From Bradyrhizobium sp. 141 (GTDB lineage Bacteria > Pseudomonadota > Alphaproteobacteria > Rhizobiales > Xanthobacteraceae): a stretch of DNA of 64,000 nt. The DNA lies in assembly GCF_023074055.1 (NCBI RefSeq), contig NZ_JADPKR010000097.1, positions 62,001 to 126,000 of the forward strand, read 5' to 3'. A model generated the notes under the pieces. That model was not told the origin of the DNA. It did not search any database and was given only the letters and a program-made list of their open reading frames with translations. Positions 1 to 64,000 of the stretch are shown here, piece after piece (positions within the stretch are counted from its first letter, which is position 1; the number at the start of each line of letters is the position of its first letter). The translations under genes and the position numbers were made by a program.

Positions 1-639
1 CTGACCGTTGCAGTGCGCACGGGCGGCGAAGGTGCCGGCGGCGTCAGCCTCCTCCTGATCGAAGGTGACACGCCCGGCCTGTCGCGCACCAAGCTGAAGA
101 AGATGGGCTGGTGGGCCTCCGACACCGCGACGCTGCATTTCGACGAATGCCGCGTGCCGGCCGGAAACCTGATCGGCGAGGAGGGGCAGGGCTTCAAGAT
201 CATCATGCAGAACTTCAACAGCGAGCGCATGGGCATGGCGGCAAGCTGCACCGCCTTCGCCCGCGTCTGCCTCGACGAGGCGGTCGCCTATGCCAGGGAG
301 CGCCAGACCTTCGGCAAGCCGCTCGCGCAGCACCAGGTGATCCGCCACAAGATCGTCGACATGGCGCAGAAGGTCGCAGCGTCCCAGTCGATGCTGGAGA
401 TGCTGGCCTGGCGGCTCGAGGAGGGCGAAAGCCCGGTCGCCGAAATCTGCATGATGAAGAACCAGGCGACGCAGACCATGGCCTTCTGCGCCTCCGAGGC
501 AGTGCAGATCTTCGGCGGCGCCGGCTTCATGCGCGGCATCAAGGCCGAGCGCATCTACCGCGAGGTCAAGGTCAACGCCATCGGTGGCGGCACCGAGGAA
601 ATCATGAAGGATCTGGCGTCGCGGCAGATGGGGTTGTAG
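1..639 (+). CDS. Acyl-CoA dehydrogenase, 5'-truncated by window edge
   Basis: The reading frame is open from base 1, so the N-terminal part lies outside the window and 212 codons remain. What is left is the middle beta domain and the C-terminal helical domain of a flavin-dependent acyl-CoA dehydrogenase, which introduces an alpha-beta double bond into an acyl-CoA thioester. Family hallmarks visible are RVPAGNLIGEEGQGF, the helix with ARERQTFGKPL, and the C-terminal FAD/substrate loop IYREVKVNAIGGGTEEIM. A second dehydrogenase and a GST follow on the same strand, so it is probably part of a catabolic operon that starts upstream of the window. Substrate cannot be assigned; the GGGTEE loop occurs in short/branched-chain type enzymes. 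Confidence 0.93.
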   Translation: MTVAVRTGGEGAGGVSLLLIEGDTPGLSRTKLKKMGWWASDTATLHFDECRVPAGNLIGEEGQGFKIIMQNFNSERMGMAASCTAFARVCLDEAVAYARERQTFGKPLAQHQVIRHKIVDMAQKVAASQSMLEMLAWRLEEGESPVAEICMMKNQATQTMAFCASEAVQIFGGAGFMRGIKAERIYREVKVNAIGGGTEEIMKDLASRQMGL

Positions 640-649
640 CCGCATTCTC

Positions 650-736
650 CGTCATGCCCGGGCTCGTCCCGGGCATCCACGTTCTTTCTGCCGGGTGACC
701 AAGCCGTGGATGGCCGGGACAAGCCCGGCCATGACG
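650..736. repeat. Intergenic palindromic repeat, family C copy 1
   Basis: An imperfect inverted repeat whose arms start GTCATGCCCGGGC and end GCCCGGCCATGAC, with inner complementary arms around CATCCACG and CGTGGATGG. Two further copies are at 42666-42750 and 48128-48210. It fills the gap between two acyl-CoA dehydrogenase genes on the same strand. Confidence 0.8.
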
Positions 737-770
737 AGCACATCAGAGATACGAGAGCTGAGCTGACAAA

Positions 771-1933
<1,163 letters not shown>

Positions 1934-1934
<1 letters not shown>

Positions 1935-2590
1935 TGATCACGCTCTATCACTGCGACGCCGCGCGCTCGTTTCGCCCGCTCTGGATGCTGGAGGAGATGG
2001 GGCTGTCCTATGAATTGAAGATGCTGCCGTTCCCGCCGCGGGTCTTCGCCAAGGAATACCTAGCCCTCAATCCGCTGGGAACGATCCCCTTCATGGTCGA
2101 CGGCGAGACCAAGATGACCGAATCCTCCGGCATCTGCTACTATCTCGGCATCAAGCACGGCCCGACACCGCTGATAGTGGGGCCGGAGGATCCCGCTTAT
2201 GGGGCCTTCCTGAACTGGATGTATTTCAGCGACGCCACGTTAACCTTCCCGCAGACGCTGGTGCTCCGGTATAGCCAGCTCGAGCCGGAGGAGCGGCGCA
2301 ACCCGCAAGTTGCCGGCGATTACCACAAATGGTTCCTGGGGCGGCTGCGCGCCGTCGAGGCAGCGACGGCCAATGCCGAAACCTTGTGCGCGGGCCGCTT
2401 CACCGCCGCTGACATTGTCATCGGTTACGCCCTTCGCTTGGCCGACAATATCGGCCTCGCCAAGGATTTCGGGCCAAATGTCGCAGCTTATTGGGCGCGG
2501 CTGCAGCAGCGCGACGGTTTCAAGCGTGCCGTTGCTGCGGAGCAAAAGGCCGGCGTCGAGCAGAATGTTGCGCCAAGGGTGAGGGCGTAG
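1934..2590 (+). CDS. Glutathione S-transferase family protein
   Basis: The start is taken at the ATG overlapping the previous stop, giving 218 residues, a typical GST length. The N-terminal thioredoxin-fold domain is seen in MITLYHCDAARSFRPLWMLEE and NPLGTIPFMVDG, with the glutathione gamma-glutamyl contact region MTESSGICYYL at about residues 57-67. The C-terminal helical domain contains FTAADIVIGYALRLAD, the usual N-capping box/hydrophobic staple region. Translational coupling to an acyl-CoA dehydrogenase suggests a role in the same pathway, such as thiol transfer or isomerisation of an unsaturated intermediate, but this is inference. Confidence 0.9.
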
Positions 2591-2663
2591 GCCCGCGAAA
2601 TGGGACTACGGTCTCATTACGGTTCCAGGCAGGCGTCGCATCCTGGAATGCCAACGCTCTGCG

Positions 2664-2699
2664 CGTCATGACAGCGCTATCCCGTCGTGACAGCGCCTA
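2664..2699 (+). promoter_or_regulatory. Direct repeat upstream of AraC-type regulator gene
   Basis: Two near-identical 17-bp direct repeats, CGTCATGACAGCGCTAT at 2664-2680 and CGTCGTGACAGCGCCTA at 2683-2699, share the core TGACAGCGC exactly 19 bp apart. They end 60 bp before the start of the AraC-family gene. AraC/XylS proteins typically bind direct repeats spaced about two helical turns apart, so this is a reasonable candidate autoregulatory site; no binding data exist here. Confidence 0.45.
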
Positions 2700-2759
2700 A
2701 ATTTCCGCTAAGGTGACCTCCGTCCGCAGCGGCCTCAGAGCCGCGCGAGGAGGATCCCC

Positions 2760-3560
2760 ATGGAAGATAAAGGTCGCGAATCCGACCATCTGATGCTGAT
2801 CACGCCGGAGCGGGTATTCTATGCCGGCCTGCTCGGCCGCCCTCGCAAGCGGACCCCCGGCTGCTGCCATGTCTATGTCGCGGTGAAGGGCAGCCTGCAT
2901 CTGACGATCGACGACGTTCACACGTCGGACGAATTGATCGTGACCCTGCCGAACCAGCGGCACACCATCGCCAGTGACTATCGCAGCGTCATCAGCGTGA
3001 CGCTGGAGCCGGAAAGCATGCCGGATGGCATGATCGAGGTCCTGGCCGAGCGGCTGCGAGGGCCGGACAAGGCCGCCTATGCCCGCAAGATCCTGGCCGC
3101 TTACGCGTTGCTGCGCCAGCGTCGCTATGGCGACATCACGACCGCCGAGTTCGACCAGATGTGCTTTGGCGAGGCGCTTCCGCGCCGCGTGCTCGATCCG
3201 CGTGTGACCCGCGCCGTCGCCCGCATCGGGCGGTTCTCCGGCGAGCCGGTGACGGCCGACACCTGCGCGGCGGAAGCAGGGCTCTCGGCTTCGCGCTTCC
3301 TGCATCTGTTCAAGGAAGAGACCGGCATCTCCTTCCGCTCCTTCCGCGCCTGGAAGCGTGCGCGCCACTTGCTGCACTTCGCTAACCAGGACCTCAACCT
3401 CGCCCATCTCGCGCAGGACATCGGTTATCCCGATTCCACGCATTTCAGCCACTCGATCCGCCGCTTCTACGGATTGAAGCCGCGCGCGATCTTCGTCGGC
3501 TCACGCGACCTTGCGATCTACCGCAGCACCGAGACGGTGCGGCTCGCGGAGGCGGGTTAG
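2760..3560 (+). CDS. AraC family transcriptional regulator
   Basis: A 266-residue regulator. The C-terminal third, about residues 160-255, carries the double helix-turn-helix: the first HTH contains AAEAGLSASRFLHLFKEETG and the second LAQDIGYPDSTHFSHSI followed by RRFYGLKP, the classic AraC signature. The N-terminal part is a cupin-like effector domain. ATG at 2760 follows the ribosome binding site GAGGAGG. It stands between the dehydrogenase/GST genes and the BKACE/carboxylase genes, all on the plus strand, so it probably controls this catabolic block. The effector is unknown. Confidence 0.93.
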   Translation: MEDKGRESDHLMLITPERVFYAGLLGRPRKRTPGCCHVYVAVKGSLHLTIDDVHTSDELIVTLPNQRHTIASDYRSVISVTLEPESMPDGMIEVLAERLRGPDKAAYARKILAAYALLRQRRYGDITTAEFDQMCFGEALPRRVLDPRVTRAVARIGRFSGEPVTADTCAAEAGLSASRFLHLFKEETGISFRSFRAWKRARHLLHFANQDLNLAHLAQDIGYPDSTHFSHSIRRFYGLKPRAIFVGSRDLAIYRSTETVRLAEAG

Positions 3561-3570
3561 CACCGCTCTC

Positions 3571-3660
3571 GTAGGGTGGGCAAAGGCGCAAAGCGCCGTG
3601 CCCACCATCTTTCCCGAATCGCGATAGAGACGTGGGCACGCTTCGCTTTGCCCAACCTAC
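3571..3660. repeat. Intergenic palindromic repeat, family A copy 1
   Basis: A 90-bp imperfect palindrome with outer arms GTAGGGTGGGCAAAG and CTTTGCCCAACCTAC and inner arms GTGCCCAC and GTGGGCAC. The left arm has an internal hairpin GGCGCAAAGCGCC. Further copies lie at 8338-8425, 43986-44075 and 54086-54175. Confidence 0.85.
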
Positions 3661-3760
3661 GAAAGCTTGTCCTTTCTTCAGCTTCTCCGCGCAAGAAGCC
3701 GCATGCCAGCCATCACATGATCGCAACCGTTGAATTCTCAACGTGCGAGACATTTTTGGC

Positions 3761-4627
3761 ATGAGCGACAAGGCCGTCATCACCTGCGCGCTGAACGGCG
3801 TGCTCACCGACCCGAAGCAGCACAACGTGCCCGTGACGCCCGAAGAGATGGCGCGCGAGGCCAAGGCTGCGTTCGATGCCGGCGCGTCCATCATGCACAT
3901 CCATCTGCGCCAGCAGGCGCCGAACAAGGGGCATCTGCCGTCCTGGGAGGTCGCTGTCAGCAAGGAGATCCAGCAGGCGATCCGCGAAGCCTGCCCGGGC
4001 GTGATCATCAATCATACGTCGGGCGTGTCGGGGCCCAACTACTCAGGCGCGCTGGACTGCATCCGCGAGACCAAGCCCGAGATCGCCGCCTGCAACGCCG
4101 GCTCGCTAAATTATTTGAAGGTGAAGGCCGACAATACCTGGGCCTGGCCGCCGATGATGTTCGACAACGCGGTCGAGAAGGTGAAGGACTATCTCGACGT
4201 CATGAACGCGGTCGGCACCATCCCCGAGTTCGAGTGTTTCGACGTCGGTATCGTCCGCTGCGTCGGCATGTACCGCCAGGTTGGCATGTACAAGGGCCCG
4301 CTCGAATATAATTTTGTGATGGGCGTCGCTTCGGGAATGCCGTCGGATCCGGAGTTGCTCCCGATCCTGATCAAGCTGAAGCGTCCCGAGGCGCATTTCC
4401 AGGTCACCGCCATTGGCCGCGAGGAGATCTGGCCGCTGCACCAGCGCTGCGCTGAGCTCGGCGGCCATTTGCGCACCGGTCTCGAAGACGCCTTCTATCT
4501 CGCCGACGGCAAAAAGGTGACATCGAACGGCCAGCTGATCGAGGCCATCGCCGCCTGCGCCCGCCGCGCCGGCCGCGAGATCGCGAGCCCCGCCGAGGCA
4601 AGGAAGATCTTCGGGACGAATCGCTGA
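3761..4627 (+). CDS. BKACE family beta-keto acid cleavage enzyme (DUF849)
   Basis: A 288-residue (beta/alpha)8 enzyme of the DUF849/BKACE family. These enzymes condense a beta-keto acid with acetyl-CoA and split it to acetoacetate and a new acyl-CoA, using Zn2+. Visible family features are VITCALNGVLTDP at the N-terminus, the zinc-binding strand IMHIHLR (His at about residues 46 and 48), the NHTSGVSG loop and FECFDVG. The ATG at 3761 is preferred because MSDKAVITC matches the usual family N-terminus; a GTG 18 bp upstream is in frame and neither has a strong Shine-Dalgarno. The carboxylase genes follow after a palindromic repeat. Context suggests a role in the same acyl-CoA pathway; the keto acid is unknown. 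Confidence 0.9.
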   Translation: MSDKAVITCALNGVLTDPKQHNVPVTPEEMAREAKAAFDAGASIMHIHLRQQAPNKGHLPSWEVAVSKEIQQAIREACPGVIINHTSGVSGPNYSGALDCIRETKPEIAACNAGSLNYLKVKADNTWAWPPMMFDNAVEKVKDYLDVMNAVGTIPEFECFDVGIVRCVGMYRQVGMYKGPLEYNFVMGVASGMPSDPELLPILIKLKRPEAHFQVTAIGREEIWPLHQRCAELGGHLRTGLEDAFYLADGKKVTSNGQLIEAIAACARRAGREIASPAEARKIFGTNR

Positions 4628-4628
4628 A

Positions 4629-4729
4629 CGTCGTTCCGGGGCACGCGAAGCGTGAACTATGGTGCGCAATTGCGCACCTGGGAACCTCGAGATTCCGGGT
4701 TCGATGCTGCGCATCGCCCCGGAATGACG
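4629..4729. repeat. Intergenic palindromic repeat, family D copy 1
   Basis: An imperfect palindrome with outer arms CGTCGTTCCGGGGC and GCCCCGGAATGACG, containing the perfect 14-bp palindrome TGCGCAATTGCGCA at 4663-4676. Related copies lie at 46740-46840 and 62484-62595. Confidence 0.8.
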
Positions 4730-4732
4730 GAG
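4729..4732 (+). promoter_or_regulatory. Ribosome binding site formed at the end of repeat D1
   Basis: The last bases of the family D repeat (ATGACGGAGTAA) contain GGAG at 4729-4732, placed 6 nt before the GTG start at 4739. This decides the GTG start of the carboxylase beta subunit. Confidence 0.6.
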
Positions 4733-4738
4733 TAAACT

Positions 4739-6355
4739 GTGTCCATTCTTGAAAACACCATCTCCCCCGGCAGCGCCGCCTACCAGGCCAACCGCGACGG
4801 CATGCTCGGCCTGATCGACCGCATGCGCGCTCTGGAAGAGCGCACGCGTGCCGCGTCGGCCGCGGCAAAGGACCGCTTCCACAAGCGCGGGCAGTTGCTG
4901 CCGCGCGAGCGCGTCGCGTTGGTGCTCGATCCCGGCGCGCCCTTCATCGAGCTGTCCACGCTCGCCGGCTACATGTTCGACATGCCCGATGCGAACAAGA
5001 GCGTGCCCGGCGGCGGCGTCATCGCCGGCATCGGCTTCGTCTCGGGCATCCGCTGCATGGTCAGCGCTAACGACGCCGGCATCGATGCCGGCGCGCTGCA
5101 ACCTTACGGCCTCGACAAGACGCTGCGTGTGCAGGAGCTCGCGCTGGAGAACAAGCTGCCTTATGTCCAGCTCGTGGAAAGCGCCGGCGCCAATCTGCTG
5201 CGCTACCGCGTCGAGGACTTTGTCCGCGGCGGCAACATCTTCCGCAACCTCGCCCGGCTCTCGGCAGCCGGCCTGCCGGTGGTCACGGTCACGCACGGCT
5301 CGTCCACCGCCGGCGGCGCTTATCAAACGGGTCTGTCCGACTACATCGTCATGGTACGCGGCCGCACGCGTGCTTTCCTTGCGGGTCCGCCGCTGCTGAA
5401 AGCGGCGACCGGCGAGATCGCGACCGAGGAAGAGCTGGGCGGCGCCGAGATGCACACGCAAGTGTCCGGCCTCGGCGACTACCTCGCCGAAGACGATCGC
5501 GATGCGCTTCGCATCGCGCGCGAGATCATGGCGGCGCTGGAATGGGGACGGCCGGGCAAGGCGGCTCCGCAATTCAAGCCGCCGCGCTACGACCAGGACG
5601 AGCTGCTCGGCATCATGCCGATGGACCACAAGCGCACCGTGGACATGCGCCAAGTGATCGCGCGCATCGTCGACGATTCCGATTTCACCGAGATGGCACC
5701 GAATTACGGCCCGGCCACCGTCTGCGGCCATGCCCGCATCGAGGGCCAGGCCATCGGCATCGTCACCAATAACGGCCCGCTCGATCCCGCCGGCGCCAAC
5801 AAGGCGACGCATTTCATCCAGGCCTGCTGCCAGACCCGCACGCCGCTGCTCTATCTCAACAACACCACAGGCTACATGGTCGGCAAAGCCTACGAAGAAG
5901 CCGGGATGATCAAGCACGGCTCGAAGATGATCCAGGCGGTGACGTCGGCCACCGTGCCTCAGATCACCATCTATTGCGGCGCCTCCTTCGGGGCCGGCAA
6001 TTACGGCATGTGCGGCCGCGGCTTCCATCCACGTTTCTGCTTCTCCTGGCCCAACGCCAAGACCGCGGTGATGGGCGGCGAGCAGGCCGCCGAAACCATG
6101 GCGATCGTGACCGAAGCCGCTGCCGCGCGCCGCGGCAAGCCGATCGAGAAGGACAGACTGGACGCCATGAAGGCTGAGATCATCGGCGTGTTCGACGGCC
6201 AGATGGACGTGTTCTCCACCAGTGCGCGCGTGCTCGACGACGGCGTGATCGATCCGCGCGATACCCGTGCCGTGCTGTCCGAAGTGCTCGCGATCTGCCG
6301 TGAGGGCGATGCGCGCACGCCCCAGCGCATGCAATTCTCGGTGGCCCGCCCATGA
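4739..6355 (+). CDS. Acyl-CoA carboxylase carboxyltransferase (beta) subunit
   Basis: 538 residues, starting at GTG 4739 behind GGAG. It is the carboxyltransferase half of a biotin-dependent acyl-CoA carboxylase and transfers CO2 from carboxybiotin to an acyl-CoA. Both crotonase-like halves are present: the N-terminal half with GGGVIAGIG and GGAYQTGLSDYIV, the C-terminal half with NNTTGYMVGKAYEEAGMIKHG and GGSFGAGNYGMCGR-like ASFGAGNYGMCGRGFHPRF, ending in VMGGEQAAETM. Length fits the methylcrotonyl/geranyl-CoA carboxylase beta group (about 535-540) rather than propionyl-CoA carboxylase. The loop FCFSWPNAK differs from the LWMWPNAR usual in methylcrotonyl-CoA carboxylase, so the substrate is left open. 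It overlaps the alpha gene by 4 bp (ATGA). Confidence 0.93.
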   Translation: MSILENTISPGSAAYQANRDGMLGLIDRMRALEERTRAASAAAKDRFHKRGQLLPRERVALVLDPGAPFIELSTLAGYMFDMPDANKSVPGGGVIAGIGFVSGIRCMVSANDAGIDAGALQPYGLDKTLRVQELALENKLPYVQLVESAGANLLRYRVEDFVRGGNIFRNLARLSAAGLPVVTVTHGSSTAGGAYQTGLSDYIVMVRGRTRAFLAGPPLLKAATGEIATEEELGGAEMHTQVSGLGDYLAEDDRDALRIAREIMAALEWGRPGKAAPQFKPPRYDQDELLGIMPMDHKRTVDMRQVIARIVDDSDFTEMAPNYGPATVCGHARIEGQAIGIVTNNGPLDPAGANKATHFIQACCQTRTPLLYLNNTTGYMVGKAYEEAGMIKHGSKMIQAVTSATVPQITIYCGASFGAGNYGMCGRGFHPRFCFSWPNAKTAVMGGEQAAETMAIVTEAAAARRGKPIEKDRLDAMKAEIIGVFDGQMDVFSTSARVLDDGVIDPRDTRAVLSEVLAICREGDARTPQRMQFSVARP

Positions 6356-8328
6356 GGAACGGATCAGTGCAGCACCGGCCGTTCTTCAAGGTTCTGGTCG
6401 CCAATCGCGGCGAGATCGCCTTGCGCGTGATGCGCAGCGCGCGGCAGCTCGGCCTCGGCGTTGTCGCGGTCTATTCGGATGCCGATCGCGACGCGCTCCA
6501 CATGCAACAGGCCGACCAGGCCGTGCGCATCGGCGAAGCCTTGCCGGCGCAATCCTATCTCAACATTCCCGCGATCATCGCCGCCGCCAAGGCAAGCGGC
6601 GCAGATGCCGTCCATCCCGGCTACGGTTTCCTCGCCGAGAACGAAGACTTCGCGCAAGCCTGCAGGGCTGCCGGCCTCGTCTTCATCGGCCCGTCGCCGC
6701 AGGCGATCGAGGCGATGGGCAACAAGGCCGGCGCCAAGGAGATCATGAAGAAGGCCGGCGTTCCCGTCGTGCCGGGCTATCAGGGCGCCGATCAGGGTGA
6801 CGAAGTCATGCTGGCCGAGGCCAAGACGATCGGCTTTCCCGTGATGATCAAGGCGGTCGCCGGTGGCGGCGGCCGCGGCATGCGGCTGGTGACGGACGCG
6901 GCATCCTTCCCGGATGCGCTGCGCAGCGCGCGGTCGGAGGCCAAGGCGGCGTTCGGCGATCCCACGGTGATCCTCGAACGCGCCATCCAGAACCCGCGCC
7001 ACATCGAGATTCAGGTATTCGGCGACAGCCAGGGCAATGCCATCCATCTCGGCGAGCGCGATTGCTCGGTGCAGCGGCGGCACCAGAAGCTGATCGAGGA
7101 GGCGCCGTCGCCGGCCGTGACGCCGGAGCTACGTGCGAAGATGGGCGAGGTTGCCGTCGCTGCCGTCAAGACACTGCGCTATGAGGGCGCCGGCACGCTG
7201 GAATTCCTGCTCGATGCGAGCGGCGAATTCTACTTCATGGAGATGAACACGCGCCTCCAGGTCGAGCATCCCGTGACCGAGGCGATCACCGGGCTCGATC
7301 TGGTCGAGCTGCAGCTGCGTGTCGCGCGCGGCGAGGCGTTGCCGGTGAAGCAGCAGGACATCAAGTTCTCAGGCCATGCCATCGAGGTGCGGCTCTGCTC
7401 GGAAGATGCCGAGCACGACTTCATGCCGCAATCGGGCCGCATGGCGCGCTGGCAGGTGCCTGCAAGCATCCGTGTCGAGCACGCGCTGCAATCGGGTTCG
7501 GAGATCCCGCCGTTCTACGATTCCATGATCGCCAAGGTGATCAGCCATGGCGCCACGCGCGAGGAGGCGAGGGGGCGGCTGATCGTCGGCCTGGAGCAGC
7601 TCACCGCTTTCGGCGTGACCACCAACCAGTCGTTCCTGCTGTCGTGTCTGCGTCATTCCGGCTTTGCCAGGGGCGAGGCGACGACGGCGTTCATCGGCGC
7701 GCATCGCGACGAGCTGCTGGCGCCACGGGCGGACGCTGCATTCGATACGGCGCTGGCTGGCTTGCTGCTCTACGTGACAAATCCGCGCGCGCCTTCCTGG
7801 CGGAGGGGCCGGAGCCTGTCGGCAACGTTCCCTCTGCCGGCGAAAATCGAGATTGCCGGCCAGACGCTGGAGCTCGAAGTCACCCGCGAGCGCGACGGCA
7901 GCTACGCCGTCGCCATCGATGGCAGGCGGGACAGATTTGAGATCGACCAGCTTGATGCCGATGCCATCCGCTTCCGCCACGACGGCGTGATGGACAGCGC
8001 AAAATTCCTGCGCGACGGCGATCGGCTCTATCTCCAGCATCGCGGTATCCCGCTCGCGGTCACAGATCTCACCCTCGCCGCGCCGAAGGCCGCCACAGCC
8101 AACGGCGGTGACGGCAAGGTCCGCGCCGCCATGAACGGCCGTGTCGTCGCCGTCCTGGTCAAGCCGGGCGATCGCGTCTCCGCCGGCCAGCCGGTGCTGA
8201 CGCTGGAAGCGATGAAGATGGAGCACGTCCACAAGGCCGGCATCGACGGCGTCATTGCCGCGGTCGACGTCGCCGAGGGCGAGCAGGTCACGACCGGCAG
8301 GATCGTGGCGGAGATCGGGGCAGGCTAG
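6352..8328 (+). CDS. Acyl-CoA carboxylase biotin carboxylase/carrier (alpha) subunit
   Basis: A 658-residue alpha subunit that carboxylates biotin with ATP and bicarbonate. Residues about 10-460 form the biotin carboxylase: FKVLVANRGEIALRVMRSA, ATP-grasp glycine loop KAVAGGGGRGMRLV, and EMNTRLQVEHPVTE with the catalytic Arg/Glu. After a linker domain, the biotinyl carrier domain ends the protein with the biotin motif EAMKMEHV; the biotinylated lysine is about residue 622. Start codon ATG overlaps the beta subunit stop by 4 bp, so the two are coupled and presumably form one alpha6beta6 enzyme. Length matches methylcrotonyl/geranyl-CoA carboxylase alpha chains. A family A repeat follows the stop. 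Confidence 0.94.
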   Translation: MRNGSVQHRPFFKVLVANRGEIALRVMRSARQLGLGVVAVYSDADRDALHMQQADQAVRIGEALPAQSYLNIPAIIAAAKASGADAVHPGYGFLAENEDFAQACRAAGLVFIGPSPQAIEAMGNKAGAKEIMKKAGVPVVPGYQGADQGDEVMLAEAKTIGFPVMIKAVAGGGGRGMRLVTDAASFPDALRSARSEAKAAFGDPTVILERAIQNPRHIEIQVFGDSQGNAIHLGERDCSVQRRHQKLIEEAPSPAVTPELRAKMGEVAVAAVKTLRYEGAGTLEFLLDASGEFYFMEMNTRLQVEHPVTEAITGLDLVELQLRVARGEALPVKQQDIKFSGHAIEVRLCSEDAEHDFMPQSGRMARWQVPASIRVEHALQSGSEIPPFYDSMIAKVISHGATREEARGRLIVGLEQLTAFGVTTNQSFLLSCLRHSGFARGEATTAFIGAHRDELLAPRADAAFDTALAGLLLYVTNPRAPSWRRGRSLSATFPLPAKIEIAGQTLELEVTRERDGSYAVAIDGRRDRFEIDQLDADAIRFRHDGVMDSAKFLRDGDRLYLQHRGIPLAVTDLTLAAPKAATANGGDGKVRAAMNGRVVAVLVKPGDRVSAGQPVLTLEAMKMEHVHKAGIDGVIAAVDVAEGEQVTTGRIVAEIGAG

Positions 8329-8337
8329 GGCGGTATC

Positions 8338-8425
8338 GTGGGGTGGGCAAAGGCGCATAGCGCCGTGCCCACGAATGCCCAATCGTTTGCGGGATGGTGG
8401 GCACGCTTCGCTTTGCCCGCCCTAC
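8338..8425. repeat. Intergenic palindromic repeat, family A copy 2
   Basis: Same architecture as 3571-3660: left arm GGGTGGGCAAAGGCGC, inner GTGCCCAC, then GTGGGCAC and right arm GCTTTGCCCGCCCTAC. It follows the carboxylase alpha gene by 9 bp and could end its transcript as a hairpin. Confidence 0.85.
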
Positions 8426-8500
8426 GGCACCGCACGGACTGCTAAAAAACACAAGTAATTTCAATTGATTAATTGACTATAGAGCGCCGCGCTTATTTCC

Positions 8501-8517
8501 ATTGAACATTGTTCAAT
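8501..8517. promoter_or_regulatory. Perfect palindromic operator 1
   Basis: ATTGAACATTGTTCAAT is a perfect 7-3-7 inverted repeat, 47 bp upstream of the chosen ATG of the CREST gene. A TTGACT element lies just upstream at 8473-8478. The architecture is that of a small dimeric repressor site (TetR-like); no cognate regulator gene is adjacent. Confidence 0.6.
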
Positions 8518-8531
8518 TTCCCGCTACAAAT

Positions 8532-8548
8532 ATTGAACTATGTTCAAT
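8532..8548. promoter_or_regulatory. Perfect palindromic operator 2
   Basis: ATTGAACTATGTTCAAT has the same perfect 7-bp arms as operator 1 with a different 3-bp spacer, offset by 31 bp (about three helical turns). It ends 16 bp before the ATG at 8565. Conserved arms with variable spacer argue for a genuine protein-binding site. Confidence 0.6.
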
Positions 8549-8564
8549 GCCTTGGAGCCCGTTC

Positions 8565-9377
8565 ATGTTGCGCGCAAATGATCCGAGCCAAGCGACCTCT
8601 TCCATACTCTCCTCAGAGCCCCGCCAGCTCTCGTTTGGTGCCCCGCAAGCCCGCGAAAAATATCTGATCGGTGCGCTACTCGTCCTGGCGCTCGCAGCGC
8701 TTTTGGCGCCTGCGCTGCCTGCCGCCGCCTGGCACATCCCGCACTTTGTCGACAGCCGCGCCTGGCTTGGCATACCCAACGCCGGCGACGTGCTGAGCAA
8801 TCTTGCCTTCCTCGCGATGGGCGTCTGGGGCTTGGAGCGGCTGCGCGCCCGCCATCATGCACCCGTCGGTGTAACCTGGTTCTTCGTGGGACTGATCCTC
8901 ACTTGCCTGGGCTCTGGTTTCTATCATCTGGATCCAGACCTGCCGCAGCGGCTCGTGGCCGACCGTCTCGGCATGGCGGTGGCGTTCGCGGGCTTTCTGG
9001 GCATCGCGGCCAGCGAGCGCATCAGCGTGCGCGCAGGCGAAGCGGTGCTGGTCCTGACAATGGTTGCGGGCCTGCTCGCGGCCTGGGTGGCACGAGAAAA
9101 TCTCACGCCATGGGTGGTGGTGCAGTTCGGCGGCATCGCGCTCGCCGTGGCGCTCGCGTTGACGCGGCCTCGGCCTGGTGCGCTCGGCGTGCCGCTCGGC
9201 GGCGTAATTGTCTTCTATGTGCTCGCCAAGCTTTTCGAGCTCGGTGACGCGACCATCTTCGAAGCGACCGGACACATCGTCTCGGGCCACACCCTCAAGC
9301 ATCTGGCTGCCGCGCTGGCCGCCTGGCCGGTGATCTGGACGCTGCGGCCTATTGACTCCGTCCCGTGCCCTCGTTGA
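8565..9377 (+). CDS. Ceramidase-like (CREST superfamily) integral membrane protein
   Basis: ATG 8565 is chosen because GGAG at 8554-8557 sits 7 nt before it; upstream in-frame TTG (8502) and ATG (8547) lie within the operators. The product has 270 residues with about seven hydrophobic segments. It shows alkaline ceramidase/CREST-type signatures: [11 protein letters not shown] after the first segment, [10 protein letters not shown] in the middle, and [12 protein letters not shown] near the C-terminus, whose His and Asp residues could hold a catalytic zinc as in alkaline ceramidases. Family members are membrane lipid hydrolases; the bacterial substrate is unknown. Its 3' end overlaps the convergent DppF-like gene by 29 bp. 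Confidence 0.75.
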
Positions 9378-10335
9378 GCAAACACGCCACCTCATGCCCG
9401 TCGCCCGCATCCAACAGCGCTGGCCGCTCCGTCTTGCACCGCTCCATCGCAAACCGGCAGCGGGTGTGAAACGCGCAGCCCGAGGGCGGGTTGACCGGGC
9501 TCGGCACGTCGCCATCGACCAGCGGCACAAGCTTCTTCGCGAGCGGATCAGCGACCGGCACCGAGGCGAGCAGCGCCTGCGTATAGGGATGCCGGGGATT
9601 GCGGAACAATTCGTCCTTGCCGGCGATCTCGACGATGCGGCCAAGATACATCACGGCGACGCGGTGGCTGATATGCGCGACCACGGCGAGGTCGTGCGCG
9701 ATGAAGAGATAGGAGAAGCCGTGCTGCCGTTGCAGGTCGATCAGCAGATTGATCACCTGCGCCTGGATCGAGACGTCGAGCGCGGAGACCGGCTCGTCGC
9801 AGACGATCAGGCGCGGCCCGAGCGCCAGCGCACGCGCGATGCAGATACGTTGGCGCTGGCCGCCGGAGAATTGATGCGGGAAATTGCCCATCTGGTCGGG
9901 CCGCAAGCCCACCTGCTCGAACAGCTTTGCGACCCGCGCCTCCAGCGCCTTCCCAGTCGCAAGCCCGTGCACGGCGAGCGGCTCGCCGACGATGTCGCCG
10001 GCGGTCATGCGTGGATTGAGCGAGGCAAACGGGTCCTGAAACACGATCTGCATCGAGCGGCGGTGAGGGCGCAGTGCCGACTTGGACAGATGGGTGATGT
10101 CCTCACCATCCAGGCGAATCTGGCCCGAGGTCGGCTCAACCAGCCGCAGCACGCTGCGCGCCACCGTCGACTTGCCGCAGCCGGACTCGCCCACGAGCCC
10201 TAGCGTCTCGCCGGCACCAAGGGAGAACGAGACGCCGTCGACCGAATGCACGGTGCCGACCTGTCGCCGCAGCACGCCGGCGCGCACCGGGTAATGCTTC
10301 TTGAGATCGGTGACCTCGAGCAGTGCCTTGGTCAT
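9349..10335 (-). CDS. Peptide ABC transporter ATP-binding protein (DppF-like)
   Basis: 328 residues from ATG 10335, which overlaps the upstream ATPase stop (ATGA). It shows Walker [14 protein letters not shown], signature [15 protein letters not shown] and Walker [13 protein letters not shown], followed by the C-terminal oligopeptide-transporter extension with Cys-rich [16 protein letters not shown] that in relatives binds an iron-sulfur cluster. It is the second ATPase of the dipeptide/oligopeptide importer encoded at 9349-14887 and energises uptake at the cytoplasmic face. Its last 29 bp overlap the end of the CREST gene on the other strand. Confidence 0.93.
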
Positions 10336-11339
10336 GCCACCTCCGCGACTTCGGCCGCACGCCAGCACGCGGCGAGATGGCCGCCACCCCAATCCGCAAG
10401 CGGCGGGTATTCGGCCTCGCAGCGCTTGACTGCGAGCTTGCAGCGCGGCGCGAAGGCGCAACCCTTCGGCAACCGGACCAGCGACGGCACGGTGCCGGGA
10501 ATCTCGTTCAGTCGTGCCGGTGCGGCGACGCCGGGTGCGGGGACCGCGGGGATCGAGGCCATCAGCCCGCGCGTATAGGGATGCTTTGGCGCGGCGAACA
10601 GCGCCTCGACGCTGGCCTCCTCGACCTTCCGCCCCGCATACATCACGATCACGCGCTGCGCCGTTTGCGCGACGACGCCGAGATCATGCGTGATCAGCAC
10701 GAGCCCGGTGCCGAGCTCCTTCTGCAGGTCGAGGATCAGCGCCAGGATCTGCGCCTGGATGGTGACGTCGAGCGCGGTGGTCGGCTCGTCCGCGATCAGC
10801 AGCGCCGGCCGGCAGGCCAGCGCCATGGCGATCATCGCGCGCTGGCGCATGCCGCCGGACAGCTGATGCGGATACTCGCGCGCACGTCGCGCCGGCTCAG
10901 GGATACGCACCACGCGCAGCATCTCGACGGCGATATTCTGGGCCTCTTTGGCCGAGATGTTCCGGTGCAGCCGCACGGCCTCGACGATCTGGTCGCCGAT
11001 CCGCATCACCGGGTTGAGCGATGTCATTGGCTCCTGGAAGATCATGGAGATGCGATTGCCCCTGACAGCGCGCATCTCCGCTTCGTCCAGCGCCAGCAGA
11101 TCGGTGCCTTCGAGCGTGACGGAGCCGCCGACGATGCGGCCGGGCGGATCCGGCACGAGCCGCATCAGCGAGAGCGCGGTGACGCTCTTGCCGCAACCGG
11201 ACTCGCCGACAATCGCCAGCGTCTCGCCCCGCTTCACGCTGAACGAGAGGTCGTCGACGGCCTTGAACAGGCCGGAATTGGTGAAGAACACCGTCTTCAG
11301 GTTCTTCACCTCGAGCACGAGATCAGAGTTTTGCGTCAT
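10332..11339 (-). CDS. Peptide ABC transporter ATP-binding protein (DppD-like)
   Basis: 335 residues from ATG 11339, overlapping the DppC-like stop by 1 bp. Walker A is [13 protein letters not shown], the signature [15 protein letters not shown], Walker [13 protein letters not shown], and the C-terminal opp/dpp extension carries [16 protein letters not shown]. It pairs with the DppF-like ATPase encoded immediately downstream. The in-frame extension upstream of 11339 is antisense-like to the permease gene and lacks homology, so the shorter start is used. Confidence 0.93.
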
Positions 11340-12232
11340 CAGCCGCGTTGCCTCGGGTCCAGGATGTCGCGCAGGGCGTCGCCGAACAGATTGGCGCCGA
11401 ACACGGCGAGGCTGATCGCGATGCCCGGGAAGATCACGAGCCAGGGCGCGGTGCGAACATATTCGGCGGCGGACTCCGAGAGCATGCGGCCCCATGACGG
11501 ATAAGGCTCGGGAATGCCAAGGCCGAGGAAGGACAGCGAGGCTTCGGTGAGGATGGTCGAGCCGAGCTGGGCAGTTGCGAGCACGATCAGCGGCGCCAGC
11601 GTGTTCGGCAGCACATGGCGGAGCGCGATGCGGACCTCGCTCATGCCGATCGACTTGGCGGCTTCAACGAAGGGCTGCTCGCGCAGCGCCAGGGTGTTGG
11701 CGCGGGTGACGCGCGACACGGTCGGGATCAACGGAATGGCGATGGCGATGATGACGTTCGGCAAGGACGGACCGAGAGCTGCCGTCATGATCAGGGCGAG
11801 GACCAGCAGCGGCAGCGCCTGAAGAACGTCGGAAACGCGCTGGAATAGGAGGTCGACCCAGCCGGACAGATAGCCTGATGTCAGCCCGACGATGACGCCG
11901 ATGGTGCCGCCGAGCGCGGTCGAGCCGATGCCGACGGCCAGCGAGATTCGCGCGCCGTGGATGATGCGGCTGAACACGTCGCGTCCGAACGAGTCCGTTC
12001 CCATCCAGTGCGCCAGGCTCGGCCGTGCCAGCGCGCGGGCGGAATCGACCGTCAGGGGATCATAGCGCGCGATGAAGTCGGCAAAGATCGCGGTGAGCAC
12101 GAACACCGTCATGATGGCGAGCCCGGCCGCGCCGAGCACGTGCCGCTGCGCCAAAAACAGCACGCGCCGCCAGCCGCCGGTCGCATGCGCGCCGGCCCGC
12201 CGTAGTTCGAGATCGTAGTCGATCGCGGCCAA
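11339..12232 (-). CDS. Peptide ABC transporter permease (DppC-like)
   Basis: A 297-residue inner-membrane permease with an N-terminal cytoplasmic stretch, a first transmembrane helix ([22 protein letters not shown]) followed by the conserved [21 protein letters not shown] motif of DppC/OppC, and the BPD_transp_1 core with the EAA loop [21 protein letters not shown]. It lies 9 bp downstream of the DppB-like gene and is coupled to the DppD-like gene. Confidence 0.93.
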
Positions 12233-12241
12233 GCTGGTCTC

Positions 12242-13189
12242 CTAGTCCGTGTACCTGATACGCGGGTCGAACACCGCGTACAGCATGTCGACGATGAAAT
12301 TCGCGCTCACCACCACGACGGCGATCAGCATCACGAGATTCTGCACGATCGGATAGTCGCGCCAGCGGATCGCCTCGACCAGGAAGCGGGCAACGCCGGG
12401 GATGTTGAACACGGTTTCGGTGACGATCAGGCCGCCGATCAGGAACGCCGCCTCGATGCCGATCACGGTGATGACGGGCAGGATCGCGTTCTTCAGCGCG
12501 TGGTGATAGTTCACCGCGGTATCGGAGGCACCCTTGGCACGCGCGGTGCGGATGTAGTCCTGCCGCAGCACTTCCAGCATCGAGGATCGGGTGATGCGCA
12601 TGGTCAGCGCCGCGCTGCGGAAGCCGACGGCTGCGGCCGGCACGGCGTAGGTTGCGAACGCCTCGAGCCAGGTCTGCGGATTCGGATTGAAGATCGGCAT
12701 CTGGCCGAACATCGCCACCGACGCGGTGAGGATCAAAAGGCCCAGCCAGAACGAAGGCAGCGACAAGCCGCTGAGGCTCACGACGCGGAGCGCGTAGTCC
12801 AGCCGCGTACCCTGCTTCACGGCGCTGATGACACCGAGGGGAATGCCGATCGAGGCGGAGAACAACAGCGCCAGGCCGGCAAGCCGCGCCGTGATCGGGA
12901 TCCGCGGCAATATCTCCTGCAGCGCCGGCTTCTCGGACACGTAGGAGTAACCGAAATCACCGCGCAGGAAGCCGCTGATCCAGTGCCAATATTGCACGAT
13001 CAGCGGCTGGTCGATGCCGAGCTCCTTCTCCAGGTTGGCCTTGTCGGCGGGATCGACATAGCCGGCGGCGGCGAACAGGATGTCGACGATATTGCCGGGC
13101 ACGATACGCAGCAGGAGGAAGATGACGATCGAGATCCCGAACAGGGTCACGAGCATCAGGAACAGGCGTCGCACCAGATAGGCAAACAT
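12242..13189 (-). CDS. Peptide ABC transporter permease (DppB-like)
   Basis: A 315-residue permease that starts with MFAYLVRRLFLMLVTLFGISIVIF, the typical DppB first helix, followed by LRIVPGNIV. The periplasmic region has the family motif LGIDQPLIVQYWHWISGFLRGDFG, and the C-terminal core contains the EAA loop ARAKGASDTAVNYHHALKNAI. It forms the heterodimeric channel with the DppC-like permease. A 99-bp gap separates it from the binding-protein gene and contains a palindromic element. Confidence 0.93.
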   Translation of the reverse strand: MFAYLVRRLFLMLVTLFGISIVIFLLLRIVPGNIVDILFAAAGYVDPADKANLEKELGIDQPLIVQYWHWISGFLRGDFGYSYVSEKPALQEILPRIPITARLAGLALLFSASIGIPLGVISAVKQGTRLDYALRVVSLSGLSLPSFWLGLLILTASVAMFGQMPIFNPNPQTWLEAFATYAVPAAAVGFRSAALTMRITRSSMLEVLRQDYIRTARAKGASDTAVNYHHALKNAILPVITVIGIEAAFLIGGLIVTETVFNIPGVARFLVEAIRWRDYPIVQNLVMLIAVVVVSANFIVDMLYAVFDPRIRYTD

Positions 13190-13212
13190 CCTTCGCCCTC
13201 CGCGAGCCGCTA

Positions 13213-13261
13213 GAGCATGATCCGGAAAAGTGCGTAGCGGTTTTCCGAGAAGATCATGCTC
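13213..13261. repeat. Palindromic element between binding protein and permease genes
   Basis: A 49-bp imperfect inverted repeat with arms GAGCATGATC...GGAAAA and TTTTCC...GATCATGCTC. In transporter operons, a stable hairpin just after the binding-protein gene can raise its transcript level relative to the permease genes; that function is inferred here only from position. Confidence 0.7.
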
Positions 13262-13288
13262 AAAACCAAAAGTCTTCAGCCAGGCCGG

Positions 13289-14887
13289 CTACTTGTCGAG
13301 CCACAAATCCTCGTAGCGAAAGCCGTTATACGAGCTGTTCGACATGATCTTGACGCCCTTGACATAGGGCTGCCAGCACGTGCCGGCCCGTGCATGGAAG
13401 ATGATCGGTCGGGCGACATCCTCCTGCAGCTTCTTGTCGATATCCCAGACCAGCGGCTTGCGCTTGCTGACGTCGGTCTCCTGCGACTGCACGTCGAACA
13501 GCTTCTCGATCTCCTTGTTGCAGTAATTGGTGTAGTTCCGTTCCGAGCCGCAAGAATAGTTTTCATAAAAGGACTGGTCGGGATCGTCGACCGAATTGCC
13601 GGTCAGATTGAGGCCGAGCATGTAGTCCTTGCGCGCGACCTTCGGGAACCAGTTCGCGGTCTCGACGACGTCGAGCTCGCCGTCGATATAGATGCTCTTG
13701 AGCTGGTCGATCAGGATCACGGCGGGATCGCGATATTCCGCGATATTGCGCGTCGAGACCTTCACCGGGAGGTGCTTGTCGGGGCCGTAGCCCGCCTTCT
13801 GCATCAGCTTCTTCGCTTCCTCCCGGTTCGCGTTCACGTTCCGGCCGTAGCCCGGAATGGCCTCCAGCCTGTCCTTGGGCATGCCCCAGATGCCCTGAGG
13901 CGGCGGCAGCATGGTGCCGCCGATGTCGGCCTGGCCTTCGAACAGGATGTCGACGAAGGCCTTGCGGTCGAGTGCAAGCGCCACCGCCCGGCGAATATCG
14001 ACATTGTCGAACGGCGCCGAGGTCGAATTGACGATGATGTTGGTCGAAACGTTGGTCGGCTCGACGGCACAGACCGCGTTCGGCGCCTGCGACTTGATGT
14101 CCTTCAGGAGCGGGATCGTGATGTGCGTCGGGAAGGTCATGTCGAACTTGCCGGCGACGAAAGCGAGAATCGCGGTCGAGCGGTTCGGGATGATCGTGTA
14201 CTCGATGCCGTCGAGATGGGGCAGGCCCTTCTTCCAGTAGTCCGGATTTCGCGTCAGCTTGATCGATTCATTGGCCTTGAACTCGACGAATTTGAACGGT
14301 CCGGTCCCGATCGGATGGGTGCGCATATCCGCAGGCGAGACGTGGCAGGGATAGACCGGCGTATAGCCGGACGCGAGCATCGCCAGCAGCGAAGGTTGCG
14401 GCCGTTTCAGATCGAAGGAGACCTCGAAATCGCCGCTCGTCGTGATCTCGTTAACTTCGCTGTACCAGGCCTTGCGCGGATTCTGCCGCAGCTTCTGCTG
14501 CGATTTGCCCATCAGCAGATCGAAGCTGCATTTGACGTCGGCCGATGTGAACGGCTTGCCGTCGTGCCATTTGACGCCCTGGCGCAGCTTGAACGTCAGT
14601 TTCTTGTTGTCGCTGCTCCAGGACCAGCTTTCGGCCAGCTCAGGCCTGAGCGTATCAGGACTGTTCTGCGCGATGTGCTGGTCGTAAATGACGAGGTTAT
14701 TGAAAACCCCCATGAACGGCACGTTGACCGAATAGGTCGCGCCTTCGAGAATGGACGCGTTGGCCGGACTGTCGCGGTGATACATCCGCAAGGTCCCGCC
14801 CTGCTTGGGCTCGCCCGCGAGCGTGGTGGTTGAGGTCGTCAGCACAGATAGCGCCGCCATTGCGGCGAGCGCCCACACGCTCCGCAT
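13289..14887 (-). CDS. Peptide/oligopeptide ABC transporter substrate-binding protein
   Basis: 532 residues (SBP_bac_5 family). The ATG at 14887 is chosen because GGGAGG lies 6 nt upstream; another ATG 6 bp earlier abuts this Shine-Dalgarno. A Sec signal peptide (MRSVWALAAMAALSVLT to about residue 23) is followed by PKQGGTLRMYHRDSPANASIL. The family motifs LAESWSWSSDNKKLTFKLRQGVKWHDGKPFTSADV and FDNVDIRRAVALALDRKAF are represented in part by FKLRQGVKWHDGKPFTSADV. It delivers ligands to the DppBCDF-like transporter encoded directly downstream on the same strand. The ligand is not predictable. Everything upstream in frame is antisense to the acyl-CoA synthetase. Confidence 0.92.
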   Translation of the reverse strand: MRSVWALAAMAALSVLTTSTTTLAGEPKQGGTLRMYHRDSPANASILEGATYSVNVPFMGVFNNLVIYDQHIAQNSPDTLRPELAESWSWSSDNKKLTFKLRQGVKWHDGKPFTSADVKCSFDLLMGKSQQKLRQNPRKAWYSEVNEITTSGDFEVSFDLKRPQPSLLAMLASGYTPVYPCHVSPADMRTHPIGTGPFKFVEFKANESIKLTRNPDYWKKGLPHLDGIEYTIIPNRSTAILAFVAGKFDMTFPTHITIPLLKDIKSQAPNAVCAVEPTNVSTNIIVNSTSAPFDNVDIRRAVALALDRKAFVDILFEGQADIGGTMLPPPQGIWGMPKDRLEAIPGYGRNVNANREEAKKLMQKAGYGPDKHLPVKVSTRNIAEYRDPAVILIDQLKSIYIDGELDVVETANWFPKVARKDYMLGLNLTGNSVDDPDQSFYENYSCGSERNYTNYCNKEIEKLFDVQSQETDVSKRKPLVWDIDKKLQEDVARPIIFHARAGTCWQPYVKGVKIMSNSSYNGFRYEDLWLDK

Positions 14888-15114
14888 GCTCATCCTCCCT
14901 GGACATCGGCCTTTTGCAGGCTGTTTGAGCTGACGATAGCACGCAAGTTGAGGGAGGCAACCCGGTAAGGCCGCATGCCGCCTCGACAATTCGGATGACG
15001 CAAGGCCGCAGGGTTTCATGGCCTCGCAATGTGAGAGTGCAGGTGCGAAGAGATGCAGGGACGACACCTTTTGTCTAGTTACGTCTTGCGCCTCTTGCGC
15101 GCGAGTGAACAGAA

Positions 15115-16665
15115 TTACACGATCCGTGACGCCTTGTTCCCCCAATACCGATCCCGCAGCAGCCGCTTGTACAGCTTCCCGGTCGGCAGCCGCGGCAATT
15201 CCTTCTCGAAATCGACCGAGCGCGGCACCTTCTGCCGCGACAGCGATTTTGCGCAGAATGCGATCAGCTCTTCGGCGAGCGCCTCGCCTGGCACGATGCC
15301 CGGCATCGGCTGCACCACCGCCTTGACCTCTTCGCCGAGATCGGGATTGGGCACGCCGAACACGGCGGCATCGGCGACCTTCGGATGGGTGATCAAGAGA
15401 TTTTCGCATTCCTGCGGGTAGATGTTCACCCCGCCGGAGATGATCATGAAGGTCGCGCGGTCGGTCAGGTACAGGAAGCGGTCGGCGTCGACATAGCCGA
15501 CATCGCCGACCGTGCTCATGCTCCCGTCGGCCGAACGCGCCTCGCTGGTCTTCTCCGGGTCGTTGAAATATTCGAACGGCGAGGCGGTCTTGAACCAGAC
15601 CTGGCCCGGCGTGCCGGTCGGGCACGCCCGCATGTTCTCGTCGAGAATGTGGAGGTCGCCGAATAGCACCTTGCCGACGGTGCCGCGATGGGCGAGCCAT
15701 TCCTCGCTGTTGCAGGCGGTGAAGCCGAGGCCTTCGGTCGCACCGTAATATTCGTGGATGATCGGCCCCCACCATTTGATCATGTCGTCCTTGACCAGGG
15801 CCGGGCAGGGCGCGGCGGCATGGATCGCGATCTCCAGTGAGGACAGGTCGTAGCGGCTGCGCACCTCCTCCGGCAGCTTCAGCATGCGCGAGAACATCGT
15901 CGGCACCAGCTGGGTGTGGGTGATACCCCACCGCTTGACGAGCTCGAGGTAACGCTCGGGATCGAAGCTCTCCATGATGATCACGGTTCCGCCCATGCGG
16001 ATCGTGAGGTTCACGGCAGCTTGCGGCGCGGAATGATAGAGCGGGGCCGGCGAGAGGTAGACCATGCCCTCGCGGTAGTGCCAGAGCTTGGTCAAGAAAT
16101 CGAATAGCGGCAGATTGTGCTTCGGCGGCTCCTCCGGCAGCGGCCGCAGGATGCCCTTCGGTCGTCCGGTGGTGCCCGATGAATAGAGCATGGCGGTGCC
16201 GAGCCACTCGTCGTCGATCGGCGTCGCGGGCATATCCGCGGTCACCTCCGCAAGGCCGACGATGCGATCGCTCTCGCCAGGGCCGTCGGCGACGATGCAG
16301 AGTCTGACGTCGGGGCAGGCTTGGATCGCCTCACGGGCGATGTCGAGTTTCGCCACCGACGTGATCAGGATCTGGGACTGGCTGTTGACGAGCAGATAGG
16401 CCAGCTCACCCGGCGTCAGGAAGGAGTTGATGCAGGTGTAGTACAGCCCGGAGCGTTCGCCGGCGCCGCAGGCCTCAAGATAGCGCGAATTGTTCTCCAT
16501 GAAGATCGAATAGTGGTCGAGCCGTTTCAAGCCGTGCTTGCGGAACAGGTGCGCCAAGCGGTTGCTGCGCGCATCGAGCTCGCGATAGGTGACGGCCTCG
16601 CCCGTGGCCGCCATGATGAAGGCGGGCTGCAGCGGGCGTAGGCGGGCATGCTGACCTGGGTACAT
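15115..16665 (-). CDS. AMP-dependent acyl-CoA synthetase/ligase
   Basis: A 516-residue member of the ANL superfamily, activating a carboxylic acid to acyl-AMP and then acyl-CoA. The AMP-binding P-loop is MLYSSGTTGRPKG (about residue 170), with the adenine motif HEYYGATEG, the hinge aspartate region GDVGYVDADRFLYLTDR, and the C-terminal catalytic lysine in LPTGKLYKRLLRD. Lengths and motifs suit FadD-type medium/long or aromatic acid ligases; the acid is unknown. ATG 16665 is 18 bp downstream of the iron-dependent alcohol dehydrogenase gene, so the two form an operon. The peptide transporter follows downstream. Confidence 0.92.
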   Translation of the reverse strand: MYPGQHARLRPLQPAFIMAATGEAVTYRELDARSNRLAHLFRKHGLKRLDHYSIFMENNSRYLEACGAGERSGLYYTCINSFLTPGELAYLLVNSQSQILITSVAKLDIAREAIQACPDVRLCIVADGPGESDRIVGLAEVTADMPATPIDDEWLGTAMLYSSGTTGRPKGILRPLPEEPPKHNLPLFDFLTKLWHYREGMVYLSPAPLYHSAPQAAVNLTIRMGGTVIIMESFDPERYLELVKRWGITHTQLVPTMFSRMLKLPEEVRSRYDLSSLEIAIHAAAPCPALVKDDMIKWWGPIIHEYYGATEGLGFTACNSEEWLAHRGTVGKVLFGDLHILDENMRACPTGTPGQVWFKTASPFEYFNDPEKTSEARSADGSMSTVGDVGYVDADRFLYLTDRATFMIISGGVNIYPQECENLLITHPKVADAAVFGVPNPDLGEEVKAVVQPMPGIVPGEALAEELIAFCAKSLSRQKVPRSVDFEKELPRLPTGKLYKRLLRDRYWGNKASRIV

Positions 16666-16683
16666 CTATCCTCCGGCGTTGGG

Positions 16684-17838
16684 TCATGCGGCGAGAAGCA
16701 GGATTTCGCGCACCTGCGCCGGGCCCTCGATCTTGCGCGGATTGCGCGGCACCCAGGGCGTGCGCATCGCCTGTTCGGCGATGGCGTCGAAATGCTCGGG
16801 CGACACGTGCACTTCGGTGAGGCTGCGTGGCATGCCGAGCGAGCGGATGAAGGCATCGAGCACGTCGGCGGCGTTGTGGCCGGGGAAGCCCATGGCGGCC
16901 GCGACGATCATCTGCCGCTCGGCATTGTCGCGCGCATTCCAGCGCAGCACCGCCGGCAGCATGATGCAGGAGGTGTAGCCGTGCGGGACGTCAAAGGCCG
17001 CGCCCAGCACATAGCCGATGCCGTGGCTCGCGCCCATGGGCACGCCGGCGGCGAGTGCGCCCATCGACAGCCAGGTGCCGATCTGCGCGTCCATCCGCGC
17101 GTCGAGATCGGACGGATCGGCTTTCACCCGCGGCAGCGCGTCGGCGAGCATGGCGAGGCCCTTCACCGATTGCGCATCGGCGTAGGGGTGCGTCTCGCGC
17201 GAGCAGATCGCCTCGACGCAATGGTCGACAGCGCGGATGCCGGTCGACAGGAACAGCCATTCCGGCGTGTGCACGGTGATTGCAGGGTCGAGGATGGTCG
17301 CGCGCGGCACCGTGAGCGGATGCCGCAGCATCTGCTTCACATGCGTCGCCCGGTCGGTCACGCCGGCGATCGAGCTGAACTCGCCGCCGGCGATCGTGGT
17401 CGGCACGCTGATCTGCCGCACCGTCGGCGCGGTCATCTCCGGCGCGACCCCCTTGTGGACGCGGATGCGCTCGATGCCGTCGATATCCTCGATGCCGTTG
17501 GCGAGGCAAAGCTGCACCGCCTTGGCGCCGTCGGTGATCGAGCCGCCGCCCACGGTGACGATCAGGTCGGCACTGGCTTTCCGTGCCGCATGGGTGGCGG
17601 CGATCACCGCCTCGCGCGGCGTATGCGCCGGCATGGCGTCGAACAGGCCGGCGCAGCGGGAGCCCAAAGCCTGCTTGATCTTCTCGATTTCGTCGGTCTG
17701 CCGGCTGAGCGTGCCCGAAACCATCAGGAAGGCACGATTTGCTCCCAGCCGGTCCATCTGCGCGACGATGGCGCCGGCCGCAGGATGCCCGAACACGACC
17801 TCCTCGATCGCGCCGAAAACGACACGTCCCTGGTGCAC
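16684..17838 (-). CDS. Iron-containing alcohol dehydrogenase (maleylacetate reductase-like)
   Basis: 384 residues. GTG 17838 is preferred because GGGAGGA lies 5 nt upstream; a longer TTG start would place this site within the gene. The N-terminal dinucleotide-binding domain has ADLIVTVGGGSITDGAKA, and the all-helical metal domain has SHGIGYVLGAAFDVPHG, giving the two histidines of the Fe/Zn site in group III dehydrogenases. Related enzymes reduce aldehydes, ketones or maleylacetate. Being first in an operon with the acyl-CoA ligase suggests that it produces or consumes the acid activated by that ligase, which is inference. Confidence 0.9.
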   Translation of the reverse strand: MHQGRVVFGAIEEVVFGHPAAGAIVAQMDRLGANRAFLMVSGTLSRQTDEIEKIKQALGSRCAGLFDAMPAHTPREAVIAATHAARKASADLIVTVGGGSITDGAKAVQLCLANGIEDIDGIERIRVHKGVAPEMTAPTVRQISVPTTIAGGEFSSIAGVTDRATHVKQMLRHPLTVPRATILDPAITVHTPEWLFLSTGIRAVDHCVEAICSRETHPYADAQSVKGLAMLADALPRVKADPSDLDARMDAQIGTWLSMGALAAGVPMGASHGIGYVLGAAFDVPHGYTSCIMLPAVLRWNARDNAERQMIVAAAMGFPGHNAADVLDAFIRSLGMPRSLTEVHVSPEHFDAIAEQAMRTPWVPRNPRKIEGPAQVREILLLAA

Positions 17839-17930
17839 GCCTGTCCTCCCGGACAATTCGTCTTTGTTTTTGTGGATGTAGTCTAGCCGTGTGGACGCCC
17901 CTCGTCATGTGTGAAGACGCTGGCGTTTTG

Positions 17931-17970
17931 CCTCCTCCCTCTCCCCGCTTGCGCGGAGAGGCGAAGGAGG
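17931..17970. repeat. Short partial copy of repeat family B
   Basis: CCTCCTCCCTCTCCCCGCTTGCGCGGAGAGG... forms one hairpin, CCTCTCC-type arm against GGAGAGG, equivalent to a single arm of the full family B elements at 38911, 50146, 52801 and 61321. It lies between the divergent dehydrogenase and RND genes. Confidence 0.5.
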
Positions 17971-18129
17971 ACCGTCTCCCTCCTTGTCAACCCGCCATCC
18001 GGCCAGGGCCTCTTCCTCAGCATTGCGCGCGCGTTGGTCTTGAAGAGTTCATCTTTGCCGCCCATCTTGTGCCGCCCGCAGGTAGAGGCGTACCCTGCCT
18101 TTTCTGCGGCTTTGAGGCGAGGACCTGGG

Positions 18130-19332
18130 ATGAGCGGACCGGACGGAAGCGAGCAGTTTGTCAAAAAGCACGATTTCGTTCTGGCTCGACTGGGCGCAAT
18201 CGCCGCGCTTGTCGGCGCATTCGCGCTCACCGGTTGCGGCCAGCCGGCCTCGCAAGCAGCCGCCCCGCCGCCGGCCCCTGTGACGGTCGCCCAGCCGGTC
18301 AAGCGCACCGTCACCGATTGGGACGAGTTCACCGGCCGCTTCGAAGCGGTGGAGGAGGTGCAGGTGCGCCCGCGCGTCGGCGGCTTCGTCAACTCGGTCG
18401 AATTCCAGGACGGCGCCATCGTGCATCAGGGCGATTTGCTTTACGTGATCGACCCGCGTCCGTTCGAGGCGGTGGCCGCGCAGGCGGAGGGACAACTCTC
18501 GGATGCCCGCGCCAAGGTGGAGCTTGCCAAGCGCGAGCTCGATCGCGGCCTCAGCCTGGTGCAGACCAGCGCGGTCTCCGAGCAGGTCGTAGATCAGCGC
18601 CGTCAGGCCTTGCAGGCCGCGCACGCCGCCGAGGTGCAGGCCGAAGGCGCGCTCAAGGCCGCCAGGCTCAACATTGAATTCACGCATGTGACGGCGCCGT
18701 TGACGGGCCGCGTCAGCCGCCATCTCGTCAGCCCCGGCAATCTCGTGCAGGGCAGCGACAATGGCTCTTCGACCCTGCTGACCTCGATCGTCACGCTCGA
18801 CCCGATCTACGTCTATTTCGACATGGATGAGGCGACCTTCATCAAATACAGCAAGCTGTGGTTCGAGGGCCGGCGCCCGAGCTCGCGCGATACGGCGAAC
18901 CCGGTGCAGGTAACGCTCGCCGGCGAGACCAAGCCGTCGCATGAAGGCACCATCAACTTCCTCGACAACCGTCTCGACGTCTCCACCGGCACGCTGCGCA
19001 GCCGCGCCGTGGTCAAGAACACCGATCTGTCGATCCTGCCCGGCCAGTTCGGCCGCGTCCGCCTGATCGGCAGCGCGCCCTACGAGGCGCTGCTGATTCC
19101 GGACGTCGCTGTTGCGACCGACCAGTCCCGCAAGATCGTGTTCGTGGTCAAACCCGACGACACGGTCGAGGCACGTCCCGTCGTGCTCGGTCCGCTGGAC
19201 GACGGCCTGCGCGTGATCCGCGAAGGATTGAAGGCGGAGGACCGCGTCATCGTCAACGGCATCCAGCGTGCCCGTGTCGGCGCCAAGGTCGCCCCGCAGA
19301 CCGCGCAAGCCCCGGCCGGTGGCAAGTCATGA
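18130..19332 (+). CDS. RND efflux periplasmic adaptor lipoprotein
   Basis: 400 residues from ATG 18130, preceded by GAGGCGAGGA. An N-terminal hydrophobic stretch ends in the lipobox LTGC (Cys at about residue 36), so the protein is probably lipid-anchored in the inner membrane. Membrane-fusion features follow: barrel-sandwich motif VRPRVGGFVNSVEFQDGAIVHQGDLLYVID, an alpha-helical hairpin (about 95-165), the second lipoyl half ARLNIEFTHVTAPLTGRVS, and beta-barrel domains with LPGQFGRVRLIG. It bridges the RND pump to an outer membrane channel, and overlaps the pump gene by 4 bp. No outer-membrane factor gene is adjacent. Confidence 0.93.
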   Translation: MSGPDGSEQFVKKHDFVLARLGAIAALVGAFALTGCGQPASQAAAPPPAPVTVAQPVKRTVTDWDEFTGRFEAVEEVQVRPRVGGFVNSVEFQDGAIVHQGDLLYVIDPRPFEAVAAQAEGQLSDARAKVELAKRELDRGLSLVQTSAVSEQVVDQRRQALQAAHAAEVQAEGALKAARLNIEFTHVTAPLTGRVSRHLVSPGNLVQGSDNGSSTLLTSIVTLDPIYVYFDMDEATFIKYSKLWFEGRRPSSRDTANPVQVTLAGETKPSHEGTINFLDNRLDVSTGTLRSRAVVKNTDLSILPGQFGRVRLIGSAPYEALLIPDVAVATDQSRKIVFVVKPDDTVEARPVVLGPLDDGLRVIREGLKAEDRVIVNGIQRARVGAKVAPQTAQAPAGGKS

Positions 19333-22300
19333 ATCTCGGCCGTCTCTCCATCAACCAGCCCATCCTGGCGATGGTGCTGTCGATCGTGCTCCTGATCGTC
19401 GGTGCGCTCGCCTACACCACGCTGCCGGTCTCCGAATATCCGCAAGTGGTGCCGCCGACCGTGGTCGTCACCACGCAATATCCCGGCGCCTCCGCGCAGA
19501 CCGTGTCCGACACGGTGGCAGCTCCCATCGAGCAGGAGATCAACGGCGTCGAGGACATGCTGTATCTCTACAGCCAGGCGACTTCGAACGGCCAGCTCAC
19601 CATCACCGTCACCTTCAAGCTCGGCACCGATCTCGACAAGGCCCAGGTGCTGGTGCAGAACCGCGTCGCGATCGCGCAGCCGCGCCTGCCGGAGGAAGTC
19701 CAGCGCAACGGCGTCACCACGCGCAAGAACTCGCCCGACATCCTGATGGTCGTGTTCATGCTGTCGCCCGACGACACGTTCGACCAGCTCTACATCTCGA
19801 ACTACGCACTGCTCCAGGTCCGCGACCAGCTGCTGCGCCTCGACGGCGTCGGCGACATCCAGATCTTCGGCGCGCGCGACTATTCGATGCGGCTGTGGCT
19901 CGATCCTGACCGCATCGCCAATCTCGGCCTGACCTCGGCCGAGGTGCTGGCGGCGATCCGCGCCCAGAACGTGCAGATCGCCGGCGGCCAGATTGCCGAG
20001 CCGCCGATCGCCGACCGCGCCTTCCAGCCGAACCTCACCTTCACGGGCCGCCTGAAGGACCAGAAGCAGTTCGAGGATATCCTGATCAAGGCCGGCTCCG
20101 ACGGCCGAGTGGTTCGGTTGCGCGACGTTGCCCGTATCGAGCTTGGTGCGCTGGCGTACTCCACCAACAGCTTCCTGCTGCGCAAATCCGCGGTCGCGAT
20201 GCTGGTGACGCAGCGGCCGGGATCGAACGCTCTCGCCACGGCAAAGAACATCACCGACACCATGACGAAGCTGAAGGAAAGCTTCCCGAAGGGCCTCGAC
20301 TACAATATCGGCTACAATCCGACCGAGTTCATCGCGCAGTCGGTCCACGAGCTGATCAAGACCATCTACGAGGCCATGCTGCTCGTGGTCATCGTGGTGC
20401 TGGTGTTCCTGCAGGGATGGCGGCCTGCGATCATTCCGATCATCGCGATCCCGGTGTCGCTGGTCGGCACCTTCGCGGTGATGGCGGCGCTGGGCTTCTC
20501 CATCAACAACCTCACTTTGTTCGGCCTCGTCCTCGCCGTCGGCATCGTGGTCGACGACGCCATCGTCGTGGTCGAGAATGTCGAACGGCATCTCGAGCAC
20601 GGCATGAGCCGGCGCGACGCCGCGCTCAAGACCATGGAGGAGGTCGGCGGCGCGCTGGTCTCGATCGCGCTGGTGCTGTGCGCGGTTTTCGTCCCGACGG
20701 CGTTCATCGGCGGCATTTCCGGGCAGTTCTTCCAGCAGTTTGCCGTGACCATTGCGGTCGCGACCGCGATCTCCTGCTTCTGCTCGCTGACGCTGTCGCC
20801 GGCGCTGGCCTCGCAGATTCTCACCCCGCACGAAGAGAAACGTCCGCCGGCCGCATGGAATGTCATCGCGCGGGCCTGGGGTGCCTTCACCGGGGTCTTC
20901 AACCGCGTGTTCGACCGGCTGGCGCACGGCTATGCCGGCCTCGCCGATTTCGTGATCCGGCATTCGGTGGTGATGATCCTGATCTACGTCGCGCTGATCG
21001 GCAGCGCCGGCTGGCTGATCGTGACCACGCCGCAAGGCTTCATCCCGGCGCAGGATCGCGGCTACGTCATCGTCTCCGTGCAATTGCCAGGTGCGGCCTC
21101 GCTGGCACGCACCACCGAGGTCGTGCGCGAGATCGAGCGGATCGCGCTGGATACGCCGGGTATCATCCGCGTCGCCGCCTTTGCCGGCTTCTCCGGCGCC
21201 ACGCGCACGCAGGCCGGCAATGCCGCGGCGCTGTTTCCGGTGTTCGACGAGCCCGAGGCGCGGATGAAGAAGGGATTGTCCGCGAACGCCATCACGGTCG
21301 ATCTGCGCAAGCGCCTGTCTGCGATCCAGGGCGCCTTCATCATCGTGATTCCGCCGCCGGCCGTGCCCGGCATCGGTACAGGTGGCGGCTTCACCATCCG
21401 CATCCAGGACCGCCAGGGCCGCGGGCCTGAGATGCTCGCTGCGGCCACGGACGAGCTTGTCGCCGCGGCACGCAAATCGCCCTTGCTGCTCGGCCCCTCG
21501 GTGTTCTCGCCGTTCACCGCCAACACGCCGCAGCTCTTCGTCGACATCGACCGCACCAAGGCGCAGAAGCTCGGTGTGCCCATCGCCAACATCAACGAAA
21601 CGATCCAGAGCTATTTCGGGTCGACCTATGTCAACGACTTCAACCTGTTCGGCCGCACCTATCACGTCACCGCACAGGCCGACTTCCCGTTCCGGAAAGA
21701 ACCCAGCGATCTCGCGCGCCTGCGCACGCGCAACGCCACCGGCGACATGGTGATGCTCGGCAGCGTGGTCGAATTCAAGGACGTCTCGGGTCCCGACCGC
21801 GTGGCGCGCTACAATCTCTATGCCGCGTCCGAGCTACAGGGTGAGCCGGCACCCGGCACCAGCTCGACCACCGCGCTGGACACCATCAAGAAGCTGGCGG
21901 ACGATACCTTGCCGAGCGGCTTCACCTTCGAATGGACGGATCTGTCCTATCAGCAGGTCACCGGCGGCAATGCCGGGCTCTACGTATTCCCGATCTGCGT
22001 GCTGTTCGTCTACCTCGTGCTCGCCGCGCAATATGGCAGCTGGACCTTGCCGTTCGCGGTGATCCTGATCGTGCCGATGTGCCTGCTTGCCGCCACCATC
22101 GGCGTGCGCATCATGGGCCAGGACGTCAACATCCTCACGCAAATCGGTTTCGTCGTGCTGGTGGGGCTGGCGGCCAAGAACGCGATCCTGATCGTCGAAT
22201 TCGCGCGCGACATCGAGAATGAAGGCAGACCGCGGCTGGAGGCTGTGATCGAGGCCTGCCGCCTGCGGCTGCGGCCAATCCTGATGACCTCCTTCGCCTT

Positions 22301-22496
22301 CATCCTCGGCGTGCTGCCGCTGGTGATCTCGACCGGCTCCGGCTCGGAGATGCGGCAGGCGGTCGGCGTCGCCGTCTTCTTCGGCATGATCGGCGTCACC
22401 CTGTTCGGCCTGTTGTTCACGCCGATCTTCTACGTGGTGGTGCGGAACCTGGCGGAGGGGCGTAACGAGGGGAAGAAGCCGGAGGTGGCTGCCTGA
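19329..22496 (+). CDS. RND family multidrug efflux transporter (AcrB/MexF-like)
   Basis: A 1055-residue hydrophobe/amphiphile efflux pump of full length. It starts LGRLSINQPILAMVLSIVLLIVGALAY, has two large periplasmic loops, and carries the proton-relay motif GIVVDDAIVVVENVERH in TM4 with the essential paired aspartates. The conserved tail region VLVGLAAKNAILIVEFARD and PILMTSFAFILGVLPLV are present. It works as a trimer with the upstream coupled adaptor, exporting toxic organic molecules from the periplasm or inner leaflet. A palindromic repeat follows the gene. Confidence 0.95.
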   Translation: MNLGRLSINQPILAMVLSIVLLIVGALAYTTLPVSEYPQVVPPTVVVTTQYPGASAQTVSDTVAAPIEQEINGVEDMLYLYSQATSNGQLTITVTFKLGTDLDKAQVLVQNRVAIAQPRLPEEVQRNGVTTRKNSPDILMVVFMLSPDDTFDQLYISNYALLQVRDQLLRLDGVGDIQIFGARDYSMRLWLDPDRIANLGLTSAEVLAAIRAQNVQIAGGQIAEPPIADRAFQPNLTFTGRLKDQKQFEDILIKAGSDGRVVRLRDVARIELGALAYSTNSFLLRKSAVAMLVTQRPGSNALATAKNITDTMTKLKESFPKGLDYNIGYNPTEFIAQSVHELIKTIYEAMLLVVIVVLVFLQGWRPAIIPIIAIPVSLVGTFAVMAALGFSINNLTLFGLVLAVGIVVDDAIVVVENVERHLEHGMSRRDAALKTMEEVGGALVSIALVLCAVFVPTAFIGGISGQFFQQFAVTIAVATAISCFCSLTLSPALASQILTPHEEKRPPAAWNVIARAWGAFTGVFNRVFDRLAHGYAGLADFVIRHSVVMILIYVALIGSAGWLIVTTPQGFIPAQDRGYVIVSVQLPGAASLARTTEVVREIERIALDTPGIIRVAAFAGFSGATRTQAGNAAALFPVFDEPEARMKKGLSANAITVDLRKRLSAIQGAFIIVIPPPAVPGIGTGGGFTIRIQDRQGRGPEMLAAATDELVAAARKSPLLLGPSVFSPFTANTPQLFVDIDRTKAQKLGVPIANINETIQSYFGSTYVNDFNLFGRTYHVTAQADFPFRKEPSDLARLRTRNATGDMVMLGSVVEFKDVSGPDRVARYNLYAASELQGEPAPGTSSTTALDTIKKLADDTLPSGFTFEWTDLSYQQVTGGNAGLYVFPICVLFVYLVLAAQYGSWTLPFAVILIVPMCLLAATIGVRIMGQDVNILTQIGFVVLVGLAAKNAILIVEFARDIENEGRPRLEAVIEACRLRLRPILMTSFAFILGVLPLVISTGSGSEMRQAVGVAVFFGMIGVTLFGLLFTPIFYVVVRNLAEGRNEGKKPEVAA

Positions 22497-22532
22497 GTGT
22501 CGGTGGTTGCCACCGGCGTATCCGCACATTCG

Positions 22533-22667
22533 GTGTCGTCCCCGCGCACGCGGGGACCCATAACCCCAGAGAGAAGTGCGGGGCAATTCAGGTAACTCCG
22601 AGTCTTCGCCAAACCGCTCCCTGTGGTTATGGATCCCGGATCTTCGCTTCGCTCGTCCGGGACGACA
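22533..22667. repeat. Intergenic palindromic repeat related to family D
   Basis: Outer arms GTGTCGTCCCCGCGCACGC and the TCCGGGACGAC end enclose inner complementary arms GACCCATAACC and TGGTTATGGATCC. It occupies half of the 290-bp gap between the RND pump and the next gene. A one-armed fragment of the same type is at 30243-30274. Confidence 0.7.
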
Positions 22668-22786
22668 GCGGCTATTTGGCGCGCAGAATCCCATACTAAC
22701 GACCAACGTGAAATGGATGGGCAGGCGCGGGGTTCTTCACTACTATCCGCGCGATTTCAAAACAGAAAACTGCTGGGAGACAACAT

Positions 22787-23980
22787 ATGAAATCAGCACT
22801 TTTGGCCGCCGTCGCAACCTCTGCTTTGGTGCTGGCGGCGCCGGCGTCCGCGCAAGGCGTCAAGATCGGCATCCTCAACGACCAGTCCGGCGTCTATGCC
22901 GATTACGGCGGCAAATGGTCGGTCGAGGCGGCCAGGATGGCGATCGAGGAATTTGGCGGCGAGGTGCTGGGCCAGAAGATCGAGCTCGTCACCGCGGATC
23001 ACCAGAACAAGGCCGACCTCGCGACCTCGATCGCGCGGCGCTGGTACGACGTCGAGAACGTCGACATGATCACGGAGCTGACGACCTCCTCGGTCGCACT
23101 CGCGATCCACGAGCTGTCCAAGGAAAAGAAGAAGATCGACATCGTCGTTGGCGCCGCGACCTCGCGGCTGACAGGCGATGCGTGCCAGCCCTATGGCTTC
23201 CACTGGGCCTACGACACCCGCGCGCTCGGCGTCGGCACCGGCGGTGCGCTGACCAAGGCCGGTGGCAACACCTGGTTCTTCCTCACCGCCGACTACGCCT
23301 TCGGCTATGCGCTGGAGAAGGACACCAGCGAGATCGTCACCGCCAATGGCGGCAAGGTGGTTGGCTCGGTGCGCGTGCCGCTCAACTCCTCGGACTTCTC
23401 CTCCTTCCTGCTGCAGGCTCAGAGCTCCAAGGCCAAGATCGTCGGCCTCGCCAATGCCGGCCTCGACACCACCAACTCGATCAAGCAGGCATCCGAGTTC
23501 GGCATCGTCGCCAGTGGCCAGAAGCTCGCCGGCCTCTTGATGACGCTTGCCGAAGTGAACGGCCTCGGCCTCCAGGCCGCGCAAGGCCTGGTGCTGACCG
23601 AGGGCTATTACTGGGACGTCAACGACAAGTCGCGCAATCTCGGCGAACGCTTCCTTAAGCGGACCGGCCGGATGCCGAACATGATCCAGGCCGGCACCTA
23701 TTCGGCGACGCTGAGCTATCTCAAGGCGGTCAAGGCCGCCGGCACCAAGGATCCCGATGCGGTCGCCAAGAAGCTGAAGGAGCTGCCGGTCGACGACGAC
23801 TTCGCCCAAGGCGGCAAGGTGCTCGAGAACGGCCGCATGATCCACGACATGTATCTGTTCGAGGTCAAGAAGCCGTCGGAATCGAAGAAGCCCTGGGACT
23901 ATTACAAGCTGCTCGCCACCGTCCCGGGCGACAAGGCCTTCTTCGCCGCAAAGGACAGTGGCTGCCCGCTGACGAAGTAG
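22787..23980 (+). CDS. Branched-chain amino acid-type ABC substrate-binding protein (LivK-like)
   Basis: 397 residues, ATG 22787 behind GGGAGA. A clean Sec signal peptide ends in ASAQG, followed by VKIGILNDQSGVYADYGGKWSVEAARMA, the typical start of type I periplasmic binding proteins (Peripla_BP_6). Family features continue with GAATSRLTGDACQPYGFHW and TVPGDKAFFAAKDSGCPL at the C-terminus. Related rhizobial proteins bind amino acids, amides or aromatic acids. No liv permease or ATPase gene is next to it, so it is an orphan binding protein that must use a transporter encoded elsewhere. A long palindromic element follows. Confidence 0.92.
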   Translation: MKSALLAAVATSALVLAAPASAQGVKIGILNDQSGVYADYGGKWSVEAARMAIEEFGGEVLGQKIELVTADHQNKADLATSIARRWYDVENVDMITELTTSSVALAIHELSKEKKKIDIVVGAATSRLTGDACQPYGFHWAYDTRALGVGTGGALTKAGGNTWFFLTADYAFGYALEKDTSEIVTANGGKVVGSVRVPLNSSDFSSFLLQAQSSKAKIVGLANAGLDTTNSIKQASEFGIVASGQKLAGLLMTLAEVNGLGLQAAQGLVLTEGYYWDVNDKSRNLGERFLKRTGRMPNMIQAGTYSATLSYLKAVKAAGTKDPDAVAKKLKELPVDDDFAQGGKVLENGRMIHDMYLFEVKKPSESKKPWDYYKLLATVPGDKAFFAAKDSGCPLTK

Positions 23981-23987
23981 GGCTCTT

Positions 23988-24117
23988 GTGTCCCGGACGC
24001 GCTGCAGCGTGAAACGCTGCTGCGCAGAGCCGGGACCCACGTTTCTCCATGGATTGAGGCCAGATTGGGTCCCGGTTCAGCGGCGCAGCGTTACACGCTG
24101 CACCGCGCCCGGGACAC
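23988..24117. repeat. Long palindromic element between convergent genes
   Basis: Outer arms GTGTCCCGGACGCGCTGCAG and GTGCACCGCGCCCGGGACAC-like, with inner arms GAAACGCTGC...GGGACCCA and TGGGTCCC...GCAGCGTTACAC. It fills the gap between convergent genes and could work as a bidirectional terminator. Confidence 0.7.
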
Positions 24118-24139
24118 GAGCGCGCGTGATGCCGCCCTC

Positions 24140-24526
24140 TCACACTATCCGCAACACCACCGCTCCCAGCGCCCCTGCCCACAGCGCGATGGCGGCGATG
24201 CCCTGGATCATGAAGCCCGGGCCGCGCTTGGCCGCCGCTTTCGAATAGCCGATGAAGTAGACGATGCGGCCGATGATCCAGACCGCGCCGATTCCTGCCG
24301 CGATGCCATCGCTGATATAGATCGCGAACAGCCAGAGTGCCGGCAGAAAGATCGGCATCCATTCCAGCGTGTTCATCTGGATGCGGAAGGCGCGTTCGAA
24401 ATCCGGATGGCCCGACATCGCGGGCACCTTGACGCCGGTCTTGCTGCGCGAGCGCGAGACGTTGATGCTGGTGAAGAAATAAAATGCAATCGCCAGCATC
24501 GTGACGAGGGCGGTGAGGTGATACAT
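24140..24526 (-). CDS. MAPEG family membrane protein
   Basis: 128 residues, four predicted membrane helices, of the MAPEG (membrane-associated eicosanoid/glutathione metabolism) fold. Diagnostic stretches are the N-terminal helix MYHLTALVTMLAIAFYFFTS, then RAFRIQMNTLEWMPIFLPALW, matching the MAPEG ERAFRVQMNTLE box, and a final helix pair. Bacterial members may act as glutathione transferases or peroxidases in the membrane; substrate unknown. It sits 28 bp downstream of the AttH-like gene and could be the last gene of that minus-strand operon. Confidence 0.88.
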   Translation of the reverse strand: MYHLTALVTMLAIAFYFFTSINVSRSRSKTGVKVPAMSGHPDFERAFRIQMNTLEWMPIFLPALWLFAIYISDGIAAGIGAVWIIGRIVYFIGYSKAAAKRGPGFMIQGIAAIALWAGALGAVVLRIV

Positions 24527-24554
24527 CGCGGAATTCCTTTGAGGAGGTCGCGCT

Positions 24555-25637
24555 TCAATACCCGGTCAGCTCGAGATAGCCAACGCCATCATGCGTGCCG
24601 GTAAAGCTGATCGGCCCTTCCCAATAGGAGAAGCCGGTCCCCATCCAGGCCCTGGGATTGAGGGGCTTGCAAGCAATCGCGAACGAACGTGATGGGATCG
24701 CAATCTGCCATTCCACCGGCAGCTTGCGTCCCGCAACCTCCGTCGTCGCTTTCGGAATCATCTGGATATCGCCACCCGCAATCATCTGCGTCTCGCCGGT
24801 AGCGCTGATCCAATTGCCGAACGGATAATCCCTGCCGTCCTTCTGCCGCAGTCGGTACAGCATCAGCTTGTCGCCGGACGCAAGATGCAGCGACAGCCAA
24901 TCCCAGCCGGTCTGATCGGCATCGAGCGGCTGGCTGCTCCACTCGCGGTCCATCCAGGCCTGACCCGAGACATCGACCGGCTTGCCGTCGATGGTGAGGG
25001 TGCCGCGGGCGCGGTAGAACGGCTGGCTGTAATAATAGGACGCCTGCCCACGCTCCGACTTGCGGCTGTAGCCGCCATCGCCTTGCAGCACCACGGCGCG
25101 ATCGGCCTCTAACGTCAGTGCGTAGCTGAAATCGGTGCTGGCCGCCTTCAGCGTGAGAGGCGCCAAAGTGCGATCGTCGGTGCGCTCGAGACCCTTCATC
25201 TCCCAGTCGTCGATCCAGGCCGCAAACGCCGTCGCGGTGACGCCGGCCTGCCCGATGCCACCGCGTGAAAAGACTTCGTTGAAGCGGTGGGTGTCGGCGC
25301 GTGTCACCGCGGCGTGGGCCATCCACACCTGCTGATTGGCCCAGCCTTCGCCCTGCGGGCCCGGCTGCGCCGCCTGTCGGAACAGCGTCCATTGCAGGCC
25401 GCAAGCCGCACCGCTGCCGTCGACGAGGTTTGCCGTGAGATACCACCACTCGATACGAAACTCTGGATGCGGCCCGTGATCGGCCGGAAAGACGAACGGC
25501 TTTCCCGGCGTGACCTTCGCAAAGCCATCCGCCGTCTCACCGAGCCCGGCATAGCCTTGCGCACCGGCGCGGCGCGCGATCGCCAGCGCAGCGATGCCGC
25601 CGGCGAAGGCGCGGCGAGAGATCCCATCAGCGCTCAT
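24555..25637 (-). CDS. AttH/CrtC-type lipocalin-domain protein (Att-like operon)
   Basis: 360 residues from ATG 25637, overlapping the permease gene by 11 bp. A Tat-like signal (SRRAFAGGIAALAIARRAGAQG) is followed by two lipocalin-like halves of the CrtC/AttH family: FPADHGPHPEFRIEWWYLTANL, WMDREWSSQPL and GWDWLSLHL are typical. Relatives include hydroxyneurosporene synthase (CrtC) and Agrobacterium AttH, encoded with ABC transporter genes as here. There are no carotenoid genes nearby, so a CrtC reaction is unlikely; an exported protein working with the ABC system on a lipid-like substrate is more plausible. Confidence 0.82.
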   Translation of the reverse strand: MSADGISRRAFAGGIAALAIARRAGAQGYAGLGETADGFAKVTPGKPFVFPADHGPHPEFRIEWWYLTANLVDGSGAACGLQWTLFRQAAQPGPQGEGWANQQVWMAHAAVTRADTHRFNEVFSRGGIGQAGVTATAFAAWIDDWEMKGLERTDDRTLAPLTLKAASTDFSYALTLEADRAVVLQGDGGYSRKSERGQASYYYSQPFYRARGTLTIDGKPVDVSGQAWMDREWSSQPLDADQTGWDWLSLHLASGDKLMLYRLRQKDGRDYPFGNWISATGETQMIAGGDIQMIPKATTEVAGRKLPVEWQIAIPSRSFAIACKPLNPRAWMGTGFSYWEGPISFTGTHDGVGYLELTGY

Positions 25638-28089
25638 TGGCAAATACCTTGACGAGATTTGCCGGTTGCATCCGCGCCAGCCTTGCCACTGGCAACAGAG
25701 CTGCAAGCAGCGACGCAAACAGCGCCACCGCGACCAACTCGACCAGCTGCAGCGGAAACACGTGGAACGGTAGCCGCCAGCCGAACGCCTTCACATTCAC
25801 GATCGCGATCAGGCACCACGCCACCAGCAGCCCCAGCGGCACGGCCAGCAGCGCCGTGAACAGCGCCACCGACAGCGTCTTGGTCAATTCGATCGCGGCA
25901 AGACGGGGCCGCGTGATGCCGATCGCCCACAGCGGTGCGAGTTGCGGCAGACGGGAATTTGCCAGCGTCAGCAGGCTCGTGAACAGCGCGATTCCGGCGA
26001 CACCGAGGGTGAACGCGTTCAGCGCGGATGTCACCGCAAAGGTGCGGTTGAAGATGCGGATCGATTCCGCCTTCACGGTCGCCTGATCTGCGACACTGCG
26101 GTCGCCGAGCGCAAACCGCTTCTGCAACGCCTCGATCAGGCCGGAGATATTCTCCTTGGCGACGATCAGGCCGATCCGCGTCTGCGGCGTCTGCGGAAAC
26201 TGCCGCATCAGCGCCGCGACGTTCACGGCGAGCTGGCCCTTGGGATTGCCGTAATCGGCATAGACGCCGACGATGTCGAGCTCCCACGTCCCGCCCGGCG
26301 CCGGCACCGCGACGACGTCGCCGATCCCTACGTTGAGACGGCGGCTCAACTGCTCGCTGATGAAGGCGGCATTACCCGGCGCGAGCCGGGTCCAGGCGCG
26401 CGGCGCGGCGTCCAGCAACGGCCAGCGCTCGCGATAGAGCGTGTGGTCGGGTAGACCGAGCAGCTCCACCGGCTGCCCTTGAACCTGCGCCTCGGCGCGG
26501 CCACCCGACAGGATCGCCTGCACGTCGCTGCGCTCGCGCAGCCAGTTTCGAATGGCGAGGGCCTGCGCATTGTCGGAGGTGCTGATGTAGACATCGGCTG
26601 CGAGTCGTCCGTTCAGCCAGCCGATGAAGGTGCGGCTGAACGTCTCCACCATGGTTGACACGCCGACATTGACGGCGAGGGCGAGCAGCAGCGCCATCAG
26701 CGCGAGTGACAGCCCGGAGAGCTGCTGCCGGCTGTCCGCCCAGAACCACAGCGCGAGCGGTCTTCGCGCGGTACGTTGGCCTGCGAGCAGGATCAGTTCG
26801 AGCAACGCCGGCAGGATCAGCGCCGCACCGAGCATCAGCGCCGCCAGCAGGCCAAAGCCCGCGATCAGCGATTCGCCATAGCGAAGCAGCAGGAGTGCGA
26901 CCGCGAACACCGCGGAGGCGGCCAGGCTCTGCAGGATCAGCCAGCGGCGCTGCCGCTGCTGCCAGGCGCGTGGCTGCGCCGTCGCCAGCACCGGCATCCT
27001 GATCGCCTTGATCAGGCTGGTCGCCGCCGCAACAAGCGCGCCGGCAATGCTGATGCCGATGCCGGCGAGCCACCATTCAGGCCGTAAGGTGAGCTGCCCC
27101 GGAATTTGTGCGCCATAGAGTCCGCGCAGTGACGCCGCGACGTCGGGCAGGAGCGCGGCGGCGATGAAATAGCCGCAAGAGAGCCCGATCAGTCCGGCGA
27201 CGAGGGCCAGTGCCACGAGCTCGACCACCAGAACTGTGTTGACCAGCCGGGCCGAGGCGCCGCAGGCGCGCAGCGTCCGCAGCATCGGCAGCCGCTGCTC
27301 GAAGGCGAGGCCGACGGCCGAATTGACGATGAAGAGACCGACGAAGAACGACAACAGACCGAACGCCGTGAGGTTGAGATGGAAGCTGTCGGTGAGGCGC
27401 TCCAGCTCCGTCTCCGCAGTCGGCTCGATCAGCTGCAATTGATCGCCGACGACGCTTGCCAGTGGCGCAGGCTTGCTCTTCGGCTTGCCGACCAGAAGTC
27501 GCGACAGCTGATCCGGCTTGTTCAGCAGACGCTGCGCCACGCCGATATCGACCACGAGCACGTCGGGCACGAGCTGCGGCAGCACGCGCAGCGGCGGCAA
27601 TGTTGCGCCGTCGCTGGTCGGAGGCGCCGCGCCCTCCTGCTCCTGCAGATCGCTCAGCGTCTCCCGCGCCACCAATGTCTGGCCCGGCGGCGCAACGAAA
27701 CTGCTCAAATCCGCAGCACCAAGGCGCGGTGCGTTGCCGACGTCGACCGGCAGCGTCACCGGCTCGATCCCGAGCAGGCGTAGCGAACGCCCGTTGATCT
27801 GGACCCGGCCCTCCAGCGCCGGCGACACCGGCCAGCCGGCACGGCGGAGTTTTACGAACAACTCCTGGGGAAAGGTCGCGCTCGCAGGCGCAACCAGCAT
27901 CGCCGTGCGGGCGCCGCCGAATGTCGCCGCGGCGCGGTCATAGGCGTTGCGGGCCTGCTGGTTGATGGCCTGCACGCCGCTCCACAGCGCGGTCGCCGCG
28001 ATCAGCCCGACCAGCAGCGTCGCGAACTGCATCTTGTGACGCCGCCAATGGCTGAGCAGCACGGCAAGGACCCACAGCGCGCGCCTCAT
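25627..28089 (-). CDS. ABC transporter permease, FtsX-like (AttF/AttG type)
   Basis: An 820-residue permease built as two FtsX/MacB halves: TM1 at about residues 20-40, a periplasmic domain, three helices at about 250-365, then a second set of helices around 385-475 and three more at the C-terminus (about 680-800). FGLLSFFVGLFIVNSAVGLAFEQRLPMLRTLRACG is a typical FtsX core stretch, with a second copy AFTLGVAGIALFTSLLTLANSRLPQLAPLWAIGIT. It overlaps the ATPase gene by 4 bp and the AttH-like gene by 11 bp. Likely exports a lipid or lipoprotein-like substrate, or passes mechanical energy across the inner membrane. Confidence 0.88.
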   Translation of the reverse strand: MRRALWVLAVLLSHWRRHKMQFATLLVGLIAATALWSGVQAINQQARNAYDRAAATFGGARTAMLVAPASATFPQELFVKLRRAGWPVSPALEGRVQINGRSLRLLGIEPVTLPVDVGNAPRLGAADLSSFVAPPGQTLVARETLSDLQEQEGAAPPTSDGATLPPLRVLPQLVPDVLVVDIGVAQRLLNKPDQLSRLLVGKPKSKPAPLASVVGDQLQLIEPTAETELERLTDSFHLNLTAFGLLSFFVGLFIVNSAVGLAFEQRLPMLRTLRACGASARLVNTVLVVELVALALVAGLIGLSCGYFIAAALLPDVAASLRGLYGAQIPGQLTLRPEWWLAGIGISIAGALVAAATSLIKAIRMPVLATAQPRAWQQRQRRWLILQSLAASAVFAVALLLLRYGESLIAGFGLLAALMLGAALILPALLELILLAGQRTARRPLALWFWADSRQQLSGLSLALMALLLALAVNVGVSTMVETFSRTFIGWLNGRLAADVYISTSDNAQALAIRNWLRERSDVQAILSGGRAEAQVQGQPVELLGLPDHTLYRERWPLLDAAPRAWTRLAPGNAAFISEQLSRRLNVGIGDVVAVPAPGGTWELDIVGVYADYGNPKGQLAVNVAALMRQFPQTPQTRIGLIVAKENISGLIEALQKRFALGDRSVADQATVKAESIRIFNRTFAVTSALNAFTLGVAGIALFTSLLTLANSRLPQLAPLWAIGITRPRLAAIELTKTLSVALFTALLAVPLGLLVAWCLIAIVNVKAFGWRLPFHVFPLQLVELVAVALFASLLAALLPVARLARMQPANLVKVFANER

Positions 28090-28760
28090 GCGATTCGCCC
28101 TGCATGCAGGGTCACATGGCGGTCGAGCGTCGCGGCCAGATGCAGGCTGTGCGTCACCATCAGGAAACCGCAGCCGGTGCGCGCGACGAGATCGCGCGTC
28201 AGCGCCAGCACGTTCTCGGCGGTGGTTTCGTCCAGATTGCCGGTCGGCTCGTCCGCCAGAAGCAGCGACGGCTTCGTCGCCAGGGCACGGCCGATCGCGA
28301 CGCGTTGCTGCTGCCCTCCCGATAATTGCTCGGGATAGCGCTTCAGAAGAGCGCCGAGCCCGAGCCGCTCGACCAGCTCTTTCGTCCAGGCCGCATCGTG
28401 ACGGTCGGCGATCCGCGCCTGAAAAGCCAGATTGTCCGCGACCGACAGGCTCGGGATCAGGTTGAATTGCTGAAAAACCAGGCCGATCCGGTCGCGCCGC
28501 AGGCTGGCGCGCCCCGCATCGGACAGTTTGGTGATCTCGATATCCGCCAGCCGAATCGTGCCGCTATCGGCGGCATCGAGCCCTGCGATCAGATGCAGCA
28601 GCGTGCTCTTGCCGCTGCCGGATTCGCCGGTCAGCGCGATGCGTTCGCCGTCCCTGAGGTCGAGATCGACGCCGCGCAGCACATGGACCGGTTCGCCGGC
28701 CGAGGAGAAGGTCTTGGAAAGGTTTCGGATGCTCAGCACGATCAATGGCGCCGGACGCAA
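28086..28760 (-). CDS. ABC transporter ATP-binding protein (LolD/MacB type)
   Basis: 224 residues with a TTG start at 28760; GTG at 28739 (giving LSIRNLSKTF) is an alternative and neither has a clear ribosome binding site. Walker A GESGSGKSTLLHLIAG, signature LSGGQQQRVAIGRAL, Walker B LLLADEPTGNLDE, typical of the LolD/FtsE group that pairs with FtsX-like permeases. It heads the operon of ATPase, permease, AttH-like protein and perhaps the MAPEG protein, all translationally coupled except the last. Confidence 0.92.
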   Translation of the reverse strand: MRPAPLIVLSIRNLSKTFSSAGEPVHVLRGVDLDLRDGERIALTGESGSGKSTLLHLIAGLDAADSGTIRLADIEITKLSDAGRASLRRDRIGLVFQQFNLIPSLSVADNLAFQARIADRHDAAWTKELVERLGLGALLKRYPEQLSGGQQQRVAIGRALATKPSLLLADEPTGNLDETTAENVLALTRDLVARTGCGFLMVTHSLHLAATLDRHVTLHAGRIA

Positions 28761-28885
28761 TTAACGGAATTGCTGCGTAGCACACCTGCCGGGGAAATGC
28801 CGGGTTGCGTTGGTCTCGAAGCCGTTGTTAGCTCCCAAGACGGTCAAATCAAAAAAGTGCCAAAAGACATCGACGGGGGAGAATC

Positions 28886-30223
28886 ATGAGCGCCGAGGGA
28901 ACGTCGGAGGTGGCGGGCAAGACGGTCGGAACGACCAAAGCAACGCCGAAGGGCGCCTGGACCATCACCTTTCTCCTGTTTCTCTTCATGCTGGTGAACT
29001 TCGCCGACAAGATCGTCGTGGGTCTTGCTGGCGTGCCGATCATGACCGAGCTGAAGCTCAGCCCGGAGCAATTCGGCCTGCTCGGCTCCTCGTTCTTCTT
29101 CCTGTTCTCGATCACGGCCATCGTGGTCGGCTTCATCGTCAACAAGGTGCCGACGCGCTGGGTGCTGCTGGCGCTCGCGGTGGTCTGGGCGCTGGCGCAG
29201 TTTCCGATGGTCGGCACCGTCTCCTTCACCACGCTCCTGATCTGCCGCATCGTGCTGGGTGCCGGCGAAGGCCCGGCTTTCTCGGTCGCCGCGCACGCCA
29301 TCTACAAATGGTTCCCCGACGAGAAGCGCACGCTGCCGACCGCGATCCTGTCACAGGGCTCGGCTTTCGGCGTCATCCTCGCGGTGCCGGCGCTGAACTG
29401 GATCATCGTCAATCATTCCTGGCACTACGCCTTCGGCGCGCTTGGCGTCGTCGGCTTGATCTGGGTCTGTGCCTGGCTCGCGCTCGGCAAGGAAGGGCCG
29501 CTGGAGGACACGCAGGCCCTCGCCGGAACCGAGCAGAAGATCCCTTACTTGCAGTTGCTCACCTCGCGCACCTTCATCGGCTGCGTCGCCGCGACCTTCG
29601 GTGCCTATTGGGCGCTGTCGCTCGGCCTGACCTGGTTCACGCCGTTCATCGTCAAGGGGCTCGGATTCTCGCAGAGCCAGGCCGGCTTCGTCTCCATCCT
29701 GCCCTGGGTGTTCGGCGCCACCATCGTCATTCTCACGGGATGGATCTCGCAGGTGATGATGGCGCGCGGCTACAACACTCGTGCGGCTCGCGGGGTTCTC
29801 GGCTCGGTGCCGCTGGTGATCGGTGGGCTGATCCTGGCGACGATGCCGCATGCTAACGGCGCGGGCCTGCAGATCGCGCTGCTCGTGGTCGGCTCGGGCC
29901 TGTGCGGGGCGATCTACGTCGTCTGCCCGCCCATGCTCGGCGAGTTCACGCCAACCTCGCAGCGCGGCGCCATCCTCGCGATCTACGGTGCGCTCTACAC
30001 GCTGGCCGGCATCATCGCGCCGGCCGTGATGGGAGCGATGATTCAGCGTGCCGGCAGCATGATCGATGGCTACATGACCGGCTTCACCATCAACGCCGCG
30101 ATCATGGTCGGCTCCGGCCTGCTCGGCCTGCTGCTGCTGTGGCCGAACACGGAAAAGGCCAGGCTGACACGTGGTGCCGCCGCGCAGGCGGCTGCGCTGA
30201 AGGGCGCGGTGTCGCCGACGTAA
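28886..30223 (+). CDS. MFS transporter
   Basis: A 445-residue 12-TM major facilitator. ATG 28886 is preceded by GGGGGAGA. The first helix WTITFLLFLFMLVNFADKIVVGLAG and the loop VNKVPTRWVLLALAVVWALAQ look like the anion:cation symporter branch, and RIVLGAGEGPAFSVAAHAIYKWFPDEKRTLPTA is the usual motif after TM4 of that group. Probable substrate class is organic anions; the specific substrate is unknown. The gene is transcribed divergently from the LolD-type ATPase, sharing a 125-bp intergenic region. Confidence 0.9.
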   Translation: MSAEGTSEVAGKTVGTTKATPKGAWTITFLLFLFMLVNFADKIVVGLAGVPIMTELKLSPEQFGLLGSSFFFLFSITAIVVGFIVNKVPTRWVLLALAVVWALAQFPMVGTVSFTTLLICRIVLGAGEGPAFSVAAHAIYKWFPDEKRTLPTAILSQGSAFGVILAVPALNWIIVNHSWHYAFGALGVVGLIWVCAWLALGKEGPLEDTQALAGTEQKIPYLQLLTSRTFIGCVAATFGAYWALSLGLTWFTPFIVKGLGFSQSQAGFVSILPWVFGATIVILTGWISQVMMARGYNTRAARGVLGSVPLVIGGLILATMPHANGAGLQIALLVVGSGLCGAIYVVCPPMLGEFTPTSQRGAILAIYGALYTLAGIIAPAVMGAMIQRAGSMIDGYMTGFTINAAIMVGSGLLGLLLLWPNTEKARLTRGAAAQAAALKGAVSPT

Positions 30224-30242
30224 GGGGGCTTGCCTCACTCCG

Positions 30243-30274
30243 CTGTCGTCCCTTGCGAACGCAGGGACCCATAC
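30243..30274. repeat. Fragment of a palindromic repeat
   Basis: CTGTCGTCCCTTGCGAACGC then AGGGACCCATAC matches one arm of the element at 22533-22667 and lies between convergent MFS genes; the partner arm is missing. Confidence 0.4.
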
Positions 30275-30290
30275 CGCGTGATCCGACCGC

Positions 30291-31502
30291 TCAATTCGCG
30301 GAAGCTTCCCGCTTCCTCTCCGTGAACGGCGACAGCACCACGGTGGCGACCATGAAGATCACGGACGCGCCGAACACCCAGTGCGGCGCGTTTTGGTCCA
30401 TGATCCAGCCGAACAGCAGCGGTGAGACGATGCCGCCGAGATTGAAGCCGGTTGAGACGATGCCGAAGGCGCGGCCGGCTGCCCCTGCGGGCGCGGCGTT
30501 GCGCACCAGCATGTCGCGCGAGGGTGCGATCACGCCGGAGAGGAAGCCTGCGAGCGTCATCGCGGCGGTCAGCGCCCAACCCGGCAGCGTCACGAGCGCG
30601 ATCAGCAGCACGATTCCCGCGTTCGCGGCAAAGCAGGCCGCGGCGACATAGCCGTGGCGTTCGGTGTGATCGGCGAGGAAACCGCCTGCCAGCACGCCGG
30701 CGGCGCTGGCGCCAAGGAATGCCGTCAGCATGACGTTGGCGGCCGAGTAGGACGTCCCATAGCCGCTCATCAGCGCGACGACGCCGAAATTGTTGATACC
30801 GGCGACCGACAGGCTGAGCAGCATGAACAGCGCCGTCAGCACGATCAGCGCCGGCGTGATGACAGCCTGCTTCGGCGCGTTCTCCGCGCCCGGCTTCTTC
30901 TTGCTGGCGCCGGCGTCGGGAATGTTCATGACGAGCAGCAGCAACGCCACCGCAACGCCGATCGCACCTGATGCGATCAGCGCGCCGGCGCCACCGGACA
31001 AGGTGACGAGCGCAGCCACGATCGCCGGCGCCACCGCTCCGCCAAGAAAACCGGCAAAGGTGTGGATCGAGAAGGCGCGGCCCATCCGCGCCTCGTCCAT
31101 GTGCTCGGCCAGGATCGCATAGTCGGCGGGATGATAGACACTGTTGGCGAGGCCCAGCAGCACAGCGCAGGCGATCAGGGAGGCGTAGCTGAGGTGCAGG
31201 CCAAGCAGGATCAGCGCAAAGCCGCCGAGCATGAGCCCGGCCAGCAGAATTCGCCGTGCGCCAAAGTGGTCGACGAGATAGCCGGTCGGCGCCTGGGTCA
31301 ATCCCGACACTACCGCGAACACGGTGAGCGCGAAGCCGAGCTCGATATAGCCGACGCCGAGCTGGCCCTTGAGGAACGGGAATAGCATCGGCAGCACCAG
31401 CAGATGGAAATGGCTGACCCAATGCGCGATCGAGATTCCCGTCAGCGTGCGCAGCGCGCTGTCCGCCTTGCCTTGCTGCGGTGCGGCGAGAACGTCGACC
31501 AT
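30291..31502 (-). CDS. MFS transporter
   Basis: A 403-residue 12-TM major facilitator. Visible features: first helix with ISIAHWVSHFHLLVLPMLFPFLK, APTGYLVDHFGARRILLAGLMLGG (motif A-like loop between TM2 and TM3), NSVYHPADYAILAEHMDEARMGRAFSIHTFAG after TM4, and HTERHGYVAAACF in the second half. The Y/F-H-P-A-D-Y box resembles fosmidomycin-resistance (Fsr)-like drug exporters, so efflux is likely. It is monocistronic and convergent with the preceding MFS gene. Confidence 0.9.
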   Translation of the reverse strand: MVDVLAAPQQGKADSALRTLTGISIAHWVSHFHLLVLPMLFPFLKGQLGVGYIELGFALTVFAVVSGLTQAPTGYLVDHFGARRILLAGLMLGGFALILLGLHLSYASLIACAVLLGLANSVYHPADYAILAEHMDEARMGRAFSIHTFAGFLGGAVAPAIVAALVTLSGGAGALIASGAIGVAVALLLLVMNIPDAGASKKKPGAENAPKQAVITPALIVLTALFMLLSLSVAGINNFGVVALMSGYGTSYSAANVMLTAFLGASAAGVLAGGFLADHTERHGYVAAACFAANAGIVLLIALVTLPGWALTAAMTLAGFLSGVIAPSRDMLVRNAAPAGAAGRAFGIVSTGFNLGGIVSPLLFGWIMDQNAPHWVFGASVIFMVATVVLSPFTERKREASAN

Positions 31503-31665
31503 TGCAGTTCCGTTTCACTCCCTGGAGGCGCGGAAACTATCGGGGAGAGCGGTTATTTGTCCATGAACGCAGGCGCATGGCAGGTAGTGCGAGCGGGGCG
31601 ACAGCGCACCTCCCGTCGTCATTGCGGCGTTCTCGGGGACGACAGGAGAGTTTGAGGCTACGCTC

Positions 31666-31833
31666 TCACAACGGCTCGTCATCCAGGCCGTAGCGGTCGC
31701 GTTTTGGCGTCGCGATATCGCCGTCCTCGTAATCGTCGTCGTCGAGCGGAGGCGGAGGCTTTTTCGCCTTACCTTCCGCTGGCTTGTTGTCCGCAATTCT
31801 CGGCGGTTCGCTCGGCTTGCCGGTCTTGGTCAT
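31666..31833 (-). CDS. Small acidic proline-rich hypothetical protein
   Basis: About 55 residues if translated from ATG 31833 (MTKTGKPSEPP); a longer start at 31860 adds a His-rich MQHHHPGTP. The protein has no hydrophobic segment, a Lys/Pro-rich middle (KAKKPPPP) and an Asp/Glu-rich tail (LDDDDYEDGD), with DRYGLDDEPL at the end, so it is probably disordered. No family recognised. The reading frame has no competing gene on either strand and codon use is consistent with coding, but the ribosome binding site is weak. Confidence 0.55.
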   Translation of the reverse strand: MTKTGKPSEPPRIADNKPAEGKAKKPPPPLDDDDYEDGDIATPKRDRYGLDDEPL

Positions 31834-31920
31834 TGGTGTTCCCGGATGGTGATGCTGCATCCGTCCTAGCCGGAATATATGGGCCCTTCCTGATCTATCT
31901 CAAGAACGACGACGAGGCCG

Positions 31921-32958
31921 TCAATGCAGCACCGGCCCGCCCGCCTTCTTCCAGGCGTCGATGCCGCCGGCGATATGGGCGGTGTTGGAGAGGCCGGCCT
32001 CCTTGGCGGCGGCCACCGCCATCGCCGAGCGCTCGCCGAAGGCGCAGAAGAACACGACGCGGCGGCCGCTCGCAGCGGCGACCTCGCGCAGCATGCCGCC
32101 GGGCTTGAGGCTCTCCTCGACTGAGGGATAGGGCGTATGCAGCGCACCTTCGAGCATGCCGTGCTTGAGGCGCTCGCTGCTCTCGCGCAGATCGACCAGC
32201 AGGATGTCGGGCCGGCCGAGGCTGCGGATCGCCTCCGCCGCGCTGAGCGCGCGGCCCTCCTTCTCCAGCTCCTCCTGATGCAGGCCGACATGCATGTTGG
32301 CGGGCACCGCCACGTCCATCATCTTCGGATTGGGCAGCTTCAGGTTCGCCATCAGCTCGATATATTCGTCGACCGAGCGCACCTGGAGCCGCGGATTGTA
32401 GCGCTTCTCCTCGCCGATGGTGGAGACGGTATCGCCCTTGTAGTCGTGCGCGGGGAATACCATCGTCTCGTCCGGCAACTTCAACAGCCGGTTGAAGATC
32501 GACTCATACTGTGCGCGCGATGAACCGTTCTGGAAATCGGTGCGGCCGGTGCCACGGATCAGCAGCGTGTCGCCGGTGAAGACGCGATCGCCCATCAGAT
32601 AAGAATAGGAATCGTCGGTGTGGCCGGGCGTGTACATCACGTCGAGCGACAGGCCCTCGATCGTCACCTTGTCGCCATCGGCGACCCGCATCGCCACCAC
32701 GTCGGCCTTGGTCTGGTCGCCCATCACGGTCATGCAATGGGTGCGGTCGCGCAGCTCACCGAGGCCGGTGACATGGTCGGCATGCAGATGGGTGTCGACC
32801 GCCTTGACCAGCTTGAGGTCGAGCTCGCGCAGCAATTGGCAGTAGCGGTCGACCTTCTCCAGCACGGGATCGAGGATCAGCGCCTCGCCGCCGGGGCGGC
32901 TGGCAAGGACGTAACTGTAGGTGCCTGAAACACTGTCGAAGAGCTGGCGGAAGATCAT
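31921..32958 (-). CDS. Persulfide dioxygenase-rhodanese fusion (ETHE1-like MBL fold)
   Basis: 345 residues with two domains. Residues about 1-220 are a metallo-beta-lactamase fold close to ETHE1/persulfide dioxygenase: metal motif THLHADH at 56-62, TPGHTDDS, FTGDTLLIRGTGRTDFQ and PAHDYKG. Residues about 235-345 are a rhodanese domain with the loop CAFGERS; Cys305 is the expected persulfide-carrying residue. The pair would oxidise glutathione persulfide to sulfite and move sulfane sulfur to or from thiosulfate in the cytoplasm. It is in the same orientation as the sox operon but separated from it by 379 bp, so it probably has its own promoter. Confidence 0.9.
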   Translation of the reverse strand: MIFRQLFDSVSGTYSYVLASRPGGEALILDPVLEKVDRYCQLLRELDLKLVKAVDTHLHADHVTGLGELRDRTHCMTVMGDQTKADVVAMRVADGDKVTIEGLSLDVMYTPGHTDDSYSYLMGDRVFTGDTLLIRGTGRTDFQNGSSRAQYESIFNRLLKLPDETMVFPAHDYKGDTVSTIGEEKRYNPRLQVRSVDEYIELMANLKLPNPKMMDVAVPANMHVGLHQEELEKEGRALSAAEAIRSLGRPDILLVDLRESSERLKHGMLEGALHTPYPSVEESLKPGGMLREVAAASGRRVVFFCAFGERSAMAVAAAKEAGLSNTAHIAGGIDAWKKAGGPVLH

Positions 32959-33337
32959 GGCAAGAAGTCCGGCAGTGGAACTCGTTTCGAGGATTCTACT
33001 ACGGCAGCGGTCCTAAAGAGAAGCAATTCACTACATTGGCGATAAGGTTTGGAAGATTTTTATTGCGGTGCGGGTGTGGGAGGTGGTTGGCCCCATGCCG
33101 TTCCCCCCACACTGTCATCGCCCGCCTAGTGCGCAATTGCGCACAGGAGCGGGCGATCCAGTATTCCGGAGGCGGCGGAGGGATACGGAGGGGCCTCGGC
33201 GTACTGGATTCCCCGCTTGCGGCCTACGCTAAAGCTTCGGCGCGCCCAAGACCAAAACCTCGGCGAAGCCTTGGCGTAGCCGGGTCGCGGGGAATGACAC
33301 CGAGCGTGTCGCGGCGGCGTGTCACGTCGCCCGACCC
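32959..33337. other. Intergenic region with a complex palindromic element (33116-33298)
   Basis: A 379-bp gap without a credible gene. The part next to the fusion gene (32959-33110) is AT-richer and likely holds its promoter. From 33116 to about 33298 lies a nested palindrome: GGCGATCCAGTATTCC pairs with GTACTGGATTCCCC-type sequence, the 14-bp palindrome TGCGCAATTGCGCA is at 33130-33143, and GGCCTACGCTAAAGCTTCGG has a near-complement CGAAGCCTTGGCGTAGCC. Confidence 0.5.
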
Positions 33338-33796
33338 CTAGGGCCGCACCAGCGTGTACCCGTTCTCCGTCAGGAACAGAATCTGCCCGACCCCGACCTG
33401 CACCGGCGTCGCCGCCGGGATGAACTCCGGTCGCTTGCCCGTCTCGCGCTCGATCGTGTCCACCGTGTTGAGGCAGATGTCGAAACGCACGCCTTGCGCG
33501 ATCAGGCTTTCGACCTGCTTGCGACGCTCGCTGCCTGACAGCAGCAAGTCGATGCCGGGACCGAACGCCACCACTTCGATCGCGATCTTGTCGGGATCAT
33601 AAGCCTTCAAAAGGTTGTTGGCGACGCTCAGCACCAGCGCCTGCTTCCTGGCATCGCCGTCGGAGAGCTGCAGGACGACCTTGTGCTCGGCAAACGGCTT
33701 GTCCTGGAGCGGCACCTGTTGCGCCGAGGCCGGCAGGATCGCGGCGAAGGCGAGCAGCGCCAGCATCATCCCGGATAAGATCTGCGCCCGCGTCAT
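33338..33796 (-). CDS. Periplasmic DsrE family protein coupled to soxB
   Basis: 152 residues. A Sec signal peptide (MLALLAFAAILPASAQQ, cleavage near residue 26) makes it periplasmic, unlike the cytoplasmic DsrE/TusD sulfur-transfer proteins. The DsrE fold is recognised from HKVVLQLSDGDARKQALVLSVANNLLKAY, VVAFGPGIDLL and a conserved cysteine in FDICLNT (Cys108), where sulfane sulfur is bound in the family. ATG 33796 overlaps the soxB stop by 4 bp, so it is the last gene of the sox operon. A periplasmic sulfur-carrier or protective role alongside SoxYZ is inferred. Confidence 0.82.
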   Translation of the reverse strand: MTRAQILSGMMLALLAFAAILPASAQQVPLQDKPFAEHKVVLQLSDGDARKQALVLSVANNLLKAYDPDKIAIEVVAFGPGIDLLLSGSERRKQVESLIAQGVRFDICLNTVDTIERETGKRPEFIPAATPVQVGVGQILFLTENGYTLVRP

Positions 33797-35544
33797 CCTT
33801 GCCCCGCAATGCCTGGATTGCCGTCGACGCCCTTCAGCGTGACGCCGGAGCCGAGCCGCTCCTCAAACATCCGGCCCGAGCGCAGATATTTGCCGACGAC
33901 GTCCCACACCGGCGCGCCTTGCTGGCCGTTGATCGAAGCCCAGCCCGCGACCTTGTAGCGATGGCTGGCGTTGAGCGCCTTGCCGCTGTTGAGCTTCAGC
34001 TCCGAAATGCGGCTGCCGATCGCGGCGGTCGGCGTGCAGGTGTAGCTGAGCCCGCCGGCGCGCACCATGTCGCCGCCCTGCTGGTAATAGGGATCCGCGT
34101 TGAAGAGGTTGTCGCAGATGTCTTCCAGCACGTCCTTGATCTGGGCTCCCGACATCTCCTGGACATAGGTCTCGGGATAGGTGATCGCGGTCTCCGCGAG
34201 CAGATCCTCCATGGTCAGCGCCTGGCCCGACAGCGCGGTGACGCCCCAGCGGAAGCCCGGCGACAGCGCGATCTCGGCATTGAGCTCGGTGCGGAGCGCG
34301 GTGCAGATCAGCTCGTCGACGGGCCCGGAGAAATTGCCGCGGCGATAGAGCAGGCGGTCGGGCGTTGCGATCTTCGCCGACCAGTCGGTCACATGCGGCG
34401 CGCGCAGCCGGCCGATCAGCTCGGCCATAGCAGGGTCGGGTTTCAGCAGCTCGGAATAAACAGGTAGCAGATGATAATGAACGTCGCTGACCTTGCCCTT
34501 GTCGATCGCGAGATCGAGCACGGCAAGGAATTTTCCGTTGGAGCCCGCATTGGTGACCAGCGTGGTCCCGCCGGCGTTCTTCACGGGAATCGGCTGCGGC
34601 ACGGCGTCATGGGTATGCCCGCCGAGAATGACGTCGATGCCGGTGACGCGGCTTGCGAGCTTGAGGTCGACATCCATGCCGTTGTGCGACAGCAGGATGA
34701 CCGCATCGACCTTGTCGGTGCCGCGCAAGGCATCGACATGCTTCTGCAATTCCTCCTCGCGGATACCGAAGGTCCAGTTCGGCGTGAACCGCTTGGGATG
34801 CGCGATCGGCACGTAAGGGAAGGCCTGGCCGATGATCGCGACCCGATGGCCGCCGATCTCCTTGATCATCGAGGGCTTGAACACGCGTCCCGTGGCCTTG
34901 TCGAATGCGAGTGCATCGTTGAACGCGGCTTCCTCGGTCAGGAAAACGTTCTGCGCCAGGAACTCGCCCTTGAAGCGCTCGAGATTGTCGCGCAGCGTCT
35001 GCTCGCCATAGGTGAATTCCCAATGCCCGGTCATCGCCTCGATGCCGAGCAGATTGGCGACCTCGACCATGTCGCGGCCCTGCATGACATGGGCAAGCCC
35101 GGTGCCCTGCCAGAGATCGCCGCCGTCGAGGAGCAGCGAACGTTTCTCGCCGACATCGCCACGCAAGCGGTCGACTAGCGTCTTCAGATGGGCAAACCCG
35201 CCGAGCTTGCCGAAGCGTCCGGCGGACTTCTCGAACTCGACGCAGGTGAAGGCATAGGCATCGGCGCTGTCGGAACGGATCCCGAAGTGTTCGAGGAAGG
35301 CGCGGCCGACCAGGTGCGGCGGCCGTCCTGCCATCTCGCCGATGCCGATGTTGATGCTGGGCTCGCGGAAATAAACCGGGTTAAGCTGCGCATGGGTGTC
35401 GGTGATGTGCAGGATTCGCGCGTTGCCGAACCGCTCGAGGTCGTAAATGCTCGCGGTGTCAGTGCCCCGCGCAAGCCGCGGCAGGCTCAGCGATGCGGCG
35501 GCAAGGCTTGCAGACTTCAGGAAATCGCGGCGGCGGATAGCCAT
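33793..35544 (-). CDS. soxB: Thiosulfohydrolase SoxB
   Basis: 583 residues from ATG 35544, with GGAG 8 nt upstream. A twin-arginine signal RRRDFLKSASLAAASLSL exports the folded, metal-loaded protein. The binuclear Mn site is seen in ILHITDTHAQLNP (Asp49, His51), LLLDGGDLWQGTG, GHWEFTYGE (the SoxB variant of the 5'-nucleotidase GNHE motif), LLSHNGMDVD and LGGHTHDAVP. A 5'-nucleotidase C-terminal domain follows. SoxB hydrolyses the terminal sulfonate of thiosulfate attached to SoxY, releasing sulfate. Here it follows soxK by 54 bp and is coupled to the DsrE gene. Confidence 0.95.
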   Translation of the reverse strand: MAIRRRDFLKSASLAAASLSLPRLARGTDTASIYDLERFGNARILHITDTHAQLNPVYFREPSINIGIGEMAGRPPHLVGRAFLEHFGIRSDSADAYAFTCVEFEKSAGRFGKLGGFAHLKTLVDRLRGDVGEKRSLLLDGGDLWQGTGLAHVMQGRDMVEVANLLGIEAMTGHWEFTYGEQTLRDNLERFKGEFLAQNVFLTEEAAFNDALAFDKATGRVFKPSMIKEIGGHRVAIIGQAFPYVPIAHPKRFTPNWTFGIREEELQKHVDALRGTDKVDAVILLSHNGMDVDLKLASRVTGIDVILGGHTHDAVPQPIPVKNAGGTTLVTNAGSNGKFLAVLDLAIDKGKVSDVHYHLLPVYSELLKPDPAMAELIGRLRAPHVTDWSAKIATPDRLLYRRGNFSGPVDELICTALRTELNAEIALSPGFRWGVTALSGQALTMEDLLAETAITYPETYVQEMSGAQIKDVLEDICDNLFNADPYYQQGGDMVRAGGLSYTCTPTAAIGSRISELKLNSGKALNASHRYKVAGWASINGQQGAPVWDVVGKYLRSGRMFEERLGSGVTLKGVDGNPGIAGQG

Positions 35545-35598
35545 CCTAGATTCTCCGCGCCCTCTCATGATCGCAAAACTGATCCACCCAGAAACAGT

Positions 35599-35904
35599 CT
35601 AGCGGATTTCCATCGCCTTCCAGGCTTCTTTTTCAGACGTTGCCTGGAAGATCGACGCCTTCGCCAACGCCTCGGCCTCCTTGGCTGCGGCGGTGGCGCG
35701 GTCGAAATCGCCGCCATCCGCCGCCTTCTTCGCCGTTGCCAGCGTGGAGACGGTGGTGGTCCATTGATGACGCAGGCTGGCCGCCTCCTTGGCCGCGGCT
35801 TCCGCGGCAGCGTAGGCCGCCTTGTAGTCCGCTTCATTTGCCGCGCGCGCCGTGGGCGCGAGGCCGAGTGCGAGCAGCATGGCGAGAGGAAGTGTCCGCT
35901 TCAT
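35599..35904 (-). CDS. soxK: SoxXA-binding protein (SoxK)
   Basis: A 101-residue exported protein. Signal peptide MKRTLPLAMLLALGLAPTARA, then an alanine-rich, highly helical mature part with two repeats of the KAAYAAAEAAAKEAASL / DRATAAAKEAEALAKASI type, as in SoxXA-binding proteins that stabilise or activate SoxXA. ATG 35904 overlaps the soxA stop by 4 bp. Identification rests on composition, size and position between soxA and soxB. Confidence 0.78.
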   Translation of the reverse strand: MKRTLPLAMLLALGLAPTARAANEADYKAAYAAAEAAAKEAASLRHQWTTTVSTLATAKKAADGGDFDRATAAAKEAEALAKASIFQATSEKEAWKAMEIR

Positions 35905-36764
35905 GGCCGCGCTCCCGGGCCTGATATCGGCAGGCCGTTGGCAACGTAGGACAGGAAATATTCGACGTCGCGATATTCGTCCGCCTGCGGCTCCAGCGGA
36001 ACCGCGCGGGTCTGGCTGTTGCAGGTGACGAAGCGGCGGCTGGTCGTGCCCATGCCGCTCCATTCGGAGCGGTAGATCGGCATCGCGTTCAGGATACCGA
36101 GCGCCGGCGCCAGGGTTTCGGCGCGGATGCGCTCGCCCGGGCTCTGCACATGACAGCCGGCGCAGGAGAAGTTCATCTGGCCGCGCCGGGTGTAGAAATA
36201 GCGCTTGCCGTTTTCGAACGCCGCGAGTGCACGCGGATCATCGGGAATCTTGATGTCCATCGGTTTGCCGCGCGAGGTGAACGCCATGTAGGCGGTGAGC
36301 GAGGCCATCTCGTCCTTGACGTAGGAATAGGGCGCCTCGCCATTGGCCTCGCGGCAGCGGTTGAGCGCGAGCTCCAGCGTGACGACCTTGCCTTCCTTCT
36401 CGTCGAAATAGGGATAGTTCTGGCGGATCCCGATGCCGCCGTTCGGGAAGCAGTCGGCATAGGTCTTGCCGTTCTTGAACGGGGTCGCAAACATCTCCTT
36501 GCCGGCATCGAGCGCGAACTCATAAGGCGGGAATTCTTCCTTCTCCTGCCATTGCCGCTTCATGTCGTCATTCATGGAATAGGGACCGTTGACGAAGTCC
36601 TCGTGCTTCACGTTCGGAAACTTCTGGAAGAAGAAGTTCTGGAATGCCTTGGCGTCGGCAACAGGATCGGCCTTGTCGGCCGCGACGACGTGCGGAGAGG
36701 TGAGGGCGAACGCGACGAGTGCGGCGCTCACTGCGCCGAGCAGGAGGGAGAAGCGGGCCTTCAT
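35901..36764 (-). CDS. soxA: Sulfur oxidation c-type cytochrome SoxA
   Basis: 287 residues with a Sec signal peptide ending near VVAADKA. Only one haem motif is present, CAGCH at 201-205; the N-terminal haem position is occupied by DCFPNGG (Cys105), with Cys137 in NRCREANGE available as a disulfide partner, so this is a mono-haem SoxA. Cys248 in RFVTCNSQ is the expected persulfide-bearing haem ligand. With SoxX it joins thiosulfate oxidatively to the SoxY cysteine. Its ATG overlaps the soxZ stop by 1 bp (TGATG). Confidence 0.93.
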   Translation of the reverse strand: MKARFSLLLGAVSAALVAFALTSPHVVAADKADPVADAKAFQNFFFQKFPNVKHEDFVNGPYSMNDDMKRQWQEKEEFPPYEFALDAGKEMFATPFKNGKTYADCFPNGGIGIRQNYPYFDEKEGKVVTLELALNRCREANGEAPYSYVKDEMASLTAYMAFTSRGKPMDIKIPDDPRALAAFENGKRYFYTRRGQMNFSCAGCHVQSPGERIRAETLAPALGILNAMPIYRSEWSGMGTTSRRFVTCNSQTRAVPLEPQADEYRDVEYFLSYVANGLPISGPGARP

Positions 36765-37075
36765 CACGCGATCTTCGCCGTGGTGGTATCCGACGCACCC
36801 TTGTTGTCGGTCCAGGAGATCTTGAGCTCGTCGCCCTTCTTGGCGCCCTTGAAGCTGAACTTCACGTAGGGATCCTTGGAGACCGCGGTGCCCCAATTGG
36901 CGACGAAGACGTCCTTGCCGTTACATTCGAACTTCAGCTCCTGGATGAAATGCGCCGGGATCAGCTCGCCCTTGGAATCCTTGACGAGGCCCGTATCCAT
37001 GGGGTGCTGGATCAGCGCTTGCACCTCGGTGATGTCGCCGTTGGCGTTGGCGCGGACGCGAATGCTGGATGCCAT
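36764..37075 (-). CDS. soxZ: Thiosulfate oxidation carrier protein SoxZ
   Basis: 103 residues, no signal peptide, as expected because SoxZ is co-exported with Tat-dependent SoxY. Family features: IRVRANANGDITEVQALIQHPMDTGL, IPAHFIQELKFECNGKDVF and the C-terminal immunoglobulin-like strand GDELKISWTDNKG. It forms the SoxYZ heterodimer that holds the sulfur intermediate. It starts 15 bp after soxY. Confidence 0.95.
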   Translation of the reverse strand: MASSIRVRANANGDITEVQALIQHPMDTGLVKDSKGELIPAHFIQELKFECNGKDVFVANWGTAVSKDPYVKFSFKGAKKGDELKISWTDNKGASDTTTAKIA

Positions 37076-37090
37076 GTCGATCTTCCTCGC

Positions 37091-37582
37091 TTAACCGCCG
37101 CAGCCGCCGACGGTGACCTTCACTTCCTTGGTCGCGCTGTAGAGCTTGCCGTCGGCTTCGACGATGGCGACCAATTTGGTGGTCTTGGCCATCTTCAGCC
37201 GGTTGGCGACGCCCGGAATGGTGCCGTCGGCGAACTTGTAGGACGCCGCGAGCGCGAACGGGTTCTCGGCCACGAGGAACGAGATCGAGGTCACCTTGTC
37301 GAGCGTCGTCGTCACCGAAACCGGCACGACGCCGCCGTTCTCGGCAATCTCCGGCGCATCCAGCTTGACCTTGTCGGAGGGCTCGGCGGACTTGCCATAG
37401 AGCGCCTTGATCGCGTCGGCCTCGCTCTTCTGCTTGAAGGCATCTTCCGGATATTTGTCGTTGGCCGCCGCACGCGCTGGGCTGGCTGCGAACGGCAAAT
37501 TGCCAAGGCCGATCAGCGCGACCGAGGCCGCGCCCTGAAGGATCAGGCGCCTTGTCGCAAGGGGGCCGGTGGTCGTGGTCAT
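37091..37582 (-). CDS. soxY: Thiosulfate oxidation carrier protein SoxY
   Basis: 163 residues from ATG 37582 with AGGAGA 6 nt upstream. The N-terminus has a twin-arginine signal (TRRLILQGAASVALIGLG), and the protein ends in GGCGG, the swinging arm whose cysteine (Cys161) carries thiosulfate and its oxidised intermediates during the Sox cycle. Body motifs such as SISFLVAENPFALAASYKF fit the SoxY Ig-like fold. Confidence 0.95.
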   Translation of the reverse strand: MTTTTGPLATRRLILQGAASVALIGLGNLPFAASPARAAANDKYPEDAFKQKSEADAIKALYGKSAEPSDKVKLDAPEIAENGGVVPVSVTTTLDKVTSISFLVAENPFALAASYKFADGTIPGVANRLKMAKTTKLVAIVEADGKLYSATKEVKVTVGGCGG

Positions 37583-37607
37583 CTCGAGTCTCCTGGCGTG
37601 CCGGCCG

Positions 37608-38033
37608 TTACAGCGTTTGCAGGAAATCAACGATCGCGCTGATCTCCTGTTCGGTCAAAATCCGGTTCCGGCCGAACGGCGGCATCATGGTCTGCGGATT
37701 GCGCTTGGTCTCGTCGAAGATGATCGCGGTGAGCTCATTGCGATCGGGGTATTTGGCCTTGAGATCCTTCAGTTCCGGCCCGATCGTTCCCGGCAGGTCG
37801 CCGCCTTTGATGACGTGGCAGGTCAGGCAATTGCCCTTGCCGCGGTCGAAAGCGAGCTTTTGGCCGTCGGCGACGGCAGATTGCGCCCGTGCCGGGCTGG
37901 CGAGGCCGGCGGCGATGGCCAGCAGCAGGAACAGGACGGGTATCCGAAACAAGGCGGTCAAGGCGTCATTCCGAGGCGTTGTGGCGATGGTCGCGATCGC
38001 GGAAATAGGAGCGTTCCAAAGCACAAAGGGCAT
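37608..38033 (-). CDS. soxX: Sulfur oxidation c-type cytochrome SoxX
   Basis: A small mono-haem cytochrome: haem motif CLTCH, preceded by LAFDRGKGN and followed by VIKGGDLPGTIGPELKDLKAKYPD; the distal Met ligand is probably in MMPPFGRNR. It is first in the operon, 25 bp before soxY, and forms SoxXA with SoxA. The start is uncertain: the frame opens at ATG 38087, ATG 38033 is used here, and TTG 37961 would give the most normal signal peptide (TALFRIPVLFLLLAIAAGL, cleavage after ARA). None has a strong Shine-Dalgarno. The identification depends on the haem motif and the operon. Confidence 0.85.
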   Translation of the reverse strand: MPFVLWNAPISAIATIATTPRNDALTALFRIPVLFLLLAIAAGLASPARAQSAVADGQKLAFDRGKGNCLTCHVIKGGDLPGTIGPELKDLKAKYPDRNELTAIIFDETKRNPQTMMPPFGRNRILTEQEISAIVDFLQTL

Positions 38034-38223
38034 CGCCTGACAATCAGGACTATGTACGCGCCAAAATGGAGTTAATATCTTCCGCATTGCAACGCATGAG
38101 ACTATTTATTCGGCTGATTTGGCCCGATGAGTAAGGGCCGTTTGGCGCGGGCCGGCTGTTTCCAGGGCGTTTGGGCGCTCATCCTGTTTTCATCGTGTTC
38201 TCGTTTTTTCAAGGGGACCTCAT

Positions 38224-38895
38224 TTGGCTGAATATGTCGTCGAATTTGGCAGGGACGGCGGACGGGTCGAGCCGGACGGGCGGCTCGATGCACCGGCCTT
38301 CCATCGCAATCACGCGCCGCTCTGGGCGGCGCTGGAAAAGCATCTCGCTGGGCTGACCGGCAACGTGGTCGAGCTCGGCAGCGGAACCGGCCAGCACGTG
38401 GTCCATTTCGCCCGCCACACGCCCGGCCTGATCTGGTGGCCGAGCGACCTCAATCAACGCCACCTCAGGAGCATCGAGGCCTGGCGCGTGCATGCGGGCC
38501 TGCCAAACATCCGCTCCCCATTGCGGATCGACCTCACCGATCCCGACTGGTGTCCGGAGATGAAAAGCGGGCAGGGGCCGACGAGTCTTGCAGCCGTGTT
38601 CTGCGCCAATGTCATTCACATCGCGCCGTGGGCCGTGGCCGAGGGTCTGTTCGCCGGCGCCGGCCGATATTTGCGCCCCGACGGCAAGCTGTTCCTCTAC
38701 GGCCCGTTCAAGCGCGGCGGCAAGCACACCGCGCTCAGCAACGCCGTGTTCGACACCTCCTTGCGCGAAGGCAATCCCGATTGGGGCGTGCGCGATATCG
38801 GCGACGTCGAGACACTTGCGAAGGCTGCGGGTCTTCGGTTGGTCGATACGATCGACATGCCCGCGAACAACCTGACGCTGGTGTTTGCGCGCTAA
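38224..38895 (+). CDS. DUF938 SAM-dependent methyltransferase-like protein
   Basis: 223 residues starting at TTG 38224 behind AAGGGGA. The Rossmann SAM-binding motif is NVVELGSGTGQHVVHFA (about residues 47-63), followed by LIWWPSDLNQ, and a DUF938-specific core AVFCANVIHIAPWAVAEGLFAGAGRYL and LYGPFKRGGKHTALSNAVFD. The substrate of the family is not established. It is transcribed divergently from soxX, sharing about 190 bp. Confidence 0.88.
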   Translation: MAEYVVEFGRDGGRVEPDGRLDAPAFHRNHAPLWAALEKHLAGLTGNVVELGSGTGQHVVHFARHTPGLIWWPSDLNQRHLRSIEAWRVHAGLPNIRSPLRIDLTDPDWCPEMKSGQGPTSLAAVFCANVIHIAPWAVAEGLFAGAGRYLRPDGKLFLYGPFKRGGKHTALSNAVFDTSLREGNPDWGVRDIGDVETLAKAAGLRLVDTIDMPANNLTLVFAR

Positions 38896-38910
38896 GCCGC
38901 GATGGCGGTG

Positions 38911-39040
38911 CGCTCCCTCCCCCGCCTGCGGGGGAGGGTCGGGGAGAGGGTGTTTCCACAACGGGATACTCCCCTAGGGGAGAGAACCCTCACCCGCCGT
39001 GCTTCGCACGTCGACCTCTCCCGCAAGCGGGAGAGGTGCA
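38911..39040. repeat. Intergenic palindromic repeat, family B copy 1
   Basis: About 130 bp. Left hairpin CCTCCCCCGCCTGCGGGGGAGG; right hairpin CCTCTCCCGCAAGCGGGAGAGG split as CCTCTCCCGC and GCGGGAGAGG; the middle arms are GAGAGGGTGTTTCC and GAGAACCCTCACCC. It separates convergent genes. Confidence 0.8.
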
Positions 39041-39065
39041 GGGCTCGCGTTGGATCAAGAGGCCG

Positions 39066-41135
39066 TCACGCCCCTTCATCCCGCCACCCGATCTTCTCCT
39101 TCAAGAACCGGAAGCCGAGCACCTCGAAGCCGGCGCGTTCCTTGTTGTCCTTGCCGTAGCCGTGACCGCCGGCGGCCGGCTCGTAGAACCAGGCCTCATG
39201 GCCCATCGCCTGCAGCTTGGCCGCCATCTTGCGTGCGTGGCCGGGATGGACGCGGTCGTCGCGCCGCGTGGTGGCGATCAGGATCGGCGGATAGGTCTGG
39301 CCAGCCTTTACGTTGTGATAGGCCGAGTAGGTCTTCAGCCATTCCCATTCATCGGGCTTGTCGGGGTCGCCATATTCGGCAATCCAGCTCGCGCCCGCCA
39401 GCAGCTTGGTGTAGCGGCGCATGTCGATCAGCGGGATGGTGCAGAACAGCGCGCCGAAGCGCTCGGGGTAGCGCACCAGCATGTTGGTGATGAGGATGCC
39501 GCCGTTCGATCCGCCCTGGGCCGCGATCCGTTTTGCGCTCGTCACGCCGCGGCGCACGAGATCGGCCGCGACCGCGGCGAAGTCGTCATGCGAGAGCTTC
39601 TTGCCGGCGAGCCGTCCGGCGTCGTGCCAGCGCGTGCCGAACTCGCCGCCGCCGCGCAAATTCGCCTGCACCGTGGTGCCGCCGCGCTCCAGCCAGAGCT
39701 TGCCGAGCGAGGAATTGTAATACGGCTTCATCGCAAGAGCGAAGCCGCCATAGGCGCTCATATAGACCGGCGCGTCGCCGGTCTCGTTCGCGGGGCCGGT
39801 CTGGACATAGGGAATGCGTTCGCCGTCGATCGAGACCGCCTCGTGCTGCGTCACCACCAGGCCGTCGGCGGTGAACGTCTTCGGTGCCTGCTTCAGCACG
39901 ACCGGGCTTGCGACGCCGCGTTCGAGCAGCAGCATCGAGGGCGGCGTGAGCGGGTCCTGCACATTGGCGAGCAGATCGCCATTGCTCTCCGAAGGATGAC
40001 GATCGAGCGGCCAGACGTCGACGACGCCGATCTCAGGCAGGCCGGGAAGAGTCTCGCGGCTCCAGCCCGCGGCGGATGGCGTGCAGACCTCAAAGCGCGG
40101 CCTGAGCTCGTCGAGGATCGACAGCACGAGCTTGCCGGCGGCCCAGAACAGGCCTTGCAGCGCGCGCCGCGGCGCCGGCTCGAACAGGACGGTGAAATCG
40201 CGGCCGCCGCCAAGGAACGCCGACAGCGAGATGCCGAGCACGGTGTCGGTGACGTAGGTCCGCCCCTGCACGGGCCAGTCCTTGCGCAGCTTCATCGCGA
40301 ACCAGTCGCCATGGGCCTGCATCCAGATGCCGGTCGGCAGATCGAGCTTCGTCGTCGTGCCGGCTGCATCGCGCAGCCAGATGGCGTGATTGAAGAAGTC
40401 GATCTGGTCGACGATCCAGATCCGCGGCTCCGCGCCGGTGTCGTCGGTGCCGCCATAGATCACCATGTGATCGGCCTTGGTCTCGGCGATGACCTCGGTC
40501 TGACCGACAGGTTGGCCGCGCCGCCACAGCCGAACCGTCCGTGCGTAGCCTGACGTGGTCGCCATGCCCTCGCCATGGGCGCTCGACAGCAGCAACGTGT
40601 CAGCATCGATCCAGTCCGCGCCGCCCTTGGCCTCCGGCAGCGTAAAACCATCCGCCACAAAACTCTTCGTAGCGAGGTCGAACTCGCGCAAGGTGACGGC
40701 GTCGCTGCCGCCGCGCGACAGGCTCAGCATGGCGCGCGAGCTTCCCGGCATCGTGGCAATCCCGCTGAGCAGCCAATCCTCGCCTTCGCTCGCTGCCAGC
40801 TTGTCGATATCCAGCAGGGTCTCCCACGCGGGCCTCGCTTTGCGAAACTCCGCCAGTGTGGTCCGCCGCCACAGGCCGCGCGGGTTGGTGGCATCCTTCC
40901 AGAGATTATGCAGATCGGTGCCGCGCCGGCTGACATAGGGAATGTTGTCCGGGCGGTCGTAGATCGCAGCTAGGATGTCGCGGTCGTGCACGAAGGCTTT
41001 CCCGCCGAACGCTTGCAGCGTCAGTTCATTCTGCCGCTCGACGAAATCGAGCGCTTGCGTGCCCTCGATCTCCTCCAGCCACAGCCAGGGATCGTCGTCG
41101 GGAGCGCTCAGCGTGGGCCTGTCGTCGACGGTCAT
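39066..41135 (-). CDS. Prolyl oligopeptidase family serine peptidase (S9A)
   Basis: 689 residues from ATG 41135 with AAGGAG 8 nt upstream. It has an N-terminal beta-propeller (about residues 75-420, starting with DDPWLWLEEIEGTQALDFVERQN) and a C-terminal alpha/beta hydrolase. The nucleophile is Ser543 in QGGSNGGILI, the acid lies in TRRDDRVHPGHA, and the base in AAGGHGYG. No signal peptide is visible, so it is a cytoplasmic endopeptidase cleaving short proline-containing peptides. It is the only gene in its orientation here. Confidence 0.93.
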   Translation of the reverse strand: MTVDDRPTLSAPDDDPWLWLEEIEGTQALDFVERQNELTLQAFGGKAFVHDRDILAAIYDRPDNIPYVSRRGTDLHNLWKDATNPRGLWRRTTLAEFRKARPAWETLLDIDKLAASEGEDWLLSGIATMPGSSRAMLSLSRGGSDAVTLREFDLATKSFVADGFTLPEAKGGADWIDADTLLLSSAHGEGMATTSGYARTVRLWRRGQPVGQTEVIAETKADHMVIYGGTDDTGAEPRIWIVDQIDFFNHAIWLRDAAGTTTKLDLPTGIWMQAHGDWFAMKLRKDWPVQGRTYVTDTVLGISLSAFLGGGRDFTVLFEPAPRRALQGLFWAAGKLVLSILDELRPRFEVCTPSAAGWSRETLPGLPEIGVVDVWPLDRHPSESNGDLLANVQDPLTPPSMLLLERGVASPVVLKQAPKTFTADGLVVTQHEAVSIDGERIPYVQTGPANETGDAPVYMSAYGGFALAMKPYYNSSLGKLWLERGGTTVQANLRGGGEFGTRWHDAGRLAGKKLSHDDFAAVAADLVRRGVTSAKRIAAQGGSNGGILITNMLVRYPERFGALFCTIPLIDMRRYTKLLAGASWIAEYGDPDKPDEWEWLKTYSAYHNVKAGQTYPPILIATTRRDDRVHPGHARKMAAKLQAMGHEAWFYEPAAGGHGYGKDNKERAGFEVLGFRFLKEKIGWRDEGA

Positions 41136-41335
41136 GAACGAAACTCCTTCAAATCGCGGCGGATAGGATTTGATCGAGCGCAAGCCGTCAAGAGCGCGGT
41201 CCGCTATCATCCCTCCGATTGCGTCAGGGGCATGGCCCGCGCCCGTTTGCGCCGGTTGCCCGCCCTCCCGCACCTCTCCATAGTGCCGGGAATCAACAAA
41301 CCCTCGTGGGCCCCTTAAGTCCCTTGGGGACGGAA

Positions 41336-42589
41336 ATGCCGATGCTTGACGTGACTTCAGCCCATGAGATCGCCGACGACGCGCGCGCGCGTGCCAATGT
41401 GGTGCGCCTTGCGGCGGCGCAGGCGCTGACCGGCGCCAACTCCGCGGTGATTTTCGCCACCGGCTCGATCGTCGGCGCGACGCTCGCGCCCGACATGTCG
41501 CTCGCGACGGTGCCGCTGTCGATGTACGTCGTCGGGCTCGCCGCCGGCACGCTGCCGACCGGCGCGATCTCGCGTCGGTTCGGCCGCCGCTGGGCTTTCG
41601 TCATCGGCACCGGCTGCGGTGTCCTCACCGGCGTGCTCGGCTCGTTCGCGATCCTGCACGCCTCGTTCGCGCTGTTCTGCATCGCGACCTTCCTCGGCGG
41701 CCTCTACGGCTCCGTGGCGCAGTCCTATCGCTTCGCTGCCGCCGACGGCGCCAGCGCTTCCTACCGGCCCAAGGCGGTGTCCTGGGTGATGGCGGGCGGC
41801 GTGTTCGCCGGCGTGCTCGGTCCGCAGCTCGTGCAATGGACCATGGACGTCTGGCAGCCCTATCTGTTCGCCTTCAGCTTCCTGGTCCAGGCCGCAGTGG
41901 CGCTGGTCGCCATGGGCATCATTGCCGGCGTCGATATGCCGAAGCCCGCGCCGGCCGATCTCCACGGCGGCCGGCCGTTGCTCACCATCGTGACGCAGCC
42001 GCGCTTCATCGCCGCGGCGCTGTGCGGCATCATCTCCTATCCCATGATGAATCTGGTGATGACCTCGGCGCCGCTCGCCATGAAGATGTGCGGTCTCAGC
42101 GTGTCCGATTCCAATTTCGGCATTCAATGGCACATCGTCGCGATGTACGGGCCGAGCTTCTTCACGGGCGCGCTGATCGCCCGCTTCGGTGCGCCGAAGA
42201 TCGTGGCGGCCGGCCTGCTGCTGGAAGCCGGGGCCGCCGGCATCGGCCTCTCCGGCCTCACGGCGATGCATTTCTGGGCCACGCTAGTCGTGCTGGGTAT
42301 CGGCTGGAATTTCTCCTTCATCGGCGCCTCCGCGCTGGTGCTGGAGACGCACCGGCCGCAGGAGCGCAACAAGGTTCAGGCCTTCAACGATTTCCTGGTG
42401 TTCGGCATGATGGCGATCGGCTCGTTCTCCTCGGGCCAGTTGCTCGCCAATTACGGCTGGTCGGCGGTGAACCTGGTGGTGTTCCCGCCGGTGGTGCTGG
42501 GCCTTGCCGTGCTCTCGCTGGTCTCCTGGGCCCGCCGCCGCAAGGCGCGGCTGGAGGCGGCGATGGGCGAGTTCCCGGACGCCATCTGA
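41336..42589 (+). CDS. MFS transporter
   Basis: 417 residues with 12 predicted helices. ATG 41336 follows GGGGACGG; the frame is open further upstream but without family similarity. Characteristic stretches are VGLAAGTLPTGAISRRFGRRWAFVIG (motif A loop), GGLYGSVAQSYRFAAADGASASYRPKAVSWVMAGG and GIGWNFSFIGASALVLETHRPQERNKVQAFNDFLVFG. It belongs to a small-drug/unknown-solute exporter branch. A family C repeat separates it from a second MFS gene on the same strand. Confidence 0.9.
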   Translation: MPMLDVTSAHEIADDARARANVVRLAAAQALTGANSAVIFATGSIVGATLAPDMSLATVPLSMYVVGLAAGTLPTGAISRRFGRRWAFVIGTGCGVLTGVLGSFAILHASFALFCIATFLGGLYGSVAQSYRFAAADGASASYRPKAVSWVMAGGVFAGVLGPQLVQWTMDVWQPYLFAFSFLVQAAVALVAMGIIAGVDMPKPAPADLHGGRPLLTIVTQPRFIAAALCGIISYPMMNLVMTSAPLAMKMCGLSVSDSNFGIQWHIVAMYGPSFFTGALIARFGAPKIVAAGLLLEAGAAGIGLSGLTAMHFWATLVVLGIGWNFSFIGASALVLETHRPQERNKVQAFNDFLVFGMMAIGSFSSGQLLANYGWSAVNLVVFPPVVLGLAVLSLVSWARRRKARLEAAMGEFPDAI

Positions 42590-42665
42590 CTGGCAGGAGG
42601 CTGTCAGCAACGTTGATGCTTCGATCGCTGTCGAAGTGATTTTCTGATGAGGGCTAGTTAGATGT

Positions 42666-42750
42666 CGTCATGGCCGGGCTTGTCCCGGCCATCCACGTCT
42701 TAGGACGCTGAAGAAAGAACGTGGATGCCGGGACAAGCCCGGGCATGACG
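42666..42750. repeat. Intergenic palindromic repeat, family C copy 2
   Basis: Arms CGTCATGGCCGGGCTTGTCC and GGACAAGCCCGGGCATGACG, inner arms CATCCACGT and ACGTGGATG. The right end contributes the first base of the GGAG ribosome binding site of the gene at 42763. Confidence 0.8.
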
Positions 42751-42753
42751 GAG
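42750..42753 (+). promoter_or_regulatory. Ribosome binding site at the end of repeat C2
   Basis: ATGACGGAGTAA at the repeat boundary contains GGAG at 42750-42753, 9 nt before ATG 42763, the same arrangement as at 4729-4732. Confidence 0.5.
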
Positions 42754-42762
42754 TAAGCGGCG

Positions 42763-43989
42763 ATGCTCGACAATCCTCAACATGCTCCGATCGACGAATC
42801 CTCCCTCCGCTACGAAGGCTGGCGCATCGTCGCGGTCTGCTTCCTGCTTGCGACCTTCGGCTGGGGGCTCGGCTTCTACGGCCAGAGCGTCTATGTCGCC
42901 GAGCTCCAGCGCGCGCGGGGCTGGCCGGCCTGGCTGATCTCCGCAGGGACCACGTTCTTCTATCTGTTCGGCGCACTGCTCGTCGTCTTCGTCGGCGAAG
43001 CCGTCCGCAAGTATGGTCCGCGGCTCTGCCTGATCGCGGGCACGCTGGCGATGGCAGCCGCGGCGGTCGCGATCGGCGCGGTGCGCGAGCCTTGGCAGCT
43101 TTATCTCGCCAATGCCGTGCTGGCCTTCGGCTGGGCCGGCACCAGCCTCGCCATGATCACCAACACGATCAGCCTGTGGTTCGACCACAAGCGCGGCATG
43201 GCGATCAGCCTGGCGCTCAACGGCGCCAGCTTTGGCGGCATCGTCGGCGTCCCGCTGCTGGTCACGCTGATCGATCATGTCGGCTTTGCCAGCGCGATGT
43301 ACGCCGCTGCCGGTGCCATGCTGGTGCTGCTCCTGCCCGTGATCCTGCTTCTCGTCGGCCGGCCGCCGGATCACCACGGCTGGCACGTGGCGACGAAGGC
43401 GAAGCCGCAATCATCGGCGGAGATCCGAACAGCTGCGCTGCGCGATGTCGGCTTCCTCACGGTGACGATCGCCTTTGCGCTGGTGCTGTTCGCGCAGGTC
43501 GGCTTCATCGTGCATCTGATCTCGTTCCTCGATCCCGTGATCGGCCGCGAGCGCGCCGCGGTTGCGGTCGCGGTGCTGACCGCGATGGCTGTGGTCGGCC
43601 GCGTGCTGTTCTCGCTGGTGATCGACCGCCTCAACCAGCGGCTCGCCTCGGCGCTGTCGTTCCTGAGCCAGGCCGCGGCGCTTCTGGTGGTCATCAATCT
43701 GCACAACGACCATGTGCTGATCGCGGCCTGCGCAGTGTTCGGCTTCTCTGTCGGCAATCTCATCACGCTGCCCTCGCTGATCGTGCAGCAGGAGTTCGAC
43801 AGCGCCTCGTTCGGCGTGCTGATCAGCCTCAACACCGCGATCAACCAGGTCACCTACGCCTTCGGTCCCGGCGTCGTCGGGGCCTTGCGCGATTGGTCCG
43901 GCGGCTATTCGCTGCCGTTCTATCTCTGCATCGCGCTGGAGGTGATCGCGGCAGCACTGATCATGGTGCGGGGGAAAAAGGTTTCGTAG
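42763..43989 (+). CDS. MFS transporter
   Basis: A 408-residue 12-TM major facilitator. ATYGWGLGFYGQSVYVAELQRARGW-like sequence (ATFGWGLGFYGQSVYVAEL) in TM1 and NTISLWFDHKRGMAISLALNGASFGGIVGVPLLV after TM4 place it near the oxalate/monocarboxylate-like MFS group, where the WF...KRG motif is typical. Organic acid transport is therefore possible. Its TAG stop lies inside the left arm of a family A repeat. Confidence 0.9.
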   Translation: MLDNPQHAPIDESSLRYEGWRIVAVCFLLATFGWGLGFYGQSVYVAELQRARGWPAWLISAGTTFFYLFGALLVVFVGEAVRKYGPRLCLIAGTLAMAAAAVAIGAVREPWQLYLANAVLAFGWAGTSLAMITNTISLWFDHKRGMAISLALNGASFGGIVGVPLLVTLIDHVGFASAMYAAAGAMLVLLLPVILLLVGRPPDHHGWHVATKAKPQSSAEIRTAALRDVGFLTVTIAFALVLFAQVGFIVHLISFLDPVIGRERAAVAVAVLTAMAVVGRVLFSLVIDRLNQRLASALSFLSQAAALLVVINLHNDHVLIAACAVFGFSVGNLITLPSLIVQQEFDSASFGVLISLNTAINQVTYAFGPGVVGALRDWSGGYSLPFYLCIALEVIAAALIMVRGKKVS

Positions 43990-44075
43990 GTGGGCAAAGG
44001 CGCGCAGCGCCGTGCCCACGATTTCTCGATGAGTCAACAGGAGTTCGTGGGCACGCTTCGCTTTGCCCACCCTAC
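43986..44075. repeat. Intergenic palindromic repeat, family A copy 3
   Basis: Arms GTAGGTGGGCAAAGGCGC and GCTTTGCCCACCCTAC, inner GTGCCCAC and GTGGGCAC. The MFS stop codon TAG (43987-43989) is part of the left arm. Confidence 0.85.
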
Positions 44076-44114
44076 GGCACCTGTGCGAAGGCGCGACAAC
44101 GCCTCCACAAACTC

Positions 44115-44201
44115 CGTCATTGCGAGGAGCCCTTGCGACGAAGCAATCCAGGCTGCCTCCACGGAAAGAGTCTGGATTGCTTCGCTGTGCTCGCAATGAC
44201 G
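44115..44201. repeat. Intergenic palindromic repeat, family F
   Basis: Arms CGTCATTGCGAG and CTCGCAATGACG with inner complementary segments GACGAAGCAATCCAG and CTGGATTGCTTCG. Only one copy is present in the window; it follows a family A copy in the gap between convergent genes. Confidence 0.75.
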
Positions 44202-44218
44202 AGGGGTAAGAGCGGAGT

Positions 44219-44713
44219 TCACGCCTCGCGCTGCTTCAACAACGCTTCCACGTCCAGCCGCTTGGTGAACATCGCCAGCTTGCCGTCCGGCCCGAATGGC
44301 CATTGCTCCCGCGGCTTGTCCCAATACAGCTCCACGCCATTCTGGTCCGGATCGCGCAAATACAGCGCCTCGCTGACACCGTGATCGCTGGCGCCATCCA
44401 GCGTAATGCCGGCCGTGAGCACGCGGTGCAGCGCATCGGCCAGCGCCGCGCGCGTCGGATAGAGGATCGCGGTGTGATAGAGCCCGGTCGCATCAGGCGG
44501 CGGCGGTGAGCCGCCCTTGCTTTCCCAGGTGTTGAGCCCGATGTGGTGATGATAGCCGCCGGCCGAGATGAAGGCCGCCCCCGAGCCCATCTTCTGCATC
44601 AGCTCGAAGCCGAGCACGCCGCAATAAAAGCCGAGCGCGCGATCGAGATCGGCGACCTTGAGGTGAACGTGGCCGATCCGGGTGCCGGCGGCGACGGCTG
44701 GGCTTTGCGACAT
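44219..44713 (-). CDS. VOC family protein (glyoxalase/extradiol dioxygenase fold)
   Basis: 164 residues from ATG 44713 with GGAG 8 nt upstream. The beta-alpha-beta-beta-beta module is recognised in IGHVHLKVADLDRALGFYCGVLGFEL, SAGGYHHHIGLNTWES and ALYLRDPDQNGVELYWD, giving candidate metal ligands His (GHVHLK), His (YHHHIG) and Glu (GVELYW), as in CatE-like catechol 2,3-dioxygenases. Aromatic ring cleavage is possible but not shown. It is 109 bp downstream of the carboxymuconolactone decarboxylase-like gene on the same strand. Confidence 0.88.
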   Translation of the reverse strand: MSQSPAVAAGTRIGHVHLKVADLDRALGFYCGVLGFELMQKMGSGAAFISAGGYHHHIGLNTWESKGGSPPPPDATGLYHTAILYPTRAALADALHRVLTAGITLDGASDHGVSEALYLRDPDQNGVELYWDKPREQWPFGPDGKLAMFTKRLDVEALLKQREA

Positions 44714-44790
44714 GTGGCTGCTCCGTTGATGAACTCCACCTAGGGCGGGCCTCGGGACAGTGCTATTGCCCATTCCGAAACCCAGCGTTT

Positions 44791-44814
44791 CCTGATGCGC
44801 AATTGCGCATCAGG
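44791..44814. terminator. Perfect 24-bp palindrome between two minus-strand genes
   Basis: The half-site CCTGATGCGCAA is followed immediately by its exact reverse complement, with no mismatch. It starts 9 bp beyond the stop of the carboxymuconolactone decarboxylase-like gene and could act as a transcript-ending or -stabilising hairpin; no T-run follows. It contains the same 14-bp core as the family D repeats. Confidence 0.4.
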
Positions 44815-44822
44815 ATGGGAAA

Positions 44823-45368
44823 CTAAGCCAGCTCCCGCACCTCGCCGTCGGGCAGCTCGAACTCAAACGTGTTCAGCGTCATCGATACCATCGTGTAATA
44901 GCCGCAGAGCCCGATCACCTCGACGACGCCGCGCTCGCCGAGCAGCATCACCGCTTCGTCATAGAGGCCCTTCTCGACGCCGTGGCCCTCATGCAGCGAC
45001 TTGGCGAGATCGTAAATCATCTTGCCCTTGGGATCGTCGAACTCAGGCGTGCGGCGGTCGCGGATCGCGTCGATGATTTTCGGGTCCATGCCGCCGGCAA
45101 GCGCGAGGCGCTTATGCGCGTACCATTCGTAATGCGCGGTCCAGTGCCGCGCGGTCACCAGGATCGCGATCTCCGAAAGCTTTGCTGGGAATATCGTGTC
45201 GTAGCGCAGCACCTCGCCGAGCCGCGTGGCGTGACGGGCCATGTCGGGGCTATTGAGCCAGGCCATCATCGGCGCCGGCGGCTTGCCGCGCTTGCCGGCA
45301 ATCGACTCGTCATAGGTCTGGCGCTGGCTCTCGTTCATTTCGCCAGGCGAAAGAAGTTTCAGGCGCAT
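44823..45368 (-). CDS. Carboxymuconolactone decarboxylase family protein
   Basis: 181 residues from ATG 45368, with AGAGGAAA 6 nt upstream; the long upstream extension is antisense to an acyl-CoA dehydrogenase and is not used. The all-helical CMD/AhpD-like domain contains LSEIAILVTARHWTAHYEWYAHKRLAL; the catalytic Cys-X-X-Cys of AhpD is absent and W/H/E residues occupy the region, as in decarboxylase-like members. Its substrate is unknown. It is divergent from two acyl-CoA dehydrogenases, which suggests a shared catabolic pathway. Confidence 0.87.
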   Translation of the reverse strand: MRLKLLSPGEMNESQRQTYDESIAGKRGKPPAPMMAWLNSPDMARHATRLGEVLRYDTIFPAKLSEIAILVTARHWTAHYEWYAHKRLALAGGMDPKIIDAIRDRRTPEFDDPKGKMIYDLAKSLHEGHGVEKGLYDEAVMLLGERGVVEVIGLCGYYTMVSMTLNTFEFELPDGEVRELA

Positions 45369-45506
45369 TGTCGTTTCCTCTTTGTTTTCAAGCTCGCCAT
45401 GGCGCCGACTATAGCCGAATGCGGGCTCGCGGAAGTGGTTGAATTCCACGGGGCAATGGCTCAGAGTCGCGCCCAACAAGTCGATTTTGATTGATGGAAA
45501 CGACCA

Positions 45507-46721
<1,215 letters not shown>

Positions 46722-46739
46722 GCCACGCTCTCACCACCC

Positions 46740-46840
46740 GTCATTCCGGGGCGTCGCGATAGCGGCGAGCCCGGAATCCATAACCACCAGTCGGGAGTAT
46801 GGATTCCGGGCCTGCGCCTGCGGCGCATCCCGGAACGACG
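46740..46840. repeat. Intergenic palindromic repeat, family D copy 2
   Basis: Arms CGTCATTCCGGGGCGTCGCG and CGCATCCCGGAACGACG, with inner arms GGAATCCATAACC and TATGGATTCCGGG. It lies between two acyl-CoA dehydrogenase genes and ends 33 bp before the next start. Confidence 0.75.
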
Positions 46841-46873
46841 AACCAAGATAGATTTCGAATCGGAAACACGCAC

Positions 46874-48013
46874 ATGGCCCTCGTCCTCACCGAAGAACAA
46901 TCGATGCTCCGCGATAGCGCGCGCGGGCTGGTCAGCGACAAGGCGCCGGTGTCGCACCTGCGCCATTTGCGCGACAGCAAAGACCCCACCGGCTTCTCCA
47001 AGGAGTTTTGGCACTCCTTCGCCGAGATGGGCTTTGCCGGCCTGCTCGTGCCGGAAGAATTCGGCGGCAGCGGGCTCGGCTATGTTGAGGCCGGAATCGT
47101 GATGGAGGAGATCGGCCGCACCTTGATGCCGTCGCCGTTCCTCGCCACCAGCGTGGTTGCAGCCTCAGCGCTGAACCGTGGCGGCAATGCCGCGCAGAAG
47201 TCGGACTATCTGCCGAAGATCGCGAGCGGCTCGCTGCTCGCGACGCTGGCGATCGACGAGGGCGCGAAACATCGCCCGCTGCAGACAAGCTTGCAGGCTG
47301 TGCGCGCCGGCAACGGCTTCAAGCTCTCGGGCGCCAAGGCCCTGGTGGTCGACGGCCACGTCGCCGATCTCCTGATCGTTGCCGCGCGCACCGCAGGCTC
47401 CGCGGGAGAGCGTGACGGCCTGACGCTGTTCCTGGTCAACCCCAAGGCCAAGGGCGTCGCGATCGAACGCACCATCATGGTCGACGCGCACAATGCGGCG
47501 CGGATCGAGCTCGCCAATGTGGAAGTCAATGCGGACAGCGTGCTCGGAGAAGTCGATCAGGGTGCCGCTCTGCTCGACGGCGTGCTCGACATCGGCCGCG
47601 GCGCGGTCGCCGCTGAAATGGTCGGTCTCAGCGAAGAAGTCTTTGGCCGCACCGTCGAGTACCTCAAGAACAGAAAGCAATTCGGCAAGCTGATCGGCGA
47701 ATTCCAGGCGCTGCAGCACCGCGCCGCCGAGCTCTATGTCGACATCGAGATCACCCGCGCCGCCACCATGAAGGCGCTGCAGGCACTGGATGCCGATGTC
47801 GCCAAGGCCGCCTCAGCCGTCGCCGTGGCAAAGGCCCGCGCCGGCACCACCGCGACGCGCGCGGTGCAGGAGGGCGTGCAGATGCATGGCGGCATGGGCA
47901 TGACCGACCAGTTCGACATCGGCTTCTTCATGAAGCGCGCACGGGTGTGCGAGGAATTGTTCGGCGACGCCAACTACCACACCGAGCAGCTGGCGCGCGC
48001 GCGGGGGTATTGA
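46874..48013 (+). CDS. Acyl-CoA dehydrogenase (probable small-type partner)
   Basis: 379 residues from ATG 46874 (MALVLTEEQSML), where similarity to the family begins. Contains LLVPEEFGGSGLGYVEAGIVMEEIGRTL, an internal region shorter and less canonical than in the upstream gene (IASGSLLATLAIDEGAKH in place of the usual EPGAGSD segment), YLKNRKQFGKLIGEFQALQH and the C-terminal MHGGMGMTDQFDIGFFMKRARV. The missing consensus FAD/substrate segment suggests it may be the partner of the 45507-46721 protein in a heteromeric dehydrogenase. Confidence 0.9.
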   Translation: MALVLTEEQSMLRDSARGLVSDKAPVSHLRHLRDSKDPTGFSKEFWHSFAEMGFAGLLVPEEFGGSGLGYVEAGIVMEEIGRTLMPSPFLATSVVAASALNRGGNAAQKSDYLPKIASGSLLATLAIDEGAKHRPLQTSLQAVRAGNGFKLSGAKALVVDGHVADLLIVAARTAGSAGERDGLTLFLVNPKAKGVAIERTIMVDAHNAARIELANVEVNADSVLGEVDQGAALLDGVLDIGRGAVAAEMVGLSEEVFGRTVEYLKNRKQFGKLIGEFQALQHRAAELYVDIEITRAATMKALQALDADVAKAASAVAVAKARAGTTATRAVQEGVQMHGGMGMTDQFDIGFFMKRARVCEELFGDANYHTEQLARARGY

Positions 48014-48023
48014 ACGGGGACCT

Positions 48024-48106
48024 GTAGCCCGGATGGAGCGTAGCGTAATCCGGGGTCGCTCCGCGGCGGCACCGTCCCGGATTGCGCTTCGCTCCATCCG
48101 GGCTAC
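48024..48106. repeat. Intergenic palindromic repeat, family G
   Basis: Arms GTAGCCCGGATGGAGCG and CGCTCCATCCGGGCTAC-like (GCTCCATCCGGGCTAC), with inner TAATCCGGG and CCCGGATTG. Single copy in the window, directly after the dehydrogenase stop. Confidence 0.75.
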
Positions 48107-48127
48107 GGCCGCACAATCAGTTCGTTC

Positions 48128-48210
48128 GTCATGGCCGGGCTTGTCCCGGCCATCCACGTTCTTAACGCGTCCCTAAAACGTGGATGCCCGGGACAAGCCC
48201 GGGCATGACG
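48128..48210. repeat. Intergenic palindromic repeat, family C copy 3
   Basis: Arms GTCATGGCCGGGCTTGTCCC and GGGACAAGCCCGGGCATGAC, inner CATCCACGTT and ACGTGGATG. It lies between convergent genes, next to family G. Confidence 0.8.
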
Positions 48211-48269
48211 ATTGAGAGCGATGTGCGAGCCTTGAACCAAACTCGCAATGACGGCTGATAGACCGCCAT

Positions 48270-49310
48270 CTACCTCATCGGTGGTGCATACTGCACGCCA
48301 CCGGCGTTCCACAGCTGGTTCATGCCGCGCGGGATCTTCAGCTTCGACTTCTCACCGATGTTGCGCTCGTACATCTCGCCGTAATTGCCGACGTGGCGGA
48401 TGATGCGGGCCGCCCAGTCCTTGGTGAGGCCGAGCTGCTCGCCGTAACTGCCTTCGGTGCCGACGAGGCGCATCACTTCGGGCTTCTTCGACTTCAGGGC
48501 CTCGTCGATGTTCTCCGAGGTGACGCCGAGCTCTTCGGCGTTGATCATCGCGTACAACGTCCACTTCACGATCATCATCCAGTCGTCGTCGCGCTGGCGC
48601 ACCACCGGGGCGAGCGGCTCCTTGGAGATCATGTCCGGCAGGATCATGTTGTCGCCGGGCTTCGACAGGTTTATCCGCAGCGCGTAGAGCTGCGAGACGT
48701 CGGCGCTTAGCGTGTCGCACTTGCCGGTGTCGTAGGCCTTCACGACGTCGTTGAGGTTTTCGAACTTCACCTCGTCATACTTCATGTTGTTGGCGCGGAA
48801 GTAGTCGGCGACGTTGAGCGCCGTGGTGGTGCCGGCCTGCACGCAGACCTTGCTGCCGGTCAGGTCCAGCGAGGTCTCCTTGTTGCGCGAACGCGGCAGC
48901 ATGAAGCCTGCGCCGTCGTAATAGGCGACCGCGGGGAAATAGAGGTCGTAGTCGAGCTCGCGCGCCATGCTCCAGGTCGAGTTGCGCGAGAGGATGTCCA
49001 CCTTGCGGCTCTGCAATTCCTTGAAGCGCTCGCTGGCATCGAGCGGGATGAACTTCGCCTTGCCCGGGTCGTTGAAGATCGCCGCGGCCACCGCGCGGCA
49101 GAAATCGACGTCGAAGCCGGCCCAGTTCTTGTTGTCTTCGGAGTAGGAGAAGCCCGGCAGGCCCTTGTTGACGCCGCACAGCACCTCGCCGCGGCGCACG
49201 GTGCGCTTCAGCGTACGGGTGTCGTAGAATTCGTAGATGATGGCCAGAACGGCGACCAGCACGGCGACCGCGAGCCCGATCAGCAGGCCGCCTCGAAAAC
49301 TGCGCATCAT
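48270..49310 (-). CDS. Amino acid ABC substrate-binding protein (AapJ-like), membrane-anchored
   Basis: 346 residues. The mature part is a type II binding protein of the general L-amino acid (AapJ/BztA) group: LKRTVRRGEVLCGVNKGLPGFS, DVDFCRAVAAAIF, DILSRNSTWSMARE and VCVQAGTTTALNVADYF. The N-terminus (GLLIGLAVAVLVAVLAIIYEFY) is a long hydrophobic helix without an evident signal peptidase site, so it may stay membrane-anchored. No AapQMP transporter genes are adjacent; an L,D-transpeptidase gene lies immediately upstream. The role is therefore either an orphan transport receptor or sensing. Confidence 0.9.
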   Translation of the reverse strand: MMRSFRGGLLIGLAVAVLVAVLAIIYEFYDTRTLKRTVRRGEVLCGVNKGLPGFSYSEDNKNWAGFDVDFCRAVAAAIFNDPGKAKFIPLDASERFKELQSRKVDILSRNSTWSMARELDYDLYFPAVAYYDGAGFMLPRSRNKETSLDLTGSKVCVQAGTTTALNVADYFRANNMKYDEVKFENLNDVVKAYDTGKCDTLSADVSQLYALRINLSKPGDNMILPDMISKEPLAPVVRQRDDDWMMIVKWTLYAMINAEELGVTSENIDEALKSKKPEVMRLVGTEGSYGEQLGLTKDWAARIIRHVGNYGEMYERNIGEKSKLKIPRGMNQLWNAGGVQYAPPMR

Positions 49311-49360
49311 GTTGCTCTCGAAAAATCGGGAAAAGGAGTGGGGACGAAGAAAGGGGATAT

Positions 49361-49954
49361 TTAGAGTTCAGGCTTCTGCCGGATGACCACCTTGGTGCCA
49401 ACAGGGACGCGGTCGTAGAGGTCGGCGACGTCATTGTTGACGAGACGGAAGCAGCCCGAAGACACCTTGGTGCCGATCGTGTCGGGACGGTTGGTGCCGT
49501 GGATGCGGTAGACCGTGGTGCCGAGATACATGGCCCGGGCGCCGAGCGGATTGCCGGGGCCGCCGGCCATGAAGCGCGGCAGATAGGGCTGGCGCTGGAT
49601 CATCTCCGACGGCGGCGTCCAGTCCGGCCATTCCTTCTTGTTGGTGATGGTCACCAGCCCCTGCCACTGGAAGCCGTCGCGGCCGACGCCGATGCCGTAG
49701 CGGATTGCGCGCCCGCCCGGCTGAACCAGATAGAGGTGCCGCTCGGCGGTCGAGACGATAATCGTGCCCGGCGGTTCGGTGGTGCGGAAATAGACGACCT
49801 GCTTCTGCCATTCCGGCTCGAGCTGGTAGGCCTCGTCGGCGACCAGGCCCGGCTCGTCGCCGCGGTCGGGCTGCTGGGCGGATGCTTGCGGAGCGGACAG
49901 AATAAGCCCCACGGCAGCCATGAACATCCCGGTCAGGCGACGAAAATCCGTCAT
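49361..49954 (-). CDS. L,D-transpeptidase (YkuD family)
   Basis: 197 residues with a Sec signal peptide (cleavage after ASAQ, about residue 27). The YkuD catalytic domain spans about residues 62-195: TIIVSTAERHLYLVQPGGRAIRYGIGVG opens it and HGTN...SSGCFRL supplies the His152/Cys168 pair. It cross-links peptidoglycan through meso-diaminopimelate residues or attaches proteins to it in the periplasm. It is 50 bp upstream of the AapJ-like gene on the same strand and may share its transcript. Confidence 0.92.
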   Translation of the reverse strand: MTDFRRLTGMFMAAVGLILSAPQASAQQPDRGDEPGLVADEAYQLEPEWQKQVVYFRTTEPPGTIIVSTAERHLYLVQPGGRAIRYGIGVGRDGFQWQGLVTITNKKEWPDWTPPSEMIQRQPYLPRFMAGGPGNPLGARAMYLGTTVYRIHGTNRPDTIGTKVSSGCFRLVNNDVADLYDRVPVGTKVVIRQKPEL

Positions 49955-50320
49955 CTCAAGTTCTCCCCGCTGCCACAGCGCAAATCATTCCAAAGGCATC
50001 AAACCTGAGGGGCATGTTCATGGCAAGTTGATGGCGCGCCGCCCTGGTATGTCACGAGAATGCCTATGGTTTTTTGACGGAGCCGGGCAATGCCACAAAC
50101 AGGGGATGGCGCGAAAAGCATAGGGCTGTGGCGGCTGGGCTAGGTGCGCTCCCTCCCCCGCCTGCGGGGGAGGGTCGGGGAGAGGGTGTCTCCGCATTGG
50201 GATACTCCCCCAGAGGAAAAACCCTCACCCGCGCCTCCGGCGCGACCTCTCCCGCAAGCGGGAGAGGCGCAGATCGAGTTCGTGGTGAGATCAACCTCGA
50301 CAACGGGCAATAGATGCCAG
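49955..50320. other. Intergenic region containing repeat B2
   Basis: A 366-bp gap. 49955-50130 holds the likely promoter region of the L,D-transpeptidase gene and no recognisable gene; 50146-50270 is a family B palindrome; the remaining 50 bp up to the membrane protein stop show nothing notable. Confidence 0.5.
50146..50270. repeat. Intergenic palindromic repeat, family B copy 2
   Basis: Left hairpin CCTCCCCCGC/GCGGGGGAGG, right hairpin CCTCTCCCGC/GCGGGAGAGG, and middle arms GAGAGGGTGTCTCC and AAAACCCTCACCC with a small inner GCGCCTCCGGCGC hairpin. Confidence 0.85.
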
Positions 50321-51295
50321 TCAGATCTTGTTGCTCTCCGCCGCGATCCCCAGCCGCCGGAAGATCTCCGTCCCCACGGCGCGGGCCTCGAGCCTTGAGC
50401 CGATGCGCGGGCTGCGAAACCTCCGCCCCGAGTGCAATCGGATCACGACGATGCAGTGCTCGTCCTCGGACCGGCCGCGGCGCTCGACCGTGATCGTCTT
50501 CACGTCAGGTCCCGCGATGTGGTCGGCGCGCAGGCTGCCGTCGCCCCACAGGCGTTCGACGCGGATATCGCTCTCGCGGATGATCCAGAAGGCGCCGGTC
50601 ACGAGGTTGGCGTATCGGTGTACGGCAAACGCGGCGAGCGCGCCGACCGGCAGCAGCATGATGTCGACATGGCTCGGCGACAGCCCACGCCAGAGCTTGT
50701 AGGCGTAAGGCACGGCGCACAGCGCGACCGCGATCAGCGACACGATCCGGATGTCGCGAGCGGGAAACGGCTCGAGGGGATCGCCGAGATGCATCTCGGG
50801 ATTGCTGGCATCGAGCGGATTGGCGGGATCCTCGACATTGGGAACGTCGAACTGCGCGGCGATCCGGGCCACGGTGTCGCGAACATGGGTGACATCGGAG
50901 ATCGGCGGCGACGTCAGGCGCTCCCCCGAGGCCAGCGTGAAGACAAGCTGAAAGCGCGCCTTCACCCGCTTGCTGCCGGGAACCTGCAACGCCGTGATGT
51001 CGTCTCTTACGACGATCCGCGTACGGAGCTTCCCGAATGGACTTTGCCGCCCGATCAGGATCTCGTTCGGTGTGATGATCCATACCACCGCCGGCGCCAC
51101 CATGATGCCGACGACGAATCCTGCCCCCACGAGCAGCGCCACCACCGAGATGATGATTTCCAGGGTGTCATGCGTGAACAGGCCCGGCGTAAAGCACAGC
51201 GCAACCGCGGCCGCGCAGCTGGCCACGATCAGCCGCTGCGCGATCGAGGAGCCTTCACGAAGGCGGATGTCGTTATTGATGGTCGTGTCGTCCAT
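50321..51295 (-). CDS. Membrane protein with internal tandem duplication, function unknown
   Basis: A 324-residue protein not assigned to a family. It consists of two similar modules, each a pair of transmembrane helices (about 21-40 and 44-73; 183-200 and 211-235) followed by a cytoplasmic beta-rich domain of about 80 residues. The two soluble parts align over their length: VWIITPNEILIGRQ with FWIIRESDIRVERL, and VFTLASGERLTSPPI with VIRLHSGRRFRSPRI, each ending in a helix (TVARIAAQFDVP; AVGTEIFRRLGIA). The arrangement recalls bacterial PH-domain (YdbS/DUF304-like) membrane proteins. It is monocistronic in this window. Confidence 0.85.
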   Translation of the reverse strand: MDDTTINNDIRLREGSSIAQRLIVASCAAAVALCFTPGLFTHDTLEIIISVVALLVGAGFVVGIMVAPAVVWIITPNEILIGRQSPFGKLRTRIVVRDDITALQVPGSKRVKARFQLVFTLASGERLTSPPISDVTHVRDTVARIAAQFDVPNVEDPANPLDASNPEMHLGDPLEPFPARDIRIVSLIAVALCAVPYAYKLWRGLSPSHVDIMLLPVGALAAFAVHRYANLVTGAFWIIRESDIRVERLWGDGSLRADHIAGPDVKTITVERRGRSEDEHCIVVIRLHSGRRFRSPRIGSRLEARAVGTEIFRRLGIAAESNKI

Positions 51296-51396
51296 TGCGG
51301 GCGGCTGATTGCGTCAGCGCGAAAGTCCACGGACGGGTCCGTGGAGTCAAGCAACAAGGGCGACAACTGAACAAGCCGCGCGATGCCGGTGCGGCG

Positions 51397-51960
51397 TCAG
51401 CTGTTGACGTTCAACAGCTTCGCCACGGTGCGGTCGATCTCGTCGTAGCTGCCTTCGCCGGCGTGCTGGAACACGATCTTGCCGGTCTGGTCGATGATGT
51501 ACTGCGCCGGCCAATACTGGTTGCGGTAGGCGTTCCAGGTCTTGGACTCATTGTCCTGTGCCACCGGATAGGTGATGCCGTGACGCTTCAGCGCGGCCTG
51601 GACGTTGGAGGCCGAGCGCTCGAACGGGAATTCCGGGGTGTGCACGCCGACCACGACGAGGCCCTTGTCTTTGTATTTGGCGTAGAGGTCGGTGACGTGC
51701 GGCAGCGTGTTGACGCAGTTGACGCAGCCATAGGTCCAGAAATCGACCAGCACGACCTTGCCGCGGAGGTCGGCGATACCAAGCGGCTTCGAATTGAACC
51801 AATTGTTGATGCCGGTGAAATCAGGTGCGGTCTGCTGGCTCGCGGCAGCGGTGACGACGGGCGCCGCGCGGGCGGCCTCGTCGCAGATGCCGGGGATGAC
51901 GGCGCCGGTGATGGTGAAGCAGATCAGGGCAGCCGAAACGGCGAGCAATTTGAGAGTCAT
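51397..51960 (-). CDS. TlpA-like periplasmic thioredoxin
   Basis: 187 residues with a hydrophobic N-terminal signal or anchor (about residues 4-24). The redox motif is WTYGCVNC (Cys79-Cys82), an unusual CVNC active site in a TlpA/AhpC-TSA thioredoxin fold (FTGINNWFNSKPLGIADLRGKVVLVDFW; cis-Pro region ITYPVAQDNES). It is 31 bp downstream of a CcdA-type gene; such pairs carry electrons from cytoplasmic thioredoxin through CcdA to periplasmic disulfides or haem-protein maturation. Confidence 0.88.
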   Translation of the reverse strand: MTLKLLAVSAALICFTITGAVIPGICDEAARAAPVVTAAASQQTAPDFTGINNWFNSKPLGIADLRGKVVLVDFWTYGCVNCVNTLPHVTDLYAKYKDKGLVVVGVHTPEFPFERSASNVQAALKRHGITYPVAQDNESKTWNAYRNQYWPAQYIIDQTGKIVFQHAGEGSYDEIDRTVAKLLNVNS

Positions 51961-51991
51961 GGAAGCGTCCTCCGGTGAAGATGAGGGATGA

Positions 51992-52690
51992 TCACAGGCC
52001 GATCTGGCCGGTGGGGTAGAAGCCGGTGAGCCACGCCACGATCAGCGTGTCGTATTGGAAATACGCGGCGAGCGCGAAGCCGATCACGACGATGCCAAAG
52101 CCCTGCTGCAGCCGCGGCGAGATCCGCGAAAGGCTGCGCACCCGCGTGGTCGCGGCCTGGCCGCCATAGGCGATCGCCAGCATCGGGATCGCCGCGCCGA
52201 TCGCATAAGCGATCAGCAGCGTGCCGGCCCAGGTCAGGTTCTTCGAGGTCGCAACCAGCGTCAGGATCGAGCCGAGCACCGGGCCGGCGCAGGGCGTCCA
52301 GACCAGGCCGAGCGTGGTACCGAGGATGAGCCCGCCAAGCGCGCCCTCGCGTTGGGAGGCGCTGGAATTGCCGAGATCGACCCAGCCATTGAGCCGGATC
52401 GACAGCCATTCGAACGGCGCCGGCCACAGCATCAACAGGCCGAAGCCGAGCAGCAGGATCGAGGCCGCCTCGCGCAGCACGTTCGGATCGAAATCGAACA
52501 GCCGCGCGATCGCTCCGAGCAGCAGCGCGGTCGCCGAGAACGAGATGACGAAGCCGAGCGCGATCATCGCAGGGCGCAGATGCCCCGCGCGCCCGATCGA
52601 GGCGCCAAGCAGGATCGGCAGCATCGGCAGCGTGCAGGGCGCGGCGATGGTGAGAATGCCGGCGAGGAGAGCGAAGACAAGTTCGAGCAT
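51992..52690 (-). CDS. ccdA: CcdA-type cytochrome c biogenesis/thiol-disulfide transmembrane protein
   Basis: 232 residues and six hydrophobic helices of the DsbD-gamma/CcdA family. The two redox cysteines are visible in IAAPCTLPMLP (Cys19) and WTPCAGPVLG (Cys134), each in the diagnostic Pro-Cys context. It passes reducing equivalents across the inner membrane to its coupled TlpA-like partner, likely for cytochrome c or other periplasmic thiol proteins. A paralogous role as SoxV/SoxW-like partner of the Sox proteins is possible but the genes are 14 kb away. Confidence 0.9.
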   Translation of the reverse strand: MLELVFALLAGILTIAAPCTLPMLPILLGASIGRAGHLRPAMIALGFVISFSATALLLGAIARLFDFDPNVLREAASILLLGFGLLMLWPAPFEWLSIRLNGWVDLGNSSASQREGALGGLILGTTLGLVWTPCAGPVLGSILTLVATSKNLTWAGTLLIAYAIGAAIPMLAIAYGGQAATTRVRSLSRISPRLQQGFGIVVIGFALAAYFQYDTLIVAWLTGFYPTGQIGL

Positions 52691-52800
52691 GGCGCACTCG
52701 TGAAGGAGGTCACGAGGGCAGTTCGGAACGGATGCAGGGCGCGTTACACGGCGTCACGCCTTCGTGACGGGTGCGGTAGTTGCGAGCGGCACGGGAGGTA

Positions 52801-52950
52801 CGCTCCCCCCCGCCTGCGGAGGAGGGTTGGGGAGAGGGTATCTCCACAACGGGACACTGCCCCAGAGGAAAGAACCCTCACCCGCCGCGCGCGGGCCGAT
52901 GCTTCGCATCGCCCTGGGCGCGTCGGCCTCTCCCGCGCGCGGGAGAGGCG
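52801..52950. repeat. Intergenic palindromic repeat, family B copy 3
   Basis: 150-bp version of family B, left arm CCCCCCCGCCTGCGGAGGAGGG, right arm CCTCTCCCGCGCGCGGGAGAGG each written here as their halves GCCTGCGGAGG and CCTCTCCCGC/GCGGGAGAGG. It sits in the 489-bp gap between ccdA and the sigma factor gene, which otherwise holds only the hairpins below and no gene. Confidence 0.75.
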
Positions 52951-52986
52951 GGAGCCCGCGGCAACCACGCAGGCCCAAACACAAAA

Positions 52987-53017
52987 CGACCCGGAGGGGG
53001 GCATCCCGTCCGGGTCG
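52987..53017. terminator. Strong hairpin in the ccdA-sigma intergenic region
   Basis: Nine-base arms CGACCCGGA (52987-52995) and TCCGGGTCG (53009-53017) pair perfectly around a 13-base loop. No T-run follows on either strand, so it may be a 5'-leader structure of ccdA or a factor-dependent terminator. A second palindrome, GGTTTAACTAAACC, lies at 53033-53046. Confidence 0.35.
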
Positions 53018-53139
53018 CTGGAAGTCTTGGGAGGTTTAACTAAACCGTATGTCCGCTTTATAGGGGGGAAGTTTTTCCGCCTGATGTTGTGCTTTGTTTC
53101 AATTGTTTCGTGGGCGGTAACACTTCCGTGTCCCCAGGA

Positions 53140-53159
53140 AGGGCCCGACATCGGGCCCT
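53140..53159. terminator. Hairpin 20 bp downstream of the sigma factor stop
   Basis: AGGGCCCGA and TCGGGCCCT pair perfectly around a 2-bp centre, directly downstream of the ECF sigma gene in its transcription direction. It lacks a T-run but the position suits a terminator. Confidence 0.45.
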
Positions 53160-53179
53160 ATCCCTTTGAAATCGTTAGC

Positions 53180-53791
53180 TCAGGCGGCGAAACGCTCGAC
53201 GCCACAGCCCTTAAGCAATTCGGCCAGCTGCTTGCGGGCATAGAACATTCGCGTCTTCACGGTGCTCTGGGGGATGCCGATGATCTGGCCGACCTCCTCC
53301 ACCGACTTCTCGTGATAGTAGACGAGGTTGATGATCTCGCGATGCGCGGGCGACAGCTTCTGCACGCAGGCGCGCAGGATGGCGCTGGTGTCGCTGCGGT
53401 CGAGCGAGGTCTCGGGCGTCTCGGCATCGTCGGGAATCTGGCGCACGTCTTCCTGGTCGATGTCCTCGAAGCGTCGCTGGCGCATCGCGGTCAGGGCCTT
53501 GAAGCGGGCGATCGAGAGCAGCCAGGTCGAAACCTGCGAGCGGCCCTGGAACTGGCCGGCGGTCCGCCACACGTCCAAAAACACCTGGCTGACGAGGTCT
53601 TCCGCCGTGGTGGCGTCGCGCACGATGCGCAGGATGAAGCGGTACACCCGCACACTATGCCGGCAATAAAGGATATGCATCGACGTCCGGTTGCCGCCGG
53701 CAATGCTCTCGAGAAGCATGTCGTCCGAAGTCGCCTGAGCGGCGATGATGCTCTGGCTGGCCTGGGCGTTGATGGCGATGACGTTCCGCAT
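53180..53791 (-). CDS. ECF-type RNA polymerase sigma factor
   Basis: 203 residues from ATG 53791, with GGAG 8 nt upstream. Region 2 (-10 recognition and core binding) is at about residues 42-108: VYRFILRIVRDATTAEDLVSQVFLDVWR with STWLLSIARFKALTAMR. Region 4 (-35 recognition) is at about 140-195: AHREIINLVYYHEKSVEEVGQIIGIPQSTVKTRMFYARKQL-type HTH with IGIPQSTVKTRMFYAR. No anti-sigma gene is adjacent on either side, which is unusual for ECF factors. Upstream DNA carries repeated GAAAC half-sites. Confidence 0.93.
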   Translation of the reverse strand: MRNVIAINAQASQSIIAAQATSDDMLLESIAGGNRTSMHILYCRHSVRVYRFILRIVRDATTAEDLVSQVFLDVWRTAGQFQGRSQVSTWLLSIARFKALTAMRQRRFEDIDQEDVRQIPDDAETPETSLDRSDTSAILRACVQKLSPAHREIINLVYYHEKSVEEVGQIIGIPQSTVKTRMFYARKQLAELLKGCGVERFAA

Positions 53792-53858
53792 TGACTTGGC
53801 TCCCCGTAGCGCCGCAACCGAGCGGCGTTTCCTTGGACCGAAGTGTTAATGAGCCAAC

Positions 53859-53939
53859 GTTTCGGGACGTCTGCACGAAAAGGGGAAAATGGTTTCGTGC
53901 GCCCCCAAATTGTTTCGTCCGACGCGGGGCGACGAAACA
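53859..53939. promoter_or_regulatory. Clustered GAAAC half-sites with a 9-bp inverted repeat
   Basis: On the minus strand the sequences CCCGAAAC (53859-53866), CACGAAAC (53892-53899) and GACGAAAC (53912-53919) recur; the last forms with 53931-53939 a perfect inverted repeat TGTTTCGTC / GACGAAACA with an 11-bp spacer. The cluster lies 68-148 bp upstream of the sigma gene start. ECF -35 elements often contain GAAC/GAAAC, so autoregulation is possible. Confidence 0.4.
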
Positions 53940-54085
53940 TTCGGAGTAAAAAGTCGTGGAATTTCAATGTACGGAAAATACGGGGCGGCGTTCTCGGCAA
54001 GGCAGGAACGAATTTGCGCGCCTTGCGTTTGGTCGCGCCGCACCCATCGTCGCCGAGAGCGCGCGTAGCCAGGACGAACGATCTC

Positions 54086-54175
54086 GTAGGGTGGGCAAAG
54101 GCGCGAAGCGCCGTGCCCACGATCTTTCGCAAATATGGAGAGATTGGTGGGCACGCTTCGCTTTGCCCACCCTAC
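54086..54175. repeat. Intergenic palindromic repeat, family A copy 4
   Basis: Arms GTAGGGTGGGCAAAGGCGC and GCTTTGCCCACCCTAC, inner GTGCCCAC and GTGGGCAC. Positioned 22 bp downstream of the response regulator stop. Confidence 0.85.
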
Positions 54176-54197
54176 GGCACTTGGCGCGCCGTGCTGC

Positions 54198-54935
54198 CTA
54201 CGCCTTCTCGCCCGCCGGCGAGAATAGATAGCCGCCGCCGCGGATGGTGCGGATCACGGCCGGCTTGGCCGGATCGGGCTCGATCTTGCGGCGGATGCGC
54301 ATGATGCGCAAATCGACGGCGCGGTCGAAGGCTTCGGCGTCGCGTGCATTGGCCAATTCCAACAGGCGCTCGCGCGACAGCACGCGCTTCGGATTGGCCG
54401 CGAACACCTTCAGCAACCCGAACTCGGATGCGGTCAGCGGATGCTCGTTGCCCTCATCGTCGCGCAAGGCCTGGGCTTCGAGATCGAGCCATTTGGTGCC
54501 GAAGCGCACCAGCTGGTCCTTGTCGGATCTCGCCGCCGCCTTATCAGGCACTGCTGCCTTGGCTGGCGCGCTTCGTCGCAGCACCGAGCGGATGCGCGCC
54601 ATCAGCTCGCGCAGCTCGCAGGGTTTTGCCACGTAATCGTCGGCGCCGAGCTCGAGCCCCACGACGCGATCGATCGGGCTCGCGGTCGCCGTCAGCATGA
54701 TGACGGGCACGTTGATGCGGCTCTTGAGGTCGCGGATGATCGAGAGGCCGTCCTCCTCGGGCATGTTGAGGTCGAGCACGACGAGGTCGGGCATGCTGCC
54801 GTCGATCGCGGCGCGCAACGACTTGCCGCCGTCGCACAGCGTCACGGTGAAGCCGTGCATCTTGAGATAATCGCCGACCATCTCCCGGGCCGGGGCTTCA
54901 TCGTCGACGATCATGATGTGCTGGCTTTGGGTCAT
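54198..54935 (-). CDS. OmpR-family response regulator
   Basis: 245 residues. The receiver domain (1-120) has the acidic pair IVDDE, phosphorylatable Asp55 in LVVLDLNMPEEDG, switch residue in IMLTATA and Lys in DDYVAKP. The winged-helix domain (about 145-240) has ASEFGLLKVFAANPKRVLSRERLLELAN and VDLRIMRIRRKIE, ending IRTIRGGGYLF. It is the output of the kinase/binding-protein genes directly upstream (10-bp gap), and probably activates transcription of genes outside this cluster. Confidence 0.94.
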   Translation of the reverse strand: MTQSQHIMIVDDEAPAREMVGDYLKMHGFTVTLCDGGKSLRAAIDGSMPDLVVLDLNMPEEDGLSIIRDLKSRINVPVIMLTATASPIDRVVGLELGADDYVAKPCELRELMARIRSVLRRSAPAKAAVPDKAAARSDKDQLVRFGTKWLDLEAQALRDDEGNEHPLTASEFGLLKVFAANPKRVLSRERLLELANARDAEAFDRAVDLRIMRIRRKIEPDPAKPAVIRTIRGGGYLFSPAGEKA

Positions 54936-54945
54936 GGTCTCTGGA

Positions 54946-56691
54946 TCACGGCAATTCGGTCGCGGGGAGGGTGATGGTGAAGGTCGAGCCCTTGCCGGGC
55001 CCGTCGCTGTCGGCGGTCACCTCGCCGCCATGCATGTCCACGATACGCTTGACGATGGACAAGCCAAGTCCCGTCGAGCTCTCGCCGGCGGTCGGTTTTG
55101 CCGACAGCCGCTGGAACCGGCCGAACAGACGGCCGAGATCTTCCGGGGACAGGCCGGCGCCCTCATCGCTGACGCGGACGACGGTGTCGCCGCCCTCGTG
55201 GCTGACGGCGACGTCGATCTTGCCGCCGATCGGCGAGTATTTGATGGCGTTGCTGATGAGATTGTCGATCGCCTCGCGGATGCGGTCGGTGTCGCACATG
55301 GTGACGATGTTGGCCGGCGCGGCGACGCTGATCGCCTGCTGCTTGTTGACGGCGAGCGGCTGGTTGGCCTCGGCGACCTCCTTGACCAGGGCCGCGACGT
55401 CGACCGGCTCGCGGCGGATGGTGATGTCGAAGGCATCGGCCATCGCGTCCGAGATCAAATGGTCGACCATCGTGGTCAGCCGCTTGGTGGCGTCGCGGAT
55501 GTGGTCGACCTGGGCGACCACGCCGCTTTCCGATGCGCCGGTCGAGATCAGCTCCTTCAGCATCTCGGTGCGGCCGAGGATCACCCCGAGCGGGTTCTTC
55601 AGATCGTGCGCCACGGTGCCCAAAATCTCGTTCTTGAAGCCGTTGGCGCGCTGCAGCCGCAGCCATTGCGCCGAGAGGCGGCGGTTGGCCTGCATCAGGG
55701 CGCGGGTGCGCTGGGCGACGCGGTCCTCCAGCTGCGTGTTGGCGTCCTGGAGCTGCTGGTAGAGGATGACGTTGTCGAAGGCGATCGAGAGCCGGGAGGA
55801 GAAGATCTCGACCAGCGAGCGGTCGGTCTCGGACAGCTCTCGCTCGGCCTGCAGCAGCACCACCACCTCGCGGCCGCTTCCGGTGCGCAAATAGATCACG
55901 CTGCGATGGTCGGCGAATTCGTTCTTGCGGCGCTGGAACGCGGCCTCCACCATCGAGCGCAGATCGGGATCGAGCGCCTTCGACGTGGTGGTGCCGATGA
56001 AGCGGCTGTAGCAGCCGCTGCCGGCGAGCACCGAGAGCTCGGGGTCGATGCCGCCATTGTCGCGCAAGACCAGTATACCGGCGCAGTCGACGTTGAGCAG
56101 CGAGGCGAGCTGGGTCAGCACGCCCTCGGCGAGCCGCTGCATCGACTTGAAGTCGTACAGCGTCGAGGCCGCGTCGATGATGATCTCGAGCCCGCGCCGC
56201 GTCTGCACCATGCGCTCGAGCTGCTGATAGGAGCGCAGCGCCGCGGTCAGCGAGGTGAACAGCTTATCGGCGGTGAGCTCGGTCTTGGCCTTGTAGTCGT
56301 TGATGTCGTACTGCACGATCACGCGCCGCTCCGGCGCCTGGCCTGGCTGTCCGGTGCGCAGGATGATGCGCACGGTCTCGTTCCTGATCTCGTTGCGGAT
56401 GAACTCGACCAGATCGAGGCCGGCGACGTCGGTCTCCATGATGACGTCGAGCAGCACGGCGGCGATGTCGCCGTGCTCGGCCATCAGCTTGCGGCCTTCC
56501 GCCGCGGAATAGGCCGAGAGGATTTCGAGGCCTTGGCCGTTGAGGCTGTAGTCGGACAGCGCGAAACGGGTGCCGTCATGCACGGCCGGATCGTCGTCGA
56601 TGACGGCAATCTTCCATTTCCGGGCGTTGCTATCCTCCGACGCGGTACCGGTATCGTCGATCAGGTGGAGGACATCGTCCTGTTCGGCCAT
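54946..56691 (-). CDS. Receiver-histidine kinase with DUF3369 domain
   Basis: 581 residues and no transmembrane segment. Order: receiver domain (about 25-150, acidic IDDD, Asp82 in LLDVIMET), DUF3369 GAF-like domain (about 155-310), coiled-coil linker, HisKA with His362 in TVAHDLKNPLG, and HATPase_c (N box DNLISNAIKYSP, G boxes VSDEGAGLSPEDLG and GLGLSIVKRI). As a soluble kinase with its own receiver it can accept a phosphate from another kinase and relay to the OmpR regulator. It overlaps the membrane kinase gene by 31 bp, so the proteins are tightly co-expressed. Confidence 0.92.
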   Translation of the reverse strand: MAEQDDVLHLIDDTGTASEDSNARKWKIAVIDDDPAVHDGTRFALSDYSLNGQGLEILSAYSAAEGRKLMAEHGDIAAVLLDVIMETDVAGLDLVEFIRNEIRNETVRIILRTGQPGQAPERRVIVQYDINDYKAKTELTADKLFTSLTAALRSYQQLERMVQTRRGLEIIIDAASTLYDFKSMQRLAEGVLTQLASLLNVDCAGILVLRDNGGIDPELSVLAGSGCYSRFIGTTTSKALDPDLRSMVEAAFQRRKNEFADHRSVIYLRTGSGREVVVLLQAERELSETDRSLVEIFSSRLSIAFDNVILYQQLQDANTQLEDRVAQRTRALMQANRRLSAQWLRLQRANGFKNEILGTVAHDLKNPLGVILGRTEMLKELISTGASESGVVAQVDHIRDATKRLTTMVDHLISDAMADAFDITIRREPVDVAALVKEVAEANQPLAVNKQQAISVAAPANIVTMCDTDRIREAIDNLISNAIKYSPIGGKIDVAVSHEGGDTVVRVSDEGAGLSPEDLGRLFGRFQRLSAKPTAGESSTGLGLSIVKRIVDMHGGEVTADSDGPGKGSTFTITLPATELP

Positions 56692-58739
56692 TGAGAAGTC
56701 CCGTCACTTTCTGTGCTTTGCGCGCCGCCCTTGGCGACCCGGGGCATGATAATGCGAAAAGTGGTGCCTTGTCCCAGCTTGGATTCCAGCATCATGCGCC
56801 CGCCGAGCTGCTGGGTGACGAGGTTATAGACGATATGCAGGCCAAGTCCCGTGCCGCCTTCATTGCGCCGGGTGGTAAAGAAAGGGTCAAAGGCCTGGCG
56901 CTGCACGTCCGGGGTCATGCCGGCCCCGTCATCGGTGAAGATGAGCTCGATGTCGTCGGCCCCGCGCGGCCGCGCCGAGATCGTGATCGTGCCGGCGCGC
57001 CCGTCGGCGAAGGCGTGGTTGGCGGCGTTGAGGAAGAGGTTGGTCAGGATCTGGCCATAGGAGCCGGGATAGCCGTCGAGCAGCAGCCCCTCGGGCACGT
57101 CGACCTGGAGCGTGGTCGGCGAGCGCTTCAGCACCGGCCTGAGGCTTGCAATGATCTGGTCGGTGGCCTCGCTGAGCGAGAATTGCCGCCGCTCGGCATG
57201 GGAGCGGTCGACCGCGACCTGCTTGAACGACTGGATCAGCTCGCCGGCGCGCTGGAGATTGGCGACCAGCTGCTGCGAGGCGTCGCGCGAGGACTGCACG
57301 AACTCTTCCAGCTGCGAGCGGCGCAGGCCTCCCTCGCCCTTGAGCTGGGCTTCGAAGATTTCGGTGCGCCGGGCGAAGCTGGAGGCGACGGTCAGGCTGA
57401 TGCCGATCGGGTTGTTGACTTCGTGGGCGACGCCGGCAACGAGGCCGCCGAGCGCCGCCAGCCGTTCGGCGTCGATCAGATTCTGCTGCGCGGTGTTGAG
57501 CTCGAGAAGCGCGCTCTCGGCCTTCTCCTTGGACGCGCGCAGCTCGTCCTCGGTCTCGCGCTTGGCGATCGCGTTCTCGCGGAACACCTCCACCGCACGC
57601 GCCATCGCTCCGACCTCGTCACGTGCCTTGGTGCCCTGCACCTCGCGGTCGAGGTCGCCGAGCGTGATCGCGCGCATCGCGGCCATGATCTGCTGCAGCG
57701 GCAGCCGGATCGACAGCGCGATCATCACGCCCGCGGTGAGGATGATGCCGAGGAAGACCACCGCGATCGACAGCACCCGCCTGGAAATGGCGGCCAGCGT
57801 GCGGTCGAACGTCTCCTGCGCCTTCTGCTCGCGCTTGCGCATCTTGGTGGAGAGATCGTCGATGGCGCCGATCGCCTCGGCCTGGCTGGCGTCGATGGTG
57901 TTGCGGAGCAGCTCGGTGCGGCTTGCAAGCTGTTCGGAGAGCTTTGCAAAGCCCTCGCGCAGCGCGGTGGTGCGGGCCCCGAGCCGCCGCAGCGCCATGC
58001 GCTGCAGGTCGTTGTCGGCGAGATCGATCATCACGGGGATGGTCTTCTCGATCGTCTCGGTGTTGCGGCGCGCGTCGTCGGCCGCGCCCGATGACAGCGA
58101 CAGATAATAGGAATTGGCCGCCACCAGCATCGCGGTGAAGGCCTCGCGGGATTTTCCCAGCGAGGGCCAGATCAGCGCGTCGCGATGGCCGGTGGCGCCT
58201 TCGATGATGGAATAGAGGCCCGCCATGTCCCTGGCCGGGCCCTGCACCTGCTCCTCATAGGTTTTCGCGATGGTGGCCTGCACGCTGCGCAGCTCGCCGA
58301 AACCATTGAGGAAGCGGTCGGTGGTGCGCTCCAGCTCCTCGACCGAGCCCGACAGCATCGGGTCCTTGGCCGCGCGGTTGGACAGCGTGCCCAGCACCGC
58401 CTCGCGCAGCAGCAGGATCTCGGCGAACAGGTCCGGGCTCGGCTGGTTGATGTAGCGGTGGATCAGATTATGCAGGCGCCCGGTCTCGCTTTCGAGCAGC
58501 GCCAGGATGCGGTCGGACTCGCGCACCTGGCGCACGTCGTCCCAGGCCGAGCCCAGCACCTGCGCGCCGTTCCAGATCATCGCCACCAGCACCACCACCA
58601 CGGCGGAATTCAGCGCCGCGATCGACAGGATGCGCCAGCGGATCGGCACCGCGCGCAGCATGCCGACCAGCCGCGCGCGCAGCCGTCCGATCGGGCCGGA
58701 CGGCCTGTCCGCGTGCTCGTGATGTCCAAGTGCAGCCAA
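56661..58739 (-). CDS. Membrane sensor histidine kinase with periplasmic helical domain and HAMP
   Basis: 692 residues. TM1 at about 38-62, a large periplasmic domain of about 255 residues rich in helices and coiled coil (four-helix bundle type, as in TorS), TM2 at about 320-345, HAMP at about 345-400, a coiled-coil region, HisKA with His439 in GGLVAGVAHEVNNPIG, and HATPase_c with LTNLFLNAANHAF, FTDDGAGMTPDVQRQAFDPFFTT and GTGLGLHIVYNLV. The C-terminus overlaps the next kinase gene. The TRAP-type binding protein gene lies 6 bp upstream, so a binding-protein-controlled sensor like TorT-TorS is likely. Confidence 0.92.
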   Translation of the reverse strand: MAALGHHEHADRPSGPIGRLRARLVGMLRAVPIRWRILSIAALNSAVVVVLVAMIWNGAQVLGSAWDDVRQVRESDRILALLESETGRLHNLIHRYINQPSPDLFAEILLLREAVLGTLSNRAAKDPMLSGSVEELERTTDRFLNGFGELRSVQATIAKTYEEQVQGPARDMAGLYSIIEGATGHRDALIWPSLGKSREAFTAMLVAANSYYLSLSSGAADDARRNTETIEKTIPVMIDLADNDLQRMALRRLGARTTALREGFAKLSEQLASRTELLRNTIDASQAEAIGAIDDLSTKMRKREQKAQETFDRTLAAISRRVLSIAVVFLGIILTAGVMIALSIRLPLQQIMAAMRAITLGDLDREVQGTKARDEVGAMARAVEVFRENAIAKRETEDELRASKEKAESALLELNTAQQNLIDAERLAALGGLVAGVAHEVNNPIGISLTVASSFARRTEIFEAQLKGEGGLRRSQLEEFVQSSRDASQQLVANLQRAGELIQSFKQVAVDRSHAERRQFSLSEATDQIIASLRPVLKRSPTTLQVDVPEGLLLDGYPGSYGQILTNLFLNAANHAFADGRAGTITISARPRGADDIELIFTDDGAGMTPDVQRQAFDPFFTTRRNEGGTGLGLHIVYNLVTQQLGGRMMLESKLGQGTTFRIIMPRVAKGGAQSTESDGTSQWPNRTMSST

Positions 58740-58745
58740 TGCGGC

Positions 58746-59756
58746 TCACTCCACCTTGCGAATGCGTTCGATCAGCGTGGCCGCGGCGGGATCGCGCCCG
58801 GCCTTGGCGTAGATAGCGGCCATGGCGTCCTCGAACGGCTTGCGGTCGATATCCCTGACGATGGTAACGCCTGCTTCCTGCGCCTTGCGCTGCGACTGTT
58901 CCTCCAGGTCACGCCATTTCTCGCGCATGAACCGGCTGGAGCGCTGGGCGGCCTCCCGGAAGATGGTCTGGTCATCCGGCGACAGGCTCTGCCAGGCCTT
59001 CTGCGAGATCACCAGCACTTCGGGACTCATCGTGTGCTCGGTGAGCGCAAGGTAGCCGGCATGCTTGTAATGGTCTGTCGTCACGAAAGATGGCCAGTTG
59101 TTTTCGGCGCCGTCGATCAGATGGTTGGTGAGCCCGGTGAGCACCTGCCCGTAAGGAAGCTCGACCGGCTCGGCGCCGAGCGAACGGATCATCTGGCTCA
59201 TCAACTCCGACTGCTGCACCCGGATCCGCAATCCCCTAAGGTCCGCGATATTCCTCACCGGCCGGACACCGTTGTAGATCGACCGCGCGCCGGAATCGTA
59301 AAAAGCCAGCCCGACGAAGCCGTAGGGCTCGAAACTGCCGAGGATCTCGCTGCCGATCGGGCCATCCAGCACCTTCTGCATGTGCTCGATGGACCGGAAC
59401 AGGAACGGCATGGCGAGCACGTTCATCGCCGGAACGAAATTGCCGATCAGCGCTACGTTGGTCCGGTTGAGGTCGATCGCGCCGGCCCGGGTCTGCTCGA
59501 TGGTCTCCTTTTCCTCGCCGAGCTGACGGGAGTGGAACACCTTGATCTCATGGCGGCCGCCGCTGCGCTCGGCAATCAGGGCGCCCATGTAGCGCAGCGC
59601 CTGGACCGTCGGATAATCCTCGGTCTGGGTGTCGGCGGCGCGAAACTCGCGCGCAACGGCACCCGTCGCGCGCATGCCTATCGAGGCTGCGGCGAGCAGA
59701 AGCGCGACGAAGATCACCCCGGTCCGCGAGAGTTCGGCACGGCTCAGCACTGGCAC
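58746..59756 (-). CDS. TRAP-type (DctP) solute-binding protein, likely sensory
   Basis: 336 residues from GTG 59756, with AAGGGG 6 nt upstream. A hydrophobic signal (GVIFVALLLAAASIGM) is followed by the DctP family body: QALRYMGALIAERSGGRHEIKVFHSRQLGEEKETIEQT, NVALIGNFVPAMNVLAMPFLFRS, the signature ADLRGLRIRVQQSEL (arginine binding a carboxylate) and GAENNWPSFVTTDHYKHAGYL. Ligands are normally organic acids. No TRAP permease (DctQ/DctM) genes are present nearby; two kinases and a regulator follow directly in the same operon, so it is most likely a sensor component. Confidence 0.92.
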   Translation of the reverse strand: MPVLSRAELSRTGVIFVALLLAAASIGMRATGAVAREFRAADTQTEDYPTVQALRYMGALIAERSGGRHEIKVFHSRQLGEEKETIEQTRAGAIDLNRTNVALIGNFVPAMNVLAMPFLFRSIEHMQKVLDGPIGSEILGSFEPYGFVGLAFYDSGARSIYNGVRPVRNIADLRGLRIRVQQSELMSQMIRSLGAEPVELPYGQVLTGLTNHLIDGAENNWPSFVTTDHYKHAGYLALTEHTMSPEVLVISQKAWQSLSPDDQTIFREAAQRSSRFMREKWRDLEEQSQRKAQEAGVTIVRDIDRKPFEDAMAAIYAKAGRDPAAATLIERIRKVE

Positions 59757-59955
59757 ACTCAACCCCTTAGTGGTGGAGTCTATGGCGGAAGGAAAAGGTT
59801 CAATGCAATCTAGCAGATGGTCGGGGGAAGGCCATCCGCCCGGTGCCGTGGTGCGATTGTGCGGCGCGGCCGGCGCGCATTCCCGGTTGAAACCGCAAAT
59901 GCTGCGCCTTAAGCAGGGCAGGCCGCCTTTGTCGCGCGGTACGGGAAGAGCCATC

Positions 59956-61281
59956 GTGACTTCAGCATCGCGCATTTTGCAGGTCGTCGCCGCCCTTGCG
60001 GCTCTCTCACTGGCTGCTCCCGTGCGCGCCGCCACCGACATCGCGTGGTGGCACGCCATGTCCGGCGAGCTCGGGCGGCAGCTCGAGAAGCTGGCCTCGG
60101 ACTTCAACGCCTCGCAATCCGATTACCGCATCGTGCCTGCTTACAAGGGCAATTACACCGAGACGGTGACCGCCGCGATCTTCGCCTTCCGCTCGCGCAG
60201 CCAGCCCGCGATCGTCCAGGTCAACGAGGTCGCCACCGCGACCATGACCGCGGCCAAGGGCGCGATCTATCCGGTGTTCAGCCTGATGCGGGATCAGGGC
60301 GAGCCGTTCTCGCTGGCCGATTACTTGCCCGCCGTCTCCGGCTATTACACCGATGCGGCCGGCAATCTGTTGTCGTTCCCGTTCAATTCCTCGACGCCGA
60401 TCCTGTACTACAACAAGACCATGTTCCGCGACGCGGGCCTCGATCCGGAGACGCCGCCGAAGACCTGGCCGGAACTGGGGCTGGCTGCAAAGCGGCTGCG
60501 CGACCGCGGCGCTCCATGCGGCTTCACCACGTCCTGGCCGTCCTGGATCCATGTCGAGAATTTCTCCGCCTTCCACAATCTGCCGCTGGCGAGCCGGGCC
60601 AACGGCTTTGCCGGGCTGGATGCGGAGCTGACCATCAACAATCCGTCGCTGGTGCATCACATCGCAGCGCTCAGCGAATGGCAGAAGACCAAGCTGTTCG
60701 ACTATAGCGGCCGCGGCCAATCGGCCGAGCCACGGTTCCAGAAGGGCGAATGCGGCATCTTCATCGGCTCCTCGGCCACGCGCGCCGACATCAGAGCGAA
60801 TTCGAAGTTCGATATCGGCTACGGCATGATGCCGTACTGGCCGGACATGAAGGGCGCGCCGCAGAATTCGATCATCGGCGGCGCCACGCTGTGGGTGCTG
60901 CGCGACCGGCCGCGCGAGGAATACAAGGGCGTGGCGCGGTTCTTTTCTTATCTGTCGCAGCCCGGCGTGCAAGCCGCCTGGCATCAGAACACCGGGTACT
61001 TGCCTGTGACCCGTGCCGCCTTCGAGCTGACGCGGTCGCATGGCTTCTACGAGCGCAACCCGGGCTCGGCGATCTCGTTCGAGGAGATCACGCTCAATCC
61101 GCCGACGGAGAATTCGAAGGGCATCCGGCTCGGCTCCTTCGTCCTGATCCGCGGCGCGATCGAGGACGAGCTGGAGCAGGCCTTTGCCGGCCACAAGAGC
61201 GCGCAGGCAGCGCTGGATTCCGCCGTCGAGCGCGGCAACAAGCTGCTCCGCCAGTTCGAGCGCGCAAGTCCCGAGCGGTAG
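59956..61281 (+). CDS. Extracellular solute-binding protein (UgpB-like)
   Basis: 441 residues from GTG 59956 behind GGGAAGAG; the frame is open upstream but antisense to the DctP gene. A Sec signal peptide ends in VRAATDI, and the protein is a family 1 (SBP_bac_1/8) binding protein close to the sn-glycerol-3-phosphate/polyol receptor: IAWWHAMSGELGRQLEKLASDFNASQ, YRIVPAYKGNYTETVTAAIFAFRS, AIVQVNEVATATM. No UgpAEC permease or ATPase genes are adjacent, so it is an orphan receptor. It is divergent from the TRAP-type binding protein, sharing a 199-bp control region. Confidence 0.9.
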   Translation: MTSASRILQVVAALAALSLAAPVRAATDIAWWHAMSGELGRQLEKLASDFNASQSDYRIVPAYKGNYTETVTAAIFAFRSRSQPAIVQVNEVATATMTAAKGAIYPVFSLMRDQGEPFSLADYLPAVSGYYTDAAGNLLSFPFNSSTPILYYNKTMFRDAGLDPETPPKTWPELGLAAKRLRDRGAPCGFTTSWPSWIHVENFSAFHNLPLASRANGFAGLDAELTINNPSLVHHIAALSEWQKTKLFDYSGRGQSAEPRFQKGECGIFIGSSATRADIRANSKFDIGYGMMPYWPDMKGAPQNSIIGGATLWVLRDRPREEYKGVARFFSYLSQPGVQAAWHQNTGYLPVTRAAFELTRSHGFYERNPGSAISFEEITLNPPTENSKGIRLGSFVLIRGAIEDELEQAFAGHKSAQAALDSAVERGNKLLRQFERASPER

Positions 61282-61320
61282 CGTATTGCAAATGAGCCTA
61301 GCTGTGGCCGCCAGCGAGAT

Positions 61321-61446
61321 GTGCTCCCTCCCCCGCTTGCGGGGGAGGGTTGGGGAGAGGGTGTCTCCACAACGGGACAATCCCCCAGAGGAGAAAACCC
61401 TCACCCGCGCCTTCGGCGCGACCTCTCCCGGAAGCGGGAGAGGTGC
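61321..61446. repeat. Intergenic palindromic repeat, family B copy 4
   Basis: Left hairpin CCTCCCCCGC/GCGGGGGAGG, right hairpin CCTCTCCCGG/GCGGGAGAGG, middle arms GGAGAGGGTGTCTCC and AAAACCCTCACCC. It lies between two plus-strand genes. Confidence 0.85.
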
Positions 61447-61503
61447 ACCATTTCCTGGGCTGGCACTGAATCAAACTAAGCCGCCTCGCATGAGCGAGTG
61501 CGA

Positions 61504-62463
61504 ATGAGCATCGCGCCATCGCAACAATTGCCGGTCTTCACCGACGCGAAAAGCTTTCGGGCCTTTCGCTCCGACCCGGCGCAATGGCTGCCGATCGCGC
61601 TCGACATCGCGCGCCGCAACGGTCTCGATACCAGCTCGCCGCATGTGTTTGCGACCGGCACCAATCTCGTCATCGGGCTCAGCGACAAGCTGATCCTGAA
61701 AATCTTCCCGCCGATGCTCGCAGCGCAGTTCGTCTCCGAGCGCGGCTCGCTGGCGCAACTGAAAGGCCATCTCGATCTGCCGATTCCGGAGATCGTTGCC
61801 GAAGGAACGCGCGACGGCTGGCCCTATCTCGTCATCACGCGCCTTGCCGGCACGCTCGGCTCGGAGGTATGGCCGCAACTGCCGGAAGCTCAGAAGGAGC
61901 GCTTGCTGCGCCAGATCGGCGAGACCATCGCCGCCGTGCAGCGCGCGCCGCTCGGAGAGCTGGCGCATATCGAGCCGCGCTGGAACGACTTCATGCGCCA
62001 GCAGATGCGGGGCTGCCGTGCCAGGCACGAGCGTCTTGGCCTTGCACCGAAATTCCTTAGAGGCCTCGACGATCTGCTGCATGACGCAGGAAAACTCATT
62101 CCGATGGATGCGCGGCCGGTGATCCTGATCGGCGAATACATTCCGGAGAACTTTCTGCTCGCCTGCGATGACGGCCAATGGTCGCTCGCCGGCCTGTTCG
62201 ATTTCGGCGACGTGCTGGCGGGATGGCGCGATTACGACCTGCTCGGGCCCAGCGCGTTCATGGCGGCGGGCCGGCCGGGGAGGGTGCGCAGCCTGCTCGA
62301 AGGCTTTGGCTACGCGAAGCCCGATTTCGCCCTCAAGCGCCGCCTGATGGCCCTGATGCTGCTGCACCGCGCCAGCGACCTCAACGCGCACATCTGCATC
62401 GAGGGCTGGCAGGAGAGGGCGAATGATCTGGTCGAGCTGCAGGAGCTGATCTGGGCCGGCTGA
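61504..62463 (+). CDS. APH-fold phosphotransferase family protein with altered catalytic motif
   Basis: 319 residues from ATG 61504 (GTG 61498 also in frame). The aminoglycoside phosphotransferase/choline kinase-like fold is recognised from NLVIGLSDKLILKIFPP, PYLVITRLAGTLGSEVWPQL, and the C-terminal lobe with FLRGLDDLLHD and LFDFGDVLAGWRDYDLLGPSAF (metal-binding Asp233). The Brenner motif H-G-D-x-x-x-x-N is changed to I-G-E-Y-I-P-E-N at residues 209-216, so the usual catalytic Asp is Glu211 and the His is lost. Function and substrate are unknown; drug resistance should not be assumed. Confidence 0.82.
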   Translation: MSIAPSQQLPVFTDAKSFRAFRSDPAQWLPIALDIARRNGLDTSSPHVFATGTNLVIGLSDKLILKIFPPMLAAQFVSERGSLAQLKGHLDLPIPEIVAEGTRDGWPYLVITRLAGTLGSEVWPQLPEAQKERLLRQIGETIAAVQRAPLGELAHIEPRWNDFMRQQMRGCRARHERLGLAPKFLRGLDDLLHDAGKLIPMDARPVILIGEYIPENFLLACDDGQWSLAGLFDFGDVLAGWRDYDLLGPSAFMAAGRPGRVRSLLEGFGYAKPDFALKRRLMALMLLHRASDLNAHICIEGWQERANDLVELQELIWAG

Positions 62464-62483
62464 TGGCCGACCCCAGCTCTCCC

Positions 62484-62595
62484 CGTCATTCCGGGGCGCC
62501 GCGCAGCGGCGAGCTATGGTGCGCAATTGCGCACCTGATAATCCATTATCCCGCGCGTTCCGCCGCCCGATGCCGCGCATCGCCCCGGAATGACG
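62484..62595. repeat. Intergenic palindromic repeat, family D copy 3
   Basis: Arms CGTCATTCCGGGGCGC and GCGCATCGCCCCGGAATGACG-type end, with the 14-bp palindrome TGCGCAATTGCGCA at 62520-62533. It lies in the 385-bp gap before the last gene; 62596-62790 shows nothing else recognisable. Confidence 0.8.
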
Positions 62596-62790
62596 GCCTG
62601 GGCGTGCCGCTCCATCGCAGTTAAGGGGGCGCCTTCTGGATGGGCTGCGATCCTTGACAGGCTAATTATTAAGCAATTGCGACTCTTTGTATGCAATGAT
62701 GCTATCTGAGTTCCTTACGAATCCCCGTTGAAGAAGGCGAATGCCCGCTAATTTCAGAGGCTTAGTGCAAGAATAACGCTCCGTTAAGCC

Positions 62791-62808
62791 TTGGCACGAA
62801 CCTTGCGA
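62791..62808 (+). promoter_or_regulatory. Sigma-54 (RpoN) promoter
   Basis: TTGGCACGAACCTTGCGA matches the -24/-12 consensus TGGCAC-N5-TTGC exactly, with GG and GC dinucleotides correctly spaced. Transcription would begin near 62818, giving a leader of about 31 nt; GGAG at 62838-62841 then precedes ATG 62849 by 7 nt. An enhancer-binding activator is required; none is encoded in the window. Confidence 0.75.
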
Positions 62809-62848
62809 ATCCGGTTCCAACCAGAAACTTTTGTGTTGGAGCCATTTC

Positions 62849-64000
62849 ATGAAGCGCCGCGATTTCCTCAAGTCCGTTTCCGGTTTGGCCGCAGGCGCGG
62901 CGCTTCCGGCCATGCCGCAGGTCATCTCCTCGGCCTATGCTGACGCACGCTCGGAGACGCTGCTGATCGTCTCGGAGGGCGGTCCGAACAATCTCGACAT
63001 CCATGGCGTCGGCACCAACGTGCCCGGCTATGAGGTGTCGTGGAATTGCTACGACCGCCTGATCAGCCACGAGATGAAGGTCGGCCCCGGCGGCGTGCCC
63101 TATTACGACCGCGACAAGTTCAAGGGCGAACTCGCCGAGGACTTCAAGATCGACGATATGTCGGTCACCTTCAAGCTGCGCAAGAACGCCAAATTCCACG
63201 ACGGCACGCCTGTTACCGCCAAGGACGTGAAGTGGTCACTCGACCGCGCTGTCAGCGTCGGCGGCTTTCCGACCTTCCAGATGAGCGCGGGCTCTCTCAC
63301 AAAACCCGAGCAGTTCGTCGTGATCGACGATTACACCGTGCGCGTCGACTTCCTGAAGAAGGACAGGCTGACCATTCCCGATCTCGCCGTCATCGTGCCC
63401 TGCATCGTCAACTCCGAGCTGGTGAAGAAGAACGCCAGCGAGAAGGACCCCTGGGGTCTCGAGTTCTCGAAACAGCAGACCGCGGGCTCCGGCGCCTACA
63501 AGGTGACGAAATGGACCGCCGGCACCGAAGTCATCATGGAGCGCAACGACGACTGGGTCTGCGGTCCGCTGCCGAAGATCAAGCGCGTGATCTGGCGCAT
63601 GGTGCCGCAAGCCGGCAACCGCCGCGCGCTGTTGGAGCGCGGCGATGCCGACATCTCCTACGAGCTGCCGAACAAGGACTTTCAGGAGATGAAGGCGAAC
63701 GGCAAGCTCAACGTTGTGTCGCTGCCGTTCTCCAATGGCATCCAATATATCGGCATGAACGTCACCAAGCCGCCCTTCGACAATCCCAAGGTCCGTCAGG
63801 CGGTGGCCTACGCGCTGCCCTATCAGAAGATCATGGACGCGGTGATGTTTGGCCTGGCGAACCCGATGTTCGGTGCGCCGAAGGATAAGCCGACCGAGAT
63901 CGCCTGGCCGCAGCCGCACAAATACAACACCGACATGGAGAAGGCGAAGGCGCTGCTGGTTGAGGCCGGCTACGCCAACGGCTTCGAGACCACGATCTCG
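62849..64000 (+). CDS. Peptide-type ABC substrate-binding protein, 3'-truncated by window edge
   Basis: 384 codons are present and the frame is open at the window end. It begins with a twin-arginine signal, MKRRDFLKSVSGLAAGAALP, so the protein is exported folded, which is less usual for SBP_bac_5 proteins. The family body is clear: LLIVSEGGPNNLDIHGVG, LAEDFKIDDMSVTFKLRKNA, KFHDGTPVTAKDVKWSLDRAV, TAGSGAYKVTKWTAGTEVIMERNDDW and FDNPKVRQAVAYALPYQKIM. Ligand unknown; permease and ATPase genes probably follow beyond the window. Expression is predicted to be sigma-54 dependent. Confidence 0.92.
   Translation, partial: MKRRDFLKSVSGLAAGAALPAMPQVISSAYADARSETLLIVSEGGPNNLDIHGVGTNVPGYEVSWNCYDRLISHEMKVGPGGVPYYDRDKFKGELAEDFKIDDMSVTFKLRKNAKFHDGTPVTAKDVKWSLDRAVSVGGFPTFQMSAGSLTKPEQFVVIDDYTVRVDFLKKDRLTIPDLAVIVPCIVNSELVKKNASEKDPWGLEFSKQQTAGSGAYKVTKWTAGTEVIMERNDDWVCGPLPKIKRVIWRMVPQAGNRRALLERGDADISYELPNKDFQEMKANGKLNVVSLPFSNGIQYIGMNVTKPPFDNPKVRQAVAYALPYQKIMDAVMFGLANPMFGAPKDKPTEIAWPQPHKYNTDMEKAKALLVEAGYANGFETTIS

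Follow-up and report, generated by a model that had tools for sequence, protein, structure and literature searches.

The window (the whole 64,000-nucleotide stretch of Bradyrhizobium sp. 141 DNA that was analysed) carries on its minus strand a four-gene module headed by dctP, which encodes an orphan TRAP-type binding protein of 336 amino acids (58746..59756; Pfam DctP, NCBIfam TRAP_S1 and a structure model). The dctP gene ends at 58746 and is followed, after a gap of 6 bp, by the TTG start codon (58739) of a membrane HAMP histidine kinase with a helical two-bundle periplasmic sensor and its phospho-acceptor histidine at His439 (56661..58739; Pfam and fold model). This gene overlaps by 31 bp that of a soluble receiver–DUF3369–histidine kinase with Asp82 and the phospho-acceptor His362 (54946..56691; Pfam and alignment), which lies 10 bp from the gene for an OmpR-type response regulator with Asp55 (54198..54935; Pfam and NCBIfam). 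Open reading frame coordinates and Pfam domains bear out the module and spacings described in the initial annotation, and both aspartates had been placed correctly. Diverging from dctP on the plus strand, and absent from that annotation, is the gene of an orphan UgpB-like ABC-type binding protein, a probable second input (59899..61281, start codon assumed; NCBIfam UgpB and synteny). Among the neighbouring open reading frames scanned, which we read as the kinases, the regulator, an ECF sigma factor, UgpB, an APH-like protein and an SBP_bac_5 operon, no DctQ or DctM gene was recognised next to dctP, as had been claimed. Since no permease genes were recognised there, we rejected a role for DctP as part of a transporter with permeases close by; the view of the locus as a sensing module rather than a transporter is supported.

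Upstream of dctP, alignment of 13 intergenic regions revealed a conserved promoter-like block, TTGAACCTTTT-N-AGAC (59778..59803, minus strand). The block has two sites genome-wide, against none for the reversed control, and the second site lies upstream of a gene that we read as encoding a putative LuxR-type regulator. With just two genomic sites, a link to the ECF sigma factor through this block was rejected; near the window's ECF sigma gene there is no copy of TGAACCTTTT, whether exact or with one mismatch.

An ortholog of the membrane kinase was found in 144 of 146 sampled Bradyrhizobium genomes. Neighbourhood comparison, the check put forward with the initial annotation, showed that gene order is conserved in the genus and that the whole or partial module also occurs in Tardiphaga, Phreatobacter, Rhodoplanes and Beijerinckiaceae MAGs. 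In three fetched sets of kinase-bearing loci, which share genomes and of which the second was purposely enriched in dctP-less genomes, dctP (>80% coverage) lies immediately upstream of the kinase in 34/37, 34/80 and 67/80 loci; the adjacency is not due to chance. A profile of the sensor matched 2 of 385 genomes sampled at class level, both of this genus, and 11 of 398 sampled at phylum level, these from the genus and one further genus of its family; the samples are thin since Phreatobacter, a true carrier, was missed in both.

DctP scores well above the cut-offs of its families (Pfam DctP, 275.8 bits against 23.4; NCBIfam TRAP_S1, 243.7 against 50), and its model (pLDDT 91.5) has as best structural match 4n8y (Z 45.2, 49% identity). 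It is 41–49% identical to, and shares the fold of, the TRAP proteins that bind hexuronates (4n8y and relatives); PMC11668362 gives galacturonate as bound in 4N8Y and glucuronate in 4X8R. The three plasmid-borne relatives inspected (46–50% identical) lie near kduI and dctQM. By homology, therefore, DctP probably binds a hexuronate, for instance galacturonate or glucuronate; counting against this, dicarboxylates are the ligands that a survey predicts for DctP proteins (PMC9602780).

The UgpB-like protein exceeds the cut-off of the NCBIfam UgpB equivalog (551.7 bits against 411) and retains both tryptophans that are missing from PDB entry 6x84 relative to 4aq4. Its ligand is probably glycerol-3-phosphate or glycerophosphodiesters. 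No ugpA, ugpE or ugpC gene lies beside it, and a complete ugpBAEC set is present on another contig of the same genome (locus L252); with this canonical set elsewhere, the possibility that the UgpB-like gene is the first of a transporter operon was rejected. In two MAGs the UgpB gene is placed after the kinases and shares their strand, and in none of 12 Phreatobacter loci is it adjacent to the kinase. Instead of an input, UgpB might be the gene that the regulator chiefly controls, given the shared divergent promoter region and a canonical ugp set that frees the window copy for special regulation, but we find this somewhat doubtful because UgpB of locus L182 is encoded downstream on the same strand, and the regulator there carries a cyclase and no DNA-binding domain. 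Comparison across loci favours the orphan UgpB-like protein as a likely second input to the kinase.

In the membrane kinase, Pfam recognises HAMP and HATPase_c domains, with HisKA below the cut-off (13.9 against 26.9), and a Pfam scan found no receiver domain. PADLOC models gave no match for this kinase and one weak match, in the ATPase region, for the soluble kinase. The sensor region has no Pfam match, including HBM, up to E 0.1, yet its model (415 amino acids, pLDDT 82) matches McpS (2yfa, malate- or succinate-bound; Z 20.3, 2.7 Å over 226 residues), the best fold match, and TorS (3i9y; Z 17.8, 2.7 Å over 215 aligned residues). The predicted fold supports the TorS-like helical periplasmic domain proposed earlier, whereas the protein falls below the cut-off of the TMAO_torS equivalog (90 bits against 676.5).

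A dctP ortholog is present in 103 of the 146 genomes and absent from 43, absence meaning no match anywhere in the genome at E 1e-110, a threshold that more divergent copies escape. On this criterion, relocation of dctP elsewhere in the 43 genomes was rejected. The presence–absence pattern takes 14 transitions on the best tree, of which starred branches force 10 as the minimum. Both kinases are under full constraint despite the loss of dctP; global relaxation of the sensor was rejected, as none was seen. The kinase must therefore have another input or a ligand-free role, and from these comparisons we conclude that dctP is dispensable and DctP a putative modulatory input that can be lost.

Two segments at the membrane-distal tip of the sensor, identified by scanning, show excess change on dctP-less branches: kinase residues 186–196 (58152..58184, minus strand) and 229–240 (58020..58055, minus strand). 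Residues 186–196 have 25 changes on dctP-less and 7 on other branches (p 1.9e-6), and the window of residues 229–239 has 46 and 25 (p 9.6e-7). Taken jointly and stratified by two clades, the segments give an odds ratio of 3.22 for change on dctP-less branches (p 9.9e-8), although by our reading of the stratified result 4 of 18 dctP-less clades have no tip excess. None of 500 permutations was equally low, in a test that re-used the loci of an earlier, smaller one (15 of 300 equally low) plus more dctP-bearing rows. With roughly threefold odds of change on dctP-less branches, the two segments are the likely docking surface, and DctP probably docks there. Of the initial claim that DctP controls the kinase, docking on the membrane kinase stands as probable in view of the tip changes, whereas repeated loss beside constrained kinases argues against a necessary controller. 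The repeated natural deletion of dctP with the kinase retained makes it possible to propose a docking surface with no need for a structure of the bound pair, and suggests testable mutants.

Beside the kinase, no UgpB gene was detected in 4 of the 43 dctP-less genomes (G048, G090, G115 and G137), and the gene is truncated in a fifth (G053). UgpB loss is apparently too rare for a comparable analysis of the tip. The kinase, which is intact in all five, could use its helical sensor for direct detection of a small ligand, in the way that McpS detects malate or succinate, leaving DctP as an accessory only; the fold match to ligand-bound McpS and the constraint on the sensor without DctP fit this reading as well. 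We nevertheless consider it unlikely, since the tip changes fall specifically on dctP-less branches and binding-protein genes recur next to this kinase type, and we retain DctP docking as the preferred explanation.

One loss clade has 21 dctP remnants, every one of them open to a stop 89–95 nt before the common kinase motif. The 20 of these that were analysed have a dN/dS of 0.93, no stops against 12.3 expected, and gaps that are all multiples of three. The dN/dS value led us to reject the idea that the remnant proteins retain a conserved function. That the frames stay open to the kinase start though the protein decays neutrally points to translational coupling of the dctP reading frame to the kinase, of which such frame-preserving decay would be an unusual genomic trace.

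The soluble kinase has Response_reg (31.0, cut-off 30.2), DUF3369 (159 bits, cut-off 27.2), HisKA and HATPase_c domains, with Asp82 and His362 invariant in 133 aligned loci; the regulator has Response_reg and Trans_reg_C. Relatives keep the membrane kinase core (43–54% identity) and the receiver (54–71%) while their outputs vary (REC-GGDEF, REC-HK with OmpR, or REC-HK with a REC-cyclase), and in some the binding protein is swapped for SBP_bac_5. This exchange of parts around a retained core and receiver favours a serial route, in which the membrane kinase would hand phosphate to the second kinase's receiver for onward transfer to the output, in line with the route through that receiver suggested initially. 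Kinases of the PhoR/PnpS type have OmpR-type partners. Two parallel kinases that both phosphorylate the regulator, with the soluble kinase's receiver fed from elsewhere, would suit the presence of two kinases but one DNA-binding regulator and the best scores of the soluble kinase half against PhoR/PnpS models, but are improbable given that in Azospirillum this receiver, accompanied by a membrane kinase of the same type, has a GGDEF output, and neither a REC-HK nor an OmpR gene is annotated next to that kinase.

Overall, we lean towards a dedicated extracytoplasmic sensor comprising DctP and likely UgpB inputs, two kinases in series and an OmpR-type regulator. DctP bound to a hexuronate would dock on the tip of the TorS/McpS-like sensor and modulate the membrane kinase, with the UgpB-like protein (glycerol-3-phosphate or glycerophosphodiesters) as second input; the membrane kinase would phosphorylate the Asp82 receiver of the soluble REC-DUF3369 kinase, which would then phosphorylate the regulator, and the dctP frame would be coupled translationally to the kinase. 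Put generally, one or two transporter-less binding proteins probably signal outside nutrients to a two-kinase relay and its regulator. More tentatively, and with distinctly less confidence, one sensor may read two orphan binding proteins (TRAP for uronates, ABC for glycerol phosphates) and integrate cues of plant cell-wall and membrane breakdown through serial kinases, a lost binding-protein gene persisting as a frame-only leader for kinase translation. Binding-protein control of kinases has rarely been demonstrated, with about ten characterised cases in the account given in PMC9602780. The module is near-universal in sampled Bradyrhizobium, with a predicted plant-derived ligand.

Among known systems, TorT–TorS–TorR likewise has an OmpR-type regulator (TorR), but TorS is a single chain with kinase, receiver and Hpt domains, and TorT belongs to a binding-protein family other than DctP, whereas the Bradyrhizobium module has its receiver on a second kinase and DctP as binding protein. 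The likeness lies in a periplasmic binding protein that would act on the kinase, as TorT does on TorS (PMC6321045), and in the same helical two-bundle sensor fold. In Bordetella BctC–BctE–BctD (TctC type), a secondary-transporter binding protein similarly loads a sensor kinase (PMC5812351, PMC9602780), but BctC is of the TctC family, also transports with the adjacent BctBA and serves a single kinase. PstS of Pseudomonas acts on the helical bimodular sensor of CtpL (PMC6321045), which is a chemoreceptor and not a kinase. The hexuronate TRAP relatives differ in genomic setting, with three plasmid cases near DctQM and uronate genes, none recognised for the Bradyrhizobium DctP. The initial annotation could match the module to no described system; this holds in that we recognised no report of the dctP–kinase–kinase–regulator order in the open-licence PMC literature, but related modules do exist, on Chelatococcus pCO-6 (L261) and in Azospirillum (L249, L263). 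These have a HAMP kinase core 43–44% identical and a receiver 54–71% identical to those described here, and an adjacent binding-protein gene; their binding protein is instead SBP_bac_5, and their outputs are a REC-HK (no DUF3369 match) with an OmpR-type regulator, or REC-PAS-GGDEF.

The module comprises dctP, a membrane HAMP kinase, a soluble REC-DUF3369-HisKA kinase and an OmpR-type regulator (window 54198–59756, − strand) and lies on contig C16 of a genome of about 8.5 Mb. The four open reading frames, spacings and domains described in the initial annotation all proved correct on re-examination. The catalytic residues are His439 in the membrane kinase, Asp82 and His362 in the soluble kinase and Asp55 in the regulator. 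Ten kinase and receiver positions (His439, Asp82, His362 and seven more, Asp55 lying outside this count) were checked in 133 aligned loci and nine were invariant; the tenth, kinase position 604 (D in 84, N in 49), is read as the residue that varies within the DxGxG motif. An ortholog of the membrane kinase was present in 144 of 146 sampled genomes of the genus on a recount, with distant matches only in G097 and G100 (75 and 81% complete) and a kinase split across two contigs in G045. The soluble kinase was found in 142 of the 146 at E 1e-200 and dctP in 103 at E 1e-110, the match being broken in one of these (G009). Across the order, the kinase was detected in 23 of 297 genomes at E 1e-120: nine of the same genus, Tardiphaga robiniae from the same family, one of family f14 and 12 of Phreatobacter (f20/g22). 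The best 80 of 461 relatives, which are no census, were mostly Bradyrhizobium, with Tardiphaga, Rhodopseudomonas, Rhodoplanes, Phreatobacter and metagenome-assembled genomes of Beijerinckiaceae, Methylobacteriaceae or Hyphomicrobiales; the Tardiphaga module is without dctP, and a regulator match was absent at the Rhodoplanes locus. We conclude that the module is real and conserved and goes beyond what was initially recognized.

Loss of dctP has been frequent. Of the 43 genomes lacking dctP, 40 have the soluble kinase, matched over more than 80% of its length, after the membrane kinase; the loci of the remaining three are split or sit at contig ends. A dctP fragment lies immediately upstream of the kinase in 32 of the 43 (E 1e-4). 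A quick 85-locus tree computed from the two kinases (LG+G4, long outgroup branches flagged) requires 14 changes in dctP presence, at least 10 of them forced by starred branches; one of the 14 is L139, with a partial dctP match, and one is L137, whose frameshift-like break may reflect a sequencing error. The count was 13 on a DNA tree of 133 loci. Global relaxation of the sensor, the helical periplasmic domain of the membrane kinase, after dctP loss was not seen: the sensor/kinase-core branch-length ratio was 1.36 for dctP-less and 1.54 for dctP-bearing branches (p 0.97 and 0.74 in tests at tip level), and pairwise sensor dN/dS was 0.129 without versus 0.139 with dctP (120 non-independent pairs each, from 349 and 3050).

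Sensor changes were reconstructed by parsimony and scanned in 11-residue windows, comparing dctP-less with dctP-bearing branches. With 67 loci, the top window was 229–239 (45 versus 16 changes), a result equalled or bettered in 15 of 300 permutations. With 133 loci, the earlier set plus mostly dctP-bearing additions, this window (46 versus 25 changes, p 9.6e-7) was joined by 186–196 (25 versus 7, p 1.9e-6); none of 500 permutations, which assume independent changes, reached the observed level, and scanning in the reverse direction gave p 0.006 for its top window. Split by clade, changes in the two segments, which were chosen from the same data, numbered 6/50 versus 8/352 and 67/402 versus 26/416 (combined OR 3.22, p 9.9e-8). 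Judging by helix lengths in the model, the second four-helix bundle would carry both segments at its membrane-distal tip. The most economical interpretation is contact between DctP and this tip, with the constraint lifted once DctP is gone.

All 21 dctP remnants of the largest loss clade keep an uninterrupted frame of 37–102 codons; it begins at a dctP-like start, and its stop falls 89–95 nt ahead of a common kinase motif. Across 20 of them (L114 being too short for alignment), dN/dS was 0.93, all nucleotide-alignment gaps were multiples of 3, and stops numbered 0 versus 12.3 expected from 430 substitutions (P 4.5e-6). Frame-keeping deletions also occur in other lineages (L079, L081, L096, L098, L100, L107 and L120). 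Other loci depart from this pattern: L094 and L103 have frames with a different end, L137 is broken, and a search that skipped the kinase's own frame recovered no such frame at L085, L088, L108, L119 or L138. Open frames without protein constraint are accounted for if dctP is translationally coupled to the kinase. The remnants may instead encode a short secreted peptide under low constraint, their signal-peptide part having a dN/dS of 0.70.

Divergent from dctP is a gene (59899–61281, + strand) that scores as a UgpB equivalog (551.7 bits versus a cut-off of 411, NCBIfam). An APH-like gene and an SBP_bac_5 transporter operon lie next to it, and no ugpA, ugpE or ugpC adjoins it among the neighbouring genes inspected. 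A complete ugpBAEC set, with all four genes above their cut-offs, is on contig C2 (L252); its UgpB is 50% identical to the orphan. UgpB is divergent in 68 of 80 named loci and downstream on the same strand in 2. Locus L182 reads DctP, kinase, REC-DUF3369 kinase, REC-cyclase, UgpB, second DctP, and L220 reads kinase, REC kinase, regulator, UgpB, DctP. In both, UgpB follows the kinases on the same strand, in L182 with a cyclase-type regulator, an arrangement that favours a place for UgpB in the sensor itself over a role merely as a regulated neighbour. A class III cyclase-like domain replaces the DNA-binding domain of the regulator in L182 (9728–10645) and L173 (9609–10505), with weak Pfam scores of 25.7 and 22.1 above the cut-off of 21.9.

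UgpB is not universal to the module, and its presence changes eight times on the 85-locus tree. At E 1e-70 it had no match in G048, nor in G032 and G132, which nevertheless keep dctP; only a 50–51% paralog was found in G090, G115, G137 and G053. UgpB adjoins none of 12 Phreatobacter loci; among eight Phreatobacter genomes searched, seven had a 50–53% match elsewhere and one a 40% match only, and the f14 genome had no match. Since both tryptophans that differ between PDB entries 6x84 and 4aq4 are retained, this UgpB likely binds glycerol phosphates.

The best fits of the DctP model (pLDDT 91.5) are to 4n8y (Z 45.2, 1.2 Å, 300 aligned, 49% identity), 4ovr, 4mij, 4mhf and 4x8r; besides 4n8y and 4x8r, others among these presumably have uronates bound. 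Bound galacturonate in 4N8Y and glucuronate in 4X8R are stated in PMC11668362. Three of 146 plasmid records with a relative were inspected: Nitratireductor (49.7% identity; near uxaC, kduI and dctQM), Azospirillum thermophilum (46.6%; kduD, kduI, a second DctP, then dctQM) and Agrobacterium larrymoorei (46.4%; kduI, kduD and dctQM). PMC9602780 gives dicarboxylates as the predicted ligands of DctP proteins, which counts against a uronate reading. Elsewhere in the genome, a DctP match (model positions 6–185) lies within a 1922-aa open frame (G000:C83:7511-8047, L015).

The regulator is followed, in the same orientation, by an ECF-type sigma factor gene (53180–53791, −; PRK12515 subfamily, above cut-off), and L242, L254 and L255 have a gene similar by translation after the module. 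A GTGGGCA/TGCCCAC inverted-repeat-like sequence (54090–54175) separates regulator and sigma gene. Upstream of dctP, a promoter-like block, TTGAACCTTTT-N-AGAC (59778–59803), is conserved; its sole other exact copy in the genome (G000:C1:497523-497548) precedes a gene reading like a LuxR-type regulator.

No description of this module was found in the open-licence literature searched, and it would add a new form of binding-protein-assisted two-component sensing. On Chelatococcus pCO-6 (L261 1–14504), urtABCDE and formamidase genes adjoin a related module and a cyclase gene. That module combines a REC-HK, an OmpR-type regulator and a HAMP kinase with an SBP_bac_5 protein, and two Azospirillum plasmid modules pair a HAMP kinase and SBP_bac_5 with REC-PAS-GGDEF. 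The parts common to the module described here and those of Chelatococcus and Azospirillum are the membrane kinase core and the receiver that the soluble kinase carries here. This swapping of parts among relatives suggests that core and receiver are cognate partners; the DUF3369 kinase would then be a response regulator with a kinase as its output.
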